A stretch of 64,000 nucleotides of DNA. Source: Sulfurimonas sp. HSL-3221. Its GTDB lineage: Bacteria; Campylobacterota; Campylobacteria; Campylobacterales; Sulfurimonadaceae. Shown here piece by piece: positions 1 to 64,000 of this stretch. Numbering within the stretch: the first letter of the stretch is position 1; every line of letters starts with the position of its first letter. The position numbers and the translations under genes are program-made. Below the pieces are notes generated by a model. It worked only from the letters and a program-made list of their open reading frames with translations, had not been told where the DNA came from and ran no database searches. The DNA is taken from positions 868,001-932,000 of the forward strand of contig NZ_CP087998.1 of NCBI RefSeq assembly GCF_021044585.1, given 5' to 3'.

Positions 1-191
1 CGGGCATAGGTGACTTCGAAGCCTTCGGCCTCAAGCACGCGGCGGAGCAGGTCGAAGACGAGGGCGCTCTTGGCGTGGCCCAGGTGGGCGTCGTCGTAGA
101 CGGTCGGGCCGCAGACATAAAGCGACACCTTGCCCGGGATCAACGGTTCGAAGAGGCGTTTGGTCTTGGTGACACTGTCAAATATATGCAT
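1..191 (-). CDS. cysS: Cysteine--tRNA ligase, N-terminal part (runs off the left edge)
   Basis: Charges tRNA-Cys with cysteine in the cytoplasm (class I aminoacyl-tRNA synthetase). Only the first 63 codons are in the window. They start [12 protein letters not shown] and contain the family signature [16 protein letters not shown], in which HLGH is the HIGH nucleotide-binding motif and the first Cys belongs to the zinc site. The ATG at 191 lies inside the last codons of murJ (14-base overlap), so the two genes are very probably co-transcribed with cysS downstream. The remainder lies outside the window. Confidence 0.93.
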
Positions 192-1584
192 GCAGGAGCT
201 CCTTGAACACGAGGACGGCTGCGGTGAAAAGCGTAAGGGAAAGCGCCCACCACAGCCCTTTTTTTGGGCGAATTATAGCAGATACGTGGGCCCGTCCCAC
301 GGCCCGCAGCGTGGCGGCGAGGGCGACGCTGCCGCCGAGCGACGAGGCAAGCGCCAGTCCCGCCCCGCCGAGGGGGGCGATCAGGGCCAGGGAGAGCACG
401 ACGTTCGTTCCCAGGCTCCAGGTCGCGATCTTCGCCGCCTCGCTCTGCCGGCGCTGGGCATAGAGCCAGAGTGAAAAGAGCTTGCCAAGTCCGAAGGGGA
501 TGAGGCCGACGAGGTACATCTGCAGGATCAGCGCCGTCGCGCTCGTATCGTCCGCTGCAAAAGCCCCGCGTTCGAAGAGCAGTTGGGTGATCTCGGCGGC
601 CAGTACGATGCCGCCGACGGCGGCGAAGCTGAGCAGGTAGAGCAGGAACCAGAAGGCCCGCTCGAGCATGGCGCGGGCTTGCACCTCGTTGTCATGCTTG
701 AGGTGACGGGAGATCTTGGGGAAGAGGGCAATAGAGGTGGCGATGGCAAAGAGTGCCAGCGGCAGCTGGAAGACGCGGTTGGCGTAGTAGAGGTAGCTGA
801 TGACCCCGGCACTGAGGAAACTGGCGAGCCAGGTGTCGAGGAACGCCGCGACCTGCGCGGTGGAGTTCCCCCATACGGCGGGGAAGAACTCCCGGGTGAA
901 ACGGCGCGTCTCCTCCCTTATTTTCGCGGCTTTGCGGCCGTAGTAGCGGATACCGCCGGTGAGGAGGCGGTGGAGGCCCAGGCCTCGGATGGCGAGCAGG
1001 TGGACGAAGAGCTGTGCAAAGCCGCCGAGGACGACCCCGTAGCTGAGGTAGAGCACCACGGTCTCATCGCTGCCACCGCGGGCCAGCAGCAGCGCTATGA
1101 TCAGGGCGATGTTGAGCAGTCCCGTCGCAAAGGCCGTCGTTGCGAAATGGTTTTTATACTGCAAGAAGGTGCTCAGGAAGGTGACGGCGAAGATCAGCGG
1201 CAGGTAGAAGAAGTTGATGGCGACGTAGGGGGCGGCCATCTGCACCGTATCTGCATCGAAGCCCAGGGCGATCACCTTGGCCGCGAGGGCGGGGAAGAGG
1301 TTGACCGCGAGGGTCATAAGCAAAATGATCCCCAGGAAGACGAGGAAAATATGGACCGAAAAGACGGCTTTGTGTTTCGAACGGGTGAAGGCGGGGAGGA
1401 AGGACTGGGTAAACGCCCCCTCCGCAAAGACGCGCCTAAAGAGGTTGGGGAGCTTGAAAGCGATAAAGAAGATGTCGCTGTAAATGTTCGCCCCCAGCAC
1501 CGAAGCGGTCAGCAGATCGCGTGCAAAACCGAGGATGCGTGAAAAGAGGATGCCGAAGCTGTTGGTGAATATGGCTTTAAACAT
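178..1584 (-). CDS. murJ: Lipid II flippase MurJ
   Basis: Moves lipid II across the inner membrane for peptidoglycan synthesis (MOP superfamily, formerly MviN). The 468-residue protein is almost entirely hydrophobic and opens with the typical Campylobacterota start ([24 protein letters not shown] cut short here; see the RDLLTA and [16 protein letters not shown] stretches in the first 50 residues), followed by the conserved ANIYSD and FAEGAF segments. Length fits the family. It overlaps cysS by 14 bases. A 16-codon frame (1577-1627) ends inside its first codons and may couple its translation. No strong Shine-Dalgarno lies directly before the ATG at 1584. Confidence 0.95.
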
Positions 1585-1627
1585 CGGCTTTCCCGTTGCC
1601 GGTCGTAGCGTTTGTTGTATTGGTCAT
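1577..1627 (-). CDS. Possible 16-codon leader peptide overlapping the murJ start
   Basis: ATG at 1627, preceded by AAGGGAG about eight bases upstream, opens a frame for [16 protein letters not shown] and stops at a TAA (1577-1579) that lies within codons 2-3 of murJ. The murJ ATG itself has only a weak purine stretch before it, so ribosomes finishing this short frame could restart on murJ. The strong ribosome site and the overlap are visible in the sequence; a coupling role is inference. The peptide is rich in Thr and Asn and resembles no known leader I recognise. Confidence 0.35.
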   Translation of the reverse strand: MTNTTNATTGNGKADV

Positions 1628-1721
1628 CGGTAGAGCTCCCTTATTAAGGAGGGATTCTAGCACAGGGGAACTCAAAATCATCCTCAGGTATGGGGCGCCA
1701 AGCTGTTATCAATCTATCACA

Positions 1722-1761
1722 TTAAACAAATTAACACAGATTTAACACTATTTTCTTAACA
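1722..1761. promoter_or_regulatory. Repeated TTAA-type hexamers upstream of the pentaheme cytochrome
   Basis: An AT-rich stretch in otherwise GC-rich DNA carries TTAAACA at 1722, TTAACAC at 1731, TTAACAC at 1742 and TTAACA at 1756, spaced 9, 11 and 14 bases. Direct repeats about one helical turn apart are typical of OmpR-family response-regulator sites, but no regulator is identified here. It sits 30-70 bases before the cytochrome start. Confidence 0.3.
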
Positions 1762-1792
1762 TGCACTTCGATTTTGATATTAGGAGATGTTT

Positions 1793-3658
1793 GTGAATGT
1801 TATTTTAAGAAAGTGTCTACTGCTGCTGGGGTTCCTGCTCACCCTTGCACAGGCGGAAGACAGCTATTTTACGTCCTATCACTTTATGGGTTCGGGCAAC
1901 TGTATGCGCTGCCACAACGGTATGACGGACAGCTACGGCAACGATATGTCGATCGAGACGGCGTGGTCTTCAACGATGATGGCCAACGCCTCCAAAGACC
2001 CGATGTGGCGGGCGAAAGTGCGAACCGAGATCAACCGCAACCCGCACCTGGAGGGGGTGATCAACGACAAATGTACACGCTGCCACGCCCCGATGGCGAA
2101 CGTCGAGGCCCACACGTCCGGCGACGCGGTAGAAATCTTCGGCAGCGGTTTCCTCAACCCGAACAACGCGCACCATGACGAGGCCCTGAACGGGGTGAGC
2201 TGTACGCTCTGCCACCAGATCAAAGAGAGCGGCAATCTCGGAACGCTCTCGGGAATGTCCGGCGGCTATGAGATCGACGACAGCCGCAGCATCTACGGGC
2301 AATACGGCGACGTCTTTGCCGGACCGATGATGAACAACCTCAACTATACGATTCGACAGAGTGATCACATCAGCGCTTCGAAAATGTGCGCGAGCTGCCA
2401 TAACCTGAAAACGCCTTATGTCGACGAGAACGGTAATGTCCTCAGCACAACGCCCGAGAGCGGGTTTCCCGAGCAGATGCCCTACAGCGAATGGGAACAC
2501 AGCGGTTACGCCCAGAGCAAAAGCTGCCAGGATTGCCACATGAAGCGGGTCGACGGCGTGCGTATCTCGATGCGCCCGAACTGGGCGAATACGCCGCGCG
2601 ACGGCTTCGCGCAGCATATGTTCGTCGGCGGCAACGTGCTGCTGCTGGACATTCTGAAAAACAACAAAAGCGCGCTGGAAGTGACGGCGAACAACTTCGA
2701 TACGACGATTGCCAAGGCGGACGAAATGCTCAAAAGCGCCGCATCCATCGAACGGCTTCAGTCATCACTGCAGCAGGGGACGCTGGAAGTGGCGCTCAAG
2801 ATCAGCAGCACGACGGGGCATAAGCTCCCGACGAGCTTCCCCTCCCGCCGGGCGTTTGTCCACTTCAAAGTGATCGACGCCGGGGGGAGTGTCGTCTTCG
2901 AATCGGGACGTGCAAACGCCGACGGCAGCATCGAGGGCGCGGACGCCGACGGAGACGCCTCGGCGTATGAGCCCCATTACGACGTCATCTCCTCGGCCGA
3001 CCAGGTACAGATCTACGAGACGATCATGGCAAACAACCTCGGTGACGTGACCTATACGCTGCTGCGCGGCATGGCGTACAAAAAAGACAACCGTATCCTG
3101 CCCGCGGGCTTTGACAAGGCGACGGCGTCCGACGATATCCGCGTGCATGGCAACGCCGAAAACGACACCGATTTCATCGGCGGGAGCGACACGATCTCCT
3201 ACCGCGTCAGCGGACTGCCGGAAGGCAGTTACCATGTAGAGGCGGAGCTGCTCTACCAGCCGGTCTCCTATGCCTTTGCCCAGGATATGTTCAGTGACAG
3301 CTCCGCGGAAGCGTCGGCATTCCGGTCGATGTACGATGCGTCGGCGATGAAAACAGCGCAGATCGCGGCGACAGCGTTCGAGGTAGGGGGGAGCGGCGGC
3401 GCGCCGTTGCCGGCCTGCAGCGACGGTGTCGACAACGACGGCGACGGCCTGACGGACCTGGCCGATCCGGGGTGTGCCGACAGCGCGGACGATGACGAGA
3501 CCGACGCGGTCACACCGGCGACGCCCGAACCGCTCCCGGAGTGCAGCGACGGCATCGACAACGACGGTGACGGCAAAACCGACCTGCAGGACCCCAGCTG
3601 TTCGGATGCCTCCGACAACGACGAAACCTACCCGCTTAAACGCCGCGGCGGAAAATAG
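1793..3658 (+). CDS. Secreted pentaheme c-type cytochrome with C-terminal acidic repeats
   Basis: Exported electron-transfer protein. GTG 1793 is chosen because AGGAG (1782-1786) sits six bases before it, whereas the in-frame ATG at 1787 abuts the ribosome site. A signal peptide (KCLLLLGFLLTLAQA) is followed by five CxxCH heme motifs at about residues 37, 94, 137, 199 and 245 of 621. Residues 270-530 look like a beta-rich domain without hemes. The tail carries two copies of a CSDG(V/I)DNDGDG...D(P)xC unit near residues 542 and 584, an Asp-rich calcium-binding-like repeat. No adjacent partner gene exists; its redox partner and substrate are unknown. It resembles cytochrome c554-type multiheme proteins only in general layout. 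Confidence 0.85.
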   Translation: MNVILRKCLLLLGFLLTLAQAEDSYFTSYHFMGSGNCMRCHNGMTDSYGNDMSIETAWSSTMMANASKDPMWRAKVRTEINRNPHLEGVINDKCTRCHAPMANVEAHTSGDAVEIFGSGFLNPNNAHHDEALNGVSCTLCHQIKESGNLGTLSGMSGGYEIDDSRSIYGQYGDVFAGPMMNNLNYTIRQSDHISASKMCASCHNLKTPYVDENGNVLSTTPESGFPEQMPYSEWEHSGYAQSKSCQDCHMKRVDGVRISMRPNWANTPRDGFAQHMFVGGNVLLLDILKNNKSALEVTANNFDTTIAKADEMLKSAASIERLQSSLQQGTLEVALKISSTTGHKLPTSFPSRRAFVHFKVIDAGGSVVFESGRANADGSIEGADADGDASAYEPHYDVISSADQVQIYETIMANNLGDVTYTLLRGMAYKKDNRILPAGFDKATASDDIRVHGNAENDTDFIGGSDTISYRVSGLPEGSYHVEAELLYQPVSYAFAQDMFSDSSAEASAFRSMYDASAMKTAQIAATAFEVGGSGGAPLPACSDGVDNDGDGLTDLADPGCADSADDDETDAVTPATPEPLPECSDGIDNDGDGKTDLQDPSCSDASDNDETYPLKRRGGK

Positions 3659-3701
3659 ACGCAGGCTTCCTCTGCGGTGCCGTGCGTTCCGGGCGGTCGC
3701 G

Positions 3702-3727
3702 GGGGCGCTTTGGGCCCCTTCCTCTTT
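3702..3727 (+). terminator. Possible terminator after the pentaheme cytochrome
   Basis: GGGGC (3702-3706) pairs with GCCCC (3714-3718) and is followed by a T-rich run (TTCCTCTTTT). It lies 44 bases after the cytochrome stop and before the ruvA promoter. Confidence 0.4.
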
Positions 3728-3752
3728 TACACAACTTTAACCCCCTTTGCAT

Positions 3753-3758
3753 TACAAT
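3753..3758 (+). promoter_or_regulatory. Putative -10 box for ruvA
   Basis: TACAAT 29 bases before the ruvA ATG, just after a possible terminator. No clear -35 hexamer is seen, which is usual for sigma-70 promoters in Campylobacterota. Confidence 0.4.
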
Positions 3759-3786
3759 AACAACCAAATTGGCTGCAGGAGCGGGG

Positions 3787-4350
3787 ATGATCGTCGGGAT
3801 TGAAGGCGCGGTAGAACACAAAGAACCAACAGTGGTGCACCTGAACGTCTCAGGGCTGATCTACGAGGTTTTCATTTCGCTTCAGACCTACGGCGCCATC
3901 CGCGAACCCCGGGTCAAACTCCACACCTCCCACATTATCCGCGAAGACGCCCAGCTGCTGTTCGGTTTTTTTGAGAAGGGCGAAAAGGTGCTTTTCGAAC
4001 GCCTGATCAAAATCAACGGTGTCGGCCCCAAGGTCGCCCAGGCGATCTGTTCGACCTTTACGGCCGCGCAGTTCGGGCAGGTGATCGCGGCCAACGATAT
4101 CGCCCAGCTCAAGCGCGTACCGGGCATCGGTCCCAAGAGTGCGGGACGGATCCTCGTCGAGCTGGCGGGCTTCGACATCGAACTGACCGCCGGACACGCG
4201 GCCGTCACGGCCGCCTCCGGCGAAGCGGCCCAGGCCCTGGAATCCCTGGGCTTCAAAAAAGAGGAAGTGGCCAAAGCCCTGGCCAAATGCGAAAGCACCG
4301 AGACCTCCGCCCTGGTCAAAGAGGCGCTCAAACTACTTCAGAAACTGTAA
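3787..4350 (+). CDS. ruvA: Holliday junction branch-migration protein RuvA
   Basis: Binds four-way DNA junctions and loads the RuvB motor during recombinational repair. 187 residues, normal for the family. It opens MIVGIEGAVEHKEPTVVHLNV (N-terminal OB-fold, cut short), has the two helix-hairpin-helix segments INGVGPKVAQAI and VPGIGPKSAGRI in the middle, and a small C-terminal RuvB-binding domain (LGFKKEEVAKAL). ATG 3787 is preceded by CAGGAG. An upstream in-frame extension to 3682 lacks family similarity and was dropped. ddl begins eight bases after the stop, so the two are likely co-transcribed. Confidence 0.96.
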   Translation: MIVGIEGAVEHKEPTVVHLNVSGLIYEVFISLQTYGAIREPRVKLHTSHIIREDAQLLFGFFEKGEKVLFERLIKINGVGPKVAQAICSTFTAAQFGQVIAANDIAQLKRVPGIGPKSAGRILVELAGFDIELTAGHAAVTAASGEAAQALESLGFKKEEVAKALAKCESTETSALVKEALKLLQKL

Positions 4351-4358
4351 GGATCACC

Positions 4359-5396
4359 TTGAAATTAGCGATTGTATTCGGCGGCGCGAGTTACGAACAC
4401 GAGATCAGCATCGTCAGCGCCATCACCGTGATGGAGAAGCTTTCCGGCTATGAATTGACGTTCGTTTTCTGCGACCAGGACCACACCTTTTACCTGATCG
4501 ACCGCGGCAATATGAAGGCGAAGTATTTTGCTTCCGGCGACTATAAAAAGGCTCCGGTACTGACCCTGACCAAAGGGGCGTTCGTACAAAAACGCCGCCT
4601 GGGTTCCACCGAGCATGCGATGCCGGTGCTGAACCTGATCCACGGCGCCGACGGCGAGGACGGAACGGTCGCGTCGCTGCTGTCGTTCTTCGATATTCCC
4701 TTCATCGGCCCGCGCACGGATGCATCGGTGCTCAGCTTCGACAAGCGCATGACCAAGTGGTTCGCCGCGGGACGCGGTGTCAAAACGGTGGCATACGAAG
4801 AGCTGCACGCCGCGGCGGAGCACAAGGTGTCGACGTCCATGCCCTGCATCGTCAAGCCTTCACGCCTGGGCAGCTCCATCGGGGTCAGCGTCGTCAAAAA
4901 CGCCGCGGAACTCGATTATGCCCTCGACGTCGCCTTTGAGTTCGATGACAGCGTCATCGTCGAGCCCTTCATCGCCGGGGTCAAAGAGTATAACCTGGCC
5001 GGCTACCGTGGGGCGGAGGGGATCGTCTACTCCATCATCGAAGAGCCGCAGAAAAACGAGTTCCTCGATTTCGACAAGAAGTACCTCGACTTTGCCCGCA
5101 GCGGGGAGGTCGGCGGCGCCGCGATCGACGACGTGCTGGCTGTCAAGCTCAAACTGGCCTTCGCCTCCATTTACGACGGGCTCTTCGAAGGGGCGCTGAT
5201 CCGCTGCGATTTCTTCGTCATTGACGGCGAGGTCTATCTCAACGAGATCAACCCCATCCCGGGGTCGATGGCGAACTATCTTTTCGCGGATTTCCCCGCG
5301 GCCGTCGCTGATCTGCTCTCGAACCTGCCGCGTGCGCGCCGCCCGCAGGTGGATTACAAATACATTCACTCCATCAATGCAGCCAAAGGAAAATAG
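4359..5396 (+). CDS. ddl: D-alanine--D-alanine ligase
   Basis: ATP-dependent ligation of two D-alanines for the peptidoglycan stem. Starts at TTG 4359 (KLAIVFGGASYEHEIS), with AAGGA overlapping the ruvA stop as ribosome site; the earlier in-frame ATG lies within ruvA and adds non-homologous residues. 345 residues. ATP-grasp features are visible: KPSRLGSSIGVS, the EPFIAG strand, and the C-terminal metal and substrate segment FLVIDG-like RCDFFVIDGEVYLNEINPIPG. It is followed with a one-base overlap by a hydrolase gene and then murF, the enzyme that uses its product. Confidence 0.95.
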   Translation: MKLAIVFGGASYEHEISIVSAITVMEKLSGYELTFVFCDQDHTFYLIDRGNMKAKYFASGDYKKAPVLTLTKGAFVQKRRLGSTEHAMPVLNLIHGADGEDGTVASLLSFFDIPFIGPRTDASVLSFDKRMTKWFAAGRGVKTVAYEELHAAAEHKVSTSMPCIVKPSRLGSSIGVSVVKNAAELDYALDVAFEFDDSVIVEPFIAGVKEYNLAGYRGAEGIVYSIIEEPQKNEFLDFDKKYLDFARSGEVGGAAIDDVLAVKLKLAFASIYDGLFEGALIRCDFFVIDGEVYLNEINPIPGSMANYLFADFPAAVADLLSNLPRARRPQVDYKYIHSINAAKGK

Positions 5397-6130
5397 TGGC
5401 CATCAAGACCCTCCAATACGCCCAGCAGACTTTCTCGATCAGTTACGAGATCGTCAATCCCGGGGCGAAGCACACCATCGTTTTCCTGCACGGCTGGGGT
5501 TCGAACAAGGAGCTGATGAAGCAGGCGTTCGGCCGGACGCTCGATACCTTCCGGCATGTCTACATCGACCTGCCGGGATTCGGCAATTCGACGGCGCCGA
5601 TTGCACTGGACAGTGAAGGCTACGCCGATATCATGGAACTTTTCCTGGCGCAGATCAATGCCAACGACAAGGAGGTGATCGTCGGGCACTCCTTCGGCGG
5701 CAAGGTGGCGACCCTGCTGCGCCCCCGGCTGCTGGTGCTGCTCTCCTCCGCGGGGATCGTCTGGCCCAAGCCGCTGAAAGTGCGGGCGAAGATCGCCGCG
5801 TTCAAACTGCTCAAGAACCTGGGGTTGGCCCAGCTGCGCGCGCGTTTCGTCGCCGAGGACGCCAAGTCGCTGAACCGGGTGATGTACGAGACCTTCAAGC
5901 GCGTCGTCAACGAAGATTTTTCGGGCACCTTCCGCCACTTCGGCGGGCGGGCGCTGCTGTGCTGGGGGCGCGACGATACGGCGACGCCGATGAAGAGCGC
6001 GGAAAAGATCGACACCCTCATTGAGAACAGCCGCCTGGTCGCGATGGAGGGGGACCACTACTTCTTCCTGAAACAGCCCGAAGCGGTCGCGGCGGAGATC
6101 GCCGCCGAATTCACCCGGAGCGTCAAGTGA
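5396..6130 (+). CDS. Alpha/beta hydrolase between ddl and murF
   Basis: Serine hydrolase of unknown substrate. GTG 5396 shares its G with the ddl TAG stop; AAAGGA lies just upstream. 244 residues with the oxyanion segment FLHGWGSN, the nucleophile elbow VGHSFGGK (Ser99), an acid in CWGRDDTATP and the catalytic His in EGDHYFF, so the triad looks complete. It overlaps murF by four bases. The ddl-hydrolase-murF arrangement suggests a cell-wall link, but no specific reaction can be assigned from sequence alone. Confidence 0.85.
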   Translation: MAIKTLQYAQQTFSISYEIVNPGAKHTIVFLHGWGSNKELMKQAFGRTLDTFRHVYIDLPGFGNSTAPIALDSEGYADIMELFLAQINANDKEVIVGHSFGGKVATLLRPRLLVLLSSAGIVWPKPLKVRAKIAAFKLLKNLGLAQLRARFVAEDAKSLNRVMYETFKRVVNEDFSGTFRHFGGRALLCWGRDDTATPMKSAEKIDTLIENSRLVAMEGDHYFFLKQPEAVAAEIAAEFTRSVK

Positions 6131-7569
6131 CCCCGGCGATGGCACAGGCCGTGGCATTCGCGACCAACCTTGCGCTGGTCCTGACGCTCGGGTGGTATCT
6201 CATTCTTAATCTGCAGTGGTACAGCTACAAGCTCGAGCGCGTCGTGCTCAACCACCACAAACGCAGCTGGCACCTTCTCTACTTCGTCGTGCCGTTTCTC
6301 GCCTATTTCGTCCTCGGCGACCTTTTCCCGCTCTTTTTCCTGCTCTATTTCGGCGCGTTCGTCTGGTGGTACGTGCGCCTGGACAAGAAGCTGGTGCTGA
6401 CCTGGCGGGTCAAGCGTTTCCTGATCCTGCTCGGTGCGCTGGCGCTGTTCGGCGATTTCCTCTGCCTTATCAAGAGCTGCGGCACCCTGCCGCTTTTCCT
6501 CCCGCTGCTGCTGGCGTGGCTGCTCTCCACGGGCATCGAGAAATTCCTCTTCCTCGCCTATAAAAAAGAGGCGAAGCGCAAACTCGCCCGCCTGGAGGGG
6601 CTGACCGTCGTCGCCGTGACGGGGAGCTACGGCAAAACGAGCATGAAGAACTTCATCGCCCAGCTGCTGGGGACGCAGTTTGAGGTCTACATGACGCCGC
6701 GCAGCGTCAATACCCTCGGCGGCATCATCAAAGATATCAATGAAGATTTGCCTGATACGGCCCGGGTCTATGTTTGCGAGGCAGGCGCCCGACGTCCCGG
6801 CGACATTCTGGAGATCGCCCAGCTCGTGGCGCCGCACTACGCCGTCGTCGGCAAGGTCGGGCCGCAGCACCTGGAGTATTTCGGTGACCTGGAGACGATC
6901 GTGCGTACCAAGCTGGAACTGATCCAGTCACCCCGCCTCAAACAGGCCCTCGTGCACTTTGAAGCGACGGAGGAACCCCATGAAAAGGTGCGTTTCTTCG
7001 GGACGGAGATCGGAAACATCGCCGCCGATCTCGACGGGACGTCGTTCGACCTGGCCCTTGATGACGCCCCCCTGCATCTGCACGCCCCGGTCCTCGGCGG
7101 CTTTAACGCCGTGAACATCGAGGCCGCCGTGCTGATCGCCCGGGAAATGGGGATGACGGACGATGCCATCATCAAGGGGGTCGAAGCCCTGCAGCCCGTC
7201 GAACACCGCCTGCAGCGCATCGACGCCGGTGGAAAGATCATCCTCGACGACGGCTACAACGGCAATATCGACGGGATGAAAGAGGGGATCCGCCTCTGTT
7301 CCATGCACCCGGGACGCAAAGTGATCGTCACTCCGGGGCTGGTGGAGAGTACGGAAGCCCTCAACCGCGAACTGATCGAGGCGATCAACGGGGTGTTCGA
7401 CCTCGTCATTGTCACCGGAAAACTCAATGCTGCGCAGTTCAAGGCGCAGCTGGACGTTCCGGACGCCATTTACCTCGAGGAGAAGAGCACCCTGACCTCC
7501 GTGCTGGCCGAGAAGACCCGCCCCGGCGACATTATCTATTTCGCCAACGACGCCCCGAACTTTATCTAG
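6127..7569 (+). CDS. murF: UDP-N-acetylmuramoyl-tripeptide--D-alanyl-D-alanine ligase with membrane N-terminus
   Basis: Adds D-Ala-D-Ala to the UDP-MurNAc tripeptide, completing the pentapeptide precursor. GTG 6127 overlaps the preceding stop (GTGA). The first 155 of 480 residues form several hydrophobic segments, an extension found in Campylobacterota MurF and absent from the E. coli enzyme. The Mur-ligase core follows: ATP loop GSYGKTSMK near residue 165, the ARRPGDI segment, and the C-terminal domain with LDDGYNGN. It uses the product of ddl encoded two genes upstream. Confidence 0.93.
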   Translation: MTPAMAQAVAFATNLALVLTLGWYLILNLQWYSYKLERVVLNHHKRSWHLLYFVVPFLAYFVLGDLFPLFFLLYFGAFVWWYVRLDKKLVLTWRVKRFLILLGALALFGDFLCLIKSCGTLPLFLPLLLAWLLSTGIEKFLFLAYKKEAKRKLARLEGLTVVAVTGSYGKTSMKNFIAQLLGTQFEVYMTPRSVNTLGGIIKDINEDLPDTARVYVCEAGARRPGDILEIAQLVAPHYAVVGKVGPQHLEYFGDLETIVRTKLELIQSPRLKQALVHFEATEEPHEKVRFFGTEIGNIAADLDGTSFDLALDDAPLHLHAPVLGGFNAVNIEAAVLIAREMGMTDDAIIKGVEALQPVEHRLQRIDAGGKIILDDGYNGNIDGMKEGIRLCSMHPGRKVIVTPGLVESTEALNRELIEAINGVFDLVIVTGKLNAAQFKAQLDVPDAIYLEEKSTLTSVLAEKTRPGDIIYFANDAPNFI

Positions 7570-7609
7570 GGGCGTCCGTCAGCGTAACCGACGGCAAATT
7601 ATTTTGTAA

Positions 7610-7615
7610 TATAAT
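7610..7615 (+). promoter_or_regulatory. Putative -10 box before the fused membrane protein gene
   Basis: TATAAT in an AT-rich patch 41 bases before the ATG at 7656 and 41 bases after the murF stop. Confidence 0.45.
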
Positions 7616-7655
7616 ACGGGCACACCCACAAGTCCCAGCGCCAAAGGAGCCCCCC

Positions 7656-9887
7656 ATGCAATTTCTTCTCAAGCTTTTCAAAGCCCTGAACTCCGCCCAG
7701 AGCCCCTGGCAGGTGACGCTGGCGATCACCCTCGGGATGATCGCCGGGCTGACGCCCATCAGCGGGCTGCAGAATGCCGTGATCCTCCTGCTTGCCTTTT
7801 TGCTCAACATCCACCTGGGGCTCTTTTTCGTTTCGGCGGCGCTTTTCGCCGGGGTCGGCTACCTCTTTGACCCCTGGTTCGAACAGCTCGGTTACGCCAT
7901 CCTCAGCAGCGACGGGCTGCAGGGGCTTTGGACAGGGTTCTATAACAACGGCTTTGTCCGCCTGACGCACTTCAACAATACCCTTGTCATGGGGGCGACG
8001 GTCGTCTCACTGCTGCTGGCCGTACCGCTCTACCTGCTGCTGGGATGGCTGATCGGACGTTACCGCACGGTGCTGGCGTCTTTCCTGGAACGGCGCCCCG
8101 TTCTGGGGACATTCGGTTTCCTCAAAGCAACGACGCACCTGGACCCGACGGTGCGCTGGTGGGGCGCGGGCCTCTACGTCGCCGGGGGCGGGATCGTCAC
8201 TGCCGTCGCGCTGCTGGTTATCGACCCGTTGCTGAAATGGACGGTGGAGACGGGCGGCAGCCTCGCGCTGCAGCGCGATGTCCGCGTCGGTTCCGTCGAT
8301 ACGGACTTCAGCAAGGGGGCCGTCACGCTCCACCGTCTGGAAGTCGCGGGCAAACAAGAGGGGGTCGACGCCGTTTCGGCGGAGCTGATCAGTTTTGACG
8401 CCGATCTCTCGGCACTGCTGATGGACAGGGTGCATATCGAGAAGATGATCGTCAGCGGCGTCGGGTTCGACACCCCGGCGACACTGAAAAAATCACCCGC
8501 AACTGCCGAGCAGACAGCGGCAGGGAAAACGGACGGGGAGGGGTTCGCACTTCCGACGTTCGAATTCCCCGACCCCAAGACCCTCATTGCCCAGGCGGAC
8601 CTGCAGTCGGTCAAGGTCTATAACGACGCGCAAAAAGAGATCGGTGAGATCAAGGCACGCTGGGAGAAGACCTCCAAGGAGGAGCTCAGTGGCGACAGCC
8701 TCACCGAACTGAAGGGTGACCTCGACAACCTCAAGACGATGAGCAAGTCAAAAGATCCGCAGTCGATGCTCAAGCTGGCCCAGGAGGTCAAGGCGTTCAA
8801 GGCGAAGATCGATACGCGCAAGAAAGCGCTTGAGAAGATCAAAGCGGACTTCGACAGCGACCGTAAGCGCATCGCCGAGCTGATGCAGCAGGTCAAAGAC
8901 GCCCCGATGGCGGATTACAACCGCCTCAAATCGACCTATACCCTCGACGGCAACGGGGCGTTGAACGTGATCGGCAGGCTCTTCGGCGAGAAGATCAGAG
9001 GGTACCTGGCGATGGCGCGCAAGTACTACGGAATGGTCTCTCCCTACCTCGGCAGCGCCGGGGATGAGAACCCGCCGGAGGAGGCGGTGCCGCCGCGGGG
9101 CGAAGGGCGCTGGATGCGCTATGCGCAGACGGTTCCCAGTCCGGATCTGCTGATCGCGCTGACCCAGATAGACGGCCTCTTCAAGACCCAGGCGTTCTCG
9201 GGCACCGTCCGAGACATCTCCGACAACCAGAAGGCGCTCGGGCGTCCGCTGAGCTTCAAGGCGGCCAGTGACGGCCCGACGGTCAAAGGGCTCGTGCTTG
9301 AGGGCGAAGACAACCGCCTGGGAGATACCGTTCTCGATAGCGTGAACTTCAAAGCGCTGCGCATTCCGATGGACGCACTCGATATGAAACCGGTACTGCT
9401 GGACAAGAGCAACATGGCCATGACGGGGACGCTCAGCCTCAGCGACGCCACGGCGCTTGCCGGGGAGGGGAGTTTCGCTTTCAGCGACGCGGCCATCACG
9501 GCCGAGGGACTCAGCGGCAAGACGGGAGAGATCGTCTCAAGTATCCTCAGCGGGATCTCCGCGTTCAAGCTGGACACGACCCTGGGCGGGACACTGACGG
9601 CACCGACCATCGGCGTCAAGTCCGACCTGGACCGCCAGATCTCACAGGGGCTCGGCAAAGCGATGGGCAAAGAGCTTGAGAAGTACCAGGGTGAGCTCAA
9701 ATCGTTGCTGGGCGGGGACACCGCGGCGCAGCTGGCCGACCTGAAGTCGTCCCAGGCGGGGATCGCCGACGTCGATAAACTCGCCGGCGATCAGAATACG
9801 ATGCTCGGCAAACTGGCCGAGGAAGCGACAAAACTTGCCGGAGGCGGCGCGGTCGGCGACAAGCTCAAAGGTGTGCTTCCCTTCTAG
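7656..9887 (+). CDS. Uncharacterised membrane protein, apparent TIGR03546-TIGR03545 fusion
   Basis: 743 residues; ATG 7656 follows AAAGGAG. Residues 1-165 have three or four hydrophobic segments with a DUF2062-like pattern (TLGMIAGLTPISGLQN). A further membrane segment (YVAGGGIVTAVALLVIDPLL) leads into about 530 mostly polar residues: a beta-rich part, a charged helical part around residues 320-430, and a C-terminal region with repeated GTLSLSDAT-like strands that recalls AsmA-type envelope proteins. From memory, these two halves correspond to families normally encoded as adjacent genes; that assignment was not checked. Function unknown, probably envelope related. Confidence 0.7.
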   Translation: MQFLLKLFKALNSAQSPWQVTLAITLGMIAGLTPISGLQNAVILLLAFLLNIHLGLFFVSAALFAGVGYLFDPWFEQLGYAILSSDGLQGLWTGFYNNGFVRLTHFNNTLVMGATVVSLLLAVPLYLLLGWLIGRYRTVLASFLERRPVLGTFGFLKATTHLDPTVRWWGAGLYVAGGGIVTAVALLVIDPLLKWTVETGGSLALQRDVRVGSVDTDFSKGAVTLHRLEVAGKQEGVDAVSAELISFDADLSALLMDRVHIEKMIVSGVGFDTPATLKKSPATAEQTAAGKTDGEGFALPTFEFPDPKTLIAQADLQSVKVYNDAQKEIGEIKARWEKTSKEELSGDSLTELKGDLDNLKTMSKSKDPQSMLKLAQEVKAFKAKIDTRKKALEKIKADFDSDRKRIAELMQQVKDAPMADYNRLKSTYTLDGNGALNVIGRLFGEKIRGYLAMARKYYGMVSPYLGSAGDENPPEEAVPPRGEGRWMRYAQTVPSPDLLIALTQIDGLFKTQAFSGTVRDISDNQKALGRPLSFKAASDGPTVKGLVLEGEDNRLGDTVLDSVNFKALRIPMDALDMKPVLLDKSNMAMTGTLSLSDATALAGEGSFAFSDAAITAEGLSGKTGEIVSSILSGISAFKLDTTLGGTLTAPTIGVKSDLDRQISQGLGKAMGKELEKYQGELKSLLGGDTAAQLADLKSSQAGIADVDKLAGDQNTMLGKLAEEATKLAGGGAVGDKLKGVLPF

Positions 9888-9934
9888 GGACGGCGCTGGC
9901 GATCAACAAAATTCATAGGAGAAATGGGAGTAAG

Positions 9935-10447
9935 ATGAAAAGAATAATGATGATGATGGCGGCACTGCTGCTGACGATGGGCTCGGCGGGTGCCGCGGAG
10001 ATGTTTACGCTCAAGGCGGCCGGCGAGAAGACGATCGCCGCGACGGAGCTGCCCAACGGCATGCGCTTCAGAGGGTTTGACGGCAAACCGGTACTGGTGA
10101 ACTTTTTCGGCAAGCAGTGCCGCTACTGCAAGAAGGAGATCCCGCATCTGGAGGCGCTCAAAAAACGCTACGGGGGGCGCATCGGCATCATCGGTATCCA
10201 TATGCAGGGGCGCATGATGCCGCAGGAGCGCGCGCAGATTGCCGGGAAAGCGGGCTTCAACTACCCTGTGTTCGAATACGAAGACAACATGGCGATCGTC
10301 CAGCACATCGGTTCGCGCGCCCGTTTCAACGGGAGCATCCCCTTCAACATCGTCTTCAACGGCAAGGGCGAGGTGTCCGAGATCATCCCGGGGTATCTGA
10401 GCGACAAAGACCTGGAAATGATCTTCAGCGAACTGCTCAAGAAGTGA
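9935..10447 (+). CDS. Periplasmic thioredoxin-like (TlpA/ResA-type) protein
   Basis: Exported thiol-disulfide protein. Signal peptide in the first 20 residues (MMMMAALLLTMGSAGAA). Thioredoxin fold with active site CRYC (Cys62 and Cys65) after VLVNFFGKQ, and the cis-proline region in SIPFNIVFNGKGEV. 170 residues, usual for TlpA-like proteins. GGGAG lies just before the ATG. The TRAP permease genes start ten bases after its stop, so it may share their transcript. Its disulfide substrate is not evident. Confidence 0.85.
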   Translation: MKRIMMMMAALLLTMGSAGAAEMFTLKAAGEKTIAATELPNGMRFRGFDGKPVLVNFFGKQCRYCKKEIPHLEALKKRYGGRIGIIGIHMQGRMMPQERAQIAGKAGFNYPVFEYEDNMAIVQHIGSRARFNGSIPFNIVFNGKGEVSEIIPGYLSDKDLEMIFSELLKK

Positions 10448-10457
10448 CTGTTAGGGT

Positions 10458-10964
10458 ATGAGTGAACGCGGGAAGTTCGGCCTTATCCGGCAGCTGATCC
10501 GTGCGGTCGGCGCGCTCAGTGCCGCCGTACTGGGAGCGCTGGTCCTGCTGATCGTCTTTGACGCCACCCGCCGCTACCTGTTTCACGAAGGCTCCGTCGC
10601 GCTGCAGGAACTGGAGTGGCACCTTTTCGACGTCGTCATCATGCTCGGCGTCGCCTACGCCATGCACCGCGGGGCGCATGTGCGCGTCGACATCTTTTAC
10701 GACCGCTTCTCCGAACGGACCAAACAGGTCGTGAACCTGGGGACAATGCTCTTCTTCGTGCTGCCCGTCTCCGCGCTGATCCTCTACGTCAGTTTTGATT
10801 TCGTCCTGATGAGTTTTGAGCAGATGGAAGCCTCCTCCGACCCGGGCGGACTCCCTTACCGTTTCGTCGTCAAGGCGCTTATCCCCCTGGCGTTTGCCCT
10901 GCTGATCCTGCAGGCGCTGCGTGAACTGGCCGAGGCATGGCATGCCCTGAAGGAGTCTGTGTGA
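10458..10964 (+). CDS. TRAP transporter small permease (DctQ family)
   Basis: Four-helix inner-membrane subunit of a tripartite ATP-independent periplasmic transporter. 168 residues with hydrophobic segments near 18-38, 55-70, 95-120 and 138-155. The segment between the first two helices carries the DctQ pattern DATRRYLFHEGSVALQELEWHLF, cut here to the DATRRYLF and QELEWHLF parts. It overlaps the large permease by four bases (GTGA). No substrate-binding DctP gene is nearby. Confidence 0.85.
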   Translation: MSERGKFGLIRQLIRAVGALSAAVLGALVLLIVFDATRRYLFHEGSVALQELEWHLFDVVIMLGVAYAMHRGAHVRVDIFYDRFSERTKQVVNLGTMLFFVLPVSALILYVSFDFVLMSFEQMEASSDPGGLPYRFVVKALIPLAFALLILQALRELAEAWHALKESV

Positions 10965-12244
10965 TCGCGCTGGCCATGTTCGTCATCGCGCTGGCGCTGC
11001 TGCTCTCGGGCATTCCCGTCGCCTTCGTTTTTGGCGGTGTCGCGCTGCTCTTTGCGCTGCTGATCCCCGAGCTCGGGCTGCAGGTCTTCAGCCTGCTGCC
11101 GTTCCGCATCTACGGCATCATGGGCAATACGACCCTGATGGCGGTCCCGCTCTTCATCGCCATGGGGCTGATACTGGAAAAATCGAAAATGGCCGAGAAG
11201 CTTCTCGAGACGATGAGCGGCCTCTTCGGAGGGCTGCGCGGCGGCTTGGCCGTCAGCGTCGTGCTCGTCGGTACGATCCTCGCCGCCTCGACGGGCATCG
11301 TCAGCGCTTCGGTCGTGATGATGAGCATTATCGCCCTGCCGCTGATGCTGAACGCGGGGTACGACAAAGGGCTGGCGTCGGGCACGGTCGCGGCCAGCGG
11401 GACGCTCGGGCAGATCATCCCGCCGTCGATCATTCTGATCATTCTCGGCGACGTCATGAACGTCAGCGTCGGCGAGCTCTTCATGGGGGCGGTACTGCCG
11501 GGCCTGGTGCTGGTCGGTCTTTATATCGTCTATATTCTGCTCTATGCAGCGCTGAAGCCCAAAGCCGCGCCGGCAGCGGCCCTTGGCGAACGCGTCGGCA
11601 TCGTCAAGGCGCTGACGGCCATCGCCCCGCCGCTGCTGCTGATGGTCGCGGTCCTCGGTTCCATCTTTGCCGGGATCGCGTCGCCGACGGAGTCGGCGGC
11701 TTTCGGTGTCGTCGGCGCCCTTGCGCTTAGCGCCTTCAACCGCACCCTGAGCTATGCAATGGTGAGCTACGCCTTGCTGGAGACGGTCAAACTCAGCGGG
11801 ATGATCTTTATGATCCTGATCGGGGCGACGGCTTTCAGCCTCGTCTTTAACGAACTCGGCGGCAGCGACCTCGTGCTGGAGTTCTTCAGCCGTGACATCG
11901 GGAACGTCTGGGTCTTTATCGGGGTCGCGATGCTGGCGATCTTTATCCTCGGCTTCTTTATCGATTTCATCGAGATCTCCTTTATCGTCGTGCCGATCCT
12001 CGTGCCCGTCATGCACGCCTTCGGCATCGATCCCGTCTGGTTCGCCATCCTCATTGCCCTCAACCTTCAGGCCTCCTTCCTGACCCCGCCCTTCGGCCTG
12101 GCGCTCTTTTTCCTCAAAGGGGCGGCCGGGTCGATGGTGACGACCCTGCAGATCTACCGGGGGATCATCCCCTTCATTCTGCTGCAGCTCCTGGCGATCG
12201 GCATCGTCATCCTTTTCCCCGACCTCGTCTTCGCCTTTATATAA
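10961..12244 (+). CDS. TRAP transporter large permease (DctM family)
   Basis: Main transport subunit, driving uptake (probably of an organic acid) with the ion gradient. GTG 10961 is chosen because it overlaps the dctQ-type stop and has AAGGAG six bases upstream; an earlier in-frame ATG lies in the previous gene. 427 residues, at least ten hydrophobic segments, and the conserved DctM elements SGIPVAF, PLFIAMG, ATSGTLGQIIPPSI-like GTLGQIIPPS, and QASFLTPPFGLALFF near the end. Substrate cannot be read from sequence; the binding protein that would decide it must be elsewhere. Confidence 0.9.
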   Translation: MIALAMFVIALALLLSGIPVAFVFGGVALLFALLIPELGLQVFSLLPFRIYGIMGNTTLMAVPLFIAMGLILEKSKMAEKLLETMSGLFGGLRGGLAVSVVLVGTILAASTGIVSASVVMMSIIALPLMLNAGYDKGLASGTVAASGTLGQIIPPSIILIILGDVMNVSVGELFMGAVLPGLVLVGLYIVYILLYAALKPKAAPAAALGERVGIVKALTAIAPPLLLMVAVLGSIFAGIASPTESAAFGVVGALALSAFNRTLSYAMVSYALLETVKLSGMIFMILIGATAFSLVFNELGGSDLVLEFFSRDIGNVWVFIGVAMLAIFILGFFIDFIEISFIVVPILVPVMHAFGIDPVWFAILIALNLQASFLTPPFGLALFFLKGAAGSMVTTLQIYRGIIPFILLQLLAIGIVILFPDLVFAFI

Positions 12245-12263
12245 ACCCGGACAGGGAAACTGG

Positions 12264-12269
12264 TATACT
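12264..12269 (+). promoter_or_regulatory. Putative -10 box before the small secreted protein gene
   Basis: TATACT 20 bases upstream of the ATG at 12289, in the short gap after the TRAP large permease. Confidence 0.35.
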
Positions 12270-12288
12270 GTGGAATAGGAGGTGAGAG

Positions 12289-12483
12289 ATGCGTGAAAAA
12301 TGGATGATACTCATGCTGCTGACGGGGACGGCGGTGGCCTTCGGTGCAGTGATCGCGACGCCGCCGATCCAGATGACCGGCAAGGTGCAGGCGGTACCCG
12401 AATATGTTGAAGTCGACCGGACGGGCTACATGGCGCCTGTTATTACGACACCGGCCGTCGAGATGCACGGCCGGACGCAGTAA
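12289..12483 (+). CDS. Small secreted protein with a duplicated TPxxxMxG motif
   Basis: 64 residues; AGGAGGTGAGAG precedes the ATG, a strong ribosome site. A signal peptide (WMILMLLTGTAVAFGA) leaves about 44 mature residues that contain two related units, ATPPIQMTGKVQ and TTPAVEMHGRTQ, the second forming the very C-terminus. No family recognised. The next gene, also secreted, starts 11 bases later and is probably in the same transcript. Confidence 0.65.
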   Translation: MREKWMILMLLTGTAVAFGAVIATPPIQMTGKVQAVPEYVEVDRTGYMAPVITTPAVEMHGRTQ

Positions 12484-12494
12484 AGGAGGCGATC

Positions 12495-12977
12495 ATGAAA
12501 CGCGTTCTTTTGACACTGCTCGTTGCCGCTGTTTCCGCCTGGGGCGCTCCGGTGGATTTTACATTCAAAGTCCCCGTCAAACTGGTCAAGGTCCGTTCGT
12601 CGGATGCGCAGGTGATGTGTACGGTCTACAACGCCCAGCACCAGTCCATTGCCGGGAAGTTCTTTCGTTTCGACCTCAACGGCGACGGCCAGTACACCTA
12701 CAGCTATAATGGCACCGTCACGATCGAGATGTCCGTGCATTCGGGCAAAGATCCCCGCGACGGTGAGACCTACGAGTGCCAGCTCTCTTTGCTGCTTCCG
12801 TGGGCGTCGCCTCCCTGGCAGAAGCCGACATCGCAGGGCTCGGACATCTATTTGACACCGCAGCCCGGCACGCCCTTTGCGCCGCTTGTCTCAGGAAGTA
12901 TCCCCAAGCCGAAAACGATTCCGCAAAGAGTGCTCCCGGACAAATACCGATCCCTGCACCCCATGAAACTCAAATGA
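12495..12977 (+). CDS. Secreted protein of unknown function
   Basis: 160 residues with signal peptide (MKRVLLTLLVAAVSAWGA) and AAAGGAGG before the ATG. The mature part begins with beta-rich text (VDFTFKVPVKLVKVR, FFRFDLNGDGQYTYSYNGTVTIEM) and has two cysteines; the last third is Pro-rich. Not assignable to a known family. Probably co-transcribed with the small secreted protein upstream. Confidence 0.6.
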   Translation: MKRVLLTLLVAAVSAWGAPVDFTFKVPVKLVKVRSSDAQVMCTVYNAQHQSIAGKFFRFDLNGDGQYTYSYNGTVTIEMSVHSGKDPRDGETYECQLSLLLPWASPPWQKPTSQGSDIYLTPQPGTPFAPLVSGSIPKPKTIPQRVLPDKYRSLHPMKLK

Positions 12978-12981
12978 GTCT

Positions 12982-13000
12982 GCCGGGGCCGCGGCCCGGC
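12982..13000 (+). terminator. GC-rich stem-loop after the secreted protein gene
   Basis: GCCGGG (12982-12987) pairs with CCCGGC (12995-13000) five bases past the stop. No T-run follows, so it may be a transcript-end stabiliser rather than a factor-independent terminator. Confidence 0.35.
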
Positions 13001-13052
13001 GCTGGAGTGCCTTTACACCCGCATACCTAAATTTAATCACGATGGAAAACCG

Positions 13053-13943
13053 ATGTCACAGTACTTTACGAGATCCTTCCGGGTCGACTGGTCCGACGCC
13101 AACGCGAACGGCCGGGTGCACCTTCCCACCTATTTCCGCTATCTGATCGAGACGGCCTGGGACTGGGGTGCCGCGGTCGGTCTGGGCATAGAGGACAGCC
13201 GAAAGCTCGGCCTGGCCTGGGTGGTCCGCGAAACGCAGATCCATCTGCTTCGGCCCCTTCTCCCCGACGATACCTTCGAATTGACGATCTGGCTGGCCCA
13301 TTGGCGCCGTGTCCACGGCACGCGTTATTTCGAACTTGTCCACAAGGCGAGCGGAGCGGTCATCGCCCAAGGGGCGCAGGAGGTGGTGACGCTGGACATG
13401 GAGAGTATGCGCCCCAAGGCGGTTCCAAAGGCGATCGTTGAGCGTATGACGATCGAGACGCCCCGCACGGTGCCGTACCGCCCCTTCCCGGTATTTAGCG
13501 ACACGTCTGGGCGCGCCGTCCGCCAACAGAGAACCGTTACCTGGCAGGACCTCGATACGCTGGAGCACGTCAACAATACGAAGTATGTCGCCTTTGCCGA
13601 AGACGCCGCCGTCGCAGCATTGGCGGAGTTCGGATGGGCGCCGAAGGATTTCAAAGCGCAGGGACTGGCGGTGAAGAGTGACGGCGTCCAGATTCAGTAC
13701 CTGACACCCGCCGTATGGGGGGAGACGCTGGAGCTTGAGACGCATTTGTCGGAGCTGGGCCCGGAAAGCGGCGTATGGCACGTCGCGATCGCGCGTGAAG
13801 GGGACCGCGAACCGGTCGCCCGGTGTGTCATCGCCTGGAGCATCGTCGATGCGACCGACGGCACGCTGCGGAAGATTCCGGAGGAGCTGTACGGGCGGCT
13901 CCATGCATATTTCACCCCTGCTGAAACGGCACTGCAGGGGTGA
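13053..13943 (+). CDS. Acyl-ACP thioesterase family protein
   Basis: Hydrolyses acyl-ACP or acyl-CoA thioesters. 296 residues built as two hotdog halves: the first opens FRVDWSDANANGRVHLPTYFRYL, cut here to DANANGRVHLPTYF, and the second starts around residue 155 with VTWQDLDTLEHVNNTKYV, where the DLDxxEHVNNxxY pattern is the FatA/FatB-type active-site helix. Length fits bacterial acyl-ACP thioesterases. Weak ribosome site (GGAAAA). Stands alone; may tune fatty-acid release or supply free acids. Confidence 0.85.
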   Translation: MSQYFTRSFRVDWSDANANGRVHLPTYFRYLIETAWDWGAAVGLGIEDSRKLGLAWVVRETQIHLLRPLLPDDTFELTIWLAHWRRVHGTRYFELVHKASGAVIAQGAQEVVTLDMESMRPKAVPKAIVERMTIETPRTVPYRPFPVFSDTSGRAVRQQRTVTWQDLDTLEHVNNTKYVAFAEDAAVAALAEFGWAPKDFKAQGLAVKSDGVQIQYLTPAVWGETLELETHLSELGPESGVWHVAIAREGDREPVARCVIAWSIVDATDGTLRKIPEELYGRLHAYFTPAETALQG

Positions 13944-14000
13944 GACGATATCACGGCAGCGCTTCATATCTCTAATTTCATTCTGTGCATTATTATGCGC

Positions 14001-14006
14001 TATACT
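14001..14006 (+). promoter_or_regulatory. Putative -10 box directly before the HIT gene
   Basis: TATACT with only six bases to the ATG at 14013. A transcript from this box would begin at or next to the start codon, giving a leaderless mRNA. Confidence 0.4.
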
Positions 14007-14012
14007 CCCTGC

Positions 14013-14507
14013 ATGAAAGAGATTCTTTACGCGCCGTGGCGCACGGATTACATCAGCGGGCAGCCGATCGAAGGGTGTGTTTTCTGCCATATCAGCGAAC
14101 ATACCGAAGCGGACGAGGAGCTGCATGTCCTTTACCGTGACGAACACTGCTTTGCCGTGATGAACCGCTACCCCTACACCCCGGGGCATTTCATGATCAT
14201 CCCCCATGTCCATACGGAAGCGCTCGAAAGCCTCGATCCGGAGGCGTGGCTCCGCATCAGCGCATTGGCGCAGCAGGGGGTCAGGATGCTCAAAGAGGGG
14301 TTCGGCGCACAAGGGGTCAACATCGGTATGAACCTCGGAAAGGCCGGAGGTGCGGGGATCGCCGAACATATCCATCTGCACCTCGTCCCCCGTTGGGAGC
14401 AGGATACGAACTTTATGACGGCGGTGTCGGAAACGCGGGTCTATTCGACGGATTTCGAAAAGATCTACCGCCGTCTGTTGGAACTGATCCCCCGCTATTT
14501 TGTATAG
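14013..14507 (+). CDS. HIT-family nucleotide hydrolase
   Basis: Histidine-triad protein acting on nucleotide phosphate bonds (Ap4A- or AMP-adduct type). ATG 14013 is favoured over the in-frame ATG 13995, because the family starts near LYAPWRTDYI and a -10-like box lies between the two. 164 residues. A CVFC zinc-type pair is near the N-terminus; the triad His119-Ile-His121-Leu-His123 followed by LVPR carries the catalytic residues. Substrate not determined. Confidence 0.9.
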   Translation: MKEILYAPWRTDYISGQPIEGCVFCHISEHTEADEELHVLYRDEHCFAVMNRYPYTPGHFMIIPHVHTEALESLDPEAWLRISALAQQGVRMLKEGFGAQGVNIGMNLGKAGGAGIAEHIHLHLVPRWEQDTNFMTAVSETRVYSTDFEKIYRRLLELIPRYFV

Positions 14508-14619
14508 AAGAGGCGGATATCACTTTTTGTATCAAAAAAATATTCATTTCTTGTTTAATTTTATGTTCAATAGATATCAGATAGCATATGGGAATCTATA
14601 AGTGAAAGTGGGTAGAACC

Positions 14620-15126
14620 ATGAAAGCAGTAATGACGGCCTTGGTACTTCTGTTCTGTACGGCGCTCTTTGCGACCGAAGCGGAGGCGGTGAACAAGGCA
14701 AGCACGGTGAGCTGGTACAAGAAGTCCGCTTCGGAGGGGAACCCGGAAGCGCAGTTCTACCTTGGCGTAATGTACAGCAAGGGTGCGGGTGTGACCAAAA
14801 ACGATGATCTCGCCGTTTACTGGTTTAAAAAAGCCGCGGCGCAGAACCATGCGCAGGCGCAGCTGAACCTGGGCTATATGTACGAGTCGGGCAATGGGGT
14901 GAAGAAGAACTACGGCGAAGCGGTACAGTGGTACGAGCGTGCCGCCGAGAACGGCAGTTCGGTCGCCATGAACAACCTCGGGATCATGCACATGATGGGC
15001 ATGGGGGTCAAAAAAGACAGCTACAAGGCATACAAGTACTGGCGCATGGCGGCCCAGCACGGCAACAACAACGCCTGGGACAACATTGAAAAACTGCGTC
15101 GTCTTGATCCCCAGGCGGTCCGCTGA
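14620..15126 (+). CDS. Secreted Sel1-repeat protein
   Basis: 168 residues from ATG 14620; an in-frame GTG at 14602 would only add six residues in front of the signal peptide MKAVMTALVLLFCTALFA. The mature protein is made of about four Sel1-like repeats (GNPEAQFYLGVMYSKGAGV, AQAQLNLGYMYESGNGV, SVAMNNLGIMHMMGMGV), helical pairs that bind partners. Resembles Helicobacter cysteine-rich Sel1 proteins in fold but lacks their cysteines. Role unknown. Confidence 0.8.
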   Translation: MKAVMTALVLLFCTALFATEAEAVNKASTVSWYKKSASEGNPEAQFYLGVMYSKGAGVTKNDDLAVYWFKKAAAQNHAQAQLNLGYMYESGNGVKKNYGEAVQWYERAAENGSSVAMNNLGIMHMMGMGVKKDSYKAYKYWRMAAQHGNNNAWDNIEKLRRLDPQAVR

Positions 15127-15147
15127 TAAGGGCGAAGGGAGAAGCGC

Positions 15148-15477
15148 GTGACTTCTGTCCTGCTTGAATTTTCCATGTTTCCGACCAGCGGCGACTGCCG
15201 GGACGGTGCTTCCGTGTCTGCCTATGTCAGCCGGATCGTCGATATGATCGACCGCAGCGGTCTGCCGTACCAGCTCACCCCGATGGGTACGATCGTCGAG
15301 ACGGGGAGCGTCAAAGAGGCGCTCGCTGTCGTCGAGCAGGCATACGAGGTGCTGGGCGAGGATTGCGAACGGGTCTATTCGGCGTTGAAACTTGATATCC
15401 GAAAAGGAAAGGCGGGGCGGTTGAAAGGGAAGATCGACTCGGTAGAGCGGGAGCTTGGCCGCGACGTCAGCCATTGA
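15148..15477 (+). CDS. MTH1187/YqgV-type thiamine-binding protein (DUF77)
   Basis: Small cytoplasmic protein of the family that binds thiamine. 109 residues from GTG 15148, with GGGAGAA upstream. The family pattern is seen in VLLEFSMFPTS at the N-terminus and PYQLTPMGTIVETGS in the middle (ferredoxin-like fold). It begins 21 bases after the Sel1 gene. Confidence 0.85.
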   Translation: MTSVLLEFSMFPTSGDCRDGASVSAYVSRIVDMIDRSGLPYQLTPMGTIVETGSVKEALAVVEQAYEVLGEDCERVYSALKLDIRKGKAGRLKGKIDSVERELGRDVSH

Positions 15478-15524
15478 TGGTTGGCAGAATCTGAGTCTAT
15501 TTCAATGGGGGGCGAAACACTGTG

Positions 15525-15541
15525 GCGCAGTTTACCTGCGC
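15525..15541. terminator. Stem-loop between convergent genes
   Basis: GCGCAG-TTTAC-CTGCGC is a perfect six-pair stem in the 122-base gap between the thiamine-binding protein gene (plus) and the small membrane protein gene (minus). A second palindrome, GGCTATAGCC, lies at 15566-15575. Neither has a T-run. Confidence 0.35.
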
Positions 15542-15599
15542 GCTCCTGCAAAGCGTAGATATCCGGGCTATAGCCTGAATACCGCAGCGTTAAAGATAA

Positions 15600-15809
15600 T
15601 CAGCCGTTGCCGTCGTGGTCGTGTTCGGCGTGGTGTGCGTGAAGTTCCATCGTCACGCCCGAATGGATAAAGAGCGCGAAAGCGATCACCGTATAGAGCA
15701 GTTTCCCTGCCGTATCCCCCATCACTGTCCAGACAATCCCGAAAACAAAAGCGACTGAAAAGATGACGAACCAGTTCCGGTCGCGTTGAAACTGCGTTAA
15801 TTCCTGCAT
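15600..15809 (-). CDS. Small membrane protein with His-rich C-terminus
   Basis: 69 residues from ATG 15809, preceded by AGGAGG at eight bases. Two hydrophobic helices (NWFVIFSVAFVFGIVWTVMG and LLYTVIAFALFIHSGVTM, each part of a longer segment) are followed by the tail ELHAHHAEHDHDGNG, likely metal-binding. An upstream open frame without a start is not part of it. Sits downstream of a lipoprotein cytochrome c and a 30-residue membrane protein, so a role near the respiratory chain is possible. No family recognised. Confidence 0.7.
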   Translation of the reverse strand: MQELTQFQRDRNWFVIFSVAFVFGIVWTVMGDTAGKLLYTVIAFALFIHSGVTMELHAHHAEHDHDGNG

Positions 15810-15842
15810 AATAAACCCCTCCTCACTGTTGAAAGAAAAATA

Positions 15843-15848
15843 AGTATA
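15843..15848 (-). promoter_or_regulatory. Putative -10 box for the 69-residue membrane protein
   Basis: TATACT on the minus strand, 33 bases before the ATG at 15809 and just past the stop of the 30-residue gene, so the small His-tailed gene may have its own start of transcription. Confidence 0.35.
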
Positions 15849-15850
15849 AC

Positions 15851-15943
15851 CTATTTTTTCTTTCGCGTCAGCACGTAGAGGAAGATCGCGCCGATGACGA
15901 GAAAAATGACGATCTTGATCTGGGTCTCTTCCAGCGTCTGCAT
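15851..15943 (-). CDS. 30-residue single-helix membrane protein
   Basis: ATG 15943, TAAGG about six bases upstream, stop at 15851. The peptide is MQTLEETQIKIV followed by a hydrophobic helix (IFLVIGAIFLYVL) and a basic end TRKKK. Size and shape recall CcoQ-like subunits, but no oxidase genes are here. It starts nine bases after the cytochrome c stop, so it likely shares that transcript. Confidence 0.55.
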   Translation of the reverse strand: MQTLEETQIKIVIFLVIGAIFLYVLTRKKK

Positions 15944-15952
15944 CGGCGAACC

Positions 15953-16447
15953 TTAGTGGGTCTTGACGTAAAGGTTGGCGATATAATCGGAGAGGGCCTC
16001 GACCTGAACGGGTGTCAGATCTTTGACCTGGTTCTGCATCAGGGTTTTCATGGCGCCGCCGTAGGTGCCTTTCTGATAACCGATGATAGCGTCGGCAATG
16101 CGCTTGCTCTCCCATTCGCCGATGACGGCGGACTGGTTCAGGGCCATTTTCTCACCCTGGTTACCGTGGCAGGCGGCGCACTTCTGAAAAAGCAGTGCCG
16201 GAGAAGTTTCGGCAGCGGGAGCGCTTTGGACAACGGGTGCCTTTTCGGCAGCCGCGACCGACGTGTTGTCCGCGGCTTCCTTGACCGGTGTAGGCTCGGA
16301 TACCGGTTCGGCTGCCGGTGCAACTGCCGGTGCGGGCGTTTCAACGGGGGCTTCGGCTTTCGGCGCGGCGGCGGGCGATGTCTTCCTTGAATCGTTACAG
16401 CCGGCGAGCAGGAGGAGGGCGGCCGAAAATGCAAGAGTTCTTATCAA
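15953..16447 (-). CDS. Lipoprotein monoheme cytochrome c (c553-like)
   Basis: Membrane-anchored electron carrier. A TTG start at 16447 is used (AAGG upstream). Lipobox LLLLAGC with Cys16, then about 70 residues of Ala/Pro/Glu-rich linker, then a class I cytochrome c domain with CAACH and a likely distal Met in TYGGAMKTLMQNQ. 164 residues. The long flexible linker would let the heme domain reach partners across the periplasm. Followed by two tiny membrane protein genes. Confidence 0.85.
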   Translation of the reverse strand: MIRTLAFSAALLLLAGCNDSRKTSPAAAPKAEAPVETPAPAVAPAAEPVSEPTPVKEAADNTSVAAAEKAPVVQSAPAAETSPALLFQKCAACHGNQGEKMALNQSAVIGEWESKRIADAIIGYQKGTYGGAMKTLMQNQVKDLTPVQVEALSDYIANLYVKTH

Positions 16448-16570
16448 AGGGAGCCTTTTTAAAAAAAGATGCCGCCATTGTACACTGTTAGAGCATTTGG
16501 GTCAAAGGTGCGCTTGAAATTTGTTTTTTGCTATAAAGTCAGCTTAAGCAACATGCGGTTTTTCGGGGGA

Positions 16571-17176
16571 TCAAAGCAGTTCGATCATTCCCCGGTGGAG
16601 TGTGACGACGCCGTGATGCTCGAGCTCTTTGAGCAGTCGGCTGATCACTTCCCGTGATGAGCCGAGGTGGGCGGCAAGCTTTTCATGGGTGATGGGGATA
16701 CGGGGGGTATTCTGCGCATGCAGCCACTCCCGGAGCCGATCGTCCAGTTTCTTGAAACGGACGTCTTCGACCAGTCCGGCCATGCATTCAAGCCGTTTGG
16801 CGAAGAGGGCGAATATGTAGTGCTGGTAGTCGCGCTCGGCCGTGTAGATCTGTTTGACGATCTCGGCGGGGAAGAGGTAGCCGCTGATCGGCCCGTCGGC
16901 GACGGCGCTCCCGATGGCAGGGGTCCCGGTAAAGGCGCTGTTGAGGTTGACGTTGCACTGTTCTCCGGGGCCGAGAAAGTAGAGGGTGATCTCCTGCCCC
17001 GATTCGTGGAGCCGGAAGACGCGGATACTCCCTTCGCCGAGAAAGAGGACCTGCGCGCAGCGGTCACCCTGGCCGAAGAGCTCCGCGCCGCTTGGGAGCC
17101 GGACCGCCCCCGCGTGGGCATCGACGAGGCGTCGAGATTCAGGTGAGAGGCGGCCGTAGCATGGGAAAGGTTCCAT
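16571..17176 (-). CDS. Crp/Fnr-family transcriptional regulator
   Basis: 201 residues from ATG 17176 (AAGGAG five bases upstream); an in-frame extension further upstream lies over the promoter. The N-terminal cyclic-nucleotide-type beta barrel is seen around VLFLGEGSIRVFRL and ITLYFLGPGEQ. The C-terminal winged helix-turn-helix is ITHEKLAAHLGSSREVISRLL. There is no Fnr-type cysteine cluster at the N-terminus, so an oxygen-sensing cluster is unlikely. It is divergent from the aminotransferase gene. The signal and targets are unknown; the neighbouring cytochrome operon is a candidate. Confidence 0.88.
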   Translation of the reverse strand: MEPFPCYGRLSPESRRLVDAHAGAVRLPSGAELFGQGDRCAQVLFLGEGSIRVFRLHESGQEITLYFLGPGEQCNVNLNSAFTGTPAIGSAVADGPISGYLFPAEIVKQIYTAERDYQHYIFALFAKRLECMAGLVEDVRFKKLDDRLREWLHAQNTPRIPITHEKLAAHLGSSREVISRLLKELEHHGVVTLHRGMIELL

Positions 17177-17217
17177 CGGGCTCCTTTCGGGGGTTTGACG
17201 GCCCCCGGTGCTGCAAA

Positions 17218-17252
17218 AGTATAGCAGATTATAATGGGTCACAAAGTATAAT
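17218..17252. promoter_or_regulatory. Divergent promoter region, regulator and aminotransferase
   Basis: Plus strand has TATAAT at 17230-17235 and at 17247-17252, 24-47 bases before the aminotransferase ATG. Minus strand has TATACT at 17223-17218 facing the Crp/Fnr gene. The overlap would allow the regulator to affect both directions. Confidence 0.45.
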
Positions 17253-17276
17253 AGAGCCAAAAAAATCAGGACGAGA

Positions 17277-18416
17277 ATGCAGTTTGAATCCTACCCGTTC
17301 GAAAAACTAAGTGCCCTGCTCGATCCCATCGAGCCCAACAGCGCCTACGCCCCGCTGACGCTGACCATCGGCGAGCCGCAGTTCGAGACCCCGGCCTTTA
17401 TCCGGAATGCGCTGTGCGGCAGTGCCGACACCCTGCGCCGCTATCCGAAAACGGCGGGGGAGGAGATGCTCAACGGCGCCATGCGCGATTTCGTCGCACG
17501 CCGTTTCGGCGTGACGCTGGCAAACGACCAGCTCGTCTCCTGTTTCGGGACCCGAGAGGTGCTTTTCAATTTCCCCCAGTACCTCCTGTTTGACAAGCCC
17601 GATCCGGTCATGACCTTTACGAATCCCTTCTACCAGATCTACGAAGGGGCGGCGATCGCCAGCCGCGCGAAGGTGAACTACCTTAACCTCGACGCCGCCA
17701 ACGGTTTCAAACCGCAGGTCGATCCGGCGGTCCTGCAGTCGAGCGACCTGGTGATCCTCAACTTCCCGAACAATCCGACCAGCAGCTGCCTCTCCCTCGA
17801 GGAGCTGGGCGAATGGGTCAAGCTGGCGCTGGAGTACGATTTCGTACTACTTAACGACGAGTGCTACAGCGAGATCTACCCGAACGAAGCCCCGGCGGGC
17901 ATCCTGGAAGCGAGCGCGGCCGTCGGCAACACGGCGTTCAAGAACGTCCTGGCGCTCAACTCCATCTCCAAGCGCTCCAGCGCCCCGGGGCTGCGCAGCG
18001 GGTTTATCGCCGGCGATGCAACGATCCTGGAGGGGTACCGCCAGTACCGTACCTACATCGGCTGCGCGTCACCGCTGCCGCTGCAGACCGCCGCGGCGGC
18101 GGCCTGGGCGGATGAGGCGCATGTGGCCGAGGCCCGGGCCGTCTACCGCGAGAACTTCGAGATCGCGAAGGCAATCCTCGGCACGGCGGTCCCGGAGGCG
18201 ACCTTCTACCTCTGGCTGGAGGTGGACGACGCGATCGCCTTTACCGAAAAGCTCTACCGCGACTACAACCTGAAGGTCCTGCCGGGCGAATACCTGGCCC
18301 GTACCGACGTCAACGGCAACAACCCGGGCAGGGGGCGCATCCGCATCGCGCTCGTCGAGAGCCCGGAGCGCACGCGCATGGCGCTCGAACGTATCAAGGA
18401 GGCGATGAATGGATAA
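17277..18416 (+). CDS. dapC: Class I/II aminotransferase, probable succinyldiaminopimelate aminotransferase
   Basis: PLP enzyme. 379 residues; PLP-fold landmarks are FPNNPTSSCLSLEEL, LLNDECYSEIY and the Schiff-base lysine segment NSISKRSSAPGLRSGF; the terminal arginine region is GRGRIRIALVESPERT. In Campylobacterota the aminotransferase in this position is annotated as the DapC step of lysine/diaminopimelate synthesis, which fits the murC downstream. Substrate is inferred, not read. It overlaps the next gene by eight bases. Confidence 0.8.
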   Translation: MQFESYPFEKLSALLDPIEPNSAYAPLTLTIGEPQFETPAFIRNALCGSADTLRRYPKTAGEEMLNGAMRDFVARRFGVTLANDQLVSCFGTREVLFNFPQYLLFDKPDPVMTFTNPFYQIYEGAAIASRAKVNYLNLDAANGFKPQVDPAVLQSSDLVILNFPNNPTSSCLSLEELGEWVKLALEYDFVLLNDECYSEIYPNEAPAGILEASAAVGNTAFKNVLALNSISKRSSAPGLRSGFIAGDATILEGYRQYRTYIGCASPLPLQTAAAAAWADEAHVAEARAVYRENFEIAKAILGTAVPEATFYLWLEVDDAIAFTEKLYRDYNLKVLPGEYLARTDVNGNNPGRGRIRIALVESPERTRMALERIKEAMNG

Positions 18417-18894
18417 GGCCGAAGCGCTGAAAGCGAAGATCCTCAAGGCGCAGGAGGCGGCGGATATCGCCGGGCTCTACGTCCTGGAGCAGGAGGCGAA
18501 CGAATGTTTTGACGAAAAGATGCTGATCGCCTATTACGCCAATATCCTGGACCTGGCGCTGGAAAACCTCACAGACGCCCTGGGGGCCGCACGCCGCATG
18601 CAGATGACGGATGTGAAAGATTTTGCCACGCTGCGGGCCCTGTACGAGTATGCCGTGGAGCATTACAGTGCCGGCAAGGCCGCCGATGCGGCGGCGCTTT
18701 TCGAGATCCTGGCGGGGCTCAGCGACGACGCCCGTTTTTCCGAAGCGATGACGCGGCACAAGGCGTACGCCGAGCGGATACCCGATTTCGGCCAGTTCCT
18801 CGACGACGCGGCGGACCTGGAAGCAACCCAGCAAAACGGGACCTTCTATATCAGCGCGTTCCGCGTTGACGACAACGGGACGGGCGAATCGTGA
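18409..18894 (+). CDS. Conserved-looking helical protein between dapC and murC
   Basis: 161 residues, acidic and mostly helical with an Ala-rich TPR-like feel (AADIAGLYVLEQEANECF, AAALFEILAGLSDDARF). No signal peptide or membrane segment. Overlaps dapC by eight bases and murC by four, so it is translated within the same operon. Not assigned to a family. Confidence 0.75.
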   Translation: MDKAEALKAKILKAQEAADIAGLYVLEQEANECFDEKMLIAYYANILDLALENLTDALGAARRMQMTDVKDFATLRALYEYAVEHYSAGKAADAAALFEILAGLSDDARFSEAMTRHKAYAERIPDFGQFLDDAADLEATQQNGTFYISAFRVDDNGTGES

Positions 18895-20198
18895 AGATCC
18901 ATTTTATCGGCATCGGGGGGATCGGCATCTCCGGATTGGCGCAGTACATGGACCATAAAGGCAACAAGGTCAGCGGCAGCGATATCGCGGAGAACCGTAT
19001 TGTACGGCAGTTGAAAGAGAAGGGGGTCGCCATCACCATCCCCCACGATGCCAGCGCGATCACGGACCAGGACCTCGTCGTGCATTCGGCGATTATCAAA
19101 CCGACCAATGTCGAAGTCGCGGCGGCGAAAGCGAAAGGGATCGAGGTGCTCCCGCGCCGCGAAGCGCTGCTGCGCATCCTGCAGGACAAAGAGGTCTATG
19201 CCGTGGCGGGGGCCCACGGCAAAAGCACGACGTCGGCGATCCTGGCGGCCATCATGGAAGGGTCCGCCATTATCGGGGCCGAGTCCAAGGCGTTCGGCTC
19301 GAACGTACGCTACAACGATACGAATGACCGGCTCATCTTCGAAGCGGACGAGAGCGACGGCAGTTTTCTGAACGCCAACCCCTACTGCGCCATCGTCACC
19401 AACGCCGAACCCGAGCACATGGAGTATTACGAGTACGACTACGACCGTTTCTATGACGCCTATCGCCGCTTTATCGCTTCGGCCGCGATCCGGGTCATCA
19501 ATGCGGAGGATGAATTTCTCTCGACCATAGAAGGCGATGCGATCCGGCTCTATCCCAGCCGGGACATCTCGGAGGTGGAATACGTGTTGCACGACGGCGA
19601 ACCGCATACGCGCTTCCGCCTGAAAGATCTGGGGAGCTTCGACGTCTGGGGCTTCGGCGAGCATATCGCCCTCGATGCGGCGCTGGCGATTCTCGCCGCA
19701 GTTGAGACGATGCCCGTGGAAACGGTCCGCGAGAAGATCCTCGGCTACCGAGGGATCAAGAAGCGCTTCGACATTATCGACGGCGGGGAGAAATGCGTTC
19801 TGATCGACGATTACGGCCACCACCCCACCGAGATCGCTGCGACGATGGCCTCGGCGCGCACCTATGCCCGCCTGCTGGGTCTGGAGACGATTACGGCAGT
19901 CTGGCAGCCCCACAAGTATTCGCGCACCATCGACAACCTCGAGGCGTTTTCGCATTGTTTCGAGGGGGTGGACCGTCTGATCATCCTGCCGGTCTGGGCG
20001 GCGGGGGAAGAGCCCCGCATCATCGATTTCGAAGGGGTTTTCAGCGCCTACAGCCCGCTGCTGGCCGACCGCGTCAAACGCAGCGGTTGCGGTCTTGAAG
20101 TGCTCAAAGAGGGTACAATTGTCGAAACGCCGGCATCGGGCCTGATCATCGGCTTCGGCGCCGGGGACATTACCTACCAGCTCCGGGGAGAAAAATGA
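18891..20198 (+). CDS. murC: UDP-N-acetylmuramate--L-alanine ligase
   Basis: Adds L-Ala to UDP-MurNAc, the first stem-peptide step. GTG 18891 overlaps the previous stop (GTGA). 435 residues: N-terminal nucleotide-binding HFIGIGGIGISGLAQYM, ATP loop GAHGKSTTS near residue 107, EADESDGSF, and the C-terminal domain with DDYGHHPTEIAAT and WQPHKYSRT. All match MurC rather than other Mur ligases. Overlaps the next gene by four bases. Confidence 0.96.
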   Translation: MKIHFIGIGGIGISGLAQYMDHKGNKVSGSDIAENRIVRQLKEKGVAITIPHDASAITDQDLVVHSAIIKPTNVEVAAAKAKGIEVLPRREALLRILQDKEVYAVAGAHGKSTTSAILAAIMEGSAIIGAESKAFGSNVRYNDTNDRLIFEADESDGSFLNANPYCAIVTNAEPEHMEYYEYDYDRFYDAYRRFIASAAIRVINAEDEFLSTIEGDAIRLYPSRDISEVEYVLHDGEPHTRFRLKDLGSFDVWGFGEHIALDAALAILAAVETMPVETVREKILGYRGIKKRFDIIDGGEKCVLIDDYGHHPTEIAATMASARTYARLLGLETITAVWQPHKYSRTIDNLEAFSHCFEGVDRLIILPVWAAGEEPRIIDFEGVFSAYSPLLADRVKRSGCGLEVLKEGTIVETPASGLIIGFGAGDITYQLRGEK

Positions 20199-20524
20199 GT
20201 TACGTCTATATCGTCGCCGTCATTGCACTGCTCTATGCGGGGATGCACTTCTTTACCGAACTGAGCCACCGCCAGAAGCTCTCCATGGCCGCTGTAGTGC
20301 TGCTCATCATCATGGGCGCAGTGGCCTGGAACCGCTCCGTGGATGCGCAGCAGGAGCATGTCCGTGCCGTCATTTTGAAATTCAACCAGCACCAGACGCT
20401 TGAATGCCGCGGGGTGGAGGTCAGTGACCGCACCTTTACGCTCAGCGTCGGCACCCAGAGCTTTATCGCCAACGCGGGCACACCCCACGCCGGTCAGATC
20501 TTCGACGCCGCAGGGTGCCGATGA
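20195..20524 (+). CDS. Small membrane protein between murC and mutS2
   Basis: 109 residues starting MSYVYIVAVIALLYAGMHFF, a first helix, then a second helix near residues 31-47 and a soluble C-terminal part with two cysteines. ATG overlaps the murC stop and its own stop overlaps the mutS2 start, so it is a tightly coupled operon member. Function not known. Confidence 0.75.
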   Translation: MSYVYIVAVIALLYAGMHFFTELSHRQKLSMAAVVLLIIMGAVAWNRSVDAQQEHVRAVILKFNQHQTLECRGVEVSDRTFTLSVGTQSFIANAGTPHAGQIFDAAGCR

Positions 20525-22728
20525 GCGCTTTCGGCCATCTGCTCGATCAGCTCGATCTTCAGGCCCACGTCGCCGAGATCGAAAGCTTCCTCAGCCGTAA
20601 AAAGCCCCTCTATATCGAAGGGGACCAGGGACGCCACTACCAGTACATCCGCGCCCTTGACGCCCTCGAATTTCCCGCCCCGCCGAAAACGACCGCCTTC
20701 GATACGATCCTGATCCACCTGAAAAAGCAGGGGGTGCTCAGTTTCGAACAGATCTTCGAGCTTATCAAGGTCGTACGCTACTTCCGCACCCTGCGCAACA
20801 AAGGCTTCGAAGGGATCATCGGGGAGTGGATGGCCTCCGTCGTCATCCCCGACAGCTTCAAGGAGGTCGAGCGCCACTTTGATGAGAAGGGACACTTCAA
20901 AGAGGAGCTCGACGAGGAGCTCTTCGCGATCGCCGAACGGATCAAGGCGCAGAAGGGCGATATCGCGGCGCAGATGAAACGGCTGCTCTATGCGGACAGG
21001 CTACGCAGCTACCTCGTCGATACCCAGGTGCACTACATCAACGACGAGGAGTGTCTGCTGGTGCGCGGCGGTTTCAGCGCCGTGCTCAAAGGCAGCGTCG
21101 TGGGCCGGACGGGGGCGGGCTTCTTCTACGTTACCCCCGACACCCTGCTCAAATCGAAAGAACAGATCCGCGCCCTGACCCAGGAGCGCGATGCACGCTA
21201 CTACGAGTACGCCAAGGGCTTCTCGGCGCAGCTGCGCGAATTGCAGCCCTTTATCGGCTTTATCGACAAAGAGTTCGACCGCCTGGACCACTACCAGGCC
21301 CGGGTGCTTTTCGCCCGTGCCAAAGGGCTGCATATTGTCGCGGCACAGCCGGGCGAGGCGATCGTGCTTGAGTCCTTCGAGCACCCGGCCCTCTCCAACC
21401 CCAAACCCGTCAGCCTCGATTTCAGCGCTTCGGTGCTGATGATCACCGGGGTCAACGCGGGGGGAAAGACGATGCTGCTCAAATCGATCCTCTCGGCGGC
21501 GCTGATGGCCAAGTACCTGTTGCCGATGAAGCTCAATCCCCACCGTTCGCGCATCGGGTCGTTCAAACAGATCGAAGCGGTCATCGACGATCCCCAGAAC
21601 GTCCGCAACGACATCTCCACCTTCGCCGGGCGGATGCAGCAGTTCTCCCGCCTTTTCGAACGCAAATCGGCCCTGGTCGGGGTCGACGAGATCGAACTGG
21701 GTACGGACAGCGACGAAGCGGCGGCGCTTTTCAAGGTGATCCTCGACGACCTGATCCGCCGGGGGCAGAAGATCGTCGTCACGACCCACCACAAACGGCT
21801 CGCCTCACTGATGGCCGACCGCGACGACGTCGAATTGGTTGCCGCGGTCTACGACGAGGAGCGCCGGGTCCCCACCTATGACTTCCTGCAGGGGATCATC
21901 GGCAAAAGCTACGCCTTCGAGACGGCCCTGCGCTATGGGATCGCCCAGGGGATCGTCGTGCGCGCCAAGGAGGTCTACGGCGAGCAGCACGAGAAGCTCA
22001 ACCTCCTTATCGAACGAGGGAGCGAACTGGAGCGGGCGCTGCGGCGCAAACACGCCGACGCGGACGAACGGCTGGAGCGGCTGGAGGAGCGGGAGCGTGC
22101 ACTGAAGGATGAACGCGAGACCCTGCGCCGGGAGTACGAGGAGCTCGAACGCCGCCTGCGCGGCGAGTTCCGGCAGGCGATCGACAGCGCCAAAGCGGCG
22201 GCCAAGGCCGGGGATACGGCGGCGATCCACCGGGCGATGAACGAAGCCAACAAACAGCTGCCCGAAAAGCGCGAAGCGAAGCAGAAAACGGCCCCCGTCG
22301 CCCTCAACGTCGGAGATGAGGTCAAGTACCGCAAGCAGCGCGGCGTCATCGTCGCGCTCAAAGAGAAGGAAGCGACGATCGAGGTCGAGGGGATGCGGCT
22401 GCGGGTACGGCGCAACGAACTCAAGCCCGCCGGAAAGGCGGCTGCGCCCAAACCGAAGGTACAGGTGAGCAACAAGGTCGAAAAACGCGGCGGACTCAAG
22501 CTCGACCTGCACGGCATGCGGGCCGAACAGGCCCGTGAAAAGATGGACGTCTTCATCTCGGACGCCCTCATCCAGGGGTGGGACGAGGTGATCATCTACC
22601 ACGGCATCGGCACGGGCAAGCTCGCCTATGCCGTCAAAGAGTTCCTCAAAGAACACCCCAGCGTCAAAAGTTTCGAAGACGCCCCCCCGCAGCTGGGCGG
22701 TTTCGGGGCAAAAATCGTTCACCTCTGA
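20521..22728 (+). CDS. mutS2: MutS2-family ATPase with Smr nuclease domain
   Basis: DNA- or ribosome-acting MutS paralogue. ATG 20521 overlaps the upstream stop (ATGA). 735 residues: MutS core, Walker A GVNAGGKTMLLKS near residue 310, Walker B region ALVGVDEIELGTD, signature THHKRLASL, a long charged coiled coil around 490-590, a KOW-like patch (VGDEVKYRKQRGVI), and the C-terminal Smr domain with LDLHGMRAEQA and HGIGTGKL. Helicobacter MutS2 protects against oxidative DNA damage and limits recombination; Bacillus MutS2 rescues collided ribosomes. Confidence 0.95.
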   Translation: MSAFGHLLDQLDLQAHVAEIESFLSRKKPLYIEGDQGRHYQYIRALDALEFPAPPKTTAFDTILIHLKKQGVLSFEQIFELIKVVRYFRTLRNKGFEGIIGEWMASVVIPDSFKEVERHFDEKGHFKEELDEELFAIAERIKAQKGDIAAQMKRLLYADRLRSYLVDTQVHYINDEECLLVRGGFSAVLKGSVVGRTGAGFFYVTPDTLLKSKEQIRALTQERDARYYEYAKGFSAQLRELQPFIGFIDKEFDRLDHYQARVLFARAKGLHIVAAQPGEAIVLESFEHPALSNPKPVSLDFSASVLMITGVNAGGKTMLLKSILSAALMAKYLLPMKLNPHRSRIGSFKQIEAVIDDPQNVRNDISTFAGRMQQFSRLFERKSALVGVDEIELGTDSDEAAALFKVILDDLIRRGQKIVVTTHHKRLASLMADRDDVELVAAVYDEERRVPTYDFLQGIIGKSYAFETALRYGIAQGIVVRAKEVYGEQHEKLNLLIERGSELERALRRKHADADERLERLEERERALKDERETLRREYEELERRLRGEFRQAIDSAKAAAKAGDTAAIHRAMNEANKQLPEKREAKQKTAPVALNVGDEVKYRKQRGVIVALKEKEATIEVEGMRLRVRRNELKPAGKAAAPKPKVQVSNKVEKRGGLKLDLHGMRAEQAREKMDVFISDALIQGWDEVIIYHGIGTGKLAYAVKEFLKEHPSVKSFEDAPPQLGGFGAKIVHL

Positions 22729-22734
22729 TATAAT
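22729..22734 (+). promoter_or_regulatory. Putative -10 box for the barrel/RND transcript
   Basis: TATAAT immediately after the mutS2 stop. Transcription would begin near 22741, leaving about 57 bases before GTG 22800. The in-frame ATG at 22743 would then be leaderless. Confidence 0.5.
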
Positions 22735-22799
22735 ATCCACTAATGTACTTGGCCCGGGAACGCCTTGCTGCCGGGCCGGATGGAGAGGTGACGTCTACT

Positions 22800-24164
22800 G
22801 TGAACCGTCTTGCTGCCGTGACGCTGGCCTTGGGAGTGATAGGGGGGTGCGCGCAACTGGACGGAAAAGAGATATCCTCCGCGGCGACCGGCCTGCCCGG
22901 AAGCCTTTCCCTCAAGCAATCCTTTGTAGTGCGGCAACTCGACAACGGCGCTACCTACCCGCAGACCCCCTATGTCCTGACATTGAGCGAAGGCAACTAC
23001 GAGCAGGGACAGTACCGCATCGACGGCGGGCTCCTGCTCTACAAGGGGCATGGCGGCAGCGGCGTGAGCCTCAACCAGATAGCCCTGGTCTACTGGGGAG
23101 ATGATTTCGACTTTAGGATAGGCAAATTCGTTTCCAAAACGGGGGTGCTTGACTATCTGAGCGGCATGGACCTTCTCAACCCGGTCCAGGTGGACTTTTT
23201 TGACGATCCGAATATCAACCTCCGAAGGCTCCCGCAGTGGATGGCGGAGCTCTCCTGCTTCGTCGGGGAGAGTGCTCTGCTCAGAGTGACTCTCCAGCCC
23301 TTTGATGGGCGGACACAGAGCTACATTTCGACGTATGTGGGATACCTGCTCGACAGTTACCTTCCGGACTATTTTGAACAGCTCAGCCGAAACAGTGCGG
23401 AAGGGACGGCGATCTACCGGGAAGTGTTCCTGCCGCTGTACCGCGACGGCATCAGCCCCGCGCTCAAAAGCGATATCGACGCGCAGTACAACGAGCGCGG
23501 GCTGGCTGTCGAAAAAAGCACGATCCAGGTGCTTGCCGAGAGCAGCGATGCGGGGACCACGCTCGGCGCGGTCTGGACGAACCGCTACTCGGAGGTACCC
23601 TATATAGAGGTCGATCAGCAGCTGCTTGACTTGATCGGGGCGCTTCCGGATGGACAAAACAGCGGAGAATCGTTCCGGGCGTACCTGGATCAGCCGGACC
23701 TCAACCCCATCAAGGGTGTCAGGGGCTTTCGCTACAACCAGTACTCCCTCTATGCGGAGGGTACGGTCAATACGTACGGCGTTCGCGCCGAAGCGAGTGT
23801 GCGCGACAGGGTGCCGACACTCAACACCTTCAGCCCCCTCGCCATGGTCGGTTTCGGGGTGGACCGGCAGGCGGGGAGCTCCTATTTCGACCTGGAGGTG
23901 CAGTGGGGCTACCTCAAACAGTACCGCCAGAGCGTGCTGGCGACCGTATTGCTGAACAAGTTCGACCTGACGGTCTACAGGGGGGTGGCCGTGCGTTTCG
24001 ACCACTACCTGATCACCGGCTGGTATGCGGGCAACGCCACCGCGGTGATGCTTCCCAATCTCGTGTTCACCCGCGGCGCCTTTGAAGTCGATCTGCATGC
24101 CCTCTACCACTCTGACGACAAAGCGTACAACACCGTCGGGTTTACGCTGAGGGCGACGTTTTGA
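22800..24164 (+). CDS. Outer-membrane beta-barrel protein, DUF1302-like
   Basis: GTG 22800 is preferred: it starts directly at a signal peptide (RLAAVTLALGVIGG) and follows GGAGAGG; ATG 22743 would put 19 polar residues ahead. About 454 residues of alternating strands with many aromatic ends, closing with GFTLRATF, a C-terminal Phe typical of barrels. The stretch LLNPVQVDFFDDPN...RRLPQWMAEL resembles the NPVD/RRPG region of DUF1302 proteins, which accompany RND exporters. The Cys at the end of the signal region may make it a lipoprotein. The RND permease follows with a four-base overlap. Confidence 0.7.
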   Translation: MNRLAAVTLALGVIGGCAQLDGKEISSAATGLPGSLSLKQSFVVRQLDNGATYPQTPYVLTLSEGNYEQGQYRIDGGLLLYKGHGGSGVSLNQIALVYWGDDFDFRIGKFVSKTGVLDYLSGMDLLNPVQVDFFDDPNINLRRLPQWMAELSCFVGESALLRVTLQPFDGRTQSYISTYVGYLLDSYLPDYFEQLSRNSAEGTAIYREVFLPLYRDGISPALKSDIDAQYNERGLAVEKSTIQVLAESSDAGTTLGAVWTNRYSEVPYIEVDQQLLDLIGALPDGQNSGESFRAYLDQPDLNPIKGVRGFRYNQYSLYAEGTVNTYGVRAEASVRDRVPTLNTFSPLAMVGFGVDRQAGSSYFDLEVQWGYLKQYRQSVLATVLLNKFDLTVYRGVAVRFDHYLITGWYAGNATAVMLPNLVFTRGAFEVDLHALYHSDDKAYNTVGFTLRATF

Positions 24165-26005
24165 AGCTTGGACTGAAAACGGGTGCACTGCTGTTACTGC
24201 TGCTGTTCGGTGCGGCCTTGATGCGGCAGGTTGAGGTGCGTACGGTGGACTGGAGCCGTTTTTTCCCCGGAACGCCTGCTTCGGCGATGCCGCAGCAGTG
24301 GTTTACGGCGGAGCGGCAGTATCTTTTTACCGCGCTCCCGGATGAGGCCCCCCTGCATACGTGGCGTTCGGAGGGGCTGATCGCGGACTTTTACCGCATC
24401 GACCGGCAGGGCCTTTACCTGATGACGTTCAACCGGGAAAACCAGAACGCCGTCCTCGCACGGGTCGGGGGGTATCCGCACAGCGGCACCGCCGTCGTCG
24501 GTGCCCTGCTGCTGCAGGGGTTTTTCGACGACATGGTCTTTTACCTGTATGCGATCGTGCCTTTTCTGCTTCTGCTGCTTTGGCTGCTGACATCGCTGGA
24601 GTACCTGCTGAACATTCTCATCGAGATCGGGGCGTTTACGGTGTCACTGCTCGCCGTGCTGGTGACCGGCGGCGTCGCCGTCGACCCCGCCGCGCTGCTG
24701 GCGGTCGTTTTTCTCGTCATCTACGCGTTGACCCTTTTCAACTATCTCCACTCCGGGGAGATCGGCAAACACCAGCTGGCGTTCGGCATCACCCTCTCGG
24801 TCGCCACGACCGCTTTGAGCTCTCTTTTCCTCTATGCGTCGGATTTCGGGCTGGTCAGTACGTTCGGGAAGATGATGCTGATCGGGCTGGGGGTGCTCTA
24901 CGGTTATCTGATCGGACGGCTCTACCTCTTCAGGCCGCTGCGTCTCGTGTTCGGCTGGCGCCGCCGATGGCATGTGGACGATGCCCGGGTGAAAAAGGGG
25001 CTGCTGTTTCTCGGCGCCGCCGCCGTTACCTGCGGCTTCGTCTGCGCGAAGGCTCCCTCTGTCGATCTGAACCCCATGAACCTTATGCAGCCGACGATGG
25101 CGGCGTACAAGCGCATTGCGGCGTTCGAGTCCGGCCATTTGCCGACGCTGCCGTTCGTCGTCCGCCTACGCGCGCAGAAGGGCGACTTCTCCGAGCTTGA
25201 AACGACCCGGGAACTCGCCGCACTGACGGCGCGGATTGCCAGCGCAGTGCCCGGGGTGCTGCTGGGGAGCCTTCCGCTGGGGTATGAACGTTTTGCGGGA
25301 TCGCCGCTTCGCGATGCGACGCCCGATGCCTACGCCCAGTACCTCCTTGCCCTGGAGTGGCTCGACGGCGGCCTGCCGCTGCTGAGTGCGGATCAGCGCG
25401 AGACCTATATGACGCTGAGTATCCCGATCACGACGCCGTCGTATGCGATTGCCGCCATGCTCAGGCGGCTGCAGGCGATCGGGGAGGCTTCAGCCGATTT
25501 CTCGGTCGGCATACTGGGCAAGATTGCCGATTTCGAACACTTCCTGAGACGTTTCTTCGGGGAGTTCCTGATCGGTGTCGGCATCTCGCTCGGGTTCGTC
25601 GTGCTCTTTTTCCTGCTTTACTGCCGGACATGGAAGAGCATCATCGTCGTCGTGCCGCCGCTGCTTTCACTGCTGCTGCTGGCAAGCGTTCACCGCCTGC
25701 TGGGGATGGACTTCACCATGATCACGCTGCTTGGCACTGTTCTGTTCATCGGGCTGGTGACGGATTCGATCATCCATCTTTTCATCTGCATGAAACAGGA
25801 GGGGTATGCCTGCATCGGCAGCGTGATGCGTCCGATCATCGTCTCGAACACGACGATGCTGATCGGGCTGGGCGGAATGCTGTTCGGCGGAACGATGATC
25901 CAGCGCTTCGGCATGGAACTCGGGATCCTGCTGGCGGCGAACCTCGCCGTCGTGGTCTACCTACTGCCGCTGCTGCTGAAGCGCTACTTCATCCGCTGCA
26001 GGTGA
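24161..26005 (+). CDS. RND/MMPL-type permease, compact
   Basis: 614 residues from a TTG overlapping the upstream stop. Layout is two halves of about six helices: helix 1 at 5-22, a short periplasmic loop to about 125, helices 2-6 to about 260, helix 7 near 285, a second periplasmic domain to about 465, then helices 8-12. The MMPL-type motif GLVTDSIIHLF places Asp535 in the tenth helix, where RND pumps relay protons; the equivalent place in the first half (ALTLFNYLHSG) lacks an acid. Probable cargo is lipid or hydrophobic, by analogy with HpnN-like and DUF1302-linked RND systems. Confidence 0.8.
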   Translation: MKLGLKTGALLLLLLFGAALMRQVEVRTVDWSRFFPGTPASAMPQQWFTAERQYLFTALPDEAPLHTWRSEGLIADFYRIDRQGLYLMTFNRENQNAVLARVGGYPHSGTAVVGALLLQGFFDDMVFYLYAIVPFLLLLLWLLTSLEYLLNILIEIGAFTVSLLAVLVTGGVAVDPAALLAVVFLVIYALTLFNYLHSGEIGKHQLAFGITLSVATTALSSLFLYASDFGLVSTFGKMMLIGLGVLYGYLIGRLYLFRPLRLVFGWRRRWHVDDARVKKGLLFLGAAAVTCGFVCAKAPSVDLNPMNLMQPTMAAYKRIAAFESGHLPTLPFVVRLRAQKGDFSELETTRELAALTARIASAVPGVLLGSLPLGYERFAGSPLRDATPDAYAQYLLALEWLDGGLPLLSADQRETYMTLSIPITTPSYAIAAMLRRLQAIGEASADFSVGILGKIADFEHFLRRFFGEFLIGVGISLGFVVLFFLLYCRTWKSIIVVVPPLLSLLLLASVHRLLGMDFTMITLLGTVLFIGLVTDSIIHLFICMKQEGYACIGSVMRPIIVSNTTMLIGLGGMLFGGTMIQRFGMELGILLAANLAVVVYLLPLLLKRYFIRCR

Positions 26006-26007
26006 GC

Positions 26008-26739
26008 TTAGAAGCTGCAGCGGTGCAGACGGTTGTGATGAAAAAGCCCCTGTTTGATATCGCGCGAGACGCTCTCGGTGTCAACCATGTAGGTCAGCTT
26101 GCGTGACTTGATGAGGTCGTTGACCTGCCAGCGGGTGATGAGCAGCTGTTCATCAATGCGGTTGACCGCGTCGACGGAGACGATTCGCTGCAGCTGACCC
26201 CCTTTGAAGATTTCGACTTTTCTGATCACGGAGGTCGCGGCGTCGATGTAGTAGACCGAGCGGTTCCCGTTTCGCCGCAGTGTCACCTTGTAACAGGCAG
26301 CGCCGTCGAACTGTGTCTCCTCCAGCGGATCGAATGTCCCTGTCTTCGCGTCCAGTTCGGCGTAGGAGATCCCCATGCCGACGGCTTCGCTCTCCTCTTC
26401 CTGTTCGGGGATGATCCGTACGCGTTTCAGAGCGGGGAAGTAGATGGCGTTACTGCTGCTCTCCTGCTCCCGCTCGATGAGGATGGCGGTGCATTTGATG
26501 GTTTGCGGGGAGCGGAAACGGATGAGGAGCGATGAGGCGTCCCCCGTCTGCCGTTCGGCGACCATAAAAGAGCGCTCCTGTAGGTTGCCGCTGTTCTCCA
26601 CGGTCATCGTGACGTCGAAACGCAGGTTGCCGAACGAGAAGAGTTTCGCGCTTTTTGCATAGACGGCCTCGGCGCTCTCCGAAGCGCACAGGCTGAGTCC
26701 GGCCCAGGTAAGCAGGGCGGCTATACGGTGCCACAGCAT
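26008..26739 (-). CDS. LolA-like outer membrane lipoprotein-sorting family protein
   Basis: 243 residues from ATG 26739, with signal peptide LLTWAGLSLCASESAEA. The beta-sheet pattern (SFGNLRFDVTMTVENSG, SLLIRFRSPQ, IYFPALKRVRIIP, GISYAELD) is that of the LolA_like family that travels with MMPL/RND permeases. It begins one base after the stop of the repeat lipoprotein gene and ends two bases from the stop of the convergent RND gene. Likely carries hydrophobic cargo through the periplasm; this is inferred from family and context. Confidence 0.78.
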   Translation of the reverse strand: MLWHRIAALLTWAGLSLCASESAEAVYAKSAKLFSFGNLRFDVTMTVENSGNLQERSFMVAERQTGDASSLLIRFRSPQTIKCTAILIEREQESSSNAIYFPALKRVRIIPEQEEESEAVGMGISYAELDAKTGTFDPLEETQFDGAACYKVTLRRNGNRSVYYIDAATSVIRKVEIFKGGQLQRIVSVDAVNRIDEQLLITRWQVNDLIKSRKLTYMVDTESVSRDIKQGLFHHNRLHRCSF

Positions 26740-26740
26740 G

Positions 26741-28840
26741 TCACACCGTCGTATTGGTATCGGATGCCTGCGCGGTGTGCGTCGCAACCCACTCCAGTGC
26801 GCGCAGGGTGATCTCGCGCAGGAGGCTCTGATTGTCCAGCACCGCCAGGGCATACTCCTGCATGTTCGCCATCATCTGCTCCATCGTGCCCGCGACGACG
26901 GTGACGATCTGGTCCTCCGCCGCCGGCGTATACCATTCGCGGTCGAGAATAAGCGCCATCCCCGTCAGCATGAGGTTGGTGATGGTCTTCATCCCGTCAT
27001 AGATCAGCAGCCCGAAATCGAGGATCAGCATCTCCGTATAGACGATCAGCTGTTCGGTGTAGACGATCCGGTCCGCCATCTCGCCGATCCGGTCGGCCAT
27101 CTGGCCGATCTGCACGGCCATCCAGAGGATCCGGTCGGCCATGACGCCGACCTCCTCGCCGCGGGAGGCGAAGAGGTAGCCGAACTCCATCCCCTTCATC
27201 GCGAACTGGTAGGCATCCTCCTCGATATCCATCGTAAAGCTGTAGGCGAGGTCGGCCATATGGGTGGCAAAGTCGTAGGCGTCGCTTGCCGTCTGGGCGG
27301 TAAAGCTGTAGGCGAGGTCCGCCAGATGCGATGCAAAGGCAAAAGCGTCGGTCTCCGTCTGGGAAGCGAAATCGGAAGCCTGGGTCGAAAAGGTGACGGA
27401 CATCGTGGCGATCAGGTCGAAGAGGTCGCGCCAGGAGGCACCGCCATCAAGAAGGTCGCGGAGCTGATCGAAATAGCTGGCGCTCTCCGTCGAGTAGACG
27501 GTGCCGCTTTTCAACATTCCCTGCACCTCTCTCGTATAGGTCGTAAAGGCATCCGTCTGCGGCAGGGCACCGGCACCGAACAGCGTGAGGAAGGTCTCGG
27601 CATCGCTCCCCTCGGCAAATCCCTCCTGCACGACCCCTTCCGCCGTGACCGCCTGCGCGCTCAGCATCGTGAAGAGCTGGCGTACGACGACGGAGATGAC
27701 GGCGAGGGAGACGGAGCGTTTTTTGAGGGTATCAAGCGAGGCTTGCTGCTCCGCGCTCAGTGTGTAGTGTTCGGTAGTAGGGTCATAGCCGTCCTGGAGC
27801 GACGCCAGCAGCGCTTCGGAATGGCTCTTCGTCGTGCCGATAACCGCGCCGACCGCGCCGCCGACGACCTTGAACAGCAGCGCGACCAGGGCGCTTTGCA
27901 CGGAAACCGATCCGAGGAAGGTTTCCATCTGCAGGGTCTCATCGGGTGTCATTGTGCCGGCGGACACCGGGGAGACCGCCGCCGTACCGGCCGCCGCGAG
28001 TTTTTCGAGGGAGAAGAGCCCCATGAGCGCCACCGCGGCGATCGCCATCTTCGCAAAACTCAGCAGGGTATCGCTGCTGCTCTCGAAGCTCAGATCGGCA
28101 GCCGTCTTGTCCGCAATGATTTTGAGCAGCTTGTCGACGGCAAAGTAGGTGAGGGTGGCGTAAAGGAGGGCCCGGGCGTCTTCATTGTCAAAGAGGCTTT
28201 TGAGGTAGTTGAAAAAGCCGTTCATGGCGATCCTGATGGCATCGAAGATGTATTGGAGCGCATCGCCGGCCGCCTCTTTGAGTTTGGCAAGGAGATTGTC
28301 GAAATCGCTGAACTCCGACGGGGTCTCCGTCGCCGTACGGTAGTGCGCCGATGCCGCGGCGACATCCGGCGCACTCTGTGTTGTCTCCTGCAGGCGATTC
28401 TGGTAGTCGAAAAGGCGCATGGTCGCCAGCAGTTTCACATACTGGTGGCCGAACTGCTGATGGGCGAGGCTGCCGTAGGTTTCGTATTTGCGCCACATCG
28501 ACTCCGTCTCGTCGCTCTGGAAAAACAGCGCATTGAGCGGGGAATCGGCCGGCAGGGTCGGGGTCGTCGCGGCGAAAAAGCTGCTGATGTCGACCGGGGT
28601 AGGCTGTGCCGTTGTCCGCAGCGGGGAGGCATGGGTTCCGGTGAGGCCGCCGAGAAGGTTTTCGATCTCGGCGACGGTGCTGTCGTTTTGCGTTTTGGCC
28701 GCTTGCAGCAGTGCGACACGTTGATCGATGGGAGAGAGGGCCGTACCGCCGCCGGAGCCGCCGCAGCCCGATAAGAGATTGATCGCAGGGAGTGAATAGA
28801 GCGCGATCGCGCTTGTTGAGAGAAACTTCCGTCTGTTCAT
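26741..28840 (-). CDS. Large Tat-type lipoprotein with periodic ADLAYSFT/MADRI helices
   Basis: 699 residues; AAAGGTGA precedes ATG 28840. N-terminus has twin arginines (NRRKFLSTS) and a lipobox LLSGC with Cys26 followed by a Gly/Ser spacer, so it should be exported folded and lipid-anchored. The middle has amphipathic and hydrophobic helices (KMAIAAVALMGLFSLE, ALVALLFKVVGGAVGAVIG). Residues 480-620 hold an imperfect periodic array: FASHLADLAYSFT, FATHMADLAYSFT, then MADRI three times and VYTE twice. No family recognised. It shares an operon with the LolA-like gene and faces the RND permease. Confidence 0.75.
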   Translation of the reverse strand: MNRRKFLSTSAIALYSLPAINLLSGCGGSGGGTALSPIDQRVALLQAAKTQNDSTVAEIENLLGGLTGTHASPLRTTAQPTPVDISSFFAATTPTLPADSPLNALFFQSDETESMWRKYETYGSLAHQQFGHQYVKLLATMRLFDYQNRLQETTQSAPDVAAASAHYRTATETPSEFSDFDNLLAKLKEAAGDALQYIFDAIRIAMNGFFNYLKSLFDNEDARALLYATLTYFAVDKLLKIIADKTAADLSFESSSDTLLSFAKMAIAAVALMGLFSLEKLAAAGTAAVSPVSAGTMTPDETLQMETFLGSVSVQSALVALLFKVVGGAVGAVIGTTKSHSEALLASLQDGYDPTTEHYTLSAEQQASLDTLKKRSVSLAVISVVVRQLFTMLSAQAVTAEGVVQEGFAEGSDAETFLTLFGAGALPQTDAFTTYTREVQGMLKSGTVYSTESASYFDQLRDLLDGGASWRDLFDLIATMSVTFSTQASDFASQTETDAFAFASHLADLAYSFTAQTASDAYDFATHMADLAYSFTMDIEEDAYQFAMKGMEFGYLFASRGEEVGVMADRILWMAVQIGQMADRIGEMADRIVYTEQLIVYTEMLILDFGLLIYDGMKTITNLMLTGMALILDREWYTPAAEDQIVTVVAGTMEQMMANMQEYALAVLDNQSLLREITLRALEWVATHTAQASDTNTTV

Positions 28841-29203
28841 GAGTCACCTTTCAGTTCCGTTAGGCCGCAGCTCCGTGCCATGCGTTTGCGGAGCTGCGGC
28901 ACACAATAACACTCTTCATCCGAGGAAATAAGTCAAAGGGGGAGCCAAATCGCCCCGTGCCATGGACGCGAAGAGCACCAGGATGCCGAGCACAGGCACA
29001 GCATAAGAGAAGATTACTTAATTTTCATGGCTTAAATCATAAAAAATAATTATATTTAATGGCGCTGATACGGCGTTGCGGCGGCGGATATCGGAAGAGT
29101 GAATAGCGTCATGTCGACGAAAGAGAGGGAGCGTGGGGAGGCGGTAAAGGCGGCAGCTGCAAACGCACCCTGGATGGCATCGGGGTGGGAGGAGCCGTCG
29201 GAC
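28841..29203. other. Intergenic region between divergent/tandem minus genes
   Basis: 363 bases without a supported gene. It holds a 12-bp perfect inverted repeat (28864-28900) and an AT-rich core (about 29010-29060) that may carry the promoter of the repeat lipoprotein. On the minus strand near 28915-28990 an open frame without a good start reads AVPVLGILVLFASMA, faintly like a protein-sorting tail; it is too short to call. The part next to the hemerythrin stop shows nothing convincing. Confidence 0.5.
28864..28900. repeat. Perfect 12-bp inverted repeat upstream of the repeat lipoprotein
   Basis: GCCGCAGCTCCG (28864-28875) and CGGAGCTGCGGC (28889-28900) are perfect reverse complements around a 13-base loop. 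It lies 24 bases upstream of the ATG at 28840, in the expected 5' leader or promoter, with no T-run, so a regulator site or leader hairpin fits better than a terminator. Confidence 0.6.
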
Positions 29204-29584
29204 TCAGCCGGCTTCGTTGCCGGAGAGGAACTTCGCCAGGTCGAGGTCGTAGAACATCGTGTGGCGGCGGAATTTGTCGTAGGCGTAGCTCTCGATGAAG
29301 GAGCGGGCCATCGGCGGCATCGACGTGATCATGGCAAAGAAGGACTCCATCTCGTCGACGAGCTGTTCGTGGTCGCCGGTATGTGTCTCCCGTTCGGAGT
29401 AGAGGTGCTTCATCATCAGCTTCTCCTCTTCGGCAAAGTGGCGTTTTGTTTCGGTGATCCATTCGCGGAAGAGGGCGCTGTCGATGGCGCCTCCCTCCAT
29501 TTTCTGAAGCTGTTCAAGCATCTGCAGGAACGTCTCGTGTGCTGCATCCATTACTTCGATATTCAGGCGAAGATCGTGTGTCAT
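29204..29584 (-). CDS. Bacteriohemerythrin
   Basis: Di-iron oxygen-binding protein of the cytoplasm. 126 residues, the normal single-domain length. Iron ligand positions are visible as MDAAHETF, RHFAEEEKLMMKH, HTGDHEQL and FRRHTMFYDLDLAKFL. AGGAG lies before the ATG at 29584. It is transcribed away from ligA. In microaerophilic Campylobacterota these proteins buffer or sense oxygen. Confidence 0.9.
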   Translation of the reverse strand: MTHDLRLNIEVMDAAHETFLQMLEQLQKMEGGAIDSALFREWITETKRHFAEEEKLMMKHLYSERETHTGDHEQLVDEMESFFAMITSMPPMARSFIESYAYDKFRRHTMFYDLDLAKFLSGNEAG

Positions 29585-29586
29585 AA

Positions 29587-31656
<2,070 letters not shown>

Positions 31657-31660
31657 ACCG

Positions 31661-33499
31661 ATGAAAACACCCGAAGAGAATATTGTCGCCAGCGACTACC
31701 AGGAGATCTTTGAGCTTCAAAACGCCATCTTGGAGAAGGTGGCCGAAGACGCCAGCAAAGAGGCCGTGCTCGAAGAGCTCTGCTTGCTGCAGGAGAAAAT
31801 GGTCCCGGGCAGCATCGCATCCGTCATCCTCGTGAACCCGAAGGACGGGAAACTCTACATCGAAGCGGCGCCCTCGCTCCCCGACGAAGCACTCAGCGTC
31901 TTCGACGGATTGCCACCGGGGCCCCACAACGGCTCCTGCGCCAACGTCGTGCTGCGGAACGAACCGCAGTTTGTCTGCGATATCAGTTGCGACGAACGCT
32001 GGCAAAACATGATGGAGGTCGCGCAAAAAGCGGGCCTGAACGCCTGCTGGTCCATGCCCGTCGTCCTGGAGGGGAAGACGGTCGGCACCTTTGCGCTGAC
32101 CTCTTTCCAGGAGCGTGTGCCGACCCCGTTCCACAAGATGCTGCTCACCGTCGCCGCACGGATCGTCAGTATCGTGCTGAAGCGGGAACAGAACCGCGAA
32201 AAGCTGAGTTTCCTCGCCTTTCACGACCCGCTGACGGGGCTGGTGAACCGCGCAATGTTCGAGGAGCGGCTGAAACATCTGATCATCCGTTCGGAGCGCA
32301 ACGAAAGCAAAGCCGCCCTCTTTTTCATTGATCTGGACCGTTTCAAATACCTCAACGACACCTACGGGCATGCCACCGGCGACCGTCTCCTGGTCGAAGT
32401 GGCAAAACGCCTCGGCGAAAACGTGCGCAACGGAGACACGGTAGCGCGCTTCGGGGGGGATGAGTTCGTCCTCCTTTTCGAAGAGGCTGAAGAGAGGGAG
32501 ACGGTGATGGAGGAGGCGCGGCGGATGATCGAAGCTTTCGGCGAGGCGTTCCAGATCGGCGAGCAGCGTTTTCACATCTACGGCAGCATCGGCATCGCGA
32601 TGTTCCCCGAGGACGGGGAGGATGCCCAGACCCTGCTGAAGCACGCCGATACGGCGATGTATCAGGCCAAACAGGCGCAGGATCACATCCGTTTCTACAC
32701 CCCGCAGATGAGCGAACAGACCTTCAAGAGCCTCGTGCTGGAGAAGGAGCTGCGTGAGGCGATCCACAACAACGAGTTCGTCGTCTATTACCAACCCGTT
32801 TTCGAAGGGAGCGGGACGAGCATCCGGGGGGCAGAGGCGCTGGTGCGCTGGCAGCACCCCGAACGCGGTCTCCTGCTTCCGGGCGAATTCATCCCCTTTG
32901 CCGAAGAGACGGGGCTCATTTCGCGGATCGACAAGATGGTCCTGACCCAGGTTATCGGGGACCTGCGGCGCTGGCATGCGATGTCGATCAACCGGATCAT
33001 CCCGCTCTCGGTCAACATCTCCGGGCGCCATATCAACGAAAAAGACGTGACCCGGCTGACGGAGATTCTCAACCGCAGCGCATTGGCCCGTGACTACATC
33101 GGGCTGGAACTGACGGAAACCTATCTGATGCAGTTCGCCGAAGAGACGGTCGTGCAGCTCGAACGGCTCAAACATGCCGGCGTCAGACTGGCGATGGACG
33201 ATTTCGGCAGCGGCTATTCGTCGCTGGGATACCTCAAGCGTTTCAAGATCGACACGCTCAAGATCGACCAGCTCCTGGTGCGCGACATCGTTGAAAACCC
33301 CGAAGACCGTTCCATCGCCGAGGCGATTATCAAGATGGGCCACAGTTTGGGGCTGCAGATCGTCGCCGAGGGGGTCGAGACCCTGGAGCAGCTGGAGCTG
33401 CTCAAATCGCTGGAGTGCGACGCCCTGCAGGGGTTCTATTTCGACCGGGCCCTCCCGCCGGACATCTTCGAAGCGAAATACCTCCGGAGAAACCGGTGA
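31661..33499 (+). CDS. GAF-GGDEF-EAL cyclic-di-GMP turnover protein
   Basis: 612 residues, no membrane segment. N-terminal GAF domain (about 25-175), GGDEF domain with intact RFGGDEF near 262-268 and an RNGD inhibitory I-site five residues ahead, then an EAL domain with AEALVRW near 390, MDDFGSGYSSLGYL, KIDQLLV and VAEGVET. All catalytic motifs of both halves look intact, so it could make and break c-di-GMP, with the GAF domain sensing a small ligand. It overlaps the next gene by four bases. Confidence 0.92.
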   Translation: MKTPEENIVASDYQEIFELQNAILEKVAEDASKEAVLEELCLLQEKMVPGSIASVILVNPKDGKLYIEAAPSLPDEALSVFDGLPPGPHNGSCANVVLRNEPQFVCDISCDERWQNMMEVAQKAGLNACWSMPVVLEGKTVGTFALTSFQERVPTPFHKMLLTVAARIVSIVLKREQNREKLSFLAFHDPLTGLVNRAMFEERLKHLIIRSERNESKAALFFIDLDRFKYLNDTYGHATGDRLLVEVAKRLGENVRNGDTVARFGGDEFVLLFEEAEERETVMEEARRMIEAFGEAFQIGEQRFHIYGSIGIAMFPEDGEDAQTLLKHADTAMYQAKQAQDHIRFYTPQMSEQTFKSLVLEKELREAIHNNEFVVYYQPVFEGSGTSIRGAEALVRWQHPERGLLLPGEFIPFAEETGLISRIDKMVLTQVIGDLRRWHAMSINRIIPLSVNISGRHINEKDVTRLTEILNRSALARDYIGLELTETYLMQFAEETVVQLERLKHAGVRLAMDDFGSGYSSLGYLKRFKIDTLKIDQLLVRDIVENPEDRSIAEAIIKMGHSLGLQIVAEGVETLEQLELLKSLECDALQGFYFDRALPPDIFEAKYLRRNR

Positions 33500-34044
33500 G
33501 GGGTGCGGCTGTTCTGCTGGCGGCGACGCTGCTCTGCGCCGCCGATCGCAGCGGCCCCTACCTGGAGGCCGGTGCGGGGCTGGGCGGTTATAACGACGAC
33601 GGACGCCGGGCGACGATCTCGACGGAAACCGTCCCGCAGTACCGTTTCGGGGCCGGGGCGTTTATCAACCGTCACCTCTCCGTCTCTTTGCAGTATGCCC
33701 AGTTCGGCGATTTCGAGGGGAAGACGGGTGCGGGGGAGACCTCGCGGGAGGCTTTCAAGGTCTTGTCGGCGGACGTGACCGGGCACTATCCCCTTTTCAA
33801 TGAGACGGTGGATATCTTTGCCCGTTTCGGTGCGGGGGAGCTCTACTGGGACCAGAGCCGCCCCGAGCGCAAAAGCAGTTCGGCCGGGACACTGGTTTAC
33901 GGTATCGGCGTCGGCATCCGGGCGCTGTCGTGGCTGACGGTGAACGCCGGGTACGACTTCTACCAGTTCGGCATGGATGAAAACGGCACCTCCTATAAGA
34001 TGAATCTCGGCAGCGCCTACATCGGGTTGCAGGTGCAGTTTTAG
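33496..34044 (+). CDS. Small outer-membrane beta-barrel protein
   Basis: 182 residues from GTG 33496, which overlaps the EAL gene stop (GTGA). Signal peptide AAVLLAATLLCA, then eight or so amphipathic strands (YLEAGAGLGGYNDD, YRFGAGAFINRHLSVSLQYAQF, LTVNAGYDFYQFG) and a C-terminal strand AYIGLQVQF ending in Phe, as OmpA-like or OmpW-like barrels do. Its stop overlaps the tlyA start. Role unknown. Confidence 0.75.
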   Translation: MRGAAVLLAATLLCAADRSGPYLEAGAGLGGYNDDGRRATISTETVPQYRFGAGAFINRHLSVSLQYAQFGDFEGKTGAGETSREAFKVLSADVTGHYPLFNETVDIFARFGAGELYWDQSRPERKSSSAGTLVYGIGVGIRALSWLTVNAGYDFYQFGMDENGTSYKMNLGSAYIGLQVQF

Positions 34045-34751
34045 TGCGTCTTGACCACTATCTCGTCGAAGCGGGGCTGGCACCGACTCGCTCGAAAGCG
34101 CAGCAGCTGGTCAAATCCGGGAGCGTCACCGTCGACGGCAGCGTGGTGACCAAGCCGGCATTCGCCGTCGAATCCCAGCAGGTGGAGGTGACCGAGGCGA
34201 TGCCCTACGTCAGCCGCGCGGCGCTGAAGCTCAAAGGGTTCCTGCCGTCGCTGCCCTTTGACGTTACGGGGATGAGTGCCCTCGATATCGGCGCCTCGAC
34301 GGGGGGCTTCACCCAGGTGCTGCTTGAAGCGGGTGCGGCAGCGGTCGATGCCGTCGACGTCGGCCGGGATCAGCTCCATCCCGACATCAAGGCGGACCCG
34401 AGGGTGCGGAGCTTCGAACAGACCGATATCCGCCGTTTCATGCCGGACCGGACGTATGATGTCGTCACCAGCGACGTCTCCTTTATCTCCCTGCACCATA
34501 TCCTTGACGACGTGGAGCGTCTGGCGGGGCGCTGGATCGTGCTGCTGTTCAAACCGCAGTTCGAGGTCGGACGCGAAGCGGCGCGGGACAGGAAGGGGGT
34601 TGTGACGGATCCGGCGGCCGTGGCGAAGGCGATGGCCGATTTCGAAGCAGCCTGTGCGGCGCGGGGCTGGCAGCAGCGCGCAAAAGCGTCTGCCGCGATT
34701 ACGGGCAAGGAGGGGAACAGTGAAACATGCTACTGCTTTGAAAAAGGTTGA
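34044..34751 (+). CDS. tlyA: TlyA-family rRNA 2'-O-methyltransferase
   Basis: Methylates ribose positions in rRNA in homologues, affecting ribosome assembly and capreomycin response. GTG 34044 uses the last base of the previous TAG. 235 residues: S4 RNA-binding domain at the start (MRLDHYLVEAGLAPTRSKAQ), then a FtsJ-type Rossmann fold with ALDIGASTGGFTQVLLEAG and DVSFISLHHIL. It overlaps ribF by 32 bases. Confidence 0.92.
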   Translation: MRLDHYLVEAGLAPTRSKAQQLVKSGSVTVDGSVVTKPAFAVESQQVEVTEAMPYVSRAALKLKGFLPSLPFDVTGMSALDIGASTGGFTQVLLEAGAAAVDAVDVGRDQLHPDIKADPRVRSFEQTDIRRFMPDRTYDVVTSDVSFISLHHILDDVERLAGRWIVLLFKPQFEVGREAARDRKGVVTDPAAVAKAMADFEAACAARGWQQRAKASAAITGKEGNSETCYCFEKG

Positions 34752-35559
34752 TGCCGTCGCCATCGGAGGTTTCGACGGGATGCATGAGGGCCATCAGCAC
34801 CTTTTCAATGCCCTGGGGGAGCGCGGAGCGATCGTCGTCGTTGAGACGGGGTACGCGAACCTGACCCCGGGGCGGGAGCGGGAGCATTTTACGACGCACC
34901 CCATCGTCTACCTCCCCCTTGATGAAATCCGCATGCTCGACGACCGGGGTTTCGTCGACTACCTTCGCGAACGCTTCCCGGCGCTCTCCCGGATCGTCGT
35001 CGGCTATGACTTCCGGTTCGGGCTGGACCGGAAGTTTTCCCACGAGGACCTCTCAAAGGCGTTCAGCGGGACCGTGCAGGTGATCGACGAAGTGACCGTC
35101 GGCGGAGAGTCGGTGCATTCGCACAAGATCCGGGCGAAGCTGATCATCGGAGACGTCAGGGGGGCAAACCGTTTCCTCGGCCACAACTACACCGTGCGCG
35201 GAGACGTAGTAAGGGGGCAGGGGATCGGCAAAAAGGAACTCGTGCCGACGGTCAATATGCTGACCGACGGTTTTCTGCTTCCCAAAGAGGGGGTCTACGC
35301 GAGCCTGGCCCGTCTGGACGGCGAAGAGCATTACCATCCCGCCGTCAGTTTCGTCGGCCACCGGGTCACGACCGACGGCAGTTTCGCCGTCGAGACGCAC
35401 GTGCTTGACGGCGAGATCGTCTGCAAGGAGCGTATCGACGTCAGCTTCGTCCAGCGGCTGCGGGGCAACGAGAAGTTCGCCTCCCTCGATGCGCTTAAAG
35501 AACAGATCGGGCTGGATATCGCCGCGGCGCGCAAGGCGGTGGGGCGGCTGGAGCTCTGA
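34720..35559 (+). CDS. ribF: Bifunctional riboflavin kinase/FAD synthetase
   Basis: Converts riboflavin to FMN and FAD. GTG 34720 follows AAGGAGGGG; longer in-frame starts lie inside tlyA and add no similarity. 279 residues. The nucleotidyltransferase half shows IGGFDGMHEGHQHLF and GYDFRFGLDRK; the kinase half shows GDVVRGQGIGKKELVPTVN and an ETHVLDGE strand. The signature is slightly divergent from E. coli RibF but complete. Confidence 0.92.
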   Translation: MKHATALKKVDAVAIGGFDGMHEGHQHLFNALGERGAIVVVETGYANLTPGREREHFTTHPIVYLPLDEIRMLDDRGFVDYLRERFPALSRIVVGYDFRFGLDRKFSHEDLSKAFSGTVQVIDEVTVGGESVHSHKIRAKLIIGDVRGANRFLGHNYTVRGDVVRGQGIGKKELVPTVNMLTDGFLLPKEGVYASLARLDGEEHYHPAVSFVGHRVTTDGSFAVETHVLDGEIVCKERIDVSFVQRLRGNEKFASLDALKEQIGLDIAAARKAVGRLEL

Positions 35560-35678
35560 TCGCTTTTTATGCATGGACAGCGCAGCAATGGCGCATTTGT
35601 ACCCATTTTCAGCGCGTTTTCCGGGCAATGTCCCGCCCCGCGGCGGGTTGGCTTAGGCTCCTTTAATGGAGAGAGGGC

Positions 35679-35684
35679 TATAAT
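35679..35684 (+). promoter_or_regulatory. Putative -10 box for atpB
   Basis: TATAAT in the 138-base gap after ribF, 30 bases before GTG 35715. Confidence 0.5.
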
Positions 35685-35714
35685 CGCACAACTATTTTGA
35701 TCGAAGGAATTCTC

Positions 35715-36395
35715 GTGGGTGAACTCTTTACTTTCTTCGGTGTGATCAGTGAAAATCACACCTACCTCTTTATGTCGCATATGCTCCTGACGGCGCTGAT
35801 CGTTATCATGCTGGCCAAAATGGCGACCAAAAGCCTCAAGGTCGTCCCGGGGGGCACACAGAACCTGATGGAAGCGTACCTTCAGGGTGTCGTTGCAATG
35901 GGTTCGGACGTTATGGGCCGCGAAAAAGCGATGCGCTATCTGCCGCTCGTCGCGACACTGGGTCTGTTTATCGGTATCGCCAACCTGATCGGGGTCATCC
36001 CGGGCTTCGAAGCGCCGTCCGCGTTCCTGGACTTTACACTGGCGCTGGCGCTGATCGTCTTCATCTACTATAACTTTGAAGGGATCCGCCGCAACGGTGT
36101 CGTCGAGTACTTCAAGCACTTCATGGGGCCGGTATGGTGGCTCGCATGGCTGATGTTCCCGATCGAGATCGTATCGCACATCTCCCGTATCGTTTCGCTC
36201 AGCTTCCGTCTTTTCGGTAACGTCAAAGGGGACGACATGTTCCTGATGGTCATGCTGATGCTCGCACCGTGGCTGCTGCCGATGATCCCGTTCGCGCTGC
36301 TCTCGTTCATGGCACTGCTGCAGGCGTTCATCTTCATGATGCTGACCTACGTTTACCTTGGCGGAGCCGTCACCCTTCACGAAGAGTCCCTCTAA
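35715..36395 (+). CDS. atpB: F0F1 ATP synthase subunit a
   Basis: Proton channel subunit of ATP synthase. GTG 35715 ([15 protein letters not shown]) with AAGGAATT just upstream is favoured; a TTG at 35697 would add six residues. 226 residues, five or six helices. The essential arginine lies in [15 protein letters not shown], and the second conserved helix is [16 protein letters not shown]. Other atp genes are not nearby; a detached atpB is usual in Campylobacterota. Confidence 0.95.
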
Positions 36396-36413
36396 TCTTT
36401 TCTGGGACGCCGG

Positions 36414-36683
36414 ATGAAACGCAGCACGTTTGATACGCTTCTGAGTTTCCTGCTCGGCTTTGCCTGGGCCCTGCTCCTGCTGGGCTCATGGCTTCTTTTC
36501 CACATCACCGCCATTTTCGGTTTCTCCATCGCGCTGCTTGCCACCATCGTCTTTATCTTTTTGATGTTCTGTGTCATCCTGATGCTTGAGGGGCTCAACC
36601 TTTACAAGGATCGTGTCGAAAACCAGCGTGAACAGACGCGGCTGCTGCAGCGCATTGCGGAGCTGCTCGAAAGCGAGGCGTAG
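36414..36683 (+). CDS. Small two-helix membrane protein with coiled-coil tail
   Basis: 89 residues: two hydrophobic segments (TLLSFLLGFAWALLLLGSWLL and FSIALLATIVFIFLMFCVI, each trimmed) and a charged coil at the end (NQREQTRLLQRIAELLESE). Starts 19 bases after atpB and ends five bases before the thiE ATG. Not assigned to a family; likely co-transcribed with atpB. Confidence 0.7.
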   Translation: MKRSTFDTLLSFLLGFAWALLLLGSWLLFHITAIFGFSIALLATIVFIFLMFCVILMLEGLNLYKDRVENQREQTRLLQRIAELLESEA

Positions 36684-36687
36684 GGCC

Positions 36688-37272
36688 ATGGCTTTTTTCG
36701 CCTACCTGATCACCGACGGAAGCTACGGATGCACGACGCCGGGGGCTTTTGCCAAACGCCTGGGGGAGGTCTTTGCCGCGAAGAAGGTCGATTATGCCCT
36801 TTACAGGGATAAGTCGAACCCGGATTATGAACGCTTCGCGTCGGTCTTTGTCGATGAATGCCATATGCACGGCATCAAAGCAATGCTGCACCGCGATGCG
36901 GCGCTGGCGGCCGCCCTGGGGGCGGAGGGGGTTCACCTGACGTCGACGCAGTTCGACGCAATCGCCGGGGCGAAAGCGCAGGGCCTCTTGACGGTCGTCT
37001 CGACGCACACGGCCGTCGAAGCGATGCACGCGGCGGCCGAGGGGGCCGATGCCGTCACCTACAGCCCGATCTTCGAGAGCCCGGGCAAAGGTGCGCCCAA
37101 AGGTTTAGAGGATTTAAATGAAACAGCGGGTAAAATTGACCTACCTGTTATCGCGCTGGGCGGCATTGTAAGCCCCGCCCAGATCAGCGCGGTCCACGCC
37201 GCCGGCGCCGCCGGTTTCGCATCGATTAGATACTTTATAAATTCAGCCAAGGAATCCTTTTGTTCGAAGTGA
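36688..37272 (+). CDS. thiE: Thiamine phosphate synthase-like protein
   Basis: Couples thiazole and pyrimidine to thiamine phosphate, or is a TenI-type relative. 194 residues from ATG 36688. TIM-barrel landmarks: [58 protein letters not shown] (phosphate loop) and [12 protein letters not shown]. Its last 13 bases overlap gatB. Assignment as ThiE versus TenI is not certain. Confidence 0.75.
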
Positions 37273-38684
37273 TTATCGGACTCGAAGTCCACGTCCAGCT
37301 CAATACGAAAACCAAACTTTTTTGTTCGTGTCCCACCAGTTTCAACGACCGCCCAAACGTCAACACCTGCCCGACCTGTCTGGCCCTTCCGGGAGCGCTC
37401 CCCGTCTTCAACGAGGCCGCGCTTCACAAAGCGGTGATGTTCGGGACCGCCGTCGATGCGACGATCAACCGCACCAGCTTTTTTGACCGCAAAAGCTACT
37501 TCTACCCCGACAGCCCGAGTGCCTACCAGATCACTCAGCTCTATACCCCTGTCGTGGAGCACGGAAAGCTTGAGATCGATTTCGAGGACGGTTCGCACAA
37601 GACGATTCGCGTCAATCGCGCGCACATCGAGGCGGATGCGGGCAAGAACATCCATGACGGCGCCGTCTCCAAAGTCGACCTCAACCGTGCGGGAACCCCG
37701 CTGATCGAGATCGTCTCCGAACCGGATATGCGTTCGGCGGACGAGGCGATTCTCTACCTGAAAAAACTGCACTCCATCGTCCGCTACCTCGACATCAGCG
37801 ACGCGAACATGCAGGAGGGCTCCTTCCGCGTCGACGTCAACGTTTCCATCCGTCCCAAAGGGGATGAGAAGCTCTACACCCGCGTCGAGATCAAAAACAT
37901 CAACAGTTTCCGCTTTATCCAGAAGGCGATCGAGATGGAAGTCGAGCGCCAGATCGAGGCCTGGGAAGACGGTATCTACGACGAGGAGATCGTCCAGGAG
38001 ACCCGTCTCTTCGACCAGACAAAGCAGGAGACCCGCTCCATGCGCGGGAAGGAAGAAGCGGCGGATTACCGCTATTTCCCGGAGCCGGACCTGATGAAGG
38101 TTGTCGTGGACGACGCGATGTACGCGGAGGCCTCCCAGATCCCGGAACTGCCGGACGAAAAACGCGAACGCCTCGTCAAAGAGCACGGTCTGCGCGAGTA
38201 CGACGCGAGCGTCATTACCGCCGAGCTGGAGATGGCGCACTTCTTCGAGAAGATGCTCGAGCAAGAGATCAGCGCGAAAAACGCCGTCACCTGGCTCACC
38301 GTCGAACTCCTGGGACGCCTCAAGGGCGGCATGACCGTTGCCACCTCTCCGGTGGATGCGGAGAAACTGGGCCTGATCGTCAAGCGCATCGAGGACAATA
38401 CCATCAGCGGGAAGGCGGCCAAAGAGGTTCTTGACTACCTGATGGAAAACGATGAGAGTGTCGATGCGACGATCGAGAAGCTCGGCCTGAAGCAGGTCAG
38501 CGATACGGGGGCCATCGAAGCGATGGTCGACGAGATCCTCGCGGCGAACCCGGCCAAGGTCGAGGAGTACCGCGGCGGCAAGGACAAACTCTTCGGCTTC
38601 TTCGTCGGGCAGGTGATGAAAGCGAGCAAAGGCAGCGCGAACCCGCAGGCGGTCAACGAAATCCTCAAGCAGAAGCTGGGATAA
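37260..38684 (+). CDS. gatB: Glutamyl/aspartyl-tRNA amidotransferase subunit B
   Basis: Kinase-transferase subunit of the GatCAB complex that turns Glu-tRNA-Gln or Asp-tRNA-Asn into the amidated forms. TTG 37260 with AAGGA ahead; starts [20 protein letters not shown]. 474 residues. Zinc-type cysteines in [16 protein letters not shown], the catalytic region [18 protein letters not shown], and the C-terminal YqeY-like tail [14 protein letters not shown]. GatA and GatC are not adjacent. Confidence 0.96.
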
Positions 38685-38688
38685 ACAC

Positions 38689-40254
38689 GTGAAACTCTTC
38701 TCCAGGGCGCTCGTCGACAGCGCCTACGCTCTGGAGTCCTCCCAAAGATTGCGCCGGGCGCGTCACAGCGTTGATAACCTGATGAACAACGTCGGGTACA
38801 GGTACAAGCGCTACTTCGACCTCTTCATGATGGTGCTGATCCTCTCGAGTGTCTTTATCCTGGTCCGCGACGTCAAGTTCCCACAGAAAGATTTTCTGGC
38901 CATTTTCAACGACTATATCATCTCTTTCATCTTCCTCATCGAATACCTGATGCGCTTCTGGGTCAGCAGCGACAGCGCGCGTATCATCATCGACCAGTAT
39001 GAAAAGGATGAACTGCTGCAGCGGGAGTTCCGGGCGGGCAGGGCAGTGATGAAGGCGCTGTACGCCAAGTGGCGCTATGTCAGCTCCCTGCCGGCGATCA
39101 TCGACTTCCTGGCGATCATGCCCTTTTTCCACGAGCTGCGGCTGCTGCGCCTCTTCATTATTTTCAGGGTCTTCAAACTCTTCCGCTATGCGCAGAACAT
39201 GCACCACTTCGCGGCGATCCTCGCCAGCAAGAAGTTCGAGCTTCTGACGCTCTTCACCTTCGTCGGCCTGATCATCTTCGTCGCGTCGGTCATGATCTAC
39301 GTCATGGAGGCGCTCAACCCCGATTCAAAGGTCAATACGCTCTTTGACGCGCTCTATTGGTCCGTCGTGACGATCTCGACCGTCGGGTACGGCGACGTCG
39401 TTCCCGTCAGCGGCGAGGGGAAGATCGTCGCCCTGGTCGTGATCGTCTCCGGGGTGGCCGTGCTGGCGTTTGCGACCTCCATCGTCGTGGCGGCCTTCAC
39501 GGAGAAGCTTGATGATATCCGGGACGGAAAACTGATCCAGGATATCCAGAAGCTCAAGAGCATCTACCTGATCTGCGGGTACGGTACGGTCGCGCAGCAG
39601 ACCGCCTCCAAACTCCGGCGGATGGGCAGGAAGGTGGTGATCCTCGATGCCGATGCGGCCAAGATCGCCGAAGCGCGGCGTCACCACGACCTGGCCCTTG
39701 CCATTGATCCCGCCAGCCTGGAAGCACTCGGGCAGCTGGGCATCGATCCCGGCCGGCAGGTACGTGCCGTGATCCTGCTGGGGGATACCGACGTGGAGAA
39801 CGTCTACACGGCACTGACGCTGCGTTCGATGAACAAGGAGCTGCGGATACTTTCCCTGCTGCATGACAAAAAGCACCGGCGCAAGCTGGAGAGCGCCGGG
39901 GTCGACGACGTCATCTACGCCCAGGAACTGATCGGCCAGCTTTCGCGCGAATACAGCGACCAGCCCATCGCCTTCGAGGCGCTGCACGCACTGCGTGCGG
40001 AACATTCGGGGGTCGTGATTGACGAGATCCTGATCGACGAGCGGATGGCCCGGTTTGTGCAGACGGTGCAGGACCTCAAGATCAGGGGGCGGCGGCTGAT
40101 CCTGCTCGGGGTGGAGTCCCGCCGCGAAGCGCGTTTTGTCTTCAATCCCCCGGCCGATTTTGCGGTTGAAGAGAACGATCTGCTCGTTGTCATAGGAGAG
40201 AATGCGATGCTGCATGAATATCGGATCGATCTGCATCAGGCGGTGCATTCATGA
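38689..40254 (+). CDS. Voltage-sensor potassium channel with RCK domain
   Basis: 521 residues from GTG 38689. Six helices; the fourth has positives every third residue (Arg151, Arg154, Arg160, Lys163, Arg166), a voltage-sensor pattern. The pore carries TISTVGYGD (selectivity filter at about 231-236). A cytoplasmic RCK/TrkA-N domain follows (IYLICGYGTVAQQTASKL) and a TrkA-C-like domain at the end. Likely gates K+ flow in response to membrane potential and nucleotide or ion binding. It overlaps the second RCK gene by four bases. Confidence 0.88.
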   Translation: MKLFSRALVDSAYALESSQRLRRARHSVDNLMNNVGYRYKRYFDLFMMVLILSSVFILVRDVKFPQKDFLAIFNDYIISFIFLIEYLMRFWVSSDSARIIIDQYEKDELLQREFRAGRAVMKALYAKWRYVSSLPAIIDFLAIMPFFHELRLLRLFIIFRVFKLFRYAQNMHHFAAILASKKFELLTLFTFVGLIIFVASVMIYVMEALNPDSKVNTLFDALYWSVVTISTVGYGDVVPVSGEGKIVALVVIVSGVAVLAFATSIVVAAFTEKLDDIRDGKLIQDIQKLKSIYLICGYGTVAQQTASKLRRMGRKVVILDADAAKIAEARRHHDLALAIDPASLEALGQLGIDPGRQVRAVILLGDTDVENVYTALTLRSMNKELRILSLLHDKKHRRKLESAGVDDVIYAQELIGQLSREYSDQPIAFEALHALRAEHSGVVIDEILIDERMARFVQTVQDLKIRGRRLILLGVESRREARFVFNPPADFAVEENDLLVVIGENAMLHEYRIDLHQAVHS

Positions 40255-40976
40255 ATGTCGAGGCTATCATTCTTTTCGGCTACAACGAATTCGCCAGGGA
40301 GATCGCGCAGCAGCTCCGCTACAGCTGCAATCGCATCGTCATCTACGCGCTCGATAACGGCGATGTCGAACAGGCGCAGTCGGAGGGCTTCGAGGCGCAT
40401 TTCGCGGACCTGGAGGACAACTGGGACGACCTGCTCTCCTTTGACCTCTCCGTGACGCGGATCATCTGCGCGCTGGAGAGCGAAGCGGAGAATGTTTTCC
40501 TGACCCTCTCCCTGCGCGACCGTTTCCCCGAGGCGGTGATCGTCGCCCTTGCCACGACCCAGGAGAACGCCTCAAAGCTCCGCCTGGCCGGTGCGAACAA
40601 GGTGATCGCCGAACTGCAGACGACGGCGAACCTGGTTATCGAGCGGCTGGAGAAGCCGGTGATCACCCGTTTGCTCGAAGAACTCATGGATACGCAGATG
40701 GAGCTCAAAGTCGCCCAGATCATCCTGACGGAGCTCTCCCCGGCGGTCGGCAAGCATATCAACGAACTGCTCGAAACGACGCAGCGCGATATCATCGTCC
40801 TGGCCGTCGTCGACCAGCGCATGAGCGAGTCGTTCATCTTTACGGCCAAGGGGTATAACCACCTGCTGGATCCGGGGGATGTTTTAGTCGTGATAGGTTA
40901 CGATAAGGAGATCAAGGCATTTGAAAAGGAAGTTGGAGGGGTATGTGAAACGGATCGCAGTCATCGGGGCGGGTAA
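40251..40976 (+). CDS. Stand-alone RCK/TrkA-like NAD-binding protein
   Basis: 241 residues without membrane helices. Rossmann start VEAIILFGYNEFAREIAQQL, then a TrkA-C-like half ending in DPGDVLVVIGYDKEI. ATG overlaps the channel stop (ATGA). The pairing suggests that it forms part of the gating ring of the channel next to it, though regulation of a distant K+ uptake system is possible. Its end overlaps gpsA by 32 bases. Confidence 0.82.
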   Translation: MNVEAIILFGYNEFAREIAQQLRYSCNRIVIYALDNGDVEQAQSEGFEAHFADLEDNWDDLLSFDLSVTRIICALESEAENVFLTLSLRDRFPEAVIVALATTQENASKLRLAGANKVIAELQTTANLVIERLEKPVITRLLEELMDTQMELKVAQIILTELSPAVGKHINELLETTQRDIIVLAVVDQRMSESFIFTAKGYNHLLDPGDVLVVIGYDKEIKAFEKEVGGVCETDRSHRGG

Positions 40977-41841
40977 GTGGGGTTCGGCCCTGGCATTTGC
41001 ATTGGGGCAGAACCCGGAGAACGAGGTCGTCATCACGTCGCGCCATCCCAGGGACATTCCCAATTTCGTCGACCTGGAAACGGCGCTGCAGCGCGAATAC
41101 CTCGTGATGGCGATCCCGGCACAGCAGGTCGGCGCGTGGCTGAAAGAGCACTTCCGCTACCGTGACCAGAAGGTGCTCGTCGCAGCCAAGGGGATCGAAG
41201 CGTCAACGGGCCGCTTTCTCAACGAAATCTTCGCCCCCTACGTGCCCGATCAGAACATCGCGTTTCTCTCGGGCCCCTCTTTCGCGGCCGAGGTGATCCA
41301 GGGGCTGCCGACGGCCCTCGTCGTCAGCAGCGCGGACGCACAGACGGCGATGGGCTTCGCCGAGGCCTTTCCCGATTTTATCCGCACCTACAGCGACGAT
41401 GATATCGCCGGGGCGGAAGTGTGCGGCAGCTATAAAAACGTCATTGCCATCGCCGCGGGGATCTGCGCGGGGCTGAAGCTCGGCAACAACGCGGCGGCGG
41501 CGCTCATCTCCCGCGGCCTGATCGAGATGCGGCGTTTCGGCCTTGCCTACGGCGCGCGGGACGAGACCTTTCTCGGTCTCAGCGGGGCGGGTGACCTCTT
41601 CCTGACGGCCAGCTCGGTGCTCTCAAGGAACTACCGTGTCGGCCTTGGACTGGCCGAAGGCAAGGCGAAAGAACAGATCGTCGAGGAGCTGGGCGAAGTG
41701 GCCGAGGGGATCGGGACGGCCTACGCGCTGCACGGCATCGCGCAGCGCAGCGGGGTCTACCTGCCGATCGCGACGGAGGTGTATGAAATCCTGGAGGGCA
41801 AAGCGCCCCGGGAGAGCCTCAACGACCTGCTGACGAGGTAG
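40945..41841 (+). CDS. gpsA: Glycerol-3-phosphate dehydrogenase (NAD(P)+)
   Basis: Makes sn-glycerol-3-phosphate for phospholipids. GTG 40945 is chosen: GGAGGGG sits five bases upstream and the protein then begins at the Rossmann motif VKRIAVIGAGKWGSALA; an ATG at 40921 adds nothing conserved. 298 residues with FLSGPSFAAEV, the catalytic lysine in CGSYKNVIAIAAG, and LSGAGDLFLTASS. Slightly shorter than the E. coli enzyme. Confidence 0.95.
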   Translation: MKRIAVIGAGKWGSALAFALGQNPENEVVITSRHPRDIPNFVDLETALQREYLVMAIPAQQVGAWLKEHFRYRDQKVLVAAKGIEASTGRFLNEIFAPYVPDQNIAFLSGPSFAAEVIQGLPTALVVSSADAQTAMGFAEAFPDFIRTYSDDDIAGAEVCGSYKNVIAIAAGICAGLKLGNNAAAALISRGLIEMRRFGLAYGARDETFLGLSGAGDLFLTASSVLSRNYRVGLGLAEGKAKEQIVEELGEVAEGIGTAYALHGIAQRSGVYLPIATEVYEILEGKAPRESLNDLLTR

Positions 41842-41847
41842 AAGGCC

Positions 41848-43197
41848 ATGGGTGGATCAACGGTCAAGATCTTCTGGGCCGTCGGAACGGCGCTGCTGCT
41901 TTACACACTGGTATTGCCGATGCTCTCGCCGGTGCAGGCGGCCCTGGCCGGGGTCGTGACGCTGCTGGTCGTGCTCTGGACCAATGAGGGACTGCCGCTT
42001 GGGGTCGTTTCGCTCCTGCCCATCGTACTCTTCCCAGCCCTGCACATTCTGCCGACCAAAGCGACGACGGTTAATTACGCCCATCCCATCATCTACCTTT
42101 TTCTCGGCGGATTCATGCTGGCCATCGCCGTGGAGAAGAGCGGGCTGCACATCTGGATCGCACGGAAGATGCTGGGGATCTTTCCGGCGACGGGGCGGGG
42201 GATCATCATCTCGCTGGCGGTGACGTCGGGGGTGATGAGCTCGATCCTCTCGAACACGACGACGGCCCTGCTGCTGATGACCATTGCGCTTTTCCTCTCC
42301 GACGACCCGCGGCTGAAGATGCGGTTTACGCTGGCCATCGCCTACGGTGCCAGCATCGGGGGGATCCTGACCCCCATCGGCACCCCGCCGAACCTGATCC
42401 TGCTGGGGGTCATGGAGGAGCACGGGATGGCCATGATCCCCTTTGTGCAGTGGATGTGGATGGTTGCCCCGCTGGCCCTCGTCATGATTGTCGTCATCTC
42501 CGTGGTGCTCGCCGTAGGGATCAAAGACGTCCGCCTGGCGCTTCCGGAGGAGGAGAAACCGATGAGCGGGGATCAGAAGAAGCTCCTGGCCCTGCTGGGA
42601 GGCTTGGTGGTGCTGCTGCTCGTCAATGCCCCCATCCGTCCCTGGTGGGAGGGGCTGGGCATGAGCGAACCGGTGGTTCTGCTCAGCGCCGGTCTGCTGC
42701 TCTTCGCGCCCCCGTTCAATCTTTTGATCTGGCAGGAGGACAAGGCGAAGATTCCCTACCGCATCATGTTCCTGTTCGGGGCTGGGTTCGCCATCGCGAA
42801 GGCCTTCTCCGAAACGGGCCTGGCGGGTCGGGTCGCCGAATTCCTCGTCGATTACAGCTATTTGACGCCGCTTTACCTGATGCTGATCGTCGCGGCGCTG
42901 ATCACCTTCACGACGGAGATCACCTCCAATACGGCGCTTATCTCCATTATGCTGCCGGTGATCTACGCGGTGGCGCAGCAGACGGGGCTGGATGCGACGC
43001 TGTTTATGATGGTGGCAACGATCTGTTCGAGCTACGCCTTTATGCTACCCATCGCGACCCCTCCCAACGCCATCGCGATGTCCAGCGGGGTCATCCCGAT
43101 ACGGACGATGGCGCTTTACGGACTTCTGTTCAATCTTGTCGGCATCATTCTGATCGTGTTGATCGCCTACCTCTTCTGGCGTCCCGTCCTGGGCTGA
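41848..43197 (+). CDS. DASS-family (SLC13-like) anion:sodium symporter
   Basis: 449 residues, about eleven to twelve helices. The two family signature loops are visible: SSILSNTTTALLLMTIA with GILTPIGTPPNLIL in the first half, and ITSNTALISIMLPV with FMLPIATPPNAIAMSSG in the second. These bind Na+ and the carboxylate or sulfate-type substrate. Dicarboxylate uptake is the most likely role; substrate not decided by sequence. It ends three bases from the stop of the convergent EEP gene. Confidence 0.9.
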   Translation: MGGSTVKIFWAVGTALLLYTLVLPMLSPVQAALAGVVTLLVVLWTNEGLPLGVVSLLPIVLFPALHILPTKATTVNYAHPIIYLFLGGFMLAIAVEKSGLHIWIARKMLGIFPATGRGIIISLAVTSGVMSSILSNTTTALLLMTIALFLSDDPRLKMRFTLAIAYGASIGGILTPIGTPPNLILLGVMEEHGMAMIPFVQWMWMVAPLALVMIVVISVVLAVGIKDVRLALPEEEKPMSGDQKKLLALLGGLVVLLLVNAPIRPWWEGLGMSEPVVLLSAGLLLFAPPFNLLIWQEDKAKIPYRIMFLFGAGFAIAKAFSETGLAGRVAEFLVDYSYLTPLYLMLIVAALITFTTEITSNTALISIMLPVIYAVAQQTGLDATLFMMVATICSSYAFMLPIATPPNAIAMSSGVIPIRTMALYGLLFNLVGIILIVLIAYLFWRPVLG

Positions 43198-43200
43198 GGC

Positions 43201-43917
43201 TCAGCGTTTGAAGGTGGCGAGTATGGGGTTGTGGTCCGAGACCCGGCCCGTGTTGACGGCTTCGGCGGTAAGCAGGGTGAGGCCGCGGAAGTAGAGGTGG
43301 TCGAGGGGCTTGGAAAAGCGCTGCTTGATATGGTGCCCGTTGGCGCAGGCGGCGGGGAGGAGGTCGATCGAGCGGGCAAAGCCTTCGAGGTACTCCATCC
43401 GTTTCCGGCTCCAGGTATTGAAATCCCCTGTGACGATCATCGGCCCTTTGCGCTGTTGCAGGGCGATGCGGAGCCGGTCGATCTCTTCGATGAAGACCGC
43501 GGCGGAGACGAAGTTGATGGCGTGGAGATTGACGGCGACGAGTTCGCTGCCGTTTTCGAAGGGGTGGGTCGTGATCAGCAGGCTTTTGCGGGTGGCGATG
43601 TGCATCTCCCGCCGGTTGGTCTTCAGGCTGACCGTATCGTGGATGGGGCTTTTGGCCGCCGTCAGAACACCGTACTGGCGGTGGCGGAGATTGATGTTGA
43701 TGGCGGCGGAGACGTTATACCCCGGAAAGTGTTCTGCCGTATGGGTATCAAGAACCGCTTCCTGGAACAAAATCAGTTCGGGCGTCCCGGTCGCCAACAG
43801 TGATTGCAGCGTTTTGTCGAAGGGGGGACGCCCCATCTCTTTATGGACGTTCCAGGTCAGCAGCGAAAAGGTGTCGGGCAGGGGAATCCCCGCCTCTTCC
43901 GATCGGTAGTGTCGCAT
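43201..43917 (-). CDS. Endonuclease/exonuclease/phosphatase family protein
   Basis: 238 residues, no signal peptide. The EEP metal-site landmarks are in order: LLTWNVHKEMG, LILFQEAVL, the central VNLHAINF, VTGDFNTWSRKR and VSDHNPILATF. Closest in length to the small bacterial EEP proteins (YafD-like). Nucleic acid or phosphoester substrate unknown. Divergent from the Dabb gene. Confidence 0.85.
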   Translation of the reverse strand: MRHYRSEEAGIPLPDTFSLLTWNVHKEMGRPPFDKTLQSLLATGTPELILFQEAVLDTHTAEHFPGYNVSAAININLRHRQYGVLTAAKSPIHDTVSLKTNRREMHIATRKSLLITTHPFENGSELVAVNLHAINFVSAAVFIEEIDRLRIALQQRKGPMIVTGDFNTWSRKRMEYLEGFARSIDLLPAACANGHHIKQRFSKPLDHLYFRGLTLLTAEAVNTGRVSDHNPILATFKR

Positions 43918-43928
43918 AATTCAATCAT

Positions 43929-43942
43929 AACCTACATAGGTT
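43929..43942. promoter_or_regulatory. Small inverted repeat between divergent EEP and Dabb genes
   Basis: AACCTA-CA-TAGGTT, six-base arms around two bases, 12 bases from the EEP start and 53 from the Dabb start. A TAAAAT-like -10 for the Dabb gene overlaps its right arm. Could be an operator; arms are short. Confidence 0.3.
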
Positions 43943-43994
43943 AAAATGGCATCAAAAAAAGAGCCCCTTCTGGGGGAAATCAAAGGAGAAAATC

Positions 43995-44285
43995 ATGGTT
44001 GTCCATATCGTAATGTTTACATTCAAAGAGGAGAACAAAGCGGCGAACGTCGCCAAGGCAAAGGCGATGCTCGAGGCGCTCACGGAGAAGATCGATCCGC
44101 TGCTCAGTATGGAAGTCGGCGTGGATTTCAACGGGAGCGAACGGGCGATGGACCTGGTACTGACGACGACCTTTGAAACGGAAGAGGGACTCGCAACCTA
44201 TGCAACGCACCCGGCGCATCTGGAAGTCGTGGCATTCATCAAGGAAGTGACCGAGATGTCAAAGGTGGTTGATTACGTACGTTAA
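43995..44285 (+). CDS. Dabb-domain (stress-responsive A/B barrel) protein
   Basis: 96 residues, AAAGGAG before the ATG. Family pattern: N-terminal VVHIVMFTFKEE, a central helix, and the closing YATHPAHLEVVAFIKEV with the conserved HPxH. Dimeric ferredoxin-like fold; many members have no known reaction. Single gene. Confidence 0.88.
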   Translation: MVVHIVMFTFKEENKAANVAKAKAMLEALTEKIDPLLSMEVGVDFNGSERAMDLVLTTTFETEEGLATYATHPAHLEVVAFIKEVTEMSKVVDYVR

Positions 44286-44301
44286 AGGCAAGGGGTGGGT
44301 T

Positions 44302-44323
44302 GCGGGGCCGGTGCCCGGCCCGC
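44302..44323. terminator. Stem-loop between convergent Dabb and lipoprotein genes
   Basis: GCGGGGCCGG (44302-44311) pairs with CCGGCCCGC (44315-44323) with one bulged G and a three-base loop. It sits in the 41-base gap between two gene ends, so could end transcripts from both sides. No T-run on either strand. Confidence 0.4.
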
Positions 44324-44326
44324 GTC

Positions 44327-44812
44327 TCAGTTACATTCGTTGAGAGAAGGGTTCTGGAAGAGCTGGTTGATATTCTCTTCGATGAAGCGGTAGTCGACAC
44401 CGTCGATGTGCAGCCCCGCTTTCCTGATCTCGATACAGTTGACCTTCGTTTTGGTCCATTGGCCGCCCAGGACCCCTTTTTGGCTGCTTTTGCCCGGGGG
44501 AACGCGCTCATAATCGTCGGCCCAGAGCGTGACGGTCTGGCCATCTTCGGTGACGCCTTCCAGGAAGAAGGTGGCCATGTCAACCGGTTTGGCTGACGTG
44601 TTGACGAAATAGACGATCGGGTGGCTGTTCCCCTTCTCATCGGTTTCGACATCAACATCGTAGATGACGACCGGCATCTTCATCTTTTTCGCGCTTTCCA
44701 TATCCACATGGCTCGGTACCAGTACATTTGTCAGCGTATTCAGCTTCGCACAGCCGGTCATTAGACCTGCGGCTGCGACTGACGACATAAGAAACGCAAA
44801 TCCTCTTCGCAT
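44327..44812 (-). CDS. Lipoprotein of unknown function
   Basis: 161 residues; AGGAGGATAG before the ATG. Signal peptide with lipobox GLMTGC (Cys21). The mature part is beta-rich (PVVIYDVDVETDEKG, SHPIVYFVNTSAKPVDMATFFLEGV) and may be an Ig-like or DUF1425-type periplasmic fold. Stands alone. Confidence 0.75.
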   Translation of the reverse strand: MRRGFAFLMSSVAAAGLMTGCAKLNTLTNVLVPSHVDMESAKKMKMPVVIYDVDVETDEKGNSHPIVYFVNTSAKPVDMATFFLEGVTEDGQTVTLWADDYERVPPGKSSQKGVLGGQWTKTKVNCIEIRKAGLHIDGVDYRFIEENINQLFQNPSLNECN

Positions 44813-44842
44813 AAAGCTATCCTCCTAAAAATATTAAAAATG

Positions 44843-44848
44843 ATTATA
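44843..44848 (-). promoter_or_regulatory. Putative -10 box for the 161-residue lipoprotein
   Basis: TATAAT on the minus strand, 31 bases before the ATG at 44812, in an AT-rich leader. Confidence 0.45.
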
Positions 44849-44930
44849 TCGGATGCGAGGCTTAAAGGACCATGAAGATATAACAATTTATAAAATTGGC
44901 TTCAGGATGTGATAGATTTATGATGCCCGT

Positions 44931-45574
44931 CTATAGGGCTTTTGAGAGAAGAACGATCTTTTTTCCATCGTGACAAATGCGCTTCATCTGCAGCCGTTCT
45001 GCCGCGATTTCAAAGCTTCTCGGCGTGAAAAAAACGAGGTGTGTCGGGTCGCGGCGGTACCACCAGTTCTGGTAGAACGCCTCGCTGTTTTGGTGAAACT
45101 GCGTCATCAGTGCCAGGGTGCCTCCCGGGACGAGACGCGCGTTCAGTTCGGCAAGGGTCCCCATCGGGTCGGCGATGTGCTCGATCACCTCGGTGGAGGT
45201 GATCAGGTCAAAACGTGCATCCTCCGCCGGGGGCTCCGGCGCGAAATATTTGTCGTAGATCGTGACCTCGAAACCGCGGCGGCGCAGCAGTTCGGCCAGT
45301 ACCGGCGCGGGACCGGAGCCGAAATCGAGGACCCGCTTGACGGGACGGTCGACGGCCGCGAGCGTATAATCGATGAATGCTTCGAACATGGCGACGTACC
45401 CTTCGTTCTCGATCGAGTTGTTATGTTCGTCGTACTTTTTCCGTTCCTGCGCCTCCGAAGGGTGGGCGTTTTCCTCTTTAAAGAGCAGTTCGCAGTGGGG
45501 GCAGTGGTAGGTGAGGCAGTCTAGCTGCCGGTCTCGGAAGGAGGGGGAGGGGGTCTGGCAGAGCGGACACTTTT

Positions 45575-45578
<4 letters not shown>
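44931..45578 (-). CDS. Class I SAM methyltransferase with N-terminal zinc ribbon
   Basis: 215 residues from ATG 45578, overlapping the ABC-F stop by four bases. Two CxxC pairs at the start (KCPLCQTP and HCPHCELLF) form a zinc ribbon. The methyltransferase fold follows: VLDFGSGPAPVLAELLRRRG, ITSTEVIEHIADP, LVPGGTLALMTQF. This is the layout of small-molecule or cell-surface methyltransferases (Methyltransf_23). Substrate unknown. Confidence 0.85.
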
Positions 45579-47514
<1,936 letters not shown>

Positions 47515-47527
<13 letters not shown>

Positions 47528-47581
47528 GATGCTCTTTTTTTCTGCGTATTTTACTATAACGGGTTGAAAGTCAGTAGGTTG
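47515..47581. repeat. Direct repeat copy A: ABC-F start and promoter
   Basis: Holds the first codons, start, leader and promoter of the ABC-F gene (minus-strand -10-like TATAGT at 47558-47553). About 88 percent identical, by eye, to 50121-50184 in the same orientation; shared core CTGCGTATTTTACTA and GAAAGTCAGT. The low-GC lipoprotein gene lies between the copies. Confidence 0.8.
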
Positions 47582-47667
47582 CTTCCATCTGGGGTTCTGC
47601 AAGGAGCATTGTGCGGGATGTGGCTGATCGATGGTATGTATTAGGATAGATACTTTAAGAATAAAAA

Positions 47668-47673
47668 TATAAT
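47668..47673 (+). promoter_or_regulatory. Putative -10 box for the low-GC lipoprotein
   Basis: TATAAT within a very AT-rich stretch (about 47640-47720), 117 bases before GTG 47791. Confidence 0.35.
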
Positions 47674-47790
47674 ATATGTTAAATTGTTTTTATATGATGC
47701 TAAAACGTTCTTATGTGATAAAGTTGAAATCTTTTGTTCACTGCTCACATCCGTTTTGAGATGGGCGTCTAATACAAGAAGGAGTGCAGT

Positions 47791-50028
47791 GTGGTATGGC
47801 GTATCGTTGCTATGTTTTTTATGATGGCGTTGATTGTGGGTTGTGGCGGTGGATCATCTGACAGCAAGCCAACGGGAGAACTGATTTCTGTTTCCGGAGC
47901 ATGGGACCTTACCAATGACTCCTCATGCTCGGAGACGATTGTTTTTTACGATGACGCGACGTTTATGATGACGTCGGGCGATTGGAATGCAACCGGCTAT
48001 TTTAATCTCTTAGAAAAGGGTGAAAGGGACTTATTGTCACTTTACATAGAGCGTGTGAACGGGAAGCTTGATTGCGACAACTCCTACAACGACATAAGCG
48101 GATTTTCGGTTGACGTTTATGCCTCACAAATGAATGGATCTGTTATGTACTGGTTTGATGACAAAGCCAGCACACAACCTTTCTATATTTTGAACTATTT
48201 GGGTTCATTGCATCTCGTTGCCGATGCAGGTTCGGAGCAATACACTATTGCAAATGTGCCACTGACACTCGTCGGCATGGCAAAAAGTGATCATGAGCTG
48301 TCGAATATCTCTTATCACTGGTCAGTGAAATCCCAACCGGTGTCATCACATGCTGTGCTCAGCAGCGAAAACAATGCGTCAACAACTTTTTCTGCTGATA
48401 CTGCCGGTATTTACATCTGCACGCTGACAGTCACAAATGATACGGAAACCAGTGTTCCCGCCGAAGTGAAAATTGTTGTAACAGATGGGCAGCCGGTCGC
48501 GAATGCCGGGCCGGATCAGATGGCAATCATAGGTGATACTGTCATATTGAATGGACAGGAAAGTATGAATCCAATGGGCACTGAACTCACGTATGTGTGG
48601 AATTTTGTATCCAAACCGCTCGACAGTACCGTTGAACTGTTAAACGCTTCGACGGTGTCCCCATCTTTCGTTCCGGATGAATCCGGTGATTATCGCATCG
48701 CCCTGATTGTTGACAATGGTACTACCACCAGCGTACAAGATACGGTGGATATATATGTGTCGGATGGACGGGCCACTGCGAAAGGCGGTCCGGACCAGAA
48801 TGGAACTGTGGGTGATACCGTAGTATTGAATGGACTAGCGAGTGTGAACCCCATGGAAAGTACGCTTACTTACCAGTGGAACTTTGTATCCAAACCGCTT
48901 GACAGTACTGTTGAACTGTCAAATGCTGCGACGGTGTCCCCATCTTTCGTACCGGATAAACCCGGTGACTATCGCGTCGCTCTAGTTGTTGATAACGGTA
49001 TGGGGCCCAGTGAGGCAGATACGGTGGATATCTTTGTATCAAGAGTCGTCCATCAGCTTGATTTCTATATCAATGATGCGGAATACAGCCAGACGCTTGA
49101 TAAAATCGTTTTCGTCTCAAGCGAACCGGTGAACGCCCTGTATATATATGACCCGCTCACCCAGGAAGTGAATAGCGTCAATTTGCCGATACCGCCTAAC
49201 TGTGTTTCTATTGGACCGGACGGCTTATTTGCCGCAGTCGGGCATGATGCATATATCACGTATGTTGATCTTGCCGCAGCAAGTGCAGTAAAGACATTCG
49301 CCGTATCAGCAGATGTGTTGGATGTCGTATTGGATGGTAATGGATATGTCCACGCTTTCCCGCGTGATGACCAATGGGTAAAGATTAGAACGGTTCAAAT
49401 CGAGACGGAACAAGAGACATTGAGCACGGGGCTCAGTATTTATGCCGGTACGGTTGGCAAACTTCATCCCGATGGTGCGTCCATTTATGGAGCAGACAAC
49501 GGTATCTATCCGGCAGATATCGAAAAGTACGATATTTCAGGCAGTACGGCAGATTACCTTTATGATTCACCTTACCACGGAGACTATCAAATGTGCGGAG
49601 ACCTGTGGATCTCTGAAGACGGTTTTAGGATCTTTACAAAATGCGGCAATGTTTTCCGTGCCTCAAGCCAATCTGATATTGATATGACCTATAACGGTTC
49701 GCTGCAGGATATGACTTATATCAGGTCATTGAGCCACTCCGCCGAAAGTGGGAAAATTGCATTGGTCCCACAGAAGCGGGAGTATATATATTATTACCAG
49801 TACATTGATCATGAAGAGAATATGCTTTATCTTTTTGATGATACCTATCTGGCGTTTGAGAAAACGATCAAGCTGCCCAACATGAAAGCCGGCAATACTT
49901 ATTATCAAGGTAACGGTCGTTACGTATTCTTTAATAGCGACGGCAGCATCTGCCATGTGGTACTTCAGGCCGCCAAAGGTTCCGGCATGTTATACGATTT
50001 CGGGGTTGTGTCTTACGACATGCAGTAG
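47791..50028 (+). CDS. Lipoprotein with tandem PKD-like domains and a propeller-like C-terminus, low GC
   Basis: 745 residues from GTG 47791, with AAGGAG six bases ahead. Lipobox ALIVGC then a Gly/Ser spacer. Residues 20-140 form an N-terminal domain; about 140-230 one Ig/PKD-like domain; 232-324 and 325-417 two near-identical 93-residue PKD-like units (each with GDTV-LNG, WNFVSKPLDSTVEL and VSPSFVPD). The C-terminal 330 residues look like a beta-propeller (repeated LFAAVGHDAYITYVDL-type strands). Codon use and base composition are visibly more AT-rich than all neighbours, which suggests transfer. Surface adhesion or sensing is a guess. Confidence 0.8.
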   Translation: MVWRIVAMFFMMALIVGCGGGSSDSKPTGELISVSGAWDLTNDSSCSETIVFYDDATFMMTSGDWNATGYFNLLEKGERDLLSLYIERVNGKLDCDNSYNDISGFSVDVYASQMNGSVMYWFDDKASTQPFYILNYLGSLHLVADAGSEQYTIANVPLTLVGMAKSDHELSNISYHWSVKSQPVSSHAVLSSENNASTTFSADTAGIYICTLTVTNDTETSVPAEVKIVVTDGQPVANAGPDQMAIIGDTVILNGQESMNPMGTELTYVWNFVSKPLDSTVELLNASTVSPSFVPDESGDYRIALIVDNGTTTSVQDTVDIYVSDGRATAKGGPDQNGTVGDTVVLNGLASVNPMESTLTYQWNFVSKPLDSTVELSNAATVSPSFVPDKPGDYRVALVVDNGMGPSEADTVDIFVSRVVHQLDFYINDAEYSQTLDKIVFVSSEPVNALYIYDPLTQEVNSVNLPIPPNCVSIGPDGLFAAVGHDAYITYVDLAAASAVKTFAVSADVLDVVLDGNGYVHAFPRDDQWVKIRTVQIETEQETLSTGLSIYAGTVGKLHPDGASIYGADNGIYPADIEKYDISGSTADYLYDSPYHGDYQMCGDLWISEDGFRIFTKCGNVFRASSQSDIDMTYNGSLQDMTYIRSLSHSAESGKIALVPQKREYIYYYQYIDHEENMLYLFDDTYLAFEKTIKLPNMKAGNTYYQGNGRYVFFNSDGSICHVVLQAAKGSGMLYDFGVVSYDMQ
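48484..49041 (+). repeat. Tandem 279-bp duplication inside the low-GC lipoprotein gene
   Basis: Units 48484-48762 and 48763-49041, equal length and in frame. The stretch TTTGTATCCAAACCGCT and the ACGGTGTCCCCATCTTTCGT core are the same in both; most differences are at third positions, so the copying was fairly recent. Confidence 0.85.
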
Positions 50029-50120
50029 ACAGCCGTGCATTGTTCTACGCTGCTTCGTGAACTTTTGGCCTGCCTTAGTATGTTTGCGCCCGGTTGCAGG
50101 TTATAGTCATGGGGACGGGG

Positions 50121-50184
50121 CGATGAGAGTCATGGTGCTCTTTTTTCTGCGTATTTTACTACATCGGGTGGAAAGTCAGTTGTT
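50121..50184. repeat. Direct repeat copy B: orphan copy of the ABC-F 5' end
   Basis: Matches 47515-47581, with one T deleted in the T-run and a few substitutions. It keeps the ATG (minus strand, at 50133-50131) and the next codons CTCATCG, then diverges and hits a stop after eight codons. It therefore looks like a broken relic of the ABC-F promoter and start. It lies in the 196-base gap after the low-GC gene. Confidence 0.8.
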
Positions 50185-50224
50185 GTATCCGCGTATCACC
50201 CTGCCGTAAACGGCGGGCGGGAGG

Positions 50225-50698
50225 CTACTGCTCGAAGGCGTAATTGACGCGCCCCGCTTCGAACATTGCGTCGACGAGGGAGCGGTCTCCGTTTTTGACC
50301 GCGTTCATAAACGCCGTCTCCGTCTTAGGATCGTCGTTTTCGAACCAGAGGTACTTTTCCGCGATCAGTTCGGCGACCCTTTCGGGGGTGTTGCGTTTCA
50401 TGGAAAGTTCGATGATGTAGCGGCAGGTGTAGCGGCGGAGGTTGCTGACCTCGCCCAGGGCGTGTTCGAGATCGCCGTCGGGGGCGCCGTGCACGATGAG
50501 CATGGCGGCCATCCGTTTGTAGGTGTCCTCTTGCTCGAATGCCCCGGCTTCGAAGGCGCTTTCAATCAGTGAACCGACAAGGGTCAGGGGGTGCAGACCC
50601 GCTTCGTTTTCCGTGATAGGAGAGGTGCCGGCCTCGAGAATCTGTTCCAGGGCGGCAAGATTGCCCGCTTCGATGGCATTGAAAATAGGTTTCGGCAT
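50225..50698 (-). CDS. Ankyrin-like repeat protein
   Basis: 157 residues, no signal peptide. IFNAIEAGNLAALEQILEAGTSP is an ankyrin-type unit (trimmed here in meaning), with a weaker one at the end (FMNAVKNGDRSLVDAMFEAG). Probably a protein-binding module. GGAAGGAGT lies upstream of the ATG at 50698. Alone in its transcript. Confidence 0.75.
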   Translation of the reverse strand: MPKPIFNAIEAGNLAALEQILEAGTSPITENEAGLHPLTLVGSLIESAFEAGAFEQEDTYKRMAAMLIVHGAPDGDLEHALGEVSNLRRYTCRYIIELSMKRNTPERVAELIAEKYLWFENDDPKTETAFMNAVKNGDRSLVDAMFEAGRVNYAFEQ

Positions 50699-50807
50699 CG
50701 TGACTCCTTCCGGGGGGAAATGGTCGTTAACTCATTATAGCCAATGCCGTAGCCGTTTCGTTACCGAAACGGTGAAAGTTGTGCCTGCAGCACCGAGTGG
50801 CGCTAGG

Positions 50808-51524
50808 CTAGAGGCACTGGTCGACGACGTTTTCCTGTGTCTGGTACAAGAAGATCTCGACACGGCGGTTCTGTGCCATATTGGCTTCGCTGTTGTTGGG
50901 AACGAGGGGTTTGTCGAAGGAGCAGCCGCGGGCGTAGACGGCGTTGGGCAGCCCCTGGTTGACCATCTCGGTGGCGACGGTGCGGGCCCGGCGCTCGGAG
51001 AGCTGCAGGTTGTAATCATAGGAACCGCGCGGGTCGGTATGGCCGACGACCTGGACGATGGAGCTGGGGTATTTTTTCAGCGCCGTCGTCAGCTGGTCGA
51101 TCTTTGTCAGGGCCGTTGGTGTCGGCGTATCGGAGTTTGTCGAAAACATCATAGCGCTTTTGAAGGTGACTTTGACGAAGGTCTCATGCTGGGTGACGAT
51201 GATGTTGTCCGCGCCGACATCGCTCTGGCTGACGGTCGTATTGAGGGATTTGGCGACGTCCTTGGCCTGCTGGTCCATCGCATAGCCGATCCCGCCACCG
51301 GCTGCTGCACCGACTGCCGCGCCGATCAGTGCGCCCTGGCCCTTATTCTTGCCGCCGAGTAGTAGTCCGCCGATGGCACCGACAGCCGCACCGATAAGGG
51401 CGCCTTTTTTGGTCTTGTCGTATTCGTCCTGCTGCGTGCCGTCGGCATTGGGCTGGGTGCTGGCACATCCGCCGATCAATGCGGCAGCAAGAACGAGTGA
51501 AAGTGATTTGGTTTGAAATGTCAT
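50808..51524 (-). CDS. OmpA-family lipoprotein with glycine zipper (YiaD-like)
   Basis: 238 residues. Lipobox ALIGGC (Cys20), then a Gly/Ala-rich zipper (GALIGAAVGAIGGLLLGG, GALIGAAVGAAAGGGIGYAM), then the OmpA peptidoglycan-binding domain with VVGHTDPRGSYDYNLQLSERRA and NRRVEIFL. It would tether the outer membrane to the wall. Length and layout match YiaD-type proteins. Single gene. Confidence 0.92.
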   Translation of the reverse strand: MTFQTKSLSLVLAAALIGGCASTQPNADGTQQDEYDKTKKGALIGAAVGAIGGLLLGGKNKGQGALIGAAVGAAAGGGIGYAMDQQAKDVAKSLNTTVSQSDVGADNIIVTQHETFVKVTFKSAMMFSTNSDTPTPTALTKIDQLTTALKKYPSSIVQVVGHTDPRGSYDYNLQLSERRARTVATEMVNQGLPNAVYARGCSFDKPLVPNNSEANMAQNRRVEIFLYQTQENVVDQCL

Positions 51525-51584
51525 GACTGTTGCTCCTAAACTAGATGGCTTATTGTAACAGGAAAATGTCTCTTTTTCGTGATA

Positions 51585-52445
51585 TCAGCCGACAGGCGTA
51601 TCCGTTTGGAGATAGTCGCTGTGTACCCATCCCTCCCTGCAGATTCGAACCTTTTGCCAGACGCCGTTGCGCTCGCCCAGCTCCACCCGGGTCCCTTTTT
51701 CAATCGGATCGCCCGCCAACGCGGCGCTCCCCGATGGCTGGGACCTGACGTTGAGGAGGCTGGCGGTGACCGTTGCGTTGGCACCAGCAATCTCTTTCTC
51801 TTCCGTCGGTTCTGCATTGGCATGGCGTCCCGTCAGGACCCTGTCGCGCAGCCGCTCCAGCGGGAAGGCGGGGCCGGGGTCGATCTTGCGTTCCGGGGCG
51901 ATCTCTTCATGGCCGACGATCGTGTGGATGCCGTAGCTGTTTTTCAGTACCCGGCATACCTCGAAACAGGCCTCGATCTGCTCGGCCGTATAAGTGTGCC
52001 AGTAGGAGGGTTCCGTCTGGTTTCGGTGAATGGCCCGGATGACATCCGCCTCTTCGTAGCGTCTGCCGAACCAGGCGAGGTAGCTGTCGCCCGAGGGGGT
52101 GAGCTCGCCGGCATTGACGAGCTCGATACCGATGGCATAGCGGTTGAGCCCGCTGCGTTCCTGCCAGCGGCTCGTACCCGCGTGCCAGGCGATACGGTCG
52201 AAACCGACCATCTGCACGACACTGCCGTCGCGATCAATGATGAGATGGGCCGAGGCTTCGACGTCGGGGGCCTTGAAGGTATTGACGGCGGAGGCAAGGG
52301 TCGGGCCGGCGGTGAAGTGAATGACGACGGTGTCGGGCAGACCTGCCTCGTAAGGGCCGCTGTCTTTGTTGTCGCAGGGGTCAAAAACGACCTCTCGGCC
52401 GAACAGGTCGCCGGCCAGCAGGTGGGTATCGATACGCAGCGCCAT
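51585..52445 (-). CDS. N-acetylmuramoyl-L-alanine amidase (AmpD type) with SH3 domain
   Basis: 286 residues from ATG 52445 (AAGGAGTGACG upstream). Amidase_2 fold with zinc ligands in VVIHFTAG and GHEEIAPERKIDPGP, and AWHAGTS between. A C-terminal bacterial SH3 domain (ATVTASLLNVRSQPSG, WVHSDYL) follows after a short linker. There is no signal peptide, so it works in the cytoplasm on recycled muropeptides or needs another route out, as phage-type lysins do. Confidence 0.9.
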   Translation of the reverse strand: MALRIDTHLLAGDLFGREVVFDPCDNKDSGPYEAGLPDTVVIHFTAGPTLASAVNTFKAPDVEASAHLIIDRDGSVVQMVGFDRIAWHAGTSRWQERSGLNRYAIGIELVNAGELTPSGDSYLAWFGRRYEEADVIRAIHRNQTEPSYWHTYTAEQIEACFEVCRVLKNSYGIHTIVGHEEIAPERKIDPGPAFPLERLRDRVLTGRHANAEPTEEKEIAGANATVTASLLNVRSQPSGSAALAGDPIEKGTRVELGERNGVWQKVRICREGWVHSDYLQTDTPVG

Positions 52446-52571
52446 CGTCACTCCTTTTTCAATAACATAAACCAATTATTATTCATGCTTTATTAATAAA
52501 GGATAAATCCACATGCAGCGGATACGATGGCTGGACACTGATGTGGGGCTAAAAAGGGTGGATGCGGGAGG

Positions 52572-52874
52572 TCAGAGATCGCAGAGCATACGCCGGACGA
52601 CGAACCATTTTGCGATGGCCTGGTCGGTGTACTGGTACTCCTGCTGGGCGGGGGGAATGGAGATATTGCGGATCTTGGCGCGAAGGATCCCGAAGGCGAC
52701 GAATCCGAAAAGCAGGGCACCGATGGCATAGAACCAGTCATAAAGGAGCCACACCGCCACGGCAAGGAGGTAGGTGCCGTAGGAGAAGAGCCATCCCAGC
52801 AGCCAGGCTGCCGTGCGGCAGAGCGGTTTGGTTGGTTCGGGCGTCGGTTCGAGCAGGGGGATATCGGTTTTCAT
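52572..52874 (-). CDS. Two-helix membrane protein of unknown function
   Basis: 100 residues: polar Pro-rich start, two helices (WLLGWLFSYGTYLLAVAVWLL and WFYAIGALLFGFVAFGIL, trimmed), then a soluble tail. A TATAAT box lies only six bases before the ATG with no ribosome site, so its mRNA may be leaderless. No family recognised. Confidence 0.65.
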   Translation of the reverse strand: MKTDIPLLEPTPEPTKPLCRTAAWLLGWLFSYGTYLLAVAVWLLYDWFYAIGALLFGFVAFGILRAKIRNISIPPAQQEYQYTDQAIAKWFVVRRMLCDL

Positions 52875-52880
52875 GGCATG

Positions 52881-52886
52881 ATTATA
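52881..52886 (-). promoter_or_regulatory. Putative -10 box abutting a start codon
   Basis: TATAAT on the minus strand, six bases from the ATG at 52874; transcription would start at or beside the codon. Confidence 0.45.
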
Positions 52887-53027
52887 GCAGTTGGCGGGTC
52901 GAAAACCGTATTGACGATAAAATAAATAAAAAAATAGACTTAAATCGTCATTTTAATCCTGAAAACAGACGGGATCGTCATGAATTATAAGTATGATTTT
53001 GACAAATAAAAATTAAAAGGATAGATT

Positions 53028-53225
53028 ATGAATGAACCGACACTTCAGAGCATCGGCGATTATAACGGTCTCAAAGGTGAGAAAAAACGGGTAGTACGGG
53101 TCGTCCTGCTCTCGGGACTCCTGCTCGGTGCGCTCTATGTCATTGTTTCCAACAGCTACGTCGGTGAGGTCCATGACAGGCTGCCGGTCCATGACGGCAT
53201 CGCTGCCGTTCCCTTCAACCGGTGA
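53028..53225 (+). CDS. Small single-helix protein
   Basis: 65 residues, AAAAGGATAG before the ATG. One hydrophobic helix (VVRVVLLSGLLLGALYVIV) after a charged 20-residue start, then a short polar tail that would be periplasmic. Lies in AT-rich surroundings. Not assigned. Confidence 0.55.
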   Translation: MNEPTLQSIGDYNGLKGEKKRVVRVVLLSGLLLGALYVIVSNSYVGEVHDRLPVHDGIAAVPFNR

Positions 53226-53266
53226 ACTTCTTTGCCCGTCGCTGACCCGTTTTAGGGTCGCGATGC

Positions 53267-53272
53267 TACAAT
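53267..53272 (+). promoter_or_regulatory. Putative -10 box for the M48 protease gene
   Basis: TACAAT 28 bases before ATG 53301. Confidence 0.35.
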
Positions 53273-53300
53273 ATCCGACACGCTTTCACAAGGTATTTCT

Positions 53301-54584
53301 ATGGTAACAGCACTGATGGTTGTGATCAGCCTCTATTTCATCATCAAACTCTATATCAGCGTCATGCAGGTCGGGTTTATCAACCGCGCCAAGCGGATGG
53401 CCCCGGTCCTGATGGGGAGTGCGGATTATCTCAAGGCCGGCAACTACGCCGTGGCAAAAGAGAAACTGCAGATGACGGGAATGCTGATCGAGTACATCAT
53501 GTTCCTTGTCTGGCTTGACGGCGGGATCCGCTGGCTGGATACGGTGATGGGCGGGATGGACGCGCCTTTCAAAAGCATCGTCATGGTCCTGGCGTTTTTG
53601 CTGATTAATACCGTGGTGGAACTGCCGCTGTCGCTCTACGAGAAATTTGTCCTCGATGCGAAGTTCGGCTTCAACCGCACCAGCGTCGGCCTCTACATCA
53701 AAGACACGCTGATCACGCTGCTTCTGGTCGCACTGCTCGGCGGGGCGGTCATCTGGGGCGTGACGGCGATCATCGCATGGGCGCCGCTGTGGTGGTTCTG
53801 GAGCTTCCTCTTCCTTTTCGCCGTCGTCGTTGCGCTCAATATGCTCTTCCCGACGCTGCGGGCGCTCTTTTTCGACAAGTTGACACCGCTCGAGGATGCG
53901 GAGCTCTCAGAAGAGATCGACACCCTGATGAAGAAGACGGGCTTTGTCAGCAGCGGGGTTTTCGTCAGCGACGCCAGCAAGCGCGATACCCGCCTAAACG
54001 CCTACTTCGGCGGTCTGGGCAAGAGCAAGCGCGTCGTCCTTTACGACACGCTGCTTGAAAAGCTCGAAGCGCGCGAACTCCTGGCGGTCCTGGGGCATGA
54101 ACTGGGCCACTTCGCCCACGGCGACCTTTACAAGAACATCGCTGTCGTCGGCGGGATGCTCTTCGGTATGCTCGCCCTTTTCGGCAACCTGCCCGAATCG
54201 CTCTTCGTGCAGCTCGGCCTCGGCAATACGCCGGCAGTGACCGTCATACTCTTCTTGCTTTTCATGCCCCTGGTCAGCTTTTTCATTATGCCGCTGATGG
54301 GGGTGATAAGCCGACACAACGAATACGAAGCGGACCGCAGCGGCGGGGAACTTGTCGGCAAGCTCTACCTCGCCAATGCCCTGCGCAAACTGGTGACGGA
54401 GAACCGCTCCTTTCCCCTTTCGCATCCGCTCTATATCTTCTTCTACTATACCCATCCGCCGGTGATCGAGCGCCTGCGTGTGCTTGGATTCGAGGAACAG
54501 GGGAGCGGCAAAGGCGCGATGCGGTCCGAATGCGACGCCGACAGCGTGGAACGTGAACTCGATGACGAAGGCGTGCGTTCCTGA
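53301..54584 (+). CDS. M48 family (Ste24-type) zinc metalloprotease
   Basis: Membrane-embedded peptidase. 427 residues with helices near the start and middle (seven in total), HELGHFAHGD with the zinc pair His266/His270 and catalytic Glu267, and the third ligand in SRHNEYEADRSG. Length and the two C-terminal helices match CAAX protease 1/Ste24 relatives, in bacteria thought to act in membrane protein quality control. Its stop overlaps the prmC ATG by one base. Confidence 0.92.
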   Translation: MVTALMVVISLYFIIKLYISVMQVGFINRAKRMAPVLMGSADYLKAGNYAVAKEKLQMTGMLIEYIMFLVWLDGGIRWLDTVMGGMDAPFKSIVMVLAFLLINTVVELPLSLYEKFVLDAKFGFNRTSVGLYIKDTLITLLLVALLGGAVIWGVTAIIAWAPLWWFWSFLFLFAVVVALNMLFPTLRALFFDKLTPLEDAELSEEIDTLMKKTGFVSSGVFVSDASKRDTRLNAYFGGLGKSKRVVLYDTLLEKLEARELLAVLGHELGHFAHGDLYKNIAVVGGMLFGMLALFGNLPESLFVQLGLGNTPAVTVILFLLFMPLVSFFIMPLMGVISRHNEYEADRSGGELVGKLYLANALRKLVTENRSFPLSHPLYIFFYYTHPPVIERLRVLGFEEQGSGKGAMRSECDADSVERELDDEGVRS

Positions 54585-55420
54585 TGGGTGAGCGCGTGCG
54601 GACGCTGCGGGAGTGCCTTGATGTGATCACCGCTGAGATCGCCGTGAGTGCGGAGCGCCCGCGGCGGGAGGCGGAACGGATGCTGATGGAGTACCTGGGG
54701 CGAGACGGCCTCTGGCTCATTACCCACCAGGACGAGCCGCTCTACTGCGACGAGCGGCTCTGGGAGTGGGTGGCGCGGCGCAAGGCCCATGAACCCCTCG
54801 AATATATCTTCAACCGTGTCAGTTTCTATTCGCAGCTCTTCTATATCGCACCGGGGGCTTTGATCCCGCGGCCGGAGACGGAGCTCCTGATCGACCGCGT
54901 CCTTGACGCGGTGGAGCGCGACGGTGCGTTCACGCTCTGCGAAGTGGGGGTCGGGAGCGGCGCGGTCAGCGTGACCCTCGCGCTGCATCTTGAGCATGCG
55001 AAGATGATCGGCGTCGATATCAGTACGGATGCCCTGAGCGTTGCGGCCAAGAACGTCGTGGATTTCGGTCTCCAGGAGCGGATCGAGCTGCGGCAGAGCG
55101 ATCTGCTCGCAGGCGTTCCGGAGAACATAGACGTTCTGGTCTCCAACCCGCCCTATGTCGCGGCGGATGCCGACCTCGAACGCAACCTCGATTATGAGCC
55201 GGATCTCGCGCTGTTCGGCGGTGTGACGGGGATGGACATTATCGTCCGACTGATCGATGCGGTCGCCGAGCGGAAGATTCCCCTGTTCTGCTGCGAAATG
55301 GGGTATGATCAGCGTGAAGCCGTCTCGGCGATCGTTCCGAAAGGGTACACGATCGATTTCTACAAGGATCTTGCGGGACTCGACCGCGGGTTCGTGATGA
55401 CAAGAAAGGATGAAACATGA
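54584..55420 (+). CDS. prmC: Release factor glutamine methyltransferase
   Basis: Methylates the GGQ glutamine of release factors. 278 residues. N-terminal helical domain (LRECLDVITAEI), then PRPETELLIDRVLD, the SAM loop CEVGVGSGAVSVTLAL and the substrate motif VSNPPYVAADA. ATG 54584 overlaps the protease stop by one base; the next gene overlaps its end by four. Confidence 0.95.
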   Translation: MGERVRTLRECLDVITAEIAVSAERPRREAERMLMEYLGRDGLWLITHQDEPLYCDERLWEWVARRKAHEPLEYIFNRVSFYSQLFYIAPGALIPRPETELLIDRVLDAVERDGAFTLCEVGVGSGAVSVTLALHLEHAKMIGVDISTDALSVAAKNVVDFGLQERIELRQSDLLAGVPENIDVLVSNPPYVAADADLERNLDYEPDLALFGGVTGMDIIVRLIDAVAERKIPLFCCEMGYDQREAVSAIVPKGYTIDFYKDLAGLDRGFVMTRKDET

Positions 55421-55911
55421 ATACCAAACAGTGGAGCGTCACGCTCTATCTTATGACCGTTGCCGCCACCCTGGGGGCGGTTTTGATTCTGGGCATCGTT
55501 GTCGCCCCCGTGATCTTTCACTCGGCATCGATCCTGCCGACGGAGCTGCTGGGCCGCTACGAAGAGGGAATGCTGATGGGCGAGATCTTCCGCCGCTTCG
55601 GTTTCTGGGCCTATGCGATGGCCGTCATCATCCTCGTCTTCGAAGGAAACGAATACCGCCGCCAGCGCCGGGACAAGTGGGCCATTATGAGCGCGCTGCT
55701 CGCGGTGGCAACCCTGCTAATGTTCGCGGCGGTCTACGTTCCGAAGATCCTCTCCATGCAGGCCGAAGGGGCGGATGCCACGGGGAGCGAAGCCTTCGCC
55801 TCGCTGCACAGTGCCAGCGAACTGGATTTCAAGTTGCTGGCCGTCGCACTCATCCTGCTTTTCGTGCGGCGGATGCAGCTGATGTTTCTGCCGTCTGCCG
55901 GAAAGGTCTAA
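55417..55911 (+). CDS. DUF4149-type membrane protein
   Basis: 164 residues, four helices (LYLMTVAATLGAVLILGIVV and YAMAVIILVF among them), with the family-like start VAPVIFHSASILPTELLGRYEEGMLMGEIF, shortened here to VAPVIFHSA and LLGRYEEG. ATG overlaps the prmC stop (ATGA). Function of the family unknown. Confidence 0.8.
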   Translation: MNTKQWSVTLYLMTVAATLGAVLILGIVVAPVIFHSASILPTELLGRYEEGMLMGEIFRRFGFWAYAMAVIILVFEGNEYRRQRRDKWAIMSALLAVATLLMFAAVYVPKILSMQAEGADATGSEAFASLHSASELDFKLLAVALILLFVRRMQLMFLPSAGKV

Positions 55912-55931
55912 TGTGACGGGAGATCGCCCCT

Positions 55932-56321
55932 CTAGGAGCGGTTGATGCCGTATTTCCCCGGCCCGGAAAAGAAGAGGGCCAGGGCGGCAAAGAGATAGAG
56001 CAGTGCCATCTCGCTGACCGGTCCGCCGGTTTTGCTCAGCTGCAGCGGGAAAAGCCCGCCGACAAGTGCCACGGCCACCACCATATTCGCGGCCATCAGC
56101 GCCGCGCCGATCCGCGCATACAATCCGAGAATAATCATCACCGGAGCGATCACCTCTCCGACAAAGACACCGTAACCGAACCAGCCGGGCAGGCCGTGGG
56201 CCTGCAGCATCCCCTGGATATGGGAAATGCCGTGCAGCAGTTTATGAATGCCGTGAAACAGCATAAGGGTACCGAGGGCAAGGCGCAGCAGCAGGCGGGC
56301 AAGGTCGTCGTTTCTCAACAT
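55932..56321 (-). CDS. DoxX family membrane protein
   Basis: 129 residues, four helices. DoxX pattern: RLLLRLALGTLMLFHGIHKL at the start, GYGVFVGEVIAPVMIILGLY and ARIGAALMAANMVVAV. AAGGAA precedes the ATG at 56321. Members are linked to membrane redox or thiosulfate:quinone chemistry in some organisms; no partner subunit is beside it here. Confidence 0.88.
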   Translation of the reverse strand: MLRNDDLARLLLRLALGTLMLFHGIHKLLHGISHIQGMLQAHGLPGWFGYGVFVGEVIAPVMIILGLYARIGAALMAANMVVAVALVGGLFPLQLSKTGGPVSEMALLYLFAALALFFSGPGKYGINRS

Positions 56322-56334
56322 ATATGTTCCTTAA

Positions 56335-56625
56335 TTAGCGTCCGCCGAATTTGCGTTCCCACCACTCCTGGGGGGTGAGGCAGGTCTCTTTGAGGTAGGG
56401 TTCGTCCAGGCGGTATTCGTAATGTTTGACAAATTCCAGCAGTATTTTATAGGCGTCGTTGATCCGCGCGCTCATGGTGTTTGCCGTATCGGGATCATCC
56501 GGGTGCTTGTCCGGGTGCCAGCGGTGCATCAGGTTTTTATAGCGCGTCTTGATCTCGGGGAGGGTCGCCTTGTCATGAAGGCCCAGCAGGGTCTTGGCCT
56601 TCAGAACGCTCTCATAGGGGGGCAT
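56335..56625 (-). CDS. Small J-domain protein
   Basis: 96 residues. A J-domain with the HPDK tetrad (MHRWHPDKHPDD) after LGLHDKATLPEIKTRYKNL, and nothing else but a short tail ending EWWERKFGGR. It should stimulate an Hsp70. It ends 13 bases from the DoxX start and begins 11 bases after ftsZ ends, so it is probably in the same transcript. Confidence 0.9.
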   Translation of the reverse strand: MPPYESVLKAKTLLGLHDKATLPEIKTRYKNLMHRWHPDKHPDDPDTANTMSARINDAYKILLEFVKHYEYRLDEPYLKETCLTPQEWWERKFGGR

Positions 56626-56636
56626 TAGCGGGTGCG

Positions 56637-57788
56637 TCAGTCTTTTTGCTGGCGCATGTAGGTCGGTACGTCGAGGTAGTCGTCACTCAGATCGCCACCG
56701 ACGACCATTCTCGGACGGCTCACGGTACGGCTGGCCGCCGGGGTCTCCTGTGCCGGAGCGTCGTAGGAGTCGTTATTGATGGAGGGGGCCTTTTTCGGGG
56801 CCTCCTCATGGTCAAAACCCGTGGCAACGAGGGTGATCTTGATATAGTCGATCGCCAGCGTGGCATCCGTCGTCGTCCCGAAGATGACATCGGCGTTTTC
56901 GTCCGCGCTCTCTTCGACGACACCCATCGCCTCTCCGATGGAGATCATCGGGAAGTCGGGGTGCATCGTAAAGTGGACGAGAACGCCCATGGCGCCGTTG
57001 ATGCTCATGTTGTCGAGCAGCGGCGATTCGATCGCGGCGCGGATCGCTTCATAAGCGGCATTGTCGCCCTGGTGCTCGCCCACGCCCATCAGCGCCATAC
57101 CGTGGTGGCACATGACCGTTTTCAGGTCGGCGAAGTCGAGGTTGATGTCGTTGTCGCCCGAGGAGAGGATAACGCCGGACGTCCCGCTTACTGCCTGGGC
57201 CAGTACGGCATCGACGATCTTGAAAGACTCTTTGAGCCCCAGGTTCTTGTCGATGATGGAGAGGAGCTTGTCATTGGGGATGACGACGATGGAGTCGCTC
57301 TCTTTTTTCAGCTCCGCCAGTCCCTGCTCGGCCAGTTTAAGGCGTTTGCGCCCTTCAAAGGCGAAGGGTTTCGTGACGACAGAGATCGTCAGGGCGCCGA
57401 CGTCGCGTGCGATCTGGGCGATAACCGGCGCCGCGCCAGTACCGGTGCCGCCGCCGAGGCCGGCGGCGATAAAGACGATATCGGCCCCTTCGATGGCCGT
57501 GCGGATGTCGTCATAGTTCTCGATGGCGGAATCTTTGCCGACGCTCGGTTTCATCCCGGCACCGAGCCCCTTCGTCAGACGGCTGCCCATCTGGATTTTG
57601 ACCGGGGCAAAGGAGGTCTGAAGCACCTGGGCATCGGTATTGGCAACGACCATTTCAATGCCGTCGACCCCTTCGTTGATCATATGACCGATCATATTGC
57701 CGCCGCCGCCGCCGACGCCGATGGCTACGATACGCGCACCGTTGTTGGCCGTCGTCTCTTCGATTTTGAACATATTGTCAGATCCCAT
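56637..57788 (-). CDS. ftsZ: Cell division protein FtsZ
   Basis: Tubulin-like GTPase that forms the division ring. 383 residues. NTP-binding GVGGGGGNMIGHM near the start, the GGGTGTGAAPVIA tubulin signature near residue 110, and the catalytic T7-type NLDFADLKTVM. A variable linker leads to the C-terminal peptide DDYLDVPTYMRQQ that binds FtsA. GGGGAG precedes ATG 57788. ftsA lies 14 bases upstream. Confidence 0.97.
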   Translation of the reverse strand: MGSDNMFKIEETTANNGARIVAIGVGGGGGNMIGHMINEGVDGIEMVVANTDAQVLQTSFAPVKIQMGSRLTKGLGAGMKPSVGKDSAIENYDDIRTAIEGADIVFIAAGLGGGTGTGAAPVIAQIARDVGALTISVVTKPFAFEGRKRLKLAEQGLAELKKESDSIVVIPNDKLLSIIDKNLGLKESFKIVDAVLAQAVSGTSGVILSSGDNDINLDFADLKTVMCHHGMALMGVGEHQGDNAAYEAIRAAIESPLLDNMSINGAMGVLVHFTMHPDFPMISIGEAMGVVEESADENADVIFGTTTDATLAIDYIKITLVATGFDHEEAPKKAPSINNDSYDAPAQETPAASRTVSRPRMVVGGDLSDDYLDVPTYMRQQKD

Positions 57789-57802
57789 CTATCACTCCCC
57801 TG

Positions 57803-59170
57803 TTAAAATAACTGTGTAATCCAGTTCCAAAACTTGCTGCCGAAGCCTGCGGCTTTGTCAGCACTTTTTCTTGCGTCAAAGGACTTGATCCTGATCGTAC
57901 CGGCTTCCTCGGAGGGGGGCAGGGGAATTTCTTCCTCTGCCGGCTCCTGAACGGAAGGTTCAGTCAGGTCAGGCTTCTCCATCGGTTCTTCGTTACGGTA
58001 ACGTACCTGACGGTTCACATCGATTTCGTAAGGCGCATAGCCTCCCGCCGCATATTTGACGAGTCCGACCGCCGTCGCCGTCGCCGGCTCCTTGAGGGCG
58101 TCGAAGAGTCCTTCGACGTTACATGGCTTGGCGAGGCGGACCGGCACGTTGTCGAAAATGGCAACGGCGAGATCGCGGAGGCCGTCGAGTTTGGTAAAGC
58201 CGCCCGTCAGGACGACCCCGGCCCCCAGCTGATCTTTGAGCCCGCTCTTGTCAATGGACTGGGCGAGGATCATCAGGGTCTCCTCGACCCTGGCATAGAT
58301 AACGTTGTGTACCACGCCGAGAGAGACCTCGTGGGAGGACTCCTCGTCGCCGATAATCGGTAGCTCGATCAGGTCGTCGCTCGGAGCACTGAGCGATCCG
58401 TACTTAATCTTGACGCTCTCGGCGATGTTGAGTGGCGTGTGCAGCGCCATGGAGAGGTCGCTGGTGATGTGGTGCGAACCGACACCGAGGAAATCGTTGT
58501 AGCGGATCGCGGTCCCGGAGTGGATCACGGTGTCGCAGGTGTGGCCGCCCATGTCGATTACGGCGGCACCGAGCTCCTTCTCATCCTCGTTGAGCACGGC
58601 GATAGCGGAAGCGTAGCCGTTGAGGACGACGGTATCGACCTCGACGCCCGCGCCGCGAACGGCTTTCTTGAGGTTGTTGAGGTTGGACTTCTGCGTCGTG
58701 ATGATATGGGTCTCGACCTCCAGGCGCGACGCATTCATCCCCAGGGGATCCTCGATGAACTCCTGGTCGTCGACGATGAAGTTGTATGGCAGGGTATGCA
58801 GGACTTCGTACTCGTTGGGAATATTGGCGTTGTACAGCGACGTGTGCATCACGCGGCTGATCTCTTTGAACGTGATCTCACGGTTGGGGATATTGACGAT
58901 CCCGCTGGAGTTCAGGCTCTTCGTATAGGCGCCCGAGATGGAGACGATCGCCCGTTTGATCTCGGTGCCGGCGACGCGTCTGGCGTCCGCCAGGGCGGCT
59001 TTGATCGCCTTGGACGCGAGCTCGATGTTGGTGATGGAGCCCTTCTTGATCCCCTGGGAACGGACGATGCCTGCCCCCGAGATCTGAATCGTACCCTCAG
59101 GGGAGATCTCCGCGATGATGGCGCAGATTTTGCTTGAGCCTATATCGATCGCGAGGACGCTTTTTTTCAC
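57803..59170 (-). CDS. ftsA: Cell division protein FtsA
   Basis: Actin-like membrane tether for FtsZ. 455 residues. Starts VLAIDIGSSKICAIIAE (phosphate-1 loop), has GAAVIDMGGHTCDTVIHSG and VVLTGGFTKLDGL, and ends in an amphipathic membrane-targeting helix (FGSKFWNWITQLF). ATG overlaps the ppiD stop by four bases. Confidence 0.96.
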   Translation of the reverse strand: MKKSVLAIDIGSSKICAIIAEISPEGTIQISGAGIVRSQGIKKGSITNIELASKAIKAALADARRVAGTEIKRAIVSISGAYTKSLNSSGIVNIPNREITFKEISRVMHTSLYNANIPNEYEVLHTLPYNFIVDDQEFIEDPLGMNASRLEVETHIITTQKSNLNNLKKAVRGAGVEVDTVVLNGYASAIAVLNEDEKELGAAVIDMGGHTCDTVIHSGTAIRYNDFLGVGSHHITSDLSMALHTPLNIAESVKIKYGSLSAPSDDLIELPIIGDEESSHEVSLGVVHNVIYARVEETLMILAQSIDKSGLKDQLGAGVVLTGGFTKLDGLRDLAVAIFDNVPVRLAKPCNVEGLFDALKEPATATAVGLVKYAAGGYAPYEIDVNRQVRYRNEEPMEKPDLTEPSVQEPAEEEIPLPPSEEAGTIRIKSFDARKSADKAAGFGSKFWNWITQLF

Positions 59171-60642
59171 TGCCCGTATCCTTTGATGAAGATCTGTGTC
59201 TCATACCGCTCGGCGAGGGCAGTGATCAGGGACTGGCTGAAGAGGGTCTCTTTCGTCTGTGCGACCGCCTGGTCCGCATTCGCATCGGCAACCGGGTTGA
59301 TCTGCTGGTCAAGAATGCGGTAGAGGACGATCTTGCCCGAAGGGAGCTGTGCCATGCTTTCGGCTTTGCGGGAACGGAAGAGGCTGGCGAGCAGGGCCTG
59401 CGTCTCTTTTTCATCCAGCCCTTCGACGCCGGATGTCGCATCGCGTTTGAGGTATCCCTCGGTAGCGGTACCGCGGAACGATTTCAGGGAAGAGGTCGCT
59501 AGTTCCGTCAGCTTTTCGGCGCGCATCTGGCGGGTGTAGGCGGCAAGGACATCGGTTTTCGCCGCTTCGAAGCTCTTGGGCATCGGTTCGACGGTTTCCA
59601 GGCGCTTGATGATCAGGTACGCTCCGTGCTCTTTTTTCGGTTTCAGGTAGGGGCTGGCCGCATCAGCGGAAGCGATGGCCTGCATCGTCTCCGCGCTGAA
59701 GCTGTTGTCGCCTTCGCGGACGGTTGTCTCAACGATCTTCACGTCGGCGTCAAGCTTCTCTTTCTTGTAGGCGATGTAGGTCTTCAGCGCTTCTTTGTTA
59801 GTGGCTTTGTCGTTGACGGCGGCGACCACGGCGCTTTTGGCGTTCTCAAAGGCGAGGATCTTGCCGTCCGGGCCTACGAAGTCGTATTTGTGCGCATCGT
59901 AATAGGTCTGAAGCTCCTCGTCCCCGGCGCCGGCTTCCACGGCTGCCTGGGTGATGTAGGCGATTTTGAACGCCCGCGGCGTCATGTAGTCGAGCTTGTG
60001 GCCTTCCCAGAACGTTTTGAGGGCTGCATCGGAGGTGTCGATGCTGACCATTTCGCCGTCGAGCACTTTATACTCGAATTTGTCCCCGATACCCAGCGCG
60101 GTCTCGAAGGCTGATTTTTCGATGCCGTTCGCCTGGGCAGGGAAGAGCGCAAAGAGTTTCTGGATCAGCAATGCGCGGCGGATATCCGCTTCGTAGTCAA
60201 CAGGGGTCAAACGGTTCTGTTTGAGGACCTTCTGGTAGAGCTCCTTGCTGAAAACGCCGTTCTCGATGAAGGCTTCCTGGGACTGCAGCACCGTAGCCAC
60301 CTCTTTGTCGGTCGTTTCGAGGTTATAGCTGTTAGCGAGGTTCACCAGCAGGGCCTGGTTGACGAGCTGCTGTAACGCCTGTTTGTCCAGGCCGAGCTTT
60401 TTGGCCTGCTCCTCGTCGAATTTACCCTGAAAGATTTGACTGTAGCGGTTGAAAAGCTGTGCATAGGTTTTCTGAAGTTCGCGGCTGGTGATGCTGACGT
60501 CACCGACTTTCGCGACGGCCCCCGATTTATCGCCGTAGCTGTACTGCCCCCATCCGACAAATCCCGCGCCGATAAAGGCGATCGTTGAGATCCAGATCGT
60601 AATGACGAGGTATTTTCGGTGTCGTTGCATCCATGTAATCAT
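59167..60642 (-). CDS. ppiD: PpiD/SurA-type periplasmic chaperone
   Basis: 491 residues. One N-terminal membrane helix (YLVITIWISTIAFIGAGFVGWG), then a SurA_N-like region (AKVGDVSITSRELQKTYAQLF) and a helical periplasmic body; the PPIC domain is poorly conserved, so it may act mainly as a chaperone. Anchored in the inner membrane and first gene of a ppiD-ftsA-ftsZ run. A minus-strand TTGACA (60677-60672) lies upstream but its -10 is weak. Confidence 0.85.
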   Translation of the reverse strand: MITWMQRHRKYLVITIWISTIAFIGAGFVGWGQYSYGDKSGAVAKVGDVSITSRELQKTYAQLFNRYSQIFQGKFDEEQAKKLGLDKQALQQLVNQALLVNLANSYNLETTDKEVATVLQSQEAFIENGVFSKELYQKVLKQNRLTPVDYEADIRRALLIQKLFALFPAQANGIEKSAFETALGIGDKFEYKVLDGEMVSIDTSDAALKTFWEGHKLDYMTPRAFKIAYITQAAVEAGAGDEELQTYYDAHKYDFVGPDGKILAFENAKSAVVAAVNDKATNKEALKTYIAYKKEKLDADVKIVETTVREGDNSFSAETMQAIASADAASPYLKPKKEHGAYLIIKRLETVEPMPKSFEAAKTDVLAAYTRQMRAEKLTELATSSLKSFRGTATEGYLKRDATSGVEGLDEKETQALLASLFRSRKAESMAQLPSGKIVLYRILDQQINPVADANADQAVAQTKETLFSQSLITALAERYETQIFIKGYGQ

Positions 60643-60795
60643 CTGTGTAGTTTGCCTTCTTGCGTCGTAGTTGTCAATTTTATTAGTTTAAAGCTTAAGA
60701 ATTGCCTTAAAGTCCCTGTTTTCCGAACCTTTTTTCACTCTGAGTTCAATATTTTTCGATAAGATTTTCAAAATTCTACTTTTGGGGGGTACAAG

Positions 60796-62091
60796 ATGAA
60801 CAACCGCGAAATTTCCGAAAGGGACCTGCGCCATATCTGGCATCCGTGTACCCAGATGAAGGATCATGAATTTCTGCCGCTCACACCGATCAAAAAAGGG
60901 AACGGCATCTACCTTGAGGATTTTGACGGCAACAGCTACATCGATGCGGTGAGCAGTTGGTGGGTCAACCTCTTCGGCCATGCGAACCCGATCATCTCTT
61001 CGGCAGTCAAAACCCAGGCCGAAACGTTAGAGCACGTTATCTTGGCGGGGTTCACCCATGAGCCCGTTGTCCGTCTTTCCGAACGTTTGGCAGCCATGAC
61101 GCCGGAGGGGCTAACGCGCTGTTTTTACGCGGACAACGGCTCGAGCGCCATAGAAGTCGCCCTGAAAATGGCCTATCACTATTATAAGAATATCGGAAAA
61201 GAGCGCCCCCTGTTCATTTCCCTGACCAACAGTTACCACGGCGAGACGATCGGGGCGCTTTCGGTCGGTGACGTGTCGCTTTACAAAGAGACCTACGGAC
61301 CGCTGCTGCTGCAAACGATCCAGACGCCGGTCCCGGCCGACCAGAGTGAGGCGGCAGCACTGGCCGCGGCGGCGGAACTCGAAACCCTGCTAAAGGCCCG
61401 TGCAGAAGAGGTCGCAGCCCTCATTGTCGAACCGTTGATCCAGGGGGCGGGGAACATGCATATGTACCATCCGCGCTACCTGAAAGAGGCGCGAAAACTT
61501 TGCGATCAGTATGACATATTGTTAATTGCAGACGAAATTATGACGGGATTCGGACGAACCGGAACGATGTTCGCCTGCGAACAGGCGGGAATTTCGCCGG
61601 ATCTTATGACCCTTTCAAAAGGGTTGACCGGCGGTTATCTCCCCCTCTCCGTCACCATGACGACGGATAAAATTTACGAGGCTTTTTACTGCGACTACAA
61701 TCTTTATAAGGCGTTCTTGCATTCGCACAGTTATACGGGCAATGCCCTTGCCTGCGCCGCGGCCAACGCGACGTTGGACATCTTCGAGCTGGATAACGTG
61801 ATCGAAGCCAACCGGGCGTTGTCGGCACTGATGGCGGAGGGGCTAAAACGTTTTGAAAATCTGCCGAACGTGAAATCGGTACGGCAGACGGGCATGGTCG
61901 GTGCGGTGGAGCTTGAAGGGTACCCTCCCGAAGAGCGCATCGGCTTGAAAATCTTCGACTTCGCGCTGACCCGGGGGGTCCTTCTGCGGCCGCTGGGGCC
62001 GGTCGTCTATTTCATGCCCCCCTACATTATTAATGCGGAGGAGCTGACGTACGTGGTGGACACCGCTTACGAGGCAGTTACTTCACTGTAG
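60796..62091 (+). CDS. bioA: Adenosylmethionine--8-amino-7-oxononanoate aminotransferase
   Basis: Biotin synthesis: transfers the SAM amino group to KAPA, giving DAPA. 431 residues. Starts DLRHIWHPCTQMKDHEFLPL, typical BioA, with YIDAVSSWWVNLFGHANP, the PLP region ADEIMTGFGRTGTMFACE and Schiff-base lysine in LSKGLTGGYLPLS (Lys275). No other bio gene is adjacent. Ribosome site is a G-run (GGGGGG) eight bases before the ATG. Confidence 0.95.
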   Translation: MNNREISERDLRHIWHPCTQMKDHEFLPLTPIKKGNGIYLEDFDGNSYIDAVSSWWVNLFGHANPIISSAVKTQAETLEHVILAGFTHEPVVRLSERLAAMTPEGLTRCFYADNGSSAIEVALKMAYHYYKNIGKERPLFISLTNSYHGETIGALSVGDVSLYKETYGPLLLQTIQTPVPADQSEAAALAAAAELETLLKARAEEVAALIVEPLIQGAGNMHMYHPRYLKEARKLCDQYDILLIADEIMTGFGRTGTMFACEQAGISPDLMTLSKGLTGGYLPLSVTMTTDKIYEAFYCDYNLYKAFLHSHSYTGNALACAAANATLDIFELDNVIEANRALSALMAEGLKRFENLPNVKSVRQTGMVGAVELEGYPPEERIGLKIFDFALTRGVLLRPLGPVVYFMPPYIINAEELTYVVDTAYEAVTSL

Positions 62092-62093
62092 CG

Positions 62094-62672
62094 CTATGAG
62101 AGCATGCTCTGCCGGAGCATCAGGATCCGGCAGCTCTTCTCCAGCACGGCCAGCTGTTTGGCCATCTCATGCAGGTCGCGGTTGTAGGCGTAGATGCCGT
62201 AGCCGCGGATGACGACCAGTTCCAGATCGGAGTTGATCAGCCGTTTGGGAATTTCTGTGGAGGCGCGCTCGTACCACTGGTCGAAGGAGCGGGGATCGTA
62301 GACTTCGACGCGGGGCATCTCCTTGATCCCGAAATAGTCCTGCGGTTCGATGACTTCGTGGAGCAGGCTGTATGCCATCGTATTGGGCGGCATCGAGAAG
62401 GTGATGAATTTGGCATCGCTGATCTGGCGGTAGATGCTGTGGTGGATGGCCGCGTCGATACTAGCCTCGTTCCAGCGGTAATCTTTCTGGAAATAGAGTT
62501 CGATCAGTTGCGAGTCGTTCATGTGGTCGAAGATGGTGTCTTTCGTGTTGATGATAAAACGGCTGTTGTCGGATTTGGCGGAGACGCTGCCGTGGTAGAT
62601 GCTGAAGAACTCTTTGCGGAACATCGAGAGGGAGAAAGAGACGAGCTGTTCTTTGAGATGCTGTTTGTTCAT
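62094..62672 (-). CDS. Class II aldolase/adducin-like protein
   Basis: 192 residues from ATG 62672; the frame extends further upstream but with no family similarity. Aldolase_II features: SLSMFRKEFFSIYHGSVSAK, DAAIHHSIYRQISDAKFIT, and ELVVIRGYGIYAYNRDLHEMA near the end. Typical zinc histidines are partly replaced, so catalysis is uncertain. Found on the opposite strand just past bioA (three bases). Confidence 0.8.
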   Translation of the reverse strand: MNKQHLKEQLVSFSLSMFRKEFFSIYHGSVSAKSDNSRFIINTKDTIFDHMNDSQLIELYFQKDYRWNEASIDAAIHHSIYRQISDAKFITFSMPPNTMAYSLLHEVIEPQDYFGIKEMPRVEVYDPRSFDQWYERASTEIPKRLINSDLELVVIRGYGIYAYNRDLHEMAKQLAVLEKSCRILMLRQSMLS

Positions 62673-62739
62673 AGCGCTATTGTAACGGAAGATAGGTGAA
62701 TTTTTGTGTGTAAGGAGAAGGGGAGCGGAGGGGCCGGCC

Positions 62740-63051
62740 TTACGGCTGGCCGTTGCCGTACTGCTCGGCGAGATAGTCGGTAATGAGGGCCTGGTCCTCT
62801 TTGGTAATGGGTGCTTTAAACGCGTCAACCATTTTTTCGACTTTCTCTTTCCAGAAGCTGCGGGACTGTTTGCCCTGGTTCAGGATGTAGCCGAAAGAGT
62901 GGCAGGTCAGACAGTTGGCCTGGACGAGGTCGAAGTGTTTGCCCATCTTAATCTCAAACGGGACATAAGGGACTTCGACGTCCTCGTTCAGGACGGCGTG
63001 GAGATTAAGGGCGCCGAGGCTCAGCAGGGCGGCAAAGATTGTTTTTTTCAT
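62740..63051 (-). CDS. sorB: Sulfite dehydrogenase cytochrome c subunit (SorB-like)
   Basis: 103 residues with signal peptide (IFAALLSLGALNLHA) and one heme motif CLTCH at 47-51. Accepts electrons from the molybdenum subunit encoded immediately upstream and passes them to the respiratory chain. A Met ligand may lie in EKVEKMVDAF. Eleven bases separate it from the sorA stop; AAGGAG lies before its ATG. Confidence 0.88.
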   Translation of the reverse strand: MKKTIFAALLSLGALNLHAVLNEDVEVPYVPFEIKMGKHFDLVQANCLTCHSFGYILNQGKQSRSFWKEKVEKMVDAFKAPITKEDQALITDYLAEQYGNGQP

Positions 63052-63062
63052 AAAGGCTCTCC

Positions 63063-64000
63063 TTAGACTACTTCGACGGTAACGACGTCGATTCCGTTAA
63101 ATTTGTAACCGCCGTGGTTCCACTTGATATCTTTGGCAAAGGGCTGCTCTTCGCCGGCGCGGTTGATCGCCTTGGCCATGATGGTCTGCTTGCCGTACTT
63201 CTTCGGTTTGAAGTCATAGGTGAACGCGCGGAAGGCGTAGCGTCCCATATCGTCACCGAGGGTCGCCTCCTGCCACGTTTTGCCGTCGTCAAAGGAGAGC
63301 ATGACCGCTTTGATGCCCGCGCCGTAGTCGAAGGCAACCCCGCGGATCGTCGCATAGGAGTTGTGGTAGAGCGTTTCGCCGTTTGTCGGGTAGCCGATGA
63401 AGGATTTGACATTCATCTTCGTGATCGGCTTGGTCGGAACGTGCTCGCCCGGCTTCTGGCATTCGCAGTCGTTGTCCGGCACGCGGTAGGCCTTGTCCAT
63501 AAAGAAGAGGTGCTGGTAGTCGCTGGTGACGGTCAGGTTGCTCAGCATTTTGACCCAGCTGTCGGAGTAGGTGCCCGGGATGACGAGGCGGACCGGGTAG
63601 CCGTTGAGGTACGGCAGGTCCTCGCCGTTCATCTCATAGGCAACGATGACGTGGTCACCGATCTCCTCAAGGTGCAGTTCGCGGACAAAGTTCGGCGTTT
63701 CGTAGTAGGCGGCCGTTTCGGATCCGTTGAACCCGACCCATTCCGCCTCTTTTTTCAGACCGGCACGCTCAAGGATGTCGCGCAGACGCACACCTTTCCA
63801 GCGTGCACATCCCATGGCGCCGCTGCCCCACTGGATACCGCCGGCCGTCGGCTTGAAGGCGGAGCGGCTGTTACCGCCGCACTGCAGGACGGCATAGACT
63901 TCGACCGGTTCGAAGTCATGCTTCAGCTGGTCGACGGAGAGAGAGAGCTCGCGCTCGACGAGGCCGTTAACCTTGATGCGGAAGGTTCCCAGGTCGATGT
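63063..64000 (-). CDS. sorA: Sulfite dehydrogenase molybdopterin subunit, C-terminal part (runs off the right edge)
   Basis: Oxidises sulfite to sulfate in the periplasm. About 311 codons are in the window and the start lies outside it; an internal ATG at 63815 is not the start. The molybdenum-ligating cysteine is in AVLQCGGNSRSAF, and the sulfite-oxidase pattern GGIQWGSGAMGCARWKGVRL follows, shortened here to GIQWGSGAMGC and WKGVRL. The dimerisation domain is at the C-terminus (FIGYPTNGETLYH, DGGKTWQEATL). Paired with sorB, it indicates sulfur-compound oxidation. Confidence 0.92.
   Translation of the reverse strand, partial: IDLGTFRIKVNGLVERELSLSVDQLKHDFEPVEVYAVLQCGGNSRSAFKPTAGGIQWGSGAMGCARWKGVRLRDILERAGLKKEAEWVGFNGSETAAYYETPNFVRELHLEEIGDHVIVAYEMNGEDLPYLNGYPVRLVIPGTYSDSWVKMLSNLTVTSDYQHLFFMDKAYRVPDNDCECQKPGEHVPTKPITKMNVKSFIGYPTNGETLYHNSYATIRGVAFDYGAGIKAVMLSFDDGKTWQEATLGDDMGRYAFRAFTYDFKPKKYGKQTIMAKAINRAGEEQPFAKDIKWNHGGYKFNGIDVVTVEVV

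Follow-up and report, generated by a model that had tools for sequence, protein, structure and literature searches.

A conserved four-gene envelope cassette in Sulfurimonas sp. HSL-3221 joins a compact RND permease, a LolA-like protein and an outer-membrane barrel to a coiled-coil lipoprotein

How HAE3/MmpL-type RND permeases hand over hydrophobic cargo across the diderm periplasm is poorly understood. The best-studied tetrapartite set is AmeABCD of Castellaniella defragrans, an HAE3 exporter of apolar monoterpenes (PMC6394551), and even here, in the one tetrapartite system studied, what the LolA-like protein and the extra subunits do has only been guessed at. We analyzed a window of 64,000 nucleotides from Sulfurimonas sp. 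HSL-3221 (NZ_CP087998.1, positions 868,001 to 932,000) that holds a four-gene locus likened in an initial annotation to RND/LolA-like/DUF1302 sets. That comparison was apt and could be sharpened to the HAE3 type and to AmeABCD, which is the closest characterized system. Both loci keep four genes together, for an HAE3-type RND, a LolA-superfamily periplasmic protein, an outer-membrane protein (DUF1302-type in AmeABCD, with a weak signature of that type in the cassette), and a fourth envelope protein. However, ameABC lies directly upstream of ameD, whereas the cassette consists of two converging gene pairs; ameD encodes an RND of 787 aa, compared with 613 to 623 aa in the cassettes; AmeB is DUF1329-type, while the cassette LolA-like protein belongs to PF17131; and AmeC is COG4447-type, while the fourth cassette protein is a Tat lipoprotein that carries a coiled-coil module and belongs to no known family. 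The predicted all-helical, coiled-coil character of this lipoprotein and its lack of Pfam and NCBIfam matches make homology to AmeC less likely.

Other described systems share fewer features. The aryl polyene proteins ApeL/ApeM/ApeN (PMC8253772) similarly combine a LolA-like protein and an RND with a partner on the outer-membrane side, but that partner is a LolB-like DUF3261 protein and the genes lie inside a biosynthetic cluster. The sterol proteins BstABC (PMC10942540) pair an RND with a periplasmic protein and an all-helical TRAP-T-like protein, yet BstB is phosphonate-binding-like rather than LolA-like, BstC is a compact helical ring rather than a coiled coil, and sterol genes are adjacent. 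Among solved structures the RND profile comes closest to HpnN (PDB 6wu0; 3.4e-5 over 82 columns), but HpnN has 877 aa and functions without LolA or barrel partners (PMC6394551), and most cassette carriers are without hopanoid genes. Closer to home, ordinary three-gene sets of a LolA-like protein, a barrel, and an RND of ~763 aa are widespread in the order and frequently have a TetR-type gene nearby (L085-L089 and L091-L094), and the window's own genome also has RND and LolA-like genes of the ordinary type (L090). These Campylobacterota sets have homologous RND and LolA-like proteins and a similar barrel signature; however, their genes are co-directional, their RND loops are longer, both Asp motifs are kept, and there is no such lipoprotein gene. 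What is new relative to them is the shortened RND lacking the TM4 acidic residue, together with the fourth subunit. The searches made of the literature found no paper on the four-gene cassette or on its coiled-coil module.

On the plus strand, the barrel gene (22800..24164; 454 aa) opens as an ORF at 22743, with GTG 22800 the likelier start given that one relative's gene starts near the same point. The RND gene (24161..26005, plus strand; 614 aa, TTG start) overlaps the barrel stop by 4 bases, an overlap found in 10/10 cassettes compared. On the minus strand, the Tat lipoprotein gene (26741..28840; 699 aa) precedes that of the LolA-like protein (26008..26739; 243 aa from ATG 26739), so that the RND and lolA stops face each other tail to tail across 2 bases (26006..26007), as first described; no terminator-like site was found in this gap. 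The plus-strand pair had also been credited with its own TATAAT. The string is present at 22729, but a promoter scan finds none there and no excess over shuffles. A plus-strand ORF of 678 aa across the lipoprotein gene was taken as an antisense artifact of high G+C.

We asked how the four genes are distributed. All 12 fully readable cassettes hold the four genes in identical order and convergent orientation, as expected if they form one system. The initial annotation would have been refuted by a 699-residue gene lacking its RND and LolA-like partners in most genomes; the opposite was found, with both partners in 12/12. A profile scan of genome contigs with the C-terminal module of the lipoprotein recovered Sulfuricurvum, Thiomicrorhabdus, and Thiotrichales, while an earlier contig scan with a two-row lipoprotein alignment had returned no match. 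Carriers are few, distantly related, and mostly sulfur-oxidizing bacteria, comprising the window genus, a second Campylobacterota family, Sulfuricurvum, and Thiomicrospirales-type Gammaproteobacteria. The initial annotation had proposed checking linkage across Campylobacterota; the four genes do stay together, but that range was too narrow, since the cassette also occurs in Gammaproteobacteria. Between phyla the RND, LolA-like, and barrel proteins are 25 to 36% identical, and a long branch separates the cassette RNDs from the ordinary 763-aa RNDs. Flanking genes differ between cassettes, and the four proteins have correlated distance matrices (r of 0.93 to 0.98). Given the conserved order and orientation, changing flanks, constant overlap, and correlated distances, the four genes are a real, conserved functional unit.

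The compact permease is an RND by profile, as annotated: an hhalign comparison with 763-aa HAE3-type RNDs gave 98.6% and 1.1e-15 over 501 columns, with homology spanning both transmembrane halves. Neither the window RND nor that of the carrier genome G003 has a Pfam match, including to MMPL, though a 762-aa relative reaches Pfam MMPL at 6.4e-33. The first periplasmic loop is shortened by ~100 aa compared with that of the 763-aa relatives. The TM10 aspartate (D535) is invariant, while the TM4 stretch of the aligned copies has no acidic residue (D/E); because of this loss, proton coupling is uncertain. The LolA-like identity is solid (PF17131 at 1.8e-18, 67.3 bits against a gathering cutoff of 30), the profile also matches 3bk5 (3.6e-4), and by eye the protein has a signal peptide.

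The barrel is predicted, by a moderately confident AlphaFold2 model of five relatives (pTM 0.64, mean pLDDT 65.5), to fold as an all-beta outer-membrane barrel. The nearest solved folds of the model are the 18-strand OprD/Occ, MOMP, and AlgE porins (Z of 16 to 18), a resemblance of fold only, as the barrel has no Pfam or PDB sequence match that would make it kin to OprD or MOMP. Nine of 10 barrel copies end in Phe. Its description as DUF1302-like is matched by a weak signature of that type: hhalign against real DUF1302 proteins gave 65% and 6e-5, but over only 76 columns, and the window barrel has no Pfam match to DUF1302 (PF06980), while that of G003 scores 0.0018 and 17.8 bits, below the cutoff of 23.2.

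The fourth protein proved to be as described, a Tat-type lipoprotein with periodic helices and no recognized relative in Pfam, NCBIfam, or PDB; a PGAP1_TMD match at 0.016, below the cutoff, was taken as chance. Its N terminus (MNRRKFLSTSAIALYSLPAINLLSGC; residues 1 to 26, 28763..28840, minus strand) follows the pattern MNRRKFL...LLSGC, and the RRxF Tat motif and lipobox Cys are kept in 11/11 copies checked. Residues 486 to 565 (27146..27385, minus strand) form hendecad (11-residue) repeats, with 26 lag-11 identities where 5,000 shuffles averaged 6 and never exceeded 14; a lag-22 shuffle test adds to this evidence, and the hydrophobic moment is highest at 98.5 degrees per residue, that of an 11/3 helix. 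Residues 560 to 620 follow with 23 lag-7 identities (shuffle maximum, 12), while the same tests in three other regions gave no periodicity. A related heptad motif was also observed in small secreted proteins. The junction lies in a near-invariant segment (residues 546 to 640; 26921..27205, minus strand) that takes in the end of the hendecads and then the GEEVG.MADRI heptads. These 95 residues are 83 to 88% identical to those of Sulfuricurvum and Thiomicrorhabdus and 75% identical to those of Thiotrichales, whereas most of the lipoprotein outside them is 15 to 30% identical. Since 4-fold sites within the segment are just 15 to 54% identical, recent gene transfer or gene conversion is disfavored as the cause. 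A lipid-adsorbing helix would keep its composition and not its sequence; hence, exact protein-protein packing is the better reading of the alignment, and with conservation this strong it should be possible to find the partner or assembly of the segment. The lipoprotein is predicted to be all-helical with a coiled coil, but its AlphaFold2 model is poor (mean pLDDT 45.7, pTM 0.25) and unfit for a fold search, and consequently rod length, oligomeric state, and docking are unproved. Loci from the genome search did not enter the structure-prediction alignments, whose depth was limited as a result. The same module occurs in cytosolic proteins with no neighboring RND of the cassette kind, which means that the module is not confined to transport.

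With moderate confidence, we read the cassette as an HAE3 RND-LolA-DUF1302-type system dedicated to carrying a hydrophobic or amphiphilic molecule across the envelope. The compact RND would extract the substrate from the outer leaflet of the inner membrane (or insert it there), perhaps driven by the proton gradient via the remaining TM10 aspartate; the LolA-like protein would ferry it in a greasy cavity; and the barrel would either let it cross the outer membrane or place it there. The lipoprotein, lipid anchored and probably in the outer membrane, may provide an all-helical body plus a long coiled coil, running from hendecads to heptads, that assembles with itself or binds a fixed partner; the lipoprotein would thereby link the two membrane parts as a scaffold or bridge. 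As a single helix, residues 486 to 632 would measure ~22 nm (147 x 0.15 nm), near the width of the periplasm. We tentatively raise the bolder, less probable idea that a periplasm-spanning or oligomeric helical bridge replaces the adaptor/TolC-type connection and couples the half-degenerate RND to the barrel; if so, this would be a new RND architecture, based on a coiled-coil family without a name that cytosolic proteins use too. The cassette offers a compact, always complete four-part set and a permease with one proton-relay half.

The cassette might instead serve outer-membrane lipid homeostasis or export a lipid or pigment that the cell makes itself. An RND, a LolA-like protein, and a LolB-like protein are the transport set proposed for aryl polyene clusters (PMC8253772), and the best PDB relative of the permease is a hopanoid transporter; however, no biosynthetic gene cluster was recognized beside any cassette seen, and we consider this account rather unlikely. 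The hopanoid/sterol link of the initial annotation is not supported: no squalene-hopene cyclase-type gene was found in 9/10 carriers, including the window genome, with a partial match in the tenth, and hopanoids were rejected as an unlikely substrate.

Elemental sulfur (S8/polysulfane) is a further candidate, a hydrophobic cargo that the transporter would carry through the sulfur oxidizers' envelope. The named carriers represent sulfur-oxidizer lineages in two phyla, 9/10 carriers have soxB, and the literature describes the proteins that take S0 through the outer membrane as unconfirmed (PMC10045233), so that a sulfur substrate would bear on the open question of S0 movement across this membrane. 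Yet soxB is common in the order (43/150 genomes above the cutoff), which makes the link uninformative; it is matched in 9/11 further genomes sampled from the window's family, all without the cassette; and G003 has the cassette and no soxB. Moreover, the mature lipoprotein is free of cysteine in 10/11 copies, which argues against thiol chemistry on it. We regard sulfur handling as quite improbable. Very unlikely, too, is a primary role outside transport, in which the lipoprotein would polymerize to form a filament or coat of the envelope, with the other three proteins just delivering or placing it. The near-invariant module, shared with cytosolic proteins, and the motif of the small secreted proteins are consistent with polymerization, but RND/LolA/barrel sets occur without the lipoprotein, whose own Tat and lipoprotein signals make a dedicated route unnecessary. 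As a family without a name, the hendecad/heptad module merits a definition of its own.

Reading of the open reading frames confirmed the four genes that the initial annotation had placed here. The barrel gene (best start, GTG 22800) and the RND gene (24161 to 26005), which overlap by 4 bases, face the LolA-like gene (26008 to 26739) and the gene encoding the 699-residue Tat lipoprotein (26741 to 28840), with the RND and lolA stops 2 bases apart, as had been described. Only the LolA-like protein had a Pfam match among the four (PF17131, 1.8e-18); its profile search also matched 3bk5. A MutS2/Smr-type gene lies upstream of the cassette, and a hemerythrin-type gene and ligA lie past the lipoprotein gene, but flanks change from genus to genus, and none of these neighbors accompanies the cassette beyond the window's genus. 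The hemerythrin-type protein (PF01814, 2.1e-8; 29204 to 29584, minus strand), which adjoins the cassette here, is elsewhere unlinked to it.

Among 150 genomes of the order, just one besides the window's own was found to have all four proteins at a single locus; it belongs to a member of another Campylobacterota family (G003), and its cassette shows 35 to 44% identity and an identical convergent layout. Searching 399 genomes with a lipoprotein profile returned six genes of full length. Four belong to the window's genus and the other two to one genus of another family, and all six sit in complete cassettes, which bears out the proposal that the four genes stay together. When named genomes were scanned a second time and the order containing Thiomicrorhabdus was searched, Sulfuricurvum, Thiomicrorhabdus, a Thiotrichales bacterium, and two further genomes of the Thiomicrorhabdus order joined the carriers. 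The lipoprotein gene followed by lolA converges on the barrel gene followed by the RND gene in all 12 cassettes readable in full; one more Sulfuricurvum copy runs off its contig. A Thiomicrorhabdus MAG (G444) holds a decayed cassette (L133, the same as L162), its lipoprotein frame split and its lolA cut beside a transposase-type gene. The 4-base barrel/RND overlap recurs in 10 of 10 cassettes compared, and RND/lolA ends range from 91 bases apart to a 71-base overlap. Protein distance matrices from 11 cassettes were correlated (r = 0.93 to 0.98), as would be expected of genes inherited together, although shared species history alone would raise r too. Within the window's genus, the cassette was found in the four complete genomes and not in four drafts, one of them 99% complete, and is therefore an accessory system. 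In Sulfuricurvum and Thiomicrorhabdus, the barrel gene is preceded by a fifth gene, missing in the window, that encodes a small barrel-like protein (L130, 6423 to 7202; L134, 5737 to 6522; L131, 12843 to 13589), with a DUF481 match in Thiomicrorhabdus (1.8e-45) and a weak Autotransporter match in Sulfuricurvum.

Judging by homology and composition, the cassette appears to be a trans-envelope transporter of hydrophobic compounds of the HAE3 type. Its RND protein is homologous by profile (98.6%, 1.1e-15) to the 763-residue RND proteins of ordinary LolA/barrel/RND sets, which are common in the order. Those proteins have Asp in both TM4 and TM10, whereas the cassette protein retains the TM10 motif (GL..D..IH) and, in aligned copies, has no acidic residue in the TM4 stretch (IY..TL.N). 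Its shortening is mainly in the first periplasmic loop (residue 106 falls opposite 204 in hhalign). Ordinary-type genes for a 764-residue RND protein and a LolA-like protein, with a TetR-type gene nearby, also occur in the window's own genome (contig C1, 283 to 288 kb; L090), and the window cassette is thus an additional, divergent system.

The nearest studied example is AmeABCD, an exporter of apolar monoterpenes in which an HAE3 RND protein is paired with an outer-membrane protein of the DUF1302 type, one protein of the LolA superfamily, and one further periplasmic protein (PMC6394551). In contrast to that system, the cassette has convergent operons, a reduced RND protein, and a further protein that is lipid anchored and of no known family, for which a bridge is a candidate role. 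HpnN is the best solved relative of the cassette RND protein; hopanoids, which the initial annotation had named among the cargoes of such sets, are disfavored as the substrate. Although nine of the 10 carriers have soxB, the gene is a poor guide to the substrate, since matches above the cutoff also turned up in 43 of the 150 genomes searched in the order. An AF2 model of the barrel with five relatives predicted a beta-barrel fold (pTM, 0.64; mean pLDDT, 65.5), closest to 18-strand OprD/Occ, MOMP, and AlgE porins (Z, 16 to 18); the DUF1302 link drawn initially proved weak.

The lipoprotein had RRxF and a lipobox in all 11 copies checked, lacked cysteine in its mature part in 10 of these, and was modeled by AF2 as all-helical at low confidence. 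An 11-residue repeat across residues 486 to 565 (26 identities versus 6 expected), with a hydrophobic-moment peak at 98.5 degrees, corresponding to an 11/3 helix, is followed by a 7-residue repeat (residues 560 to 620). Identity is mostly 15 to 30% across residues 39 to 230 and 301 to 485, whereas in residues 546 to 640 the window is 83 to 88% identical to Sulfuricurvum, the second Campylobacterota family, and Thiomicrorhabdus and 75% identical to Thiotrichales. Recent transfer might produce such invariance, but fourfold-degenerate sites of this segment are just 15 to 54% identical, which argues against that cause and indicates old purifying selection. We infer that such conservation of this coiled coil favors exact packing, through self-assembly or with one fixed partner, over loose adsorption to a lipid surface.

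At ~50% identity, the module also ends cytosolic proteins of ~320 to 430 residues in Sulfurimonas and "Candidatus Thiovulum," outside any such cassette; a Pfam search returned no family for these or for the lipoprotein. At their loci (L136 to L145), these proteins join an N terminus that by eye looks like an HTH to the hendecad-MADRI module; the Thiovulum genes directly follow rpsF-ssb, and those of Sulfurimonas adjoin shorter paralogs without repeats. Shorter proteins with MADRI heptads, whose starts resemble signal peptides, are more widely scattered. Outside the window, the window's own genome encodes two tandem secreted proteins of ~390 to 400 residues (contig C1, 1579.2 to 1581.9 kb; in part L084, 7246 to 8451) that bear the heptad motif LRLSDDIG.MADRI. 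Many Campylobacterota and Thiomicrospirales have this motif in small secreted proteins, and two genomes (G185 and G196) have it in proteins of ~2,400 residues.
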